Notes under the pieces: generated by a model
The model's input: only the letters and a program-made list of their open reading frames with translations
The model's database searches: none
What the model was told of the DNA's origin: nothing
Source: a virus
Length of the DNA stretch: 25,186 bases
Strand: one strand, 5' to 3'
Virus record (IMG/VR): IMGVR_UViG_3300007539_000188
Span: 1 to 25,186 of that record
Program-made: the position numbers and the translations under genes
Shown: positions 1-25,186 of the stretch, one piece after another
How the letters are laid out: each line of letters begins with the position of its first letter
How positions within the stretch are numbered: position 1 is the stretch's first letter

Positions 1-188
1 TCATTCGCAATGCGGTCGGCTTCTTTTGCTGCGTCTTCAAACTCTTGTATGCGTTTATTAGCGCGTTCACGCATCTCATCTAAAACGTCTTTGCCAGAAT
101 CTTTCTTTTTTCTACCAGCCATAACTAACTTCTTTGCTTCGTTATATGGAATGCCAAGGTCATCAGCAAACTGTTTAATTCTAACCAT
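1..188 (-). CDS. Small hypothetical protein, cut by the window edge
   Basis: Leftward reading frame from the ATG at 188, still open at base 1, so the C-terminus is missing. The visible 62 residues begin MVRIKQFADDLGIPYNEAKK, which reads like a short helix-turn-helix (residues 4-25). A lysine-rich stretch (KKKDSGK) and a charged helix likely to form a coiled coil follow. AGGA-rich sequence (TAGGATAGGAAC) lies just before the ATG and fits a ribosome site. It is the last visible gene of the leftward late block, 24 bases after the preceding stop. I recall similar short proteins in marine phages but cannot assign a function. The opposite-strand frame over the same bases looks like a shadow. Confidence 0.6.
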   Translation of the reverse strand, partial: MVRIKQFADDLGIPYNEAKKLVMAGRKKKDSGKDVLDEMRERANKRIQEFEDAAKEADRIAN

Positions 189-212
189 GTTCCTATCCTA
201 CACTATTTTTTT

Positions 213-416
213 CTAGTCAACCAGCTTTACAATATACTCTTTGCCATCGATGCCAACAGCCACTTCAACCTGACGTTTCTCACACGAATAACGTGTGTCT
301 TTTCTATCCTTCCAGCCATTGCGTTCTATCTGACGTTTCATCTTCAAACACTCAGACATGCTCATAGGTCCGGTGTGCTCTATGATACCACCGCTGAGAT
401 ACAGCAACAATGTCAT
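213..416 (-). CDS. Conserved hypothetical small protein
   Basis: A 67-residue protein from the ATG at 416 (MTLLLYLSGG...), lying 4 bases past the stop of the preceding gene. A GTG at 431 would add five residues and overlap that gene by 11 bases. ATG is preferred because the hydrophobic start MTLLLYLSG resembles the start of similar marine-phage proteins as I recall them. The short hydrophobic N-terminus is followed by a basic region with two cysteines (SECLK, SCEKR) and ends KEYIVKLVD. It sits next to membrane and holin-like genes, so a part in lysis or the envelope is possible, but nothing in the sequence proves this. No catalytic motif is visible. Confidence 0.6.
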   Translation of the reverse strand: MTLLLYLSGGIIEHTGPMSMSECLKMKRQIERNGWKDRKDTRYSCEKRQVEVAVGIDGKEYIVKLVD

Positions 417-420
417 TGTT

Positions 421-816
421 TTAGTGACCACCGTTTCGCAACTTCTCTAAATTCTGTTCAAGATTACTTATGCGCTTTTCATAAAAGTCTAACGTGAGCT
501 TCTGCTGCTGGTCATGCGGTGCTCGGCCCTCGTCTATTTGTTTTGCCAGTTCATCCAACTGGTCCGCTAGATGTTCTATCAACATAAACTGTTCTGAGTC
601 TGCTGGCAGACTACCCATTTCACCACGGGGCCACTTAATACGAAATTCTGTGTTATGCTCCAGATCAGATTTCATCATCGTGATGTTGGTCTCAATGGTA
701 TTTAATCTTTCGATAATCGAAAAATAGGCAAAAGTTGCCAAAGATGCGGCAGCAACCATAGAAATGATATTACGAAGTGGCAGTGCTACTTCCGTATTTT
801 CACTCAGTTTGGGCAT
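421..816 (-). CDS. Membrane-anchored coiled-coil protein (unknown; lysis region)
   Basis: 131 residues. One transmembrane segment lies at about residues 15-34 (RNIISMVAAASLATFAYFSI). Long charged helices follow with likely coiled coil at about 35-55 (ERLNTIETNITMMKSDLE) and 80-128. The middle part, with EFRIKWPRGEMGSLPADSEQ, is conserved in marine phage proteins I recall. The ATG at 816 follows the holin-like gene's stop directly. One N-terminal TM segment with a coiled-coil ectodomain is compatible with an inner-membrane spanin or a Rz-like role, and its position beside two holin-like genes fits. It lacks clear spanin sequence signatures, so the role is inference. Confidence 0.7.
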   Translation of the reverse strand: MPKLSENTEVALPLRNIISMVAAASLATFAYFSIIERLNTIETNITMMKSDLEHNTEFRIKWPRGEMGSLPADSEQFMLIEHLADQLDELAKQIDEGRAPHDQQQKLTLDFYEKRISNLEQNLEKLRNGGH

Positions 817-1008
817 TTAGCTCTTCTCGTGGTTGAGCCAAACTGCAAAAGCACCAGCTAAAACGCCCGTTACGACACTAACTAGAGCCGCCTGTTGAGC
901 AGTAGGGTCTTGCAATCCCATGAACCACTCCACTACCCGCCAAGCGGATATTGACATCCCAATCATCATCAAGCGGGGTAGTATCTTCCACTTGAGAAAT
1001 CTTTCCAT
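817..1008 (-). CDS. Small holin-like membrane protein
   Basis: 63 residues from the ATG at 1008 (MERFLKWKILPRLMM...). Two hydrophobic segments are visible, about residues 12-28 (PRLMMIGMSISAWRVVEW) and 39-57 (AALVSVVTGVLAGAFAVWL), with a basic N-terminus and a short charged C-terminal tail (NHEKS). This is class II holin-like architecture. The start is uncertain: the frame stays open to a TTG at 1068, but GCAGAG lies just upstream of the ATG at 1008. It follows the 3-TM holin gene and precedes the TM/coiled-coil gene. A second frame (1075 to 878) with better initiation signals overlaps it; see findings. Confidence 0.65.
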   Translation of the reverse strand: MERFLKWKILPRLMMIGMSISAWRVVEWFMGLQDPTAQQAALVSVVTGVLAGAFAVWLNHEKS

Positions 1009-1074
1009 TGTTATCTCTGCCACGATTCTTTCTCGCCTGTTCTTCTGTTGTACGTTGTGAATGATCAAATACCA

Positions 1075-1455
1075 TTACTTCTTCCTGAACTTGTCCAGTC
1101 CTTTTATCCCTAGTGCGGCACTGCACACAAGGAAAACCAAATATTGATACCAGTCCGGCAGTTCATTCAAGCGGTCAAAGCCATTCTTAACCACTTGTTC
1201 CATGCCCGGAATGAAAACTAAAATCACGGGGATAAGTATAATCACCGTGACTATTTCATCTTTGATTGAGGATTTTGTAGACTCAGCCATAATCAATTCC
1301 CACTTGGAATCGTGGGTGGCTGCGGTCTTCATTATCTCCGCTTTCGCTTCCGCCTCAGTTTGCGCAAGAGTTGCTTTCGCTTTTTGCTTGGATACCTGAC
1401 CCTCAACAAACGATCCAGCCAGTGAAGCAATGGGTCCAATAAGAGCCTGAAACAT
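1075..1455 (-). CDS. Holin, GTA_holin_3TM-like
   Basis: 126 residues. The N-terminus (MFQALIGPIASLAGSFVEG) is amphipathic or hydrophobic. A charged Ala/Glu/Lys helix follows (about 20-50), then HDSKWELIMAESTKSSIKDE. Two hydrophobic segments close the protein at about 68-83 (IVTVIILIPVILVFIP) and 104-118 (YLVFLVCSAALGIKG). This order matches the '3TM holin for gene transfer release' family of alphaproteobacterial gene transfer agents and phages. The expected role is to form lesions in the inner membrane at lysis. The ATG at 1455 lies one base past the portal stop, with GAGG in the 3' end of the portal gene as its ribosome site. The family call is from memory of motif order. Confidence 0.78.
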   Translation of the reverse strand: MFQALIGPIASLAGSFVEGQVSKQKAKATLAQTEAEAKAEIMKTAATHDSKWELIMAESTKSSIKDEIVTVIILIPVILVFIPGMEQVVKNGFDRLNELPDWYQYLVFLVCSAALGIKGLDKFRKK

Positions 1456-1456
1456 A

Positions 1457-3838
1457 TCATTGATTCCTCTTCAAATCAGCTTGTGTGTCGATGCGGTACA
1501 CGTTAACAAGGTTACGATCTTCCGCAATCTGTTCCTGTAAGTTCTGACGCTGCTGCGCTAACTCATACGCCTGCATCAGCCGAGCCTGATCAATCTGGAA
1601 GTCCATCGCATCGTTCATCGCCTTGCGCTGAATCTCCTGCGTATCGTTCTGTAACTCCTGCTGACGGATAGCAACAAGCGGGTCAGGCTGTTGTGGTGGT
1701 GTCAGTAGCGGTGCCAACTGCTCTGTTGTGTCAGCAATCTGTTGCGCGACTGCTGCTTCCAATGCGTCAGGATTGATTTGAGGCATAGGCTCCCCAGCCT
1801 GTTGACTAGCTTGCATGAACATGTCTTGCACCAAATCACGAGCATGCATAGCCACATGCTGCTGAACGTGAGACTGCAACATCATAAACGCCTGTGGGTT
1901 AGAAGCCGTAGCTGGCTGTTGCAACATGGCTGCATGAACACGAATATGTGCAATGTGATCCTGTTGCGGAAACGCCTGTATCATCTGACCAGACAACACA
2001 TTTGCGTTTTCCATGCCGGGGTCTACAGGTTGTGGCGGTTGTGGCGGCGGCAGAATGTTGTCGATGTTCTTGATATCCAGTGCATCATACATACGACGAT
2101 AAGCCTCGTACATATTGTGCATCTGCGGTGCAGCCTGCGCCAACTGAAGCTGTGTCTGTGCCAACGACAGCCGTTGCGCCATAGAAAAGATCGACGGGTC
2201 GGATACTGGGAGAACGTCTACCCGCCCGTCGAAGTCCTGCGCCATAATCTCAGGTGGAATATTTGGTCCTATCATGTAAGGATATGGCACGGGATTAACT
2301 GAGAAGATTTCAGCGAGCAGCCGGAATTCATTCTTCTGTGCATAGTGCAGTCGCTTGTGGATGCTGCTAATTACTTTTGAGCCTTGCTCGATGAGAGCCA
2401 CTGTTGTGCCGACTGGAGCATTTGAATTAACGTCAGCGACCTTTGAGTCTGCCACTTGTGCAAATCTTCTGCCAGAGTCAACAACAACTCCCAAAAGTTG
2501 GGCAAGCGTTCCAGATGGTTCTTTGTATGGAAGAGGAATAATGGCGTTACGAATATCGCCACCAGGAGCGTCAAGATCGCGGAACTCACCAGGGTTAACA
2601 GGCTCATCATCATTGCGAATGCGAACACCACGAGCCTTGAAACCACCTGGTAAATTTGAGAGAGTTCCAGCATCAATAAGCTGGCGTAGTATTGAAGTTG
2701 CTGCACGAGACAGCCCTCCTATCATATGAAGTAAGCCAAAACCATAAAAGCCAAAACCAGGCAGAAACTTATAATGAACAAAGTACTGACGCTTACGCCG
2801 AAGCATGTCCGTCTCACGCCAGTTGCGAACAACTGATAAAATCTGTCCAGACCCTTCGTCCATTGTGACAATGTAAGGCAGCTTGATACCTGTCGCCTCA
2901 CCCATCGCATCCATATCCTCAAATCCCTCAAGGTCCAAGTCCACATGGATTTCATGGATTGTAAACATTTCATCAGAGTAACCCGGACGGAGACCTTGGA
3001 TATCGTCAGATTTACCCCGTATTGTTGAATCAGCCTCTTCATCTTCAGTAGCTGAGAGTGATACGTCACGATATATACCTCCTACTTGTAGCTTTCGGAT
3101 GTCGTTCTCGCTCATGCGAACTACATGTGTGTACCGCTCGGCAGTCTGTAAATCTGTCGCGCTGTACGGCACAATCAAATCTTCCGCAGGTACAAACTTC
3201 GACACAGCCCTCTGTCTCATCGGGTCGAAGTATACCTTCTTGAACGTCGAACCTGTAATAGGCAAATAGAAAAGCATCTGGTCTGTGTCCAGATCATACT
3301 CTTCCATCACCTCTGTAACCTGATAGTTCATGAAGTCTTTGACCCGCTGGGCCTGATCTTCAACTTCTTTAGACTGCTGCCCTATAATCTGTGTCTTTAC
3401 AGGACCACCGGGCGGTAGCATTTCCTTGTATGCCTGTGCCTGAAACTGCGTTACAGCTTCTGACAACAGCGGATGTGTCACACCAGACGCACCCATGAAC
3501 GGTTCATTCCGCTCTTCATAGTTGATACCCAGCAGTGTCAAACCCTTGGCAATAGCTTCTTCCCAATCTTCACGGGAAGACTTGTCTTCATCAATCTTGC
3601 CACCAAGGTCCGAGGACAAAGATCCAAGGATAGCGTCGTCCAACACTTCAGCCAAGTTTGCATTGTGGTCGTAGACTTCAGCCTCGACCTCAACCATTTC
3701 CTCATCTCCAGCAATCATAATGCCTTCAGGAAGGTCATCCATTAGTGGAAGTTGGACCTCGGTCATTTGTTCTTCTGCGGTCATGCCGGGGCCACCTGCA
3801 CCCATTGCAGCTTCTACTAATCTAGGGGGTAATGCCAT
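1457..3838 (-). CDS. Portal protein (SU10/HMO-2011-type podovirus portal)
   Basis: 793 residues. It would form the dodecameric ring at one capsid vertex through which the terminase pumps DNA. Residues 1-60 are acidic and glycine-rich. The portal core follows, with FQAQAYKEMLPPGGPVKT (132-149) and ITGSTFKKVYFDP (194-206), features I associate with large podoviral portals of the SU10 type. The long C-terminus is rich in Gln, Met and His and ends in a probable coiled coil (last about 80 residues, with IRQQELQNDTQEIQRKAMND). The ATG at 3838 overlaps the stop of the preceding gene by one base (TAATG). It is normal length for the family and unbroken. A frame on the opposite strand (1742-2302) is a shadow. 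Confidence 0.9.
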   Translation of the reverse strand: MALPPRLVEAAMGAGGPGMTAEEQMTEVQLPLMDDLPEGIMIAGDEEMVEVEAEVYDHNANLAEVLDDAILGSLSSDLGGKIDEDKSSREDWEEAIAKGLTLLGINYEERNEPFMGASGVTHPLLSEAVTQFQAQAYKEMLPPGGPVKTQIIGQQSKEVEDQAQRVKDFMNYQVTEVMEEYDLDTDQMLFYLPITGSTFKKVYFDPMRQRAVSKFVPAEDLIVPYSATDLQTAERYTHVVRMSENDIRKLQVGGIYRDVSLSATEDEEADSTIRGKSDDIQGLRPGYSDEMFTIHEIHVDLDLEGFEDMDAMGEATGIKLPYIVTMDEGSGQILSVVRNWRETDMLRRKRQYFVHYKFLPGFGFYGFGLLHMIGGLSRAATSILRQLIDAGTLSNLPGGFKARGVRIRNDDEPVNPGEFRDLDAPGGDIRNAIIPLPYKEPSGTLAQLLGVVVDSGRRFAQVADSKVADVNSNAPVGTTVALIEQGSKVISSIHKRLHYAQKNEFRLLAEIFSVNPVPYPYMIGPNIPPEIMAQDFDGRVDVLPVSDPSIFSMAQRLSLAQTQLQLAQAAPQMHNMYEAYRRMYDALDIKNIDNILPPPQPPQPVDPGMENANVLSGQMIQAFPQQDHIAHIRVHAAMLQQPATASNPQAFMMLQSHVQQHVAMHARDLVQDMFMQASQQAGEPMPQINPDALEAAVAQQIADTTEQLAPLLTPPQQPDPLVAIRQQELQNDTQEIQRKAMNDAMDFQIDQARLMQAYELAQQRQNLQEQIAEDRNLVNVYRIDTQADLKRNQ

Positions 3839-4077
3839 TAGAATGTCCCTTTAAATGTGCCGCCGCGTTTTTTCATAACCGCGCCGCCTTTTGCATGTTT
3901 GGTGCCACCGCCCTTAATTTCTCGTATTTGATCTTCTAATTCCATCAGACTATTTTGTAGAACACTACGAACTTCAGAAGTTCGTATATCTGGGTTGTTC
4001 AAACCCTGCTTTATTATTTCTTGCTGATTGCGGATACTGCGAATTATTTCTTCGTCAAGTTCTTTTATCTTAGACAT
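3838..4077 (-). CDS. Small helical protein with KGG / GGTFKG tail
   Basis: 79 residues. The first 55 form a charged helical region (MSKIKELDEEIIRSIRNQQE...) likely to be coiled coil. The basic glycine-rich tail ends KGGAVMKKRGGTFKGTF. The gene upstream in transcription (4078-4278) ends RGGTFKGVF, almost the same, and the 1517-residue protein before it also carries AKGG near its end. The ATG at 4077 comes straight after the preceding stop (TAAATG), and its own stop overlaps the portal ATG (TAATG), so translation is probably coupled. Position between terminase and portal suggests a structural, assembly or packaging accessory role. I do not recognise a named family. Confidence 0.68.
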   Translation of the reverse strand: MSKIKELDEEIIRSIRNQQEIIKQGLNNPDIRTSEVRSVLQNSLMELEDQIREIKGGGTKHAKGGAVMKKRGGTFKGTF

Positions 4078-4278
4078 TTAAAATACTCCTTTAAATGTGC
4101 CGCCACGGCCTTTTTGTATCGCTCTGCCGTAATTAGGAATGCCTAGTTTGGTGTTCTCTTCCATAATATCGTAGACTTCTTTTTCCCTGTTTGTCAGATT
4201 TGTAATGTCATCCAAACCTTTGTTTCGGATGCGCTTCAACTCTGCAACTGAAAAGCCTGCAAGTCTGTTGTCAGCCAT
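4078..4278 (-). CDS. Small hypothetical protein with GGTFKG tail
   Basis: 66 residues. It begins MADNRLAGFSVAELKRIRNK, has a predicted helical, charged body (LTNREKEVYDIMEENTK) and ends with the basic glycine-rich tail GRAIQKGRGGTFKGVF. The last nine residues match the end of the next protein (RGGTFKGTF) at eight of nine positions although the bodies differ, so the tail looks like a shared module. Both junctions are tight: the ATG at 4278 overlaps the stop of the 1517-residue gene (TAATG), and its stop touches the next ATG. Function is unknown; it may be structural or an assembly factor. Confidence 0.65.
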   Translation of the reverse strand: MADNRLAGFSVAELKRIRNKGLDDITNLTNREKEVYDIMEENTKLGIPNYGRAIQKGRGGTFKGVF

Positions 4279-7200
4279 TACATTACTTCCCTTGCCATAG
4301 CACCGATGCCTGAGTGTATCATCTTTCGTGGTCTCAAGTCTACTTCTCCGCCTTTTGCGCGCCTAATTACGCGGTCCTCGAATATTGCTCTTATCTCAGG
4401 GGTGAACCTAAGAACAACTGAATCGTTCGGGACTGTCCTTTCGCCCCCAACGGTTGTTTGATACTTAAAGTTTGATTGTGTTAACTCTTCATAAGAAGGA
4501 AACTCAGGGTGTTCTTTTCGTATTATATCTAATGCTTCTATCAAACTTTTTTGATAAGTAAGCTTTGCAACTTCCTCAGAATCCATAATATGCGCACTTT
4601 TTTGTGCTTGCCAAGAAGGAAACACAACGCCATCATATCCTTTTTTGACAGCTTCCTGAATAAACGACCTGTACATAAAATGGTTTAACTGAGCAGGGTT
4701 TCCAAAAGCAGTTGGAACAGCAAACTTAGGTGCACTGTACTGACGTTCAATCGTGTTCTTAACCATGTCTACTAGTTCATCTTCCCCGTAGTCAGTGGGT
4801 CTAATTACAGAGCCTTCGTTTATTTTTTCTCGAACAAGGTCGCCCGTGAATTTGCTCAAAGAAGTTTGAGCTTGTCTTGTTGTTTCTATTGGTACGGTAC
4901 GACCAAATTCTTCAACAGTATCTTGTCCTGTAAGTCCTATTACTTCACGAATAAAATCATCGTCAGCAGCTTTTTGAGCTTGCCTTGCTACTCCGTAATC
5001 TATGTTTGCACTTATAAGAGCTACATTGTCTGGCTCTGCCGCCTTTGCAAAAATAGGAGCCTCTTCTATAATTCGTTCTTTTGCCTGTTGTTCGGGAAGT
5101 TGAAGATACTGGCTTTCAAAAATTTCCCTTATATTGGGTTCCCTTTGGAGGTATGAACCTGCTCCAGCAGCTTTAAGCCTGTTGTATAAAGGACCTCCTG
5201 TTACTGTTTTTAAACCTACTTCGTGTATCTGATCGGGGGTAGCGTTTCGTAAAAAAGTACGAAGAATATCTATTTCTTCAGCAGGACGACCTAAAGCTTG
5301 AAGATCAGACATTGCTTCTGGTGTAGCTAACACATCATTTATTGTTGAAAGTTGTTCGGCTCTATTAGCGGTACGATTTTCCGTCATAGCTTTTAAAGTC
5401 ATGACAACAGCAGTTCCAGCATTTTCTTCGCCTCTGCCAGTTGCTCGACGTTGAGCCTCCCGAAACTCTGCCATTATTTTTTTATAAGTAAGAGGGAAGC
5501 TTTCAATATCTGTAAGACCACGTCCTTCAAAAGCCCCCTCTCCGTTTATCAAATCAATAAGAGTGTCTTCATCTACCTCTGGTCTTTCAGCTAAGTTTAC
5601 AAGTGCTAGCCGTTCATCTTCAGTAAATTTTTCTGATTCCTGTAGCCTATACGAAAGAGGCAATTGAGTTTCATCGGTCGGATTTTGTCTTCGTACCTGC
5701 GCTCCTCTTTGGATAATGTTGTCTGGAATGCCAAAGCTTTCTCTTAAAGTGGTGTTACCAGGCTGACCACCCGCCTTTGCTAAACCAAAAAGAAGTTCGT
5801 GAAGTTTTGATCCCTCCGCAAGATCCGCCGCTAAGTCTGTGGCATCTGTATCCGGGTCGATACCAGAAAAATACTGATACTGATTTTCAGTCATTCCATT
5901 GCGTGTTGTATAATCGTTTTTAATGGTTTCAAAAATAGCTGCAACTTCTTCACCAAAGTTATTGGCTCTTGCTGATCCGCTGTTCTGGATAAAATCTAAA
6001 AACCCTTCATAGTCCCCTAGATATCCAGCCCGGTCCATAACGTCACTAAGTTCTCTAGCCTGTGTGGCTAAAACGTCCACTCGTGAACCATTAGAACCAA
6101 AGTCAACTGCTGCTTGGCTAACAAGTTGTGCCCTTAGACTCAAAGCGCGGCTACTAAGTTTCTTTGCACGTTCCCTTAAAGTTTCACTAGGATCTGTTGT
6201 ATTACGCAAGTTTTTGCTAGCTTCTTCTACAGCATCTAGTTTGTCATTAGCTACACTAAGTCCCGTGCCTTCAAGTTCTTCCTCTACTGACTTCATAAAA
6301 AGCAGCATATCTGGGGTAACAGGTTCAATATCGCTTCTAGCTAAAGATTCTGCGTCTTCGCCTGTACCTCTTAAAGCAGATTGTAAGTTTGATTGTCCTT
6401 CAAGATAGCCTGCAAATTTTTCTCCGGTTGGCTGAAAAACACCAGGCTGCACCTCTTCAACAGGAGTAATGTTGTCATATCTAACGTGACCGATGTAACC
6501 AGGAATCATGTCTGAGCCGCCAAAGTAATCATGCCCAGGCACACCTTTAAATTCTTTGTCCAAAAAGGAAGTTCGTGCTGGATTGTTAAAAATCATTATT
6601 GTCGCGTCTGTACCCGCGTTGTTACTAAAAGGATTTTGCTGAGTCCCTAAACTAACAACTTTTGCCGCTGTCTTTGGAGTAACATCCTGTTGCTCTAACA
6701 TTTGAAAATACTCAGGATCATCCATACCCTGCGGTCTTACAACATCACTTGTCTGAACAGACTTCACAGCAACCTGCGGAGAGACAGTGTTGTACAGATT
6801 TAGAATACCTGCTTTAGTCAACGTCACTGGCTCTGCTGTCGGGTCTGCTGCAAGTCTTTGCCGTTCCATCCTCGCATAGTCTTCAAGAACTGACAGAAGT
6901 GATGACTGTGGCTGCTTCTGAACATTTTTAGCTGGGTTATCCGGGTCGTCTGATTTTTTGATTTCTTTTGCAAAAACCAACTCACCGTTGTTGTTTTCTT
7001 TCAGTTTGATAAAATCAGGAGCTTTACGTTGAGAAGCATTGCGTTCAGTCGTAAACTCACTGAATGACTTATCCTGATTCTTAGACTTGAGATACTTGTT
7101 ATAGTTAGCTTCGTCTAACGGAACAACCATCGGATCGTCGATGGCACCAAGATTATACAAATCTCTTCGTGCAGAAGACGGCAAGCTTTTAAGAAGTTGT

Positions 7201-8831
7201 GCTATGCCCTCAAAAGTATACACTTGTTCTTCAGGTAAAAGAGTTAATGCTCTGTGCACAGGTGTGTAATCAATAATTTCACCCTGTACTGACAAAGGCT
7301 GTACGGGAGCATCAGGTAAAGTGGTAATCTCTTCTGTAATTGGATATGCCTGTCGGCTTGCTTCAACCGGGTTTCCTACGTCCGTATCTGTCCGGGCAGC
7401 AGCAGTAACCAAAGGTTCTACGTCTATTACCTGTTCGGCTGCGGGTAGCGTGGCAATGCCCTCTTGTAGTTGTGCTGCTGTCTCTTCAGCCGTTGCTGGT
7501 CGTAAATCATTGGGGTTAATTCTGACCGTTGTGTCTCTAGGAATAAAAATACCTGTTGGAACATGAATACTATCCTCTTCAACATATTCAACCTGTTGAA
7601 TATCAAACTCTTCGTTTGCATTAAAATCACGAACTTCTACTTCGTCACCCCGCCCCGGTCGGGATTCAGGTAAATTAACAACGGGTATGTCATCAAGAGT
7701 AGTTGGAGCCTGTGCACCCGGCGCAACTGCTGCCGGGTCTTCACCACGCATAACTGCTGCTGTCTCTTCAGGCGTTGCCATGCGCTGAGTGACTTCAGTT
7801 CTGTTTGCAAATCTAGCTGGACGTTGTTGAGTACCCGCTGTCACAAAATCATCAAGACTGCCCCTTACAGTGGAACCCGCTGGAATTCTTGTGCCTGTTC
7901 CAGTGTGAAACATGTCTTCTTGAAATTGAAACAGTTCCATTTCACCCAATGCAGGATCTGCATCTGGACGTGAGAAGTCTAAAATTTCCCCAACATCAGG
8001 AATATTGTCCGTGGGTATGTCTGTAATATCCCCCGTAGACTGAAGACGCACAGGCTGCTGCGCTATCTCTTCTGGAATAGCAGGTGGTTCCACTTCACCT
8101 GTAAAGCCAACTTGCGGAGTGTCAGATACAAGGTCCGTGGACCGAGAGCCACGTCTCATCAACGCAGGAATACCAAAATCCAAAAGCGGAATCGGTGTTA
8201 AAACTTCTGATGCCGTAAAACCCTGTCTGAAGTTAGGGTCTTCAAAATCATCACCAAAACCTGCCAGCCGTGCTATGCCCTCGGCCCCCGCAGCTTTCTG
8301 AATGTCCCTAGTAATTCTCCTCATTGGTGGTGAGAAAATTTGATTAGACATACCCGGCAGCATAGGCAGGGGAAGAACGTCGTCATCTTTTTCACGTTCT
8401 TCTTCTGTTGGTCTAGGTGCTGGAACTGGGACAGGAACTTCTAATGTATTAAAGAACTCTGACAGCGCAGCGTATTCCTGTGGGCTTTCCGCCAAAGTCA
8501 ACAGGTTCGCGTCACGTTCCTCTGGACTCATCTCTGCAAGTTCTTTGTACACGGCATTCGGATCTTGGCCCGTGAGCTTTGCTAACAAATCGCCAATAAC
8601 TGCTGGCAGTCCTATAATGTCAGCAGGTAACCCCACGATTGTAGACGGAATACCAACCCCTATACCCTTTAAGGTTGGTAGGATTTCTGCACGTCTTGCT
8701 GCCTGACCAGCAGGAGAAAGCTCATCAAACATAAGTTGACGACCCAGCAAATCACGCTGGACGTTTTCTATCGCTTGTCTTTTTTGACGTTGTCTTGGAG
8801 TCTCTGGTCTTGGTTCGGGCAGGGCAACCAT
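4278..8831 (-). CDS. 1517-residue phage protein between TerL and portal (polyvalent-like C-terminal region)
   Basis: Function unknown. Residues 1-50 are basic and polar. Residues 55-88 form a Gly/Pro/Ile-rich hydrophobic stretch (IGVGIPSTIVGLPADIIGLP). Residues 130-150 are Pro/Glu-rich. Two copies of an internal repeat occur at about 300-375 and 415-460 (pattern H-x2-TG-x2-IP-x2-TVR ... AT-x-EETAA). Helical regions fill about 700-1350. The C-terminus has AVKKGYDGVVFP (from about 1394), VVLRFTPEIRAIF and a final basic AKGG segment ending IHSGIGAMAREVM. The 'A-x3-G-[FY]-D-x-V' plus 'TPE-[IM]-R' combination is reminiscent of a C-terminal domain of giant phage polyvalent proteins, some likened to ADP-ribosyltransferases. 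Size, hydrophobic segment and location suit an injected virion protein, but this is inference. Junctions on both sides are TAATG. Confidence 0.8.
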   Translation of the reverse strand: MVALPEPRPETPRQRQKRQAIENVQRDLLGRQLMFDELSPAGQAARRAEILPTLKGIGVGIPSTIVGLPADIIGLPAVIGDLLAKLTGQDPNAVYKELAEMSPEERDANLLTLAESPQEYAALSEFFNTLEVPVPVPAPRPTEEEREKDDDVLPLPMLPGMSNQIFSPPMRRITRDIQKAAGAEGIARLAGFGDDFEDPNFRQGFTASEVLTPIPLLDFGIPALMRRGSRSTDLVSDTPQVGFTGEVEPPAIPEEIAQQPVRLQSTGDITDIPTDNIPDVGEILDFSRPDADPALGEMELFQFQEDMFHTGTGTRIPAGSTVRGSLDDFVTAGTQQRPARFANRTEVTQRMATPEETAAVMRGEDPAAVAPGAQAPTTLDDIPVVNLPESRPGRGDEVEVRDFNANEEFDIQQVEYVEEDSIHVPTGIFIPRDTTVRINPNDLRPATAEETAAQLQEGIATLPAAEQVIDVEPLVTAAARTDTDVGNPVEASRQAYPITEEITTLPDAPVQPLSVQGEIIDYTPVHRALTLLPEEQVYTFEGIAQLLKSLPSSARRDLYNLGAIDDPMVVPLDEANYNKYLKSKNQDKSFSEFTTERNASQRKAPDFIKLKENNNGELVFAKEIKKSDDPDNPAKNVQKQPQSSLLSVLEDYARMERQRLAADPTAEPVTLTKAGILNLYNTVSPQVAVKSVQTSDVVRPQGMDDPEYFQMLEQQDVTPKTAAKVVSLGTQQNPFSNNAGTDATIMIFNNPARTSFLDKEFKGVPGHDYFGGSDMIPGYIGHVRYDNITPVEEVQPGVFQPTGEKFAGYLEGQSNLQSALRGTGEDAESLARSDIEPVTPDMLLFMKSVEEELEGTGLSVANDKLDAVEEASKNLRNTTDPSETLRERAKKLSSRALSLRAQLVSQAAVDFGSNGSRVDVLATQARELSDVMDRAGYLGDYEGFLDFIQNSGSARANNFGEEVAAIFETIKNDYTTRNGMTENQYQYFSGIDPDTDATDLAADLAEGSKLHELLFGLAKAGGQPGNTTLRESFGIPDNIIQRGAQVRRQNPTDETQLPLSYRLQESEKFTEDERLALVNLAERPEVDEDTLIDLINGEGAFEGRGLTDIESFPLTYKKIMAEFREAQRRATGRGEENAGTAVVMTLKAMTENRTANRAEQLSTINDVLATPEAMSDLQALGRPAEEIDILRTFLRNATPDQIHEVGLKTVTGGPLYNRLKAAGAGSYLQREPNIREIFESQYLQLPEQQAKERIIEEAPIFAKAAEPDNVALISANIDYGVARQAQKAADDDFIREVIGLTGQDTVEEFGRTVPIETTRQAQTSLSKFTGDLVREKINEGSVIRPTDYGEDELVDMVKNTIERQYSAPKFAVPTAFGNPAQLNHFMYRSFIQEAVKKGYDGVVFPSWQAQKSAHIMDSEEVAKLTYQKSLIEALDIIRKEHPEFPSYEELTQSNFKYQTTVGGERTVPNDSVVLRFTPEIRAIFEDRVIRRAKGGEVDLRPRKMIHSGIGAMAREVM

Positions 8832-10321
8832 TAGTAATACTCTCTTTTGCGCGGCGGTGCGTCGTCTTCAAACTCTTCGCCATCCAATCTAATAAAACCG
8901 CCCTGGCGAAAACGCATCAGGGCCATAGTCATACTATCACAAAAGTCATCATGGTCGCCATTAGGAAATGATGCAACCTCTTCGATGACTTCGTCAGCAA
9001 ATTTTTCCCCAACAGGATACCACACTTTGCCAGATTCAAAAATAGGCGAAACAATATGCATACGCGCAGTCTTGTCCAGACCTCCCCCACCCTTCCGGCG
9101 ACCGGGGGCAAAGGTCGCAACAGGGAGGTTCAGTAACCGCATTTCATCAGCCAATGGTTGACCAGACGCTTTTGCCTCAATCAACATCAACTCTGGGTCC
9201 CAATACTCAAACTCTTCTCGCGCTATGGTTTTAAGCTCTGGAAAGTTCCACCGACCCTTCTTTGCATCCAGCAATATCAGATGCTCCTCAGAATTTTTGT
9301 ACGGACGAAACACGCCCCACGTTGTAATGGCAGAGTAGTCAGCGGTTTCTTTCTTTGAATACGCGGTGTCGTAAGACTGTATTATGTAGTCTAAATCAGG
9401 AATGTCTTCTTCTTCCCACTCCTGCCACCACTCCCGCTTGACCATCGCGGTTTCTTCGGATGTAGGATTTTGTTGCCACTGCGCATTCCATTTGCCCACG
9501 GACAACGAAGCTTTGACCTTGAGAAGCTCGTCCTTTTTCCAAAACTCAGGCCATAATGGTTCCCCCGACGGCATAATCGCAGGAAATTCTACAACTTCCC
9601 ACTGGTCAGCCATTATATCTTTGGCTTGTGCGGTCAGTAACCTGCCCGTGATATCCTTCTTTGACCACCGGGTTTGAACGATAATAATGCTGCCACCAGG
9701 CTGGAGTCTCTGTCTAGGACCCGAAGTGTACCATTCATACGCATTATCATAAGCAGATGTGGACAGGGCATCTTGTTCCGAGTGGGGGTCATCAATGATA
9801 AGCAAGTCCGCGCCACGACCAGTCATTGCTGCGCCCACCCCAGCAGCAAAGTACTCCCCGCCAGACGCTGTTTCCCATCTACCAGCCGCCTGACTATCCG
9901 CTTTCAAGTCCGTGTTCGGAAAAACCTCTTTGTATTTGGGGTCAGCGATGAGGTCACGAACCTTACGTCCAAATCTTACAGCAAGTTCGGTATTCATGGT
10001 AGCTTGAATAATTTTTAACTTGGGGTTCCTGCCAAGAAACCAAGACGGCATAAGATAAGATGCAAATTCTGATTTAGAATGTCGGGGTGGCATATTCACA
10101 ATCAGTCTTTTTAAATCACCGCTTGCGATACGCTCCAGCTTTTCAGCTATGATTCTATGATGGGTCCCCTCTATAAAATTGTCATAGACATGGTGGACGT
10201 ATGACATGAAGTCTTCTTGCGCTTTGTCACGCAGGTCAAGTCGTTTCGCCTGCTCCTCAAGCAGGTAGATTTCCTTGAGCACGTCATCAGGCAGTAGTTC
10301 TAAGCTGGCTGTGTTCTCCAT
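8831..10321 (-). CDS. terL: Terminase large subunit (packaging ATPase/nuclease)
   Basis: 496 residues, full length for the family. The N-terminal ATPase has a variant Walker A, MPPRHSKSE (77-85), Walker B LLIIDDPH (173-180) and the coupling motif QTRWSKKD (216-223). The C-terminal RNase H-fold nuclease has YDTAYSKKETADYSA with acidic D318, LMLIEAKASG with E382, and GDHDDFCDS with D457/D459 as likely metal ligands. It cuts concatemeric DNA and drives it through the portal. The ATG at 10321 has no good Shine-Dalgarno upstream, and a possible promoter lies only a few bases before it, so the mRNA might be nearly leaderless. The small terminase gene is not adjacent but about 2.3 kb away beyond a rightward island. 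Confidence 0.95.
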   Translation of the reverse strand: MENTASLELLPDDVLKEIYLLEEQAKRLDLRDKAQEDFMSYVHHVYDNFIEGTHHRIIAEKLERIASGDLKRLIVNMPPRHSKSEFASYLMPSWFLGRNPKLKIIQATMNTELAVRFGRKVRDLIADPKYKEVFPNTDLKADSQAAGRWETASGGEYFAAGVGAAMTGRGADLLIIDDPHSEQDALSTSAYDNAYEWYTSGPRQRLQPGGSIIIVQTRWSKKDITGRLLTAQAKDIMADQWEVVEFPAIMPSGEPLWPEFWKKDELLKVKASLSVGKWNAQWQQNPTSEETAMVKREWWQEWEEEDIPDLDYIIQSYDTAYSKKETADYSAITTWGVFRPYKNSEEHLILLDAKKGRWNFPELKTIAREEFEYWDPELMLIEAKASGQPLADEMRLLNLPVATFAPGRRKGGGGLDKTARMHIVSPIFESGKVWYPVGEKFADEVIEEVASFPNGDHDDFCDSMTMALMRFRQGGFIRLDGEEFEDDAPPRKREYY

Positions 10322-10332
10322 ACCCGAACGAT

Positions 10333-10361
10333 AATATACGCGAATGAATTTATCAACCCAA
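10333..10361 (-). promoter_or_regulatory. Possible leftward promoter for terL and the late block
   Basis: On the minus strand TTGGGT (56-61 of the 10300s) is followed by a 17-base spacer and TATATT (10333-10338). The -10 matches TATAAT at five of six positions; the -35 is weak (three of six). Transcription would begin near 10326, about five bases before the terL ATG at 10321. The hairpin at 10360-10391 abuts the -35, so binding there could control it. Confidence 0.35.
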
Positions 10362-10391
10362 CATACACAATGCTAACGCATTGTGTATGTT
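10360..10391. promoter_or_regulatory. Perfect 14-bp inverted repeat, possible operator
   Basis: AACATACACAATGC, a 4-base loop TAAC, then the exact reverse complement. It lies in the divergent region between terL (leftward) and the winged-helix gene (rightward). It has no run of T on either side and no transcript ends here by gene orientation, so a terminator is unlikely. It touches the putative terL -35, which favours an operator or protein-binding site. Confidence 0.6.
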
Positions 10392-10412
10392 ACGGGCGCA
10401 AGGGGGGCGGGG

Positions 10413-10441
10413 GTCACTATTCCGCCATGCGGAATAGTGAC
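10413..10441. promoter_or_regulatory. Perfect 13-bp inverted repeat, possible operator or structured site
   Basis: GTCACTATTCCGC, loop CAT, then GCGGAATAGTGAC. It follows a G-rich stretch (AGGGGGGCGGGGG, 10400-10412) and lies 20 bases before the rightward -35. It has no T tract. A second perfect palindrome within 60 bases of the first suggests a regulatory or replication/packaging recognition region rather than termination. Confidence 0.55.
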
Positions 10442-10461
10442 GTGTCCCAAGTAACCCCGGC

Positions 10462-10490
10462 TTGACTCTTATGTTATCCCATGTTCTAAT
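10462..10490 (+). promoter_or_regulatory. Rightward sigma70-type promoter for the 10547 gene
   Basis: TTGACT (10462-10467), a 17-base spacer, and TCTAAT (10485-10490); each hexamer matches consensus at five of six positions. The start point is expected near 10497. The spacer contains TATCCCATGT, also found at the 13383 promoter, which suggests a common regulator or ancestry. Confidence 0.7.
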
Positions 10491-10496
10491 TTAAGA

Positions 10497-10513
10497 GCAG
10501 GGATAGTCCCTGC
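10497..10513 (+). promoter_or_regulatory. Hairpin at the predicted 5' end of the mRNA
   Basis: GCAGGGA, loop TAG, TCCCTGC: a perfect 7-bp stem starting at about the predicted transcription start. A stem at the very 5' end is a known way to protect mRNA from 5'-dependent decay. The same bases contain GGGATA, the reverse complement of the TATCCC element in the promoter spacer, so an operator is the alternative reading. Confidence 0.45.
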
Positions 10514-10546
10514 GTATTGTAACCAGTCAACGAAAGGATTAATCTG

Positions 10547-10951
10547 ATGACTGACTATATCACAATCAAGACCGACAGCGACGGCACTACAATCTGGTTG
10601 CCTGCTGGCGTCAATGTCCAGACCGTAGCACCTAAAGCAGTTGAGCAGCGCAAGACTCAGACTGCTGCCAAGCCTAGAGCAGTCGCCAAGTCTAAAGGCA
10701 AGCGCAATCGTATGCTTAACGGCATAACTTGTCAGGAAGCTATTCTGGATGTTCTGACTCAGAAGGATGCCACGCCTAAAGGATTGGCTAGACTTACTGG
10801 ATACGGGGTGCAAACTTGTTTTGCCGCTATCCATCTGCTGCGTGAAAACGGTCATAATATTGAGAAGCGCAAAGGTCGTAACGGTAAGTACCGTTATTGG
10901 GGTCGTAAGGCATTTTCAAAAGCAGTGTTTGGTGACAAGCATGGCGCATAA
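10547..10951 (+). CDS. Winged-helix DNA-binding protein, putative early regulator
   Basis: 134 residues. Residues 1-28 form a short beta-rich part (TIKTDSDGTTIWLPAGV). Residues 29-57 are a basic Lys/Arg/Ala linker. Residues 60-120 read as a winged helix: CQEAILDVLTQKDATPKGLA, a recognition-helix-like GYGVQTCFAAIHLLRENG, then a wing KRKGRNGKYRYWGR. This layout resembles small phage or prophage wHTH proteins. AAAGGAT lies 8-9 bases before the ATG. It is the first gene after the promoter at 10462-10490, which favours an early regulator, perhaps acting on the palindromes nearby. The next gene's start overlaps its end by 11 bases. The DNA target is unknown. Confidence 0.78.
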   Translation: MTDYITIKTDSDGTTIWLPAGVNVQTVAPKAVEQRKTQTAAKPRAVAKSKGKRNRMLNGITCQEAILDVLTQKDATPKGLARLTGYGVQTCFAAIHLLRENGHNIEKRKGRNGKYRYWGRKAFSKAVFGDKHGA

Positions 10952-11123
10952 GACCTTGAAAGACCAGCTACGGTTTCACTATCAGTTCTATCTTTTGATG
11001 AACACAGTGGGTCGGACTGAAGAAGCGATGCGGTCATTAGAAAAACTCGAAGGTGTTATCGAAGGCATCAGGCCCGAAATTAAGGCGGTCAATATCGATA
11101 ACTTGAAGCAATCAGCAAAGTAG
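10941..11123 (+). CDS. Small helical hypothetical protein
   Basis: 60 residues (MAHKTLKDQLRFHYQFYLLM...). The ATG lies inside the end of the winged-helix gene in another frame (11-base overlap), which suggests coupled translation. The frame is open back to 10767 but the long upstream part would be a shadow of the winged-helix gene, so the start at 10941 is chosen. The protein appears all-helical: an aromatic-rich helix (RFHYQFYLLMNTVG), a charged helix (RTEEAMRSLEKLEGVIEGIR) and a short tail. No catalytic or metal motif is visible and I do not recognise a family. Confidence 0.62.
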   Translation: MAHKTLKDQLRFHYQFYLLMNTVGRTEEAMRSLEKLEGVIEGIRPEIKAVNIDNLKQSAK

Positions 11124-11127
11124 AGGA

Positions 11128-11147
11128 CGGGGGACGAAAGTCCCCCG
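11128..11147 (+). promoter_or_regulatory. Stem-loop between Shine-Dalgarno and start codon of the 11158 gene
   Basis: CGGGGGAC, GAAA tetraloop, GTCCCCCG: a perfect 8-bp stem closed by a GNRA loop. AGAGGA (11122-11127) lies immediately before it and the ATG at 11158 is ten bases after it. No Shine-Dalgarno lies between hairpin and ATG. Folding would bring AGAGGA to a workable distance. A rho-independent terminator is less likely because only ATTTA follows. Confidence 0.55.
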
Positions 11148-11157
11148 ATTTACTGAC

Positions 11158-11346
11158 ATGGAAAAAGAACTAGACTGCGTTATCTGTGGTGATCCAATCG
11201 AAGAACAAGCCAATGGCTGGAAGTATGGACACAATGCCCAGCCCGTAGCGGAAGGCCAGTGTTGCGACATCTGCAATACCCATGAAGTCATTCCAGCAAG
11301 AGTGGCTCAGATATTTGGTTGTTCAATCGATGAGGTTAAGATATGA
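11158..11346 (+). CDS. Small zinc-finger protein
   Basis: 62 residues. Four cysteines in CVICG (C7, C10) and CCDIC (around C35-C39) bracket the segment DPIEEQANGWKYGHNAQPVA and very probably bind one zinc ion. I recall very similar small proteins in many marine phages, with the pattern CxxCG...W..GHNA.PV...CC..CN. The C-terminal helix EVIPARVAQIFGCSIDEVKI follows. Molecular role is unknown; such fingers often contact host proteins or nucleic acid. Translation start appears to depend on the hairpin-bridged ribosome site. The stop overlaps the next ATG (ATATGA). Confidence 0.72.
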   Translation: MEKELDCVICGDPIEEQANGWKYGHNAQPVAEGQCCDICNTHEVIPARVAQIFGCSIDEVKI

Positions 11347-11417
11347 ACATCCAAGCCCATGCCGCTATCTCAGCACTTATGATCTACACGGTTTATCTGT
11401 GTATCACACAAGTTTAA
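11343..11417 (+). CDS. 24-residue hydrophobic microprotein
   Basis: The short frame MNIQAHAAISALMIYTVYLC ends ITQV. GAGG at 11332-11335 lies seven bases before the ATG, an ideal spacing, and the ATG overlaps the preceding stop (ATGA). Residues 8-22 are hydrophobic enough for a single short membrane segment. It ends five bases before the terminator stem at 11422. The initiation signals and operon position are the evidence; without homologues a chance frame cannot be excluded. Confidence 0.45.
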   Translation: MNIQAHAAISALMIYTVYLCITQV

Positions 11418-11421
11418 TACA

Positions 11422-11455
11422 GCAGGCCCAGCGTAGCTGGGCCTGCATTGTTGTG
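11422..11455 (+). terminator. Rho-independent-type terminator of the 10547-11417 operon
   Basis: GCAGGCCCAGC, loop GTA, GCTGGGCCTGC: a perfect 11-bp GC-rich stem (11422-11446) followed by ATTGTTGTG. It lies just after the last small gene. The T content of the tail is modest, but stem strength and position support termination. Confidence 0.72.
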
Positions 11456-11469
11456 CCTTGCACCTTGAA

Positions 11470-11558
11470 ACAAAAACCTGCGGTCGCAGGTTTTTGTCTT
11501 TCGGTCGCAGGTCGCAGGACACCAAACTGCGGTCGCAGTTTGGTGTAGAAGGTCGCAG
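11470..11558. repeat. GGTCGCAG repeat cluster with two perfect hairpins (upstream cluster)
   Basis: Five copies of GGTCGCAG start at 11482, 11503, 11510, 11531 and 11551; two are tandem with a 7-base period. Two copies form the loops of perfect 13-bp inverted repeats: ACAAAAACCTGCG|GT|CGCAGGTTTTTGT (11470-11497) and ACACCAAACTGCG|GT|CGCAGTTTGGTGT (11519-11546). The first has T/A runs on both sides and could terminate transcription in both directions. The arms differ but the CTGCGGTCGCAG centre is shared. The same repeat recurs at 12271-12350, on the other side of the Gp88-like gene. Confidence 0.85.
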
Positions 11559-11566
11559 GCTCAGGC

Positions 11567-11595
11567 TTGCAATTGCCCATTACTTGGGATAGAAT
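11567..11595 (+). promoter_or_regulatory. Promoter of the Gp88-like gene
   Basis: TTGCAA (11567-11572), a 17-base spacer, and TAGAAT (11590-11595, five of six). TGGGATA, the reverse complement of the TATCCCA seen in the other two rightward promoters, overlaps the -10. The ribosome site AAGGAAA sits shortly before the ATG at 11625. Confidence 0.55.
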
Positions 11596-11624
11596 GGGAG
11601 AAGATAATAAGAAAGGAAAAAGCT

Positions 11625-12212
11625 ATGTTATCAAACACCAGTAAAATGCCTGGCTATTCTGTTAGCCTTTCAGCATGGAAATGTAAAACAGGCGACAAGC
11701 TAGCGAAGATTAAAGGCTCAGTTTGCCATGATTGCTACGCTAGAAAAGGCCGCTACAACATGCCAAACGTGGTCGACAAAATGGAAGAGCGGTTAAAGTT
11801 TTTTAATGCTCTGGATTTTGTGCCTCAGATGGTCGCCATGTTAAACAAAACAAGGTCGCCTTATTTCCGCTGGTTCGATTCAGGCGACGTGCAGAACGTC
11901 CGCATGGCCTTAAACATTATTGACGTGGTCAAGGCAACACCAGAAAAGAAACACTGGATTCCCACAAAAGAACGCAAAATTTGGCAGGAAGCATTGAAGC
12001 TTGAAGCGCTGCCAGATAATGCTGTCATCAGATACAGCGCAACAATGGTAGACGACACGCCGCCGCAAGATTGGGAACATTCAAGCGCAGTCGTAAAGAA
12101 TGCCGCGCCAATTGGTCACGAATGCCCAGCACCAACACAAGGCGGAAAGTGTGGCGAATGCCGCGCTTGCTGGTCGCGTGATGTTAAAACCGTTTCATAT
12201 CACAAACACTAG
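11625..12212 (+). CDS. Gp88-like cysteine-rich protein, possibly radical-SAM-related
   Basis: 195 residues. N-terminal cysteines are C20, C34 and C37 (WKCKTGDKLAKI ... VCHDCYA). Strand-like segments follow: YFRWFDSGDV (80-89), KHWIPTKE (109-116) and AVIRYSATMV (133-142). A second cluster, HECPAPTQGGKCGECRACW, gives C167, C176, C179 and C182. This matches phage proteins I recall carrying the 'gene 88' domain. The strand order and cysteine clusters recall the Gp37/Gp68 (DUF5131) radical-SAM-like group, although the canonical CxxxCxxC is absent. The gene has its own promoter and terminator and lies between GGTCGCAG repeat clusters, which suggests an acquired cargo gene (moron). Enzymatic function is unknown. 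Confidence 0.75.
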   Translation: MLSNTSKMPGYSVSLSAWKCKTGDKLAKIKGSVCHDCYARKGRYNMPNVVDKMEERLKFFNALDFVPQMVAMLNKTRSPYFRWFDSGDVQNVRMALNIIDVVKATPEKKHWIPTKERKIWQEALKLEALPDNAVIRYSATMVDDTPPQDWEHSSAVVKNAAPIGHECPAPTQGGKCGECRACWSRDVKTVSYHKH

Positions 12213-12217
12213 GACAC

Positions 12218-12257
12218 ACAGCGCATCCGTCAGGGTGCGCTGTTTCGTTATGCTTTT
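12218..12257 (+). terminator. Terminator of the Gp88-like gene
   Basis: ACAGCGCATCC, loop GTCA, GGGTGCGCTGT: an 11-bp stem with one G-U pair (12218-12243), then TTCGTTATGCTTTTTT. It starts six bases after the stop at 12212 and ends before the convergent nuclease gene's stop at 12270. Confidence 0.72.
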
Positions 12258-12269
12258 TTCCGATAACAT

Positions 12270-12710
12270 TCAGGCGCAGGTCGCAGGTCGCAGGGTCGAG
12301 CGGAGTTTTTCGATAACCAAAAGGCGCAGGGTCGCAGGCGCAGATCGCAGATCCCCTGTCCATAACGCCAAAGTCCGCAGGTCATCGGCCCTTGCACCTT
12401 GGATTTCCAAAGATTTTTCGCTCTCAAATAAAAATACATCAGGCTCGAAGGACGGCGAAGCAAGAAAAAAAGAAACGCCACCGCACCTAGAATGCGATAA
12501 ATGCCAAGCAATTTGTGAGGGTTGTAGGGTTATCCCATTTCTTTTTATTATCTTTAATTCAACCCATACTGGTGCGCCATCGATGCACATATATACATCA
12601 GGCATTCCCTCTGCCACACGATTCTCAATCCGTTGGCAGTGTGTCTTTTTCGGCAGGTGTTTCTTCAGTGATTGCCAGAGGTTCTTCTCTGTCTTCGATG
12701 ATTTTGGCAT
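12270..12710 (-). CDS. VRR-NUC-type nuclease
   Basis: 146 residues. The PD-(D/E)XK core is readable: helix EKNLWQSLKKHL, then RIEN (E29), GMPDVYM (D38), WVELK (E51 and K53) and a following helix with Q63/Q66 (LQPSQIAWH). This is the pattern of small phage VRR-NUC nucleases, thought to cut branched DNA. Its first 28 codons overlap the 3' end of the small terminase in another frame; the overlap includes the family's N-terminal helix, and GAGGGGGAAA lies upstream of the ATG at 12710, so the start is credible. The C-terminus beyond about residue 108 is unusual and largely made of the GGTCGCAG repeats. Pairing with terS suggests trimming of replication intermediates before packaging. Confidence 0.78.
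   Translation of the reverse strand: MPKSSKTEKNLWQSLKKHLPKKTHCQRIENRVAEGMPDVYMCIDGAPVWVELKIIKRNGITLQPSQIAWHLSHSRCGGVSFFLASPSFEPDVFLFESEKSLEIQGARADDLRTLALWTGDLRSAPATLRLLVIEKLRSTLRPATCA
12271..12356. repeat. GGTCGCAG/GGCGCAG repeat cluster (downstream), inside the nuclease gene
   Basis: Copies of TCGCAG start at 12281, 12288, 12332 and 12345, with variant GCGCAG at 12274, 12324 and 12338. There is also an imperfect duplication with a 50-base offset: T-run + CGATAAC + GGCGCAGG at 12254-12280 and again at 12306-12330. These bases form the last coding part of the leftward nuclease gene, where they encode DLRSAPATLR and RPATCA. The core is the same as in the 11470-11558 cluster. Confidence 0.8.
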
Positions 12711-13224
12711 CAGATATTTCCCCCTCGATAAAAGCGTGTGGATAAGATTTCCGCAGTTCTGCCAGACGTGCGACGATATCCTGTTTGGTCATGCTGTCCA
12801 ACTGGTGGACGTGTTGCTGTTCTCGCCTGTCAATAGTCAGGCCACCCAGAGCGGAACGAATTTTTTCAGCGTTGATTGCGGCAGAATATTGTCCAGCCTC
12901 TTCTGCGCCTCTGGACAATTCATCCAGACGTTTAAGCTGGTGCATCAGGGTCACTCCATATCTGCGTTCAGCCGCTTGTCTCAATTCTTTTATCAGTTCG
13001 ACAACGTCCGGAAAATCTCTGCCGTTCAAAAGTTTGGATGCCATAGTGATAGAAGACTTGTCAGAGTAGCCAGCCATTCTTGCACACTCAGCGTTACTAT
13101 GTCTGCCCTCGACATAATACTTGGCAAAAGTCTTCTGACGTTCCGTCAGTCCGGCAGGTCTGCCAACTTTGCCTATAGTGTTTTCTGTGGGTTTTTCTTT
13201 TTCAGTTTTCATTTTTCGTCTCAC
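12625..13224 (-). CDS. terS: Terminase small subunit
   Basis: 199 residues from a GTG at 13224 with GAGGGG five bases upstream; an ATG at 13212 is the alternative. The N-terminal DNA-binding region LTERQKTFAKYYVEGRHSNA followed by AGYSDKSSITMASKLL (26-66) is the helix-turn-helix typical of small terminases of the Terminase_2 type. A helical oligomerisation region follows (VELIKELRQAAERRYG ... SALGGLTIDRREQQ). The acidic C-terminus (about 165-199) is the part that overlaps the nuclease gene and is probably flexible. It would recognise phage DNA and hand it to TerL. Upstream is the GTGTC/GACAC repeat array, a possible regulatory or packaging recognition site. Confidence 0.85.
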   Translation of the reverse strand: MRRKMKTEKEKPTENTIGKVGRPAGLTERQKTFAKYYVEGRHSNAECARMAGYSDKSSITMASKLLNGRDFPDVVELIKELRQAAERRYGVTLMHQLKRLDELSRGAEEAGQYSAAINAEKIRSALGGLTIDRREQQHVHQLDSMTKQDIVARLAELRKSYPHAFIEGEISDAKIIEDREEPLAITEETPAEKDTLPTD

Positions 13225-13235
13225 GTTCCCCTCAT

Positions 13236-13316
13236 AAGTGTCTTAGTGTCTTGTAAGTGTCTTGTCTACAACCGTTGCTGTACAACAAATAAGACACTTG
13301 AGACACTTGAGACACC
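13236..13316. repeat. GTGTC / GACAC direct and inverted repeat array
   Basis: Left cluster: AGTGTCTT at 13237, 13245 and 13256. Right cluster: AAGACACTTGA at 13291, with GACACTTGA tandem at 13293 and 13302 and a partial GACAC at 13311. The clusters are in opposite orientation around a 27-base centre, giving an imperfect large inverted repeat. It lies in the divergent region just upstream of terS. Candidate roles are an operator array, a replication origin (iteron-like) or a small-terminase (pac) site. Confidence 0.75.
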
Positions 13317-13359
13317 ATTTTCAGAAATATTTTTTTCAAAAAACTTTTTCCGTAGAAAA

Positions 13360-13370
13360 CACTATAGGGA
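13360..13370 (+). promoter_or_regulatory. Core resembling a T7-family RNA polymerase promoter
   Basis: CACTATAGGGA equals positions -7 to +4 of the T7 consensus; upstream bases (GTAGAAAA) do not match the T7 specificity region. It is intergenic and points toward the 13451 operon. No single-subunit RNA polymerase gene is visible in this window, so the call is tentative. Confidence 0.25.
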
Positions 13371-13382
13371 TGCATTTTGTTG

Positions 13383-13412
13383 TTGACTATCCCATGTAAT
13401 CCTATAGGATTA
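13383..13412 (+). promoter_or_regulatory. Promoter of the 13451 operon with overlapping 16-bp palindrome
   Basis: TTGACT (13383-13388), a 16-base spacer and TAGGAT (13405-13410). The perfect palindrome TAATCCTATAGGATTA (13397-13412) covers the -10 and is a likely operator. The spacer carries TATCCCATGT (13388-13397), also present in the 10462 promoter. The leader then runs to the strong ribosome site GGAGGAC before 13451. Confidence 0.6.
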
Positions 13413-13450
13413 GATATGAAGTCATCTCAGTATATCGGAGGACAAGTGAT

Positions 13451-13708
13451 ATGACAACAGAAGCACAGAAAATACAGGACATAGGTTCGTGGATCGAGGA
13501 CGGTGATTTTAAATTCATCAACGAAGGTTCAATCGTTTTGGTTCAGCCTATGAATGATGATGCGGCTCAGTGGCTGACACAGACATCTAATGATGCGTAT
13601 GAGTCTGGTGTTGAGTGGCAGTTCTTTGGTCGTTCCTTGGTCATCGAACCAAGGTTCATGGATAACATTTTATGCCTTCTGAATGATGAAGGCTGGAGGG
13701 TAAGCTAA
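13451..13708 (+). CDS. Hypothetical early protein
   Basis: 85 residues, first gene of the long rightward run. It begins MTTEAQKIQDIGSWIEDGDF and has mixed alpha/beta content with several aromatic residues (WQFFGRSLVIEP). GGAGGAC lies about eight bases before the ATG, a near-ideal ribosome site. The stop overlaps the next ATG by one base (TAATG). No motif that I can name. Position behind a regulated promoter suggests early expression. Confidence 0.72.
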   Translation: MTTEAQKIQDIGSWIEDGDFKFINEGSIVLVQPMNDDAAQWLTQTSNDAYESGVEWQFFGRSLVIEPRFMDNILCLLNDEGWRVS

Positions 13709-14145
13709 TGGGTACAAGAGCGGTATATTTTTTCGAGGAACGTCTGGACGATGATTCCTACTATGGTGTCTACAAACATTATGATGGATACCCACAGGGT
13801 GCGGCGGAACACATTGAGGATGCCAAGGCATATGCTTGGCCTCTGCCAAGATGGGAAGCTGATGAATTTGCGGCGGCGTTTGTTGCGGCAAACAAAAACC
13901 CCAAGGGCGGTGAGGTTCGACTGCTTCCAAACTTTGAAGCTACATCTATTGAGATGCTGATGGCTGATTATCATTGGTGCGACTTCTACTACATCATCAG
14001 TTGGGATGATTACGATAAAGAAATGTTCGTGAGAATTTTTGAAAGTCGCTATGACCCTGAAAACTACGAGGAGTCAAAACACTGGCATGAGACTGCCAGC
14101 ATGAGGCACAGCGAAATGCTCCGCGCATATGCAGAGGCAAGCTGA
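13708..14145 (+). CDS. Conserved phage protein of unknown function (MGTRA...HYDGYP type)
   Basis: 145 residues. The start MGTRAVYFFEE and the segment YKHYDGYPQG (22-31) are characteristic of a widespread phage/bacterial uncharacterised family with the pattern MGTR...H.DGYP.G. Further on are WPLPRWEADEFAAAFVAANK and two aromatic-rich acidic segments (YHWCDFYYIISWDDYDKEMF). Function is not known. Overlaps of one base with both neighbours (TAATG before, TGATG after) indicate coupled translation. Confidence 0.78.
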   Translation: MGTRAVYFFEERLDDDSYYGVYKHYDGYPQGAAEHIEDAKAYAWPLPRWEADEFAAAFVAANKNPKGGEVRLLPNFEATSIEMLMADYHWCDFYYIISWDDYDKEMFVRIFESRYDPENYEESKHWHETASMRHSEMLRAYAEAS

Positions 14146-14444
14146 TGAAAAATTGCTGGATTGTTGAGTACAAGCTGAAGGGCGAAAAGGAATGGGAAGC
14201 TGAGAAGTGGTTTCCCATTACCGAAGCCGTATCGATCAACGGTCAGGCTGTTGCTGGTATTGGTGATGATGACCGCTTCTGTGTAAACGAAGGTCGGGCG
14301 GCAGTGTATGTCCGTCACCAGAACAGAGTCTGGGGTGAGAAGATTAAGTATAGATATCGTGCGGACTATGCTGAATGGCTGGACGATTTCGACAAGTCAA
14401 AAGAATATAACTGGATATTCAGGAGAACAGAATGGGCAAGCTAA
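14145..14444 (+). CDS. Hypothetical small protein
   Basis: 99 residues beginning MKNCWIVEYKLKGEKEWEAE, with a beta-strand-rich look and many Trp/Tyr. The ATG overlaps the preceding stop (TGATG). The end (RRTEWAS) is encoded by the same short DNA string that begins the next gene, with a 13-base overlap. No recognised family. Confidence 0.65.
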   Translation: MKNCWIVEYKLKGEKEWEAEKWFPITEAVSINGQAVAGIGDDDRFCVNEGRAAVYVRHQNRVWGEKIKYRYRADYAEWLDDFDKSKEYNWIFRRTEWAS

Positions 14445-14629
14445 AACAGACCTTCTGCATTCGTGACAATGCGAATGGGTCTATTTATCCCAGAATGAGA
14501 TTGGAAGACATTCTGGAAGAAATCAACCGTGACCGTTCAGACGAATGGACTGACTATGATGAGTCCGATTGGCGTGAGGGTTTGGAACAATTCACTTGCT
14601 GGGAGGTGATAGAAAATGGGCAAGCTTAA
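14432..14629 (+). CDS. Hypothetical small acidic protein (MGKLKQ start)
   Basis: 65 residues. AGGAG lies six bases before the ATG. It starts MGKLKQTFCIRDNANGSIYP and continues with an acidic, Asp/Glu/Trp-rich region (DEWTDYDESDWREG). The start MGKLKQ and the DNA encoding it are nearly repeated at the next gene's start (14616). Overlaps are 13 bases with the preceding and 14 with the following gene. Function unknown. Confidence 0.65.
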   Translation: MGKLKQTFCIRDNANGSIYPRMRLEDILEEINRDRSDEWTDYDESDWREGLEQFTCWEVIENGQA

Positions 14630-14921
14630 ACAGTTGATGATTGAAGAGATGGACATGGCGAATGAACATGGTGACCTGATGGGTGACGGCATCATGTTCA
14701 CCACCCACCCGACTGATAACATCAAGTGGGGTGATCTAAAAATGTTTATCGACAGATTGGAAAAATACTACGAACTTATGGATCGTGAGATTATTGCAAT
14801 CAAAAGCTATCACAATGCTGGCTGGGATTTCATGTCGAACAGTCAGGAAAAGCCGCCAGAGAATGGCATTGAAATTCAATGGAAAGAAAAAGACACAGAA
14901 TGGAAGGGAATGTGGATATGA
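14616..14921 (+). CDS. Hypothetical protein (MGKLKQ start)
   Basis: 101 residues. GGGAGGTGAT is a strong ribosome site before the ATG. It begins MGKLKQLMIEEMDMANEHGD, has a helical middle (MFIDRLEKYYELMDREII) and a C-terminal segment PPENGIEIQWKEKDTEWKGM. Apart from its first six residues it is unlike the preceding protein. The stop overlaps the next preferred start (ATGA). Function unknown. Confidence 0.68.
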   Translation: MGKLKQLMIEEMDMANEHGDLMGDGIMFTTHPTDNIKWGDLKMFIDRLEKYYELMDREIIAIKSYHNAGWDFMSNSQEKPPENGIEIQWKEKDTEWKGMWI

Positions 14922-15358
14922 ATAATCAACAGAAGAAAATGCGGATGTCATATAACGATTGGACAGAGTCAACAGGAATGCTGGAACCGCCAATCCTGAC
15001 GGTGGCGCATCAGTATCCGTTTGATTGGTGGGCAGATACTGCCGAAAATATTTGGATTACTGCACTGGAAGGGGGCAGTACACACTGGATAGATTACATC
15101 GACACGAAGGGCAAAGACCTGAAGGACGGCAAGCAGACACTGCAAAACTTTCCGGTGACAGTTTATCACGGCAGTGAAGGCTGGGGAGAAAAGGAAAGTG
15201 AAGTGGCACACGGTACGTCACTGAGAATTATCACCAAGGGCATTCAACTGCTGGGTTCATGGCACATTATGTCGTCTGTCATGCAGGAGGATATCGATGC
15301 TGAGATTGCAGACCAGATTATTCAACGTGGTTTATTTGGGGAGTTGATTTATGTCTGA
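14918..15358 (+). CDS. Conserved hypothetical phage protein
   Basis: 146 residues from the ATG at 14918, which overlaps the preceding stop (ATGA) and has GGAAGGGAA upstream. An ATG at 14879 in the same frame would add 13 residues and a larger overlap, so it is less likely. It includes PFDWWADTAENIWITALEGG followed by STHWIDYID, a segment I recall in several phage proteins, and a helical acidic C-terminus (MQEDIDAEIADQIIQRGLFG). No catalytic motif is recognised. The 3' end overlaps the next gene by eight bases. Confidence 0.68.
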   Translation: MNNQQKKMRMSYNDWTESTGMLEPPILTVAHQYPFDWWADTAENIWITALEGGSTHWIDYIDTKGKDLKDGKQTLQNFPVTVYHGSEGWGEKESEVAHGTSLRIITKGIQLLGSWHIMSSVMQEDIDAEIADQIIQRGLFGELIYV

Positions 15359-15626
15359 AGTTAAAAAATCATTTGAGCGCATACAGCGTAGGCGCATGGT
15401 TCTGACTGTGGTTGGTAACAGCGGCAGTGGTTATGACCTACGGAACAGGGAACAGTGTGTGTTTTATTTTGGTGACGGGCAGTTCATTCTGCGCCCGATA
15501 ACTGTCAGGACAGGAAACTGTGAGGAGGACTGCACAGCCATTCACATGGGTGGCAGTGGAGATGACTGGTTCTACGTTTTGGAAGACATCGAAACAATCA
15601 ACGAATTTTTATTTGGAGTGCACTGA
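15351..15626 (+). CDS. Hypothetical small protein
   Basis: 91 residues. GGGGAG lies about nine bases before the ATG. It begins MSEVKKSFERIQRRRMVLTV. The rest is beta-rich with VVGNSGSGYDLRNREQCVFY and two cysteines at NCEEDC. The Gly-rich GNSGSG is not a P-loop because no GK[ST] follows. Function unknown. Confidence 0.65.
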   Translation: MSEVKKSFERIQRRRMVLTVVGNSGSGYDLRNREQCVFYFGDGQFILRPITVRTGNCEEDCTAIHMGGSGDDWFYVLEDIETINEFLFGVH

Positions 15627-15627
15627 C

Positions 15628-15840
15628 ATGGCAAAAAAACAGAAATCAATGGTAATTGAATTACCACAAGAACAGGCGAATGCAATCATGGTAATGCTGG
15701 AAAGTGATCTGGAATCCATATTTAATTATGGTGGTGGCATTGACCCGATAGCAGATTGGGAAACCATCCACTATCATGCGTATCAACTGCTGGCCTACCA
15801 AGCTTTCAAAGAAAAATATCTGGAGACTTACGATGCCTAG
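15628..15840 (+). CDS. Hypothetical small protein
   Basis: 70 residues from the ATG at 15628, one base after the preceding stop, with GGAG ten bases upstream. The frame is open further back to 15520, but that part lies over the preceding gene. It begins MAKKQKSMVIELPQEQANAI and is mostly helical. Its stop (GCCTAG) lies within the next gene's first codons (eight-base overlap). No family recognised. Confidence 0.62.
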   Translation: MAKKQKSMVIELPQEQANAIMVMLESDLESIFNYGGGIDPIADWETIHYHAYQLLAYQAFKEKYLETYDA

Positions 15841-16249
15841 AGTAATTATTTCATGGGAATGGGAAGATGCCTTCTCAAAGTTTGGGTTCGGTGACGGTGA
15901 TGGCTGGAACGGAACGCATGAGGTCGAGGGTGAGATTGAAAGCCTTGGCTATGAGGTCGAGACGGATAGCTGGGGCTGTCACAATTACATGATCTTTGAC
16001 ATCAAGAAGGACGGCAAGTCCATCCTGTTTCCAGAAGGCAAAGAACATGGACACAATCTGGATGACTGGTTGCCTGAGATACAACAAAGGATCAGGGATC
16101 GAGATCCGTCAAAAATTGTGTATGAAGACCCCAGCCGTAGGTCGCTTGAACCACTGGGCTATGAAGAGCCACGCCTGTATCTACCGGACGACATCATCAA
16201 ACATCTGGACAGTGTCTTTACGGACGAATGGGAGGAACCTTATGACTGA
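15833..16249 (+). CDS. Hypothetical acidic protein
   Basis: 138 residues from the ATG at 15833, with GGAG eight bases upstream. The frame is open back to 15776 but that start has no ribosome site and would overlap the neighbour more. It begins MPRVIISWEWEDAFSKFGFG and has GDGDGWNGTHEVEGEIESLG, then strands ending IFDIKKDGKSILFPEG and a helical C-terminus. The acidic surface could suit a host-protein inhibitor or DNA mimic, but this is only a possibility. Confidence 0.66.
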   Translation: MPRVIISWEWEDAFSKFGFGDGDGWNGTHEVEGEIESLGYEVETDSWGCHNYMIFDIKKDGKSILFPEGKEHGHNLDDWLPEIQQRIRDRDPSKIVYEDPSRRSLEPLGYEEPRLYLPDDIIKHLDSVFTDEWEEPYD

Positions 16250-16424
16250 TTATCATTGCACAGAGTGTGGCGCACAGGCGATAGTAGTAGAGCAGAGGCA
16301 GTACTACTGCCCCAAGTGTTGGTTCAAGTTGTTTACGAAGGTATATGATGATGACAAAATTAAAAACCGTAAGTTCAGGATCGAAGAAAAATCAAAGGTA
16401 CTACAGGGTCGGGTTGGTCGTTGA
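16242..16424 (+). CDS. Small zinc-ribbon protein
   Basis: 60 residues from the ATG at 16242, with GGGAGGAA as ribosome site and an eight-base overlap with the preceding gene. CTECG (C6, C9) and YYCPKCW (C23, C26) form a classic zinc ribbon with 13 residues between the pairs. The basic C-terminal part (KIKNRKFRIEEKSK) may contact nucleic acid. Its last 80 bases are shared with the next gene in another frame. Role unknown. Confidence 0.65.
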   Translation: MTDYHCTECGAQAIVVEQRQYYCPKCWFKLFTKVYDDDKIKNRKFRIEEKSKVLQGRVGR

Positions 16425-16575
16425 GTTTTACAAAGACCAGTTCGTTAAGGCCGTAGACGAAGAAGAAGCTAAAGAACTTGCAGAAAACAGGTTGCGTAGA
16501 CGCACAGGTTTGATGAACAGTCTGGGCTTTTCAATAGGTGATCTTGAAATCATAGACGTGGAAGCAAAAGAATGA
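16345..16575 (+). CDS. Hypothetical small protein
   Basis: 76 residues. The start is a run of three ATG codons (16345-16353) after GAAGG; any could be used, and a later start near 16415 is possible. The section YYRVGLVVEFYKDQFVKAVD followed by EEEAKELAENRL looks like a beta-strand plus helix unit seen in many small proteins. The overlap with the zinc-ribbon gene is 80 bases, unusually long for this operon. The stop overlaps the next ATG (ATGA). Confidence 0.6.
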   Translation: MMMTKLKTVSSGSKKNQRYYRVGLVVEFYKDQFVKAVDEEEAKELAENRLRRRTGLMNSLGFSIGDLEIIDVEAKE

Positions 16576-16832
16576 AGAACAAGCAGGACGAAAAGCTAGG
16601 CGAAGCAGCCGCAGAAATTGTGAGCGACACCGTTCATACTTTGAATGAACTGGGCATCGACCAGGATTATGCCGCCTATTTGCTGCTGTCCGCAGGCATG
16701 GGGCTGGCAATCATGGGCAACCGCAATAGCCCTATCATTACTACCCAGCTACTGGCGTCAGCGATGATGGTTGCCAACCAACAGATTATGCACATGGAGG
16801 ATGATGACGATGACAAACCTAAATACCACTGA
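16572..16832 (+). CDS. Hypothetical small helical protein
   Basis: 86 residues beginning MKNKQDEKLGEAAAEIVSDT. Three helices are likely, one of them hydrophobic (YAAYLLLSAGMGLAIMG) but with mixed polar residues, so probably packed in a bundle rather than in the membrane. The C-terminus is strongly acidic (MEDDDDDKPKYH). The ATG overlaps the preceding stop. No recognised family. Confidence 0.65.
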   Translation: MKNKQDEKLGEAAAEIVSDTVHTLNELGIDQDYAAYLLLSAGMGLAIMGNRNSPIITTQLLASAMMVANQQIMHMEDDDDDKPKYH

Positions 16833-17175
16833 GCCGCAGTTCACACTGCCTTCAAGTAACTGCCCAAGATGTTCAAGCAACTTATCGTTGAACAAAGCGA
16901 CAGGTGATATAGCTTGTGGCGTGTGTGGCCTTGAAATTATTGACAGTTGGATGGTATCTGATAGGATATCAGACAGTAACGAGGAGTCCGATATGGAAAC
17001 ACATTTGTTACCTGACGAAGCCACCATCGCGGCTAAAGAACCGAGGATGAAGTGGCAAGAAGCGGTGACTACCATTGATAAAGTCATAGAAGATTGGCTG
17101 ACTGATGGCGGTGACGTGGGTGGTGAGGTAGAAGCCAACATCCGTGCCGCATGGCATAGAATTTTACAGGGCTGA
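16810..17175 (+). CDS. Zinc-ribbon protein
   Basis: 121 residues from the ATG at 16810, chosen because GGAGG ends nine bases before it; in-frame ATGs at 16801 and 16804 lie too close to that site. CPRC (C18, C21) and CGVCG (C36, C39) enclose SSNLSLNKATGDIA, a TFIIB-like zinc ribbon. An acidic linker follows, then a helical C-terminus (WQEAVTTIDKVIEDWLTDGG). It overlaps the end of the preceding gene by 23 bases. It may bind nucleic acid or a transcription protein; not proven. Confidence 0.66.
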   Translation: MTNLNTTEPQFTLPSSNCPRCSSNLSLNKATGDIACGVCGLEIIDSWMVSDRISDSNEESDMETHLLPDEATIAAKEPRMKWQEAVTTIDKVIEDWLTDGGDVGGEVEANIRAAWHRILQG

Positions 17176-17177
17176 TT

Positions 17178-17414
17178 ATGACTGATGACAATGTAGTTTA
17201 TCTACACAGCAAACTTGTGTTTAAAAAAGACCCCGTACCTACCGTCTGTGAAGTGGCAGGACAGATGTTAAAGGACGTGGTTATTTTGGGGGAAGCGGAA
17301 GACGGCACTGTAAAGATGATGACAACGCAGCCCGATCCCGCTGAATTATTATTCTATCTTGAGTCTGCCAAGTTCGCCATCATGTCAGGTGGCATGGATG
17401 AAGATGAGGATTAG
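17178..17414 (+). CDS. Hypothetical small acidic protein
   Basis: 78 residues beginning MTDDNVVYLHSKLVFKKDPV. The end, PAELLFYLESAKFAIMSGGM, is a helix motif I recall in small marine-phage proteins next to replication genes. The tail is acidic (DEDED). It lies directly before the helicase gene, whose ATG follows its stop (TAGATG), suggesting co-translation. Function unknown. Confidence 0.66.
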   Translation: MTDDNVVYLHSKLVFKKDPVPTVCEVAGQMLKDVVILGEAEDGTVKMMTTQPDPAELLFYLESAKFAIMSGGMDEDED

Positions 17415-18872
17415 ATGTTCAGGTACAAGACGAAACCATATGAGCACCAGAAGGTTGCCCTTGAGAAGTCGTACGACAACCAAAACTTTGGGTACTTCAT
17501 GGAGATGGGATGCGGCAAGTCAAAGGTCTTGCTCGACAACATCACATGGTTATACGACAACAAACTTATCGACACAGCAGTTATCGTTGCGCCGAAGGGT
17601 GTGTATAGAAACTGGGAGGTATCAGAAATACCAACTCACCTTCCAGAAAACATTCAACCCGAAGTTTATGTATGGAGTGCGAACCCGAACAAGGGTCAAC
17701 GTGAAAGATTGTCGGAGGGTGTTAATAAGACACGGACTCTTCGCATACTGCTCGTCAATGTCGAAGCATTTGGAGCGTCGAAGAAGGTGCTTCAATATCT
17801 GGAACACTTTGTACGCGACTCGACTTTCCTACTTGCGGTCGATGAAAGCACAACTATTAAGAACCCCAAGGCCAAGCGGACTAAAGCTTTGGTTAAGCTT
17901 GGTCAGAGTGCAACGTACAAACGCATCCTTACCGGATCGCCCGTTACGAAATCGCCTATGGATTTGTATGCACAGTGTGGATTTATGGACAAGAACTTGC
18001 TGGGATTCGACAGCTACTATTCGTTCCAAGGACGGTACGCTATTACAAGGACTCAGCGCATGGGTTCGCACAATTTTCAGCAGATTGTGGGCTACCGTAA
18101 CTTAGCTGAACTGAGTGACAAGCTGGACAGCTTTTCTTTTAGGGTTACAAAAGAAGAAGCTCTTGACCTACCCGACAAGATCTACACCGTTCGTGAAGTC
18201 GGGGTGACCGACGAACAGTTGAAGTACTATCACTCAATCAAGACAGCAGCTATGGCGTTGCTTGATGACGGTGAACTGGTATCTGCACCAGCTATTATGA
18301 CACAGCTATTGCGACTACAGCAGGTGCTGTGCGGTCACGTTATGACAGACGATGGTGAACTGGTAGAGTTCCCAACCAAGCGCATGGATGCCTTGCTTGA
18401 TACGCTGGAAGAAATGTCGGGTAAGGTAATCATCTGGTCACGATTCAGGTACGACATACGAAAGATAACCGTGATGCTGGAGTCAAAGTATGGGCCAGGA
18501 TCTACAGTCAGCTACTTCGGTGACACGTCTGATGAGGACAGGCAAGCTGCGATACAAGCGTTCCAGTTTGGAGATGCAAGGTTCTTCGTTGCCAACCCAC
18601 AGACGGCAGGCTATGGCCTGACACTGACGGCTGCAACCAATGTGATCTACTATGCCAATGACTTCAATCTTGAGACACGGGTTCAGTCTGAGGATCGTGC
18701 TCATCGCATTGGTCAGCATCATCCGGTAACGTATGTTGACCTGATGACAAAGGGCACGGTTGATGTTCACATTGTGAAGACTCTTCGGAACAAGATTGAT
18801 CTATCAGCGAAGACGTTGGGTGAAGAAGCCCGTCAATGGTTGGAACTTGACCCCCGTCGAAGTGCCGATTAG
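17415..18872 (+). CDS. SNF2-type superfamily 2 DNA helicase
   Basis: 485 residues. Motifs in order: Q-like YEHQK (9-13), Walker A MGCGKSK (31-37), motif Ia VIVAPKGVYRNW, Walker B AVDEST (141-146), motif III ILTGSP (171-176), then in the second RecA-like lobe KVIIWSRF, QTAGYGLTLT and motif VI QSEDRAHRIGQ (424-434). This is the compact phage SNF2 or 'DEAD-like' helicase arrangement and would translocate on duplex DNA or unwind during replication. No extra domain is visible. It begins right after the preceding stop. Its last 209 bases are overlapped on the other strand by the nuclease gene. Confidence 0.9.
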   Translation: MFRYKTKPYEHQKVALEKSYDNQNFGYFMEMGCGKSKVLLDNITWLYDNKLIDTAVIVAPKGVYRNWEVSEIPTHLPENIQPEVYVWSANPNKGQRERLSEGVNKTRTLRILLVNVEAFGASKKVLQYLEHFVRDSTFLLAVDESTTIKNPKAKRTKALVKLGQSATYKRILTGSPVTKSPMDLYAQCGFMDKNLLGFDSYYSFQGRYAITRTQRMGSHNFQQIVGYRNLAELSDKLDSFSFRVTKEEALDLPDKIYTVREVGVTDEQLKYYHSIKTAAMALLDDGELVSAPAIMTQLLRLQQVLCGHVMTDDGELVEFPTKRMDALLDTLEEMSGKVIIWSRFRYDIRKITVMLESKYGPGSTVSYFGDTSDEDRQAAIQAFQFGDARFFVANPQTAGYGLTLTAATNVIYYANDFNLETRVQSEDRAHRIGQHHPVTYVDLMTKGTVDVHIVKTLRNKIDLSAKTLGEEARQWLELDPRRSAD

Positions 18873-19215
18873 ATGCCTGTTGTTCTGCATATTTCACAGC
18901 GTGGTTTTGTGGCGAATGGGATAGCTGGTACGGGTACAAGGCACAGGACCCAGTTTCGAGGTCCACATACAGAAGTCGGACACCCAGTTTCTTTTGGATG
19001 TCTGTTAACAGACGTGAGATTATCGAGCCGTTTTTTCTACGGCCCACAGTCTTCACGTCAAACAACAACAATTCACCCTTCGGGGTGAGGGCGATGAGGT
19101 CTATTGGGCCTTGTTCAATAAACGGAGTGTAGACATAACAGTTTTGGGACATCAACCAAGAAGCTGCAATGAGTTCAGATCTTTTACCATCACGAACCTG
19201 ATGTGCTGGTCTCAT
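18664..19215 (-). CDS. PD-(D/E)XK nuclease, convergent with and overlapping the helicase
   Basis: 183 residues from the ATG at 19215 (MRPAHQVRDGKRSE). The frame extends upstream to 19416 but that part lies antisense to the ribbon-helix-helix gene and has no family features. The core is RSELIAASWLMSQNCYVYTP, then GPIDLIALT (catalytic Asp) and LLLFDVKT (D-x-K), the order of the PDDEXK endonuclease/Holliday-resolvase-like group. The last 70 residues, rich in Ser, Gln, Cys and His, are antisense to the conserved end of the helicase and are probably not a folded domain. It is the only leftward gene in the replication block, so it is probably regulated separately or newly acquired. Confidence 0.68.
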   Translation of the reverse strand: MRPAHQVRDGKRSELIAASWLMSQNCYVYTPFIEQGPIDLIALTPKGELLLFDVKTVGRRKNGSIISRLLTDIQKKLGVRLLYVDLETGSCALYPYQLSHSPQNHAVKYAEQQASNRHFDGGQVPTIDGLLHPTSSLIDQSCSEESSQCEHQPCPLSSGQHTLPDDADQCDEHDPQTEPVSQD

Positions 19216-19286
19216 TTTTTTCTTGACCCCCCGATCAATTATGATGTACGCTATGACGGTAACACAGTATTTTGAAGGTTGCAAAC

Positions 19287-19430
19287 ATGGACACCACCAA
19301 ATGGAAATCAATCGCGGTTGAGGTACAGATATATGAGTACCTAAAGCAACGCGCACAGCAAAACGACAGAAGTGTGAGCAAGGAATTGACACACATACTG
19401 AAGGAAAAACGTGCACAAGAAGCCGCTTGA
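19287..19430 (+). CDS. Ribbon-helix-helix (Arc-like) regulator
   Basis: 47 residues: MDTTKWKSIAVEVQIYEYLK, then QRAQQNDRSVSKELTHILKE and a short tail. The strand KSIAVEV followed by helix IYEYLKQRAQQ, the turn NDRS and helix VSKELTHILKEK is the ribbon-helix-helix fold of Arc/MetJ-type repressors, which bind DNA as dimers through the strand. GAAGG lies nine bases before the ATG. It sits at the head of the replication genes and beside the divergent nuclease promoter region, so control of one or both is likely. Confidence 0.72.
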   Translation: MDTTKWKSIAVEVQIYEYLKQRAQQNDRSVSKELTHILKEKRAQEAA

Positions 19431-19513
19431 CATACCCAAGGGGAGTGGGTTAAGACTCTCCACCACACCCGAAGGGGTTAAACTTTAACGTAGAAAGTAC
19501 AGGAGAATGTACG
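19431..19513 (+). promoter_or_regulatory. Leader before the 19514 gene, possible promoter
   Basis: A perfect TTGACA overlaps the RHH stop (19427-19432), but the best -10 at 17-18 bases (TTAAGA/TAAGAC) is weak, so any promoter would be activator-dependent. GTTAAACTTTAAC (19477-19489) is a small palindrome. AGGAGA is the ribosome site seven bases before the ATG. Confidence 0.3.
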
Positions 19514-20077
19514 ATGAGCGATGTGTTTTCGCTATTTGATGAGGAAGTCGATGCCTCTAAGTTCGACAAGGTGAATGATGAGAAGGGCAAGACATTGTCC
19601 GATCTCATCCGCCAGTCTATGAAGATCGATGAAGAGATTGCACAAGCAGAGCAGTATCTGAAGGATCTTAAATTCAAGAAACGCAAAGTGAATGAAGAAG
19701 ACATACCTTCCCTGATGCAGGAGATGGGCATGGATTCTGTTACGGTCGATGGCAACAAGGTTGCTTTGCGGCAGTTCGTTCATGCGCGTATCCCAGAAGA
19801 AAAGAAAGATGAAGCATACAACTGGCTTCGTTCTATCGGAGAAGGTGACATCATCAAGAACGATGTCGTCGTGTCTTTCGGTTCTGGTCAGGACAACATG
19901 GCAGGGGCTGTCGTAGATGACCTCCGCAATCAGGGTCTTGAGCCAGCGCAAAAGACACACGTCCACCCACAGACGTTAAAGGCGTGGGTCAAAGGACGCA
20001 TCGAGGCAGGTAAGGATATCGACTTCGATACCTTCGGTGTGTACGTCGGAACTGAAGCTACAATTAAGAGGAGCTAG
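19514..20077 (+). CDS. Conserved coiled-coil phage protein of the replication region
   Basis: 187 residues. Residues 25-62 (LSDLIRQSMKIDEEIAQAEQ, then YLKDLKFKKRKVNEED) form a coiled coil. A beta-rich unit follows (SVTVDGNKVALRQFVHARIP), then EEKKDEAYNWLRSIGEGDII and a C-terminus with HPQTLKAWVKGRIEAGK and FGVYVGTEATIKRS. I recall this organisation in conserved phage proteins located next to ssDNA-binding genes. The function is not established. AGGAGA gives a good ribosome site. Only two bases separate it from the putative SSB gene, so they are probably made together. Confidence 0.75.
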   Translation: MSDVFSLFDEEVDASKFDKVNDEKGKTLSDLIRQSMKIDEEIAQAEQYLKDLKFKKRKVNEEDIPSLMQEMGMDSVTVDGNKVALRQFVHARIPEEKKDEAYNWLRSIGEGDIIKNDVVVSFGSGQDNMAGAVVDDLRNQGLEPAQKTHVHPQTLKAWVKGRIEAGKDIDFDTFGVYVGTEATIKRS

Positions 20078-20079
20078 TC

Positions 20080-20877
20080 ATGGCTGAAGCAGCAGTAGTA
20101 AAAAAAGAAAGCACAGCAGTTGCTAATATCATGGACGATCTGTACGAAGCGGCAGGTCAGGGCATGGAAACCATTGGTGCAGATGATATGCAGATTCCGT
20201 TCTTGCGGATTCTCCAGCCTCTGTCACCGCAGTTAATAAAGAACGACCCGAAGTTTATCAAAGGCGCATCCGCTGGCGATATCTTCAACACCGTAACTGG
20301 TGAGTTCTGGGAAGCTGATGAAGGTGTGAACGTATTAATGTGCGCGTACACCACGAAGTTTCTGGAGTTCCAGTTGCGTGAAAACGGTGGTGGATTTATG
20401 GGTGAGTTGGATGCAAACAACCCAGACGTTCGCCAGACCAACCGTGTTGGTGCAAATGAAATGCTGCCGAATGGCAACGAACTTGTTCGCTCTGCACAGT
20501 TCCTTGTGCTTGCGTACAACGCTGACGGCATGACCACGCAAATGATCTGTGACATGAAGAAGACACAGATGAAGATTGCGAAGCAGTGGAATACCCGTCG
20601 CGCTGGTTTGAAGATCATGCACCCAAGCAAGGGCCTGTTCAACCCACCGATGTGGGCTGTGCCGTGGAAGCTGACCTCGACCCAAGAGTCCAACGACAAA
20701 GGTTCGTGGTTCAACTACCAAGTGCAGCAGCTTGAGATGGAGTCCGTGCCGATGCCTGCATTGCAGGAAGCGCGTGACTTGTACAACTCATACCGTGCCG
20801 GAGAGATTAAGATGAGTACAGGTGAAGACAGTCAGACTGATACAGTCACGACTGACGAAACAGACGTACCATTTTAA
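20080..20877 (+). CDS. Putative single-stranded DNA-binding protein with SSB-like acidic tail
   Basis: 265 residues. It begins MAEAAVVKKESTAVANIMDD. The body has IPFLRILQPLSPQLIKNDPK and beta-rich segments (GDIFNTVTGEFW, NVLMCAYTTKFLEFQL), and is compatible with an OB fold. The last 20 residues are acidic and end DETDVPF, closely resembling the bacterial SSB C-terminal tip (DDDIPF) that recruits replication enzymes. Position between a coiled-coil replication protein and the primase fits. The family is common in marine phages as I recall, usually unnamed. The SSB call rests on tail plus context; the DNA-binding fold is not proven. Confidence 0.62.
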   Translation: MAEAAVVKKESTAVANIMDDLYEAAGQGMETIGADDMQIPFLRILQPLSPQLIKNDPKFIKGASAGDIFNTVTGEFWEADEGVNVLMCAYTTKFLEFQLRENGGGFMGELDANNPDVRQTNRVGANEMLPNGNELVRSAQFLVLAYNADGMTTQMICDMKKTQMKIAKQWNTRRAGLKIMHPSKGLFNPPMWAVPWKLTSTQESNDKGSWFNYQVQQLEMESVPMPALQEARDLYNSYRAGEIKMSTGEDSQTDTVTTDETDVPF

Positions 20878-20884
20878 GCCAGTA

Positions 20885-20920
20885 GGGGGCGGGTGTTTCC
20901 TTTCCTTTCTTCCCGTCCCC
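20885..20920 (+). terminator. Weak stem-loop between the putative SSB and primase genes
   Basis: GGGGGCGGG pairs with CCCGTCCCC (nine pairs, one G-U) around an 18-base pyrimidine loop. It is followed by ACCCTCTCTG, not a T run. It may act as a partial terminator or mRNA processing/stability element that sets the ratio of SSB to primase. Confidence 0.35.
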
Positions 20921-20943
20921 ACCCTCTCTGCCCGGAGTGAGTT

Positions 20944-22476
20944 ATGAACCAAGCTGAACGGTTCATGGCGGCATTTGAAGGCTTCAGTGCCGCGCATGGA
21001 CAGACACAAATATCAGATGAAAGACGCGCTGGAAAACAAAAGGCGAAGTCAATCATCGTTCGGAAGCCACTAACCTTGGAGCTTATTGTCGCACACCTTG
21101 AGGGTAAGCACGGCGTAGGTTCTATACCCATCAACGAAAACAGCCAATGTAAGTTCGGTGCGCTGGACATTGACCAGTATCCACTGGACCTTGTCGCACT
21201 TGACAAGAAGCTGCGTGACAACGATATTCCATGTGTGGTCTGCCGCTCGAAGTCAGGTGGTGCCCACATTTTTTTCTTCTTTACAGAATTTTTTAGCGCA
21301 GGTGTTTTCCGTGACAAAGCCACAGAGATTGCTGCCTACCTTGGATACGGTGGCTGCGAAATATTCCCGAAGCAAGAAGAGATTCTTGTCGAGCGTGGCG
21401 ATGTTGGAAACTTCATTAACCTTCCGTACTTTGATGCGGAACAGACGATGCGTTACGCTGTCAAAGAAGATGGAGACGAAGCGGACCTTACCGAATTTCT
21501 GGATATAGTAGAAGCCAGAAGAACCAACCCCAAAGATTTTGAAAAGCTACAACTTGGTGACCCTGTCAATGAGTTTGAACAGTGGGCACCGTGCCTGTCA
21601 CATATGTTTAGTCAGGGCATACCAGAGGGTACGCGCAACACAGTTATGTTCGCTGCCGCTGTTGGTGCCAAGAAAGAACAACCTGAAAAGTGGAGAGAAC
21701 GTCTTGAAGAAATTAATGTCAAATACTGTACGCCCCCTTTACCAGCTTCTGAAATCGTCACTATTCAGTCTCAACACGAGAAGAAGGAATATGGTTTCCC
21801 CTGTGATCAAGAACCCCTCAAGTCGTTCTGCAACAAAAGCCTCTGCAAAACGAAGACATGTGGAATAGGTAGCCACGTTCAGCATGTGGAGATCACTGGT
21901 CTGTGCGTGGTTAAGTCCGAACCGCCTGTCTGGTTCTGTGATGTAGGTGGTCGCCGTGTCGAACTAACAACCGATGACCTGCAAACATCACAGCGTTTTC
22001 AAAAAGCTTGCATGGAACAGATTCATGTCATGCCGCCAATGATGAAGACGGCTGATTGGCAAGAGGTTGTGTCCATGTTGATGGATGGCATGAGTGAAAT
22101 AGATGTGCCGGAAGAACTTACCTATAAAGGCCAGTTCATGGACCTGCTAGAAGCGTTCTGTGATGGTCGGGTACAAGCCCAGTCTGCCGAAGAGATCGCA
22201 CTTGGCAAGCCCTTCACGGACGAAGAAGAGGGGGTTACATACTTCAAGCTAGAGGCACTGCTAAAGTATTTACGCAACCAAAAGTTTGACAGTTACAGCC
22301 GTGGTCAGATTCAAGAGCGGTTAAAAGAACTGAACGACAATGGCACAGCAAACGGCAAAAAGTATTTTGACACTACCAAAGGACAGCAAAAACAACTGCG
22401 CGTTTGGTGGGTGCCAGCGTTTAATACCGAGGTCCAAGTGCCAAGCATCCAGCTTGACAGTGAGGTGCCGTTCTAA
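20944..22476 (+). CDS. Archaeo-eukaryotic-type (AEP) DNA primase
   Basis: 510 residues. It would make primers for DNA synthesis. Catalytic motif I FGALDID (D75, D77), motif II SKSGGAHIFFF (H108), then CEIFPKQ and GNFINLPYF (155-163) follow the AEP order seen in phage and TOTE-type primases. A helical region IPEGTRNTVMFAAAVG (226-241) resembles PriCT domains. C287, C296, C301 and C306 (FPCD ... FCNKSLCKTKTCG) may bind zinc or an iron-sulfur cluster as in PriL. The C-terminus ends QLDSEVPF, like the putative SSB's DVPF tail. GGAG is seven bases before the ATG. The stop overlaps the next ATG (TAATG). Confidence 0.85.
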   Translation: MNQAERFMAAFEGFSAAHGQTQISDERRAGKQKAKSIIVRKPLTLELIVAHLEGKHGVGSIPINENSQCKFGALDIDQYPLDLVALDKKLRDNDIPCVVCRSKSGGAHIFFFFTEFFSAGVFRDKATEIAAYLGYGGCEIFPKQEEILVERGDVGNFINLPYFDAEQTMRYAVKEDGDEADLTEFLDIVEARRTNPKDFEKLQLGDPVNEFEQWAPCLSHMFSQGIPEGTRNTVMFAAAVGAKKEQPEKWRERLEEINVKYCTPPLPASEIVTIQSQHEKKEYGFPCDQEPLKSFCNKSLCKTKTCGIGSHVQHVEITGLCVVKSEPPVWFCDVGGRRVELTTDDLQTSQRFQKACMEQIHVMPPMMKTADWQEVVSMLMDGMSEIDVPEELTYKGQFMDLLEAFCDGRVQAQSAEEIALGKPFTDEEEGVTYFKLEALLKYLRNQKFDSYSRGQIQERLKELNDNGTANGKKYFDTTKGQQKQLRVWWVPAFNTEVQVPSIQLDSEVPF

Positions 22477-23990
22477 TGCAGACCACAATCTTTGGGCCAC
22501 CAGGCACAGGCAAAACAACCAAGCTTATATCTATCGTCAAGCAGGAACTTGAAGATGGTACAAGGCCGGAGGATATAGCGTTCGTGTCCTTCAGCCGTAA
22601 GGCAGCGGACGAAGCGCGGACTCGTGCTTCCGCTGCGCTGAGTATGAACCCTGATCAAATGGTTTGGTTTCGTACTCTGCATTCGATGGCTTTTCAGTAT
22701 CAAGGTCTTAGTGGTAGGCAGGTACTGAAAGGGAATGACTTCACGCAACTTAGTCAGATACTGGGGGTAGAGTTTTCATCCAACGCCTCTATCCGTATGG
22801 AAGATGGGCAACTCTTCTCACCGGGCAAGGGTGGAGATGCTTATCTATCCATGATCCAGTTGGCTAGGGTGCGTGGAGTCAGCCTCGAACAGCAGTTCAG
22901 TGACACCAACAACAGGCACTTACACTACCAGCAACTGAAGGTGGTGGACGAAGTGCTGCGTGACTACAAGCGTGACACAGGTAAGCTGGACTTTGTGGAC
23001 ATGATTGACCGCTTCATAGAACAGGGCGAAGGTCCGAGGTTGGAGGTCCTGATAGTTGATGAGGCGCAAGACTTGGCCCCGTTACAGTGGCGCATGGTTC
23101 ATGAGGTGTTGAAGCCACGGGCAAAGCGTATCTATTTTGCAGGCGATGATGACCAATGCATCTACTCTTGGATGGGTGTAAACGTGCGTGACTTCTTGAA
23201 TGCATCAGACAATAAGATGGTGTTAGATAAATCATATCGTCTTCCACGAAACATATATAACGTAGCGGATTCTCTGGTAAATAGAGTGGTTGTGCGACAG
23301 CCAAAAGTGTGGTCACCTGTAAGTGAGGCTGGGCAAGTTGTCTGGCATCACGACATCATGGACCTCAACTTTAACAGCGGCGAGTGGCTGATCCTTGCTC
23401 GAACAAACTACATCGCTAATAAGATTGCTACAGACCTCAAGGAACAGGGATACTTGTTCTGGCGTGAAGGTTCTGGTTGGTCCATCTCACCCAATGTACT
23501 AACTGGAATAGAGGTATGGCTTAAATTATGCAAAGGTTTGACCGTCACAGCGACAGAACTAAAGACATTATCTACATTATTAAAATCGGATATCGTGACC
23601 AAATCTGGAAGGAAGAACTTAGCCACCCTCGACAACGAAATGCCCTACGCTCTCGACGACGTAAAAGGGAACTTCACTACGAACGACTTGAAAGAGAAGC
23701 CTTGGCACGAAGTATTGAAAGTGGCGGAGCGGGAAAGAATATACATTACTTCTGTTCGGCGGATGGGGGAAAAGATCCTGACGGACAAGCCGAGGATCAA
23801 GATATCAACGATACACAAAGCAAAGGGTGGCGAGGCGGATAACGTCGCCCTTCTTTTAGATTCATCCAGAGCCTGCGTTGAAAGCGAAGATCAGGACGGC
23901 GAAGTTCGCACGTTCTATGTTGGACTGACTCGTGCTAAAAAAGCACTACACATTATCGAATCACAATCACAGTATGGGTTTGCACTATGA
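22476..23990 (+). CDS. UvrD/Rep-type superfamily 1 DNA helicase
   Basis: 504 residues. Motif I is GPPGTGKTT (7-15), motif Ia VSFSRKAADEA, motif II VDEAQD (194-199), motif III GDDDQCIYSW (223-232), motif IV region SYRLPRNI, motif V STIHKAKGGEAD (444-455) and motif VI YVGLTRAKK (481-489). This is the complete SF1A set, predicting 3'-to-5' unwinding. At about 500 residues it is shorter than UvrD (about 720), as in phage forms with reduced 1B/2B subdomains. It overlaps the primase stop by one base (TAATG), and its stop overlaps the next ATG (ATGA), so primase and helicase are co-translated. Confidence 0.92.
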   Translation: MQTTIFGPPGTGKTTKLISIVKQELEDGTRPEDIAFVSFSRKAADEARTRASAALSMNPDQMVWFRTLHSMAFQYQGLSGRQVLKGNDFTQLSQILGVEFSSNASIRMEDGQLFSPGKGGDAYLSMIQLARVRGVSLEQQFSDTNNRHLHYQQLKVVDEVLRDYKRDTGKLDFVDMIDRFIEQGEGPRLEVLIVDEAQDLAPLQWRMVHEVLKPRAKRIYFAGDDDQCIYSWMGVNVRDFLNASDNKMVLDKSYRLPRNIYNVADSLVNRVVVRQPKVWSPVSEAGQVVWHHDIMDLNFNSGEWLILARTNYIANKIATDLKEQGYLFWREGSGWSISPNVLTGIEVWLKLCKGLTVTATELKTLSTLLKSDIVTKSGRKNLATLDNEMPYALDDVKGNFTTNDLKEKPWHEVLKVAERERIYITSVRRMGEKILTDKPRIKISTIHKAKGGEADNVALLLDSSRACVESEDQDGEVRTFYVGLTRAKKALHIIESQSQYGFAL

Positions 23991-24259
23991 AAGACAGAAA
24001 GTATTTCTTGGACACAGCCGAGACACTAATCAATGGTCCGAGGGCCAAGGATTATGGTCCGGCTAAGATGAACCACGAGCGGATAGCAAAGATATGGGGT
24101 ATCATACTGAAACGTGACATCAGTCCTGAAGAAGTAGTGGCTTGTATGGTGGGCCTGAAGCTGGCGCGTCTGGCAGAGGACATCAGCAAGGACGATTCAT
24201 GGGTAGACATCATAGGCTATGCAGCGTTGGGCGGGGAGATTATAAACGATGAAGGTTGA
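23987..24259 (+). CDS. DUF6378-type phage protein
   Basis: 90 residues. The pattern LINGPRAKDYGPAKMNHERI, then IWGIILKRDISPEEVVACMV and KLARLAEDISKDDSWVDIIG followed by YAALGGE is characteristic of this small phage family, as I recall it. The fold is helical. The biochemical role is unknown; its frequent place beside nucleotide and DNA replication genes suggests nucleotide metabolism or replication support. The ATG overlaps the helicase stop, and the polymerase ATG lies within its 3' end (11-base overlap). Confidence 0.82.
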   Translation: MKDRKYFLDTAETLINGPRAKDYGPAKMNHERIAKIWGIILKRDISPEEVVACMVGLKLARLAEDISKDDSWVDIIGYAALGGEIINDEG

Positions 24260-25186
24260 TTTGTTTGATCCAGAAAGTGAAAGCTGGTTACCGCCGTCTA
24301 ACTTTCCAGACCTGACGAGCTGTGACAGGATAGCTATTGACTTGGAAACAAAAGACCCAAACCTGACCACGTTAGGCCCAGGCTGGTGTCGTGACGACGG
24401 GTATGTCATAGGGTATGCCGTTGCCGCTGGAGATTTTGTTGGCTACTTTCCTGTCCGTCATGAGTCCGGCAACCTGCCAGAGAAGAAGGTTGTCAACTGG
24501 TTGAAAAAGCAACTGGCTACACCGCACATAGAAAAGGTCATGCACAATTGTATGTATGACCTTGGTTGGTTGCGTTGGGCAGGAATAGAAGTACAGGGCA
24601 AAATTATTGACACAATGATAGCGGCACCACTCCTGAACGAAAACAGACGCTATTACAATTTGAACTCTTTGTCCGGTGAGTATCTGGGGGAATGGAAGAA
24701 CGAAAAGATGTTACGGTCTGCGGCAGATATGTATGGCGTAGATCCAAAAGCCGAGATGTGGAAGCTGGACTCCACTTTTGTTGGACGGTATGCCGAACAA
24801 GATGCGGCAGTAACCTTACGTCTTTGGGACAGACTACGCGGTGACCTTGTCAACGATGAGTGCACTGGTATATTTGATCTTGAGTCAAGCCTGCTGCCTG
24901 TACTTTTAGACATGAAGACACGCGGCGTAAGGGTTGATATTGATAAAGCTGAACAAGTTCAAAAGGAACTGAAGCGCAGGGAAGACGCACTGTTACTTGA
25001 AATAAAGGATCTTACCCAAGTCAGTGTGGAACCGTGGGTCGCCACATCTATAGCAAAGGCGTTCGACGCTGTCGGGCTGACCTACGAGAGGACAAAGAAT
25101 ACGAATGCTCCGTCCTTTACAAAACAATTTCTTGCGAATCATGAGCACCCACTGGCGCAGAAGATTGTGCGCCTTCGTGAGTTTAA
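24249..25186 (+). CDS. DNA polymerase, family A, N-terminal part (cut by window edge)
   Basis: 312 residues visible, still open at the last base; the polymerase domain lies beyond. The 3'-5' proofreading domain is complete: Exo I AIDLET (D31, E33), Exo II MHNCMYDLGW (D104) and Exo III YAEQDAAVT (Y181, D185). Then comes the thumb-side helical region with LLPVLLDMKTRGVRVDIDKA, typical of the start of the polymerase part in PolI-like enzymes. The ATG at 24249 overlaps the DUF6378 gene by 11 bases; GGGGAGA is about 12 bases upstream. There is no 5'-nuclease domain at the N-terminus, as in T7-like phage polymerases. Confidence 0.92.
   Translation, partial: MKVDLFDPESESWLPPSNFPDLTSCDRIAIDLETKDPNLTTLGPGWCRDDGYVIGYAVAAGDFVGYFPVRHESGNLPEKKVVNWLKKQLATPHIEKVMHNCMYDLGWLRWAGIEVQGKIIDTMIAAPLLNENRRYYNLNSLSGEYLGEWKNEKMLRSAADMYGVDPKAEMWKLDSTFVGRYAEQDAAVTLRLWDRLRGDLVNDECTGIFDLESSLLPVLLDMKTRGVRVDIDKAEQVQKELKRREDALLLEIKDLTQVSVEPWVATSIAKAFDAVGLTYERTKNTNAPSFTKQFLANHEHPLAQKIVRLREF

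Follow-up and report, generated by a model that had tools for sequence, protein, structure and literature searches.

The window analysed here is a 25,186-nucleotide stretch of viral DNA (IMG/VR record IMGVR_UViG_3300007539_000188) whose relatives are HTVC023P-type pelagiphages; the large terminase subunit (TerL) of the cultured member HTVC027P is 60% identical to its own. Between its terminase genes lies a variable interval in which one rightward gene is flanked by two arrays of a short repeat:

8831–10321, minus strand: TerL, left border of the variable interval (PF17289, E = 1.2 × 10−6)
11422–11446, plus strand: terminator-like hairpin of the preceding small gene
11470–11497, no strand assigned: hairpin 1, with perfect 13-bp arms and inverted heptads CTGCG-GT-CGCAG (−19.2 kcal/mol, z = −4.7)
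11482–11558, plus strand: upstream heptad array, with GGTCGCAG at 11482, 11503, 11510, 11531 and 11551
11519–11546, no strand assigned: hairpin 2, with perfect 13-bp arms and the core of hairpin 1 on different arms (−20 kcal/mol, z = −6.0)
11567–11595, plus strand: sigma-70-like promoter of the slot gene (TTGCAA-17-TAGAAT), 8 bp past the last upstream heptad
11625–12212, plus strand: the slot gene, GP88 (PF17338, E = 1.8 × 10−25; 195 aa, Cys-rich)
12218–12243, plus strand: terminator of the slot gene, located by scan and folding
12270–12710, minus strand: PD-(D/E)xK-like nuclease gene (phrog_2165; conserved PD..ELK..Q..W residues)
12279–12380, plus strand: downstream heptad array, with GGTCGCAG at 12279, 12286 and 12330, GATCGCAG at 12343–12350 and GTCCGCAG at 12373–12380, plus GCGCAG variants
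12625–13224, minus strand: terminase small subunit (TerS), right border (PF03592, E = 2.1 × 10−9)

Most of what the original prediction had said of this interval held: its Gp88-like gene matches PF17338 at 90.6 bits (curated cut-off 24.4), the gene's own promoter was recovered by scan at the predicted 11567–11595 and the stem of its own terminator at 12218–12243 (predicted at 12218–12257), all five upstream repeat copies are present as exact GGTCGCAG, and the four downstream TCGCAG copies are three exact GGTCGCAG plus GATCGCAG, accompanied by the GCGCAG variants. The claim that the unit sits between two leftward late genes needs amending, as small rightward genes adjoin it on the left, and TerL, the late gene that points leftward on this side, starts at 10321, approximately 1.1 kb away. 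The predicted GP88 fold is a confident model (pLDDT 90.6) with no significant match in the PDB (best E = 0.058), and we therefore claim no enzymatic function for it; a literature search on PF17338 returned nothing useful. The nuclease matches Hjc weakly (E = 0.018), and its gene adjoins the downstream array in the relatives with a full interval; in the window, its frame traverses that array (12270–12390), giving a repeat-encoded C-terminal tail that varies between relatives. Elsewhere in the window, a primase-like gene (20944–22476) that matches the TOTE conflict-system AEP domain (PF22548, E = 3.1 × 10−16) lies beside a UvrD-like helicase, and a conserved cis element upstream of TerL (10322–10520) combines a promoter-like TTGATA..TATTAT, a G-run, a CCAGTAACCCC-like sequence and two palindromes (10360–10391, which is perfect and varies in sequence between phages, and 10413–10441). 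Two near-complete relatives (G006 and G007) and several short contigs end in this element, a candidate cos site or hairpin assembly break.

The repeat is strongly concentrated around the slot gene. Its core, GGTCGCAG, has 8 exact copies in the 25 kb (0.63 expected; 8 reached in 0 of 100 shuffles), all on the plus strand and all at 11482–12337, with five upstream of GP88, three downstream and none elsewhere in the window. Among relatives it generalises to GNNCGCAG, a period-7 heptad of the TerL-to-nuclease/TerS interval, in which a spacing of exactly 7 between neighbouring copies (seen 288 times) is by far the commonest. The two hairpins, absent from the original prediction, are themselves built on the repeat core: among the loci fetched, the 49 distinct CTGCGNNCGCAG sites have, with one or two exceptions, perfect arms of 12 bp or more, with arm sequences that differ among sites, and both arms of hairpin 2 show an A.T to C.G change relative to the window in two relatives (L163 and L230).

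Relatives (about 80 retrieved with TerL, further ones with GP88 or with the 16-mer GGTCGCAGGTCGCAGG, which was found in 99 stretches, mostly of this phage group, with arrays in the matching interval and orientation) tied the arrays to this one locus. At least two heptads on each side of the slot gene (counted over 180 nt upstream and 420 nt downstream) were found at 42 of 43 distinct loci, compared with 0 of 2,919 control windows elsewhere, and across 48 distinct intervals 595 heptads lay on the slot-gene strand and 32 on the opposite strand (49 and 107 by strand outside the intervals, in 2.9 times the length). Among relatives with longer records (as long as 59 kb), the tandem form kept to the TerL–nuclease interval, the exceptions being one additional pair each in G006 and G007, and the genome's other accessory loci yielded no arrays. 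Arrays of a 7-bp repeat, oriented to one strand, thus border the slot on both sides: the repeat is scarce in the rest of the window and in the remainder of relatives' genomes, and a genome-wide dispersed repeat is ruled out by the near-confinement of the heptads to one interval. Also rejected was a repeat that travels with GP88 in unrelated phages, given that no period-7 arrays surround GP88 outside the lineage; the hits at L031–L033 and L053 run in the opposite orientation and look incidental.

The heptad itself differs among relatives, with CAAGC arrays flanking GP88 at four loci (L064, L069, L070 and L073) and CGCAA heptads at L027–L029 and in a contig from a metagenome-assembled genome (MAG; L300). 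One further relative (L284, 023Pt_psg01) carries period-4 (GCRA)n arrays, GAGC-like repeats, on a single strand to either side of GP88, at the positions of its relatives' heptads. The NN spacers of the two arrays are correlated (cosine 0.66, compared with 0.40 when permuted, by a statistic that ignores phylogeny), but strict co-evolution of the two sides is broken by L004 and L007, which have GGCC in the upstream and GGTC in the downstream arrays. The sole yield of a scan of cellular genomes for a host was the phage contig in the MAG (NYWC01000010.1, loci L299/L300); it sits in a gammaproteobacterial MAG, measures 61 kb and has TerL at each end, which suggests terminally redundant phage DNA binned together with the MAG.

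This phage group keeps one slot between TerL and nuclease/TerS, always holding one of four divergent GP88-like genes. Exactly one slot gene was present in each of the 103 distinct TerL-to-nuclease intervals (none empty, none double): GP88 in 69, a DUF7227-like type in 23, and two divergent GP88 types in 6 and 5, where the profile–profile match of the DUF7227-like type to GP88 is confined to the C-terminal Cys cluster (match probability 5%). Phage morons are single genes with their own promoter and terminator that point opposite to neighbouring late genes. The slot gene resembles them in its own promoter and terminator and in its opposition to the late genes, but it is never absent from collinear relatives (0 of 103 intervals empty) and is exchanged rather than gained or lost; it is therefore not a moron, and that earlier proposal, which supposed presence/absence among relatives, falls away.

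What varies is the open reading frame (ORF), which is swapped between phages by recombination inside a conserved frame (terminator, array, promoter and ribosome-binding site on the left; stop codon, terminator and array on the right), with breakpoints interior to the arrays. For example, the window and L163 are 95.5% identical across the leader with both hairpins, 57.9% in the ORF, 93.3% in the 3′ block and 94.6% in nuclease/TerS, the two sequences diverging somewhere from the −10 box to the start codon and converging again at the last codons; likewise, L212 (GP88) and L227 (DUF7227-like) share an identical leader up to the ATG, with identity back from the stop codon. Conversely, the window and L181 are alike in the gene (94.9%), nuclease (96.2%) and TerS (93.4%), whereas their left and right arrays are 35% and 55% identical (GGTC against GGCC). 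With ORFs swapped while arrays are kept (L163), and arrays differing while the ORF is kept (L181), the arrays behave as a resident frame and not as the mobile part. The alignment of relatives thus revealed ORF exchange in place of a clean presence/absence, and the exchange by recombination foreseen in the original prediction was found, but with breakpoints at the promoter or start codon and at the stop codon or terminator, not at or within the repeats. A small gene to the left (11158–11346) has unrelated replacements in L163, L181 and L230 at clean gene boundaries, without heptads; because it is swapped equally cleanly, the repeats are not needed for exchange.

To either side of the slot gene the arrays differ in their relation to promoters. 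Upstream arrays are followed by a promoter (mean score 8.73, background 6.50) at a median distance of 10 bp, and no promoter was found behind downstream arrays (6.53, background 6.50). The layout is kept with the core CAAGC in HTVC027P, whose gp33 is the GP88 gene: arrays abut TTGACA before gp34 and gp33, a third follows gp33, and the rest of the 57.6 kb holds one stray tandem. In the published RNA-seq of HTVC027P, a temporal cluster of its own, high at 6–9 h, consists of just two genes, gp33 and gp34 (PMC12753301). We infer that this cluster is linked to the arrays directly before both genes, although the link comes from one isolate and gp33 and gp34 differ from most of its genome by strand too. 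Together, promoter linkage and the published expression data point to regulation.

We therefore slightly favour, at a little better than even confidence, a single-occupancy exchange slot whose resident arrays are operators to which a dedicated regulator binds. This would be a sequence-specific protein, possibly a ribbon-helix-helix (RHH) one, with a footprint of 7 bp; bound cooperatively along the upstream array beside the −35 box, it would control when the slot gene is expressed. The two arrays may act as a pair, for example by DNA looping, which would bring any ORF landing in the slot under shared control. A tentative and rather doubtful extension is that the core was rewritten at least three times (CGCAG, CGCAA and CAAGC) together with its binding protein, and that looping between arrays puts an incoming ORF under one programme. 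A precedent is the RHH protein omega (ParB) of pSM19035, whose heptad operators and centromeres are tandem non-palindromic 7-bp repeats overlapping promoters (PMC9499535). The phage arrays share with that system 7-bp tandem repeats at promoters, but have fewer contiguous copies (often 2–3) and a different sequence, one array lacks a promoter, and a search of eight phage records for RHH_1 (PF01402) gave no match above the cut-off and hence no cognate regulator, which counts against operators. Stoperators of cluster A mycobacteriophages are short asymmetric sites in one orientation relative to transcription, distributed genome-wide; the heptads are similarly asymmetric and in one orientation, but are confined to one interval. 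Also counting against operators are the promoterless downstream array (unexplained without looping), a heptad-to-(−35) spacing of 0–23 bp, which leaves no fixed helical phase, and the period-4 rather than period-7 arrays of 023Pt_psg01.

The original prediction saw instead a recombination device, with the repeats as exchange sites and array–gene–array as a mobile or swappable cassette. Such a device would be akin to the PeSL (promoter early stem-loop) elements of T4-type phages, mobile regulatory cassettes reportedly described by Arbiol in 2010 and Comeau in 2014. Conserved PeSL frames of promoter, terminator and stem-loop between single genes provide homology for shuffling (PMC4503421). The slot likewise places a promoter and stem-loop between shuffled genes, but its frame occupies one locus, carries heptad arrays and always encloses one gene of one broad kind, in phages that are not T4-type; nor, unlike PeSL, does it occur in many copies at several hyperplastic regions. 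The exchange of slot genes between phages fits such a device, as do an extra complete unit in L230 (hairpins, array, promoter, 49-aa ORF and terminator) beside the shared leader, an array before each of several rightward cassettes in several relatives, and the mixed arrays of L004 and L007. We nevertheless consider it rather unlikely, as breakpoints fall interior to the arrays, the L181 arrays differ while ORF and flanks remain 90–96% identical, an array-less gene is exchanged as cleanly, other accessory loci have no arrays and the slot is never empty.

Two further readings draw on position and orientation. That the arrays are TerS-binding (pac/cosB-like) sites of a packaging signal accords with their place between TerL and TerS, on one strand and nearly confined to the terminase locus, but inversion of TerS (L070, L073 and HTVC027P) or its location elsewhere (L169) leaves their position and direction unchanged, and they spread over 1–2 kb and, upstream, are tied to a promoter; with the G-rich palindromic element upstream of TerL, where several contigs break, a better cos candidate, we regard this as quite unlikely. 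Heptads serving as iterons for a phage initiator at a replication origin would explain direct repeats in one orientation, and in G003, G004 and the window the cumulative GC skew reaches its minimum in the interval or close to it; however, the skew turns where gene direction turns and is therefore confounded, arrays are more numerous in relatives that have more rightward cassettes, and what the arrays enclose is a coding gene, all of which leaves an origin very unlikely. Finally, tandem repeats that have no function and are maintained in non-coding DNA by slippage would account for the rapid variation in copy number and NN spacer, but seem highly improbable where lineages whose cores differ still retain the two-sided position, the strand and the 7-bp period.

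With resident operator arrays as the preferred reading, the slot offers a compact and abundant example of whole-gene exchange without disturbing regulation, in which the frame is kept and the ORF swapped. It occurs in a large marine phage group, adjoins the DNA-packaging genes and has arrays that resemble promoter switches, and it ties a hitherto unexplained expression cluster of the cultured SAR11 phage HTVC027P to a visible DNA element. That an obligatory slot is filled by four interchangeable GP88-like kinds suggests a function needed by every such phage.
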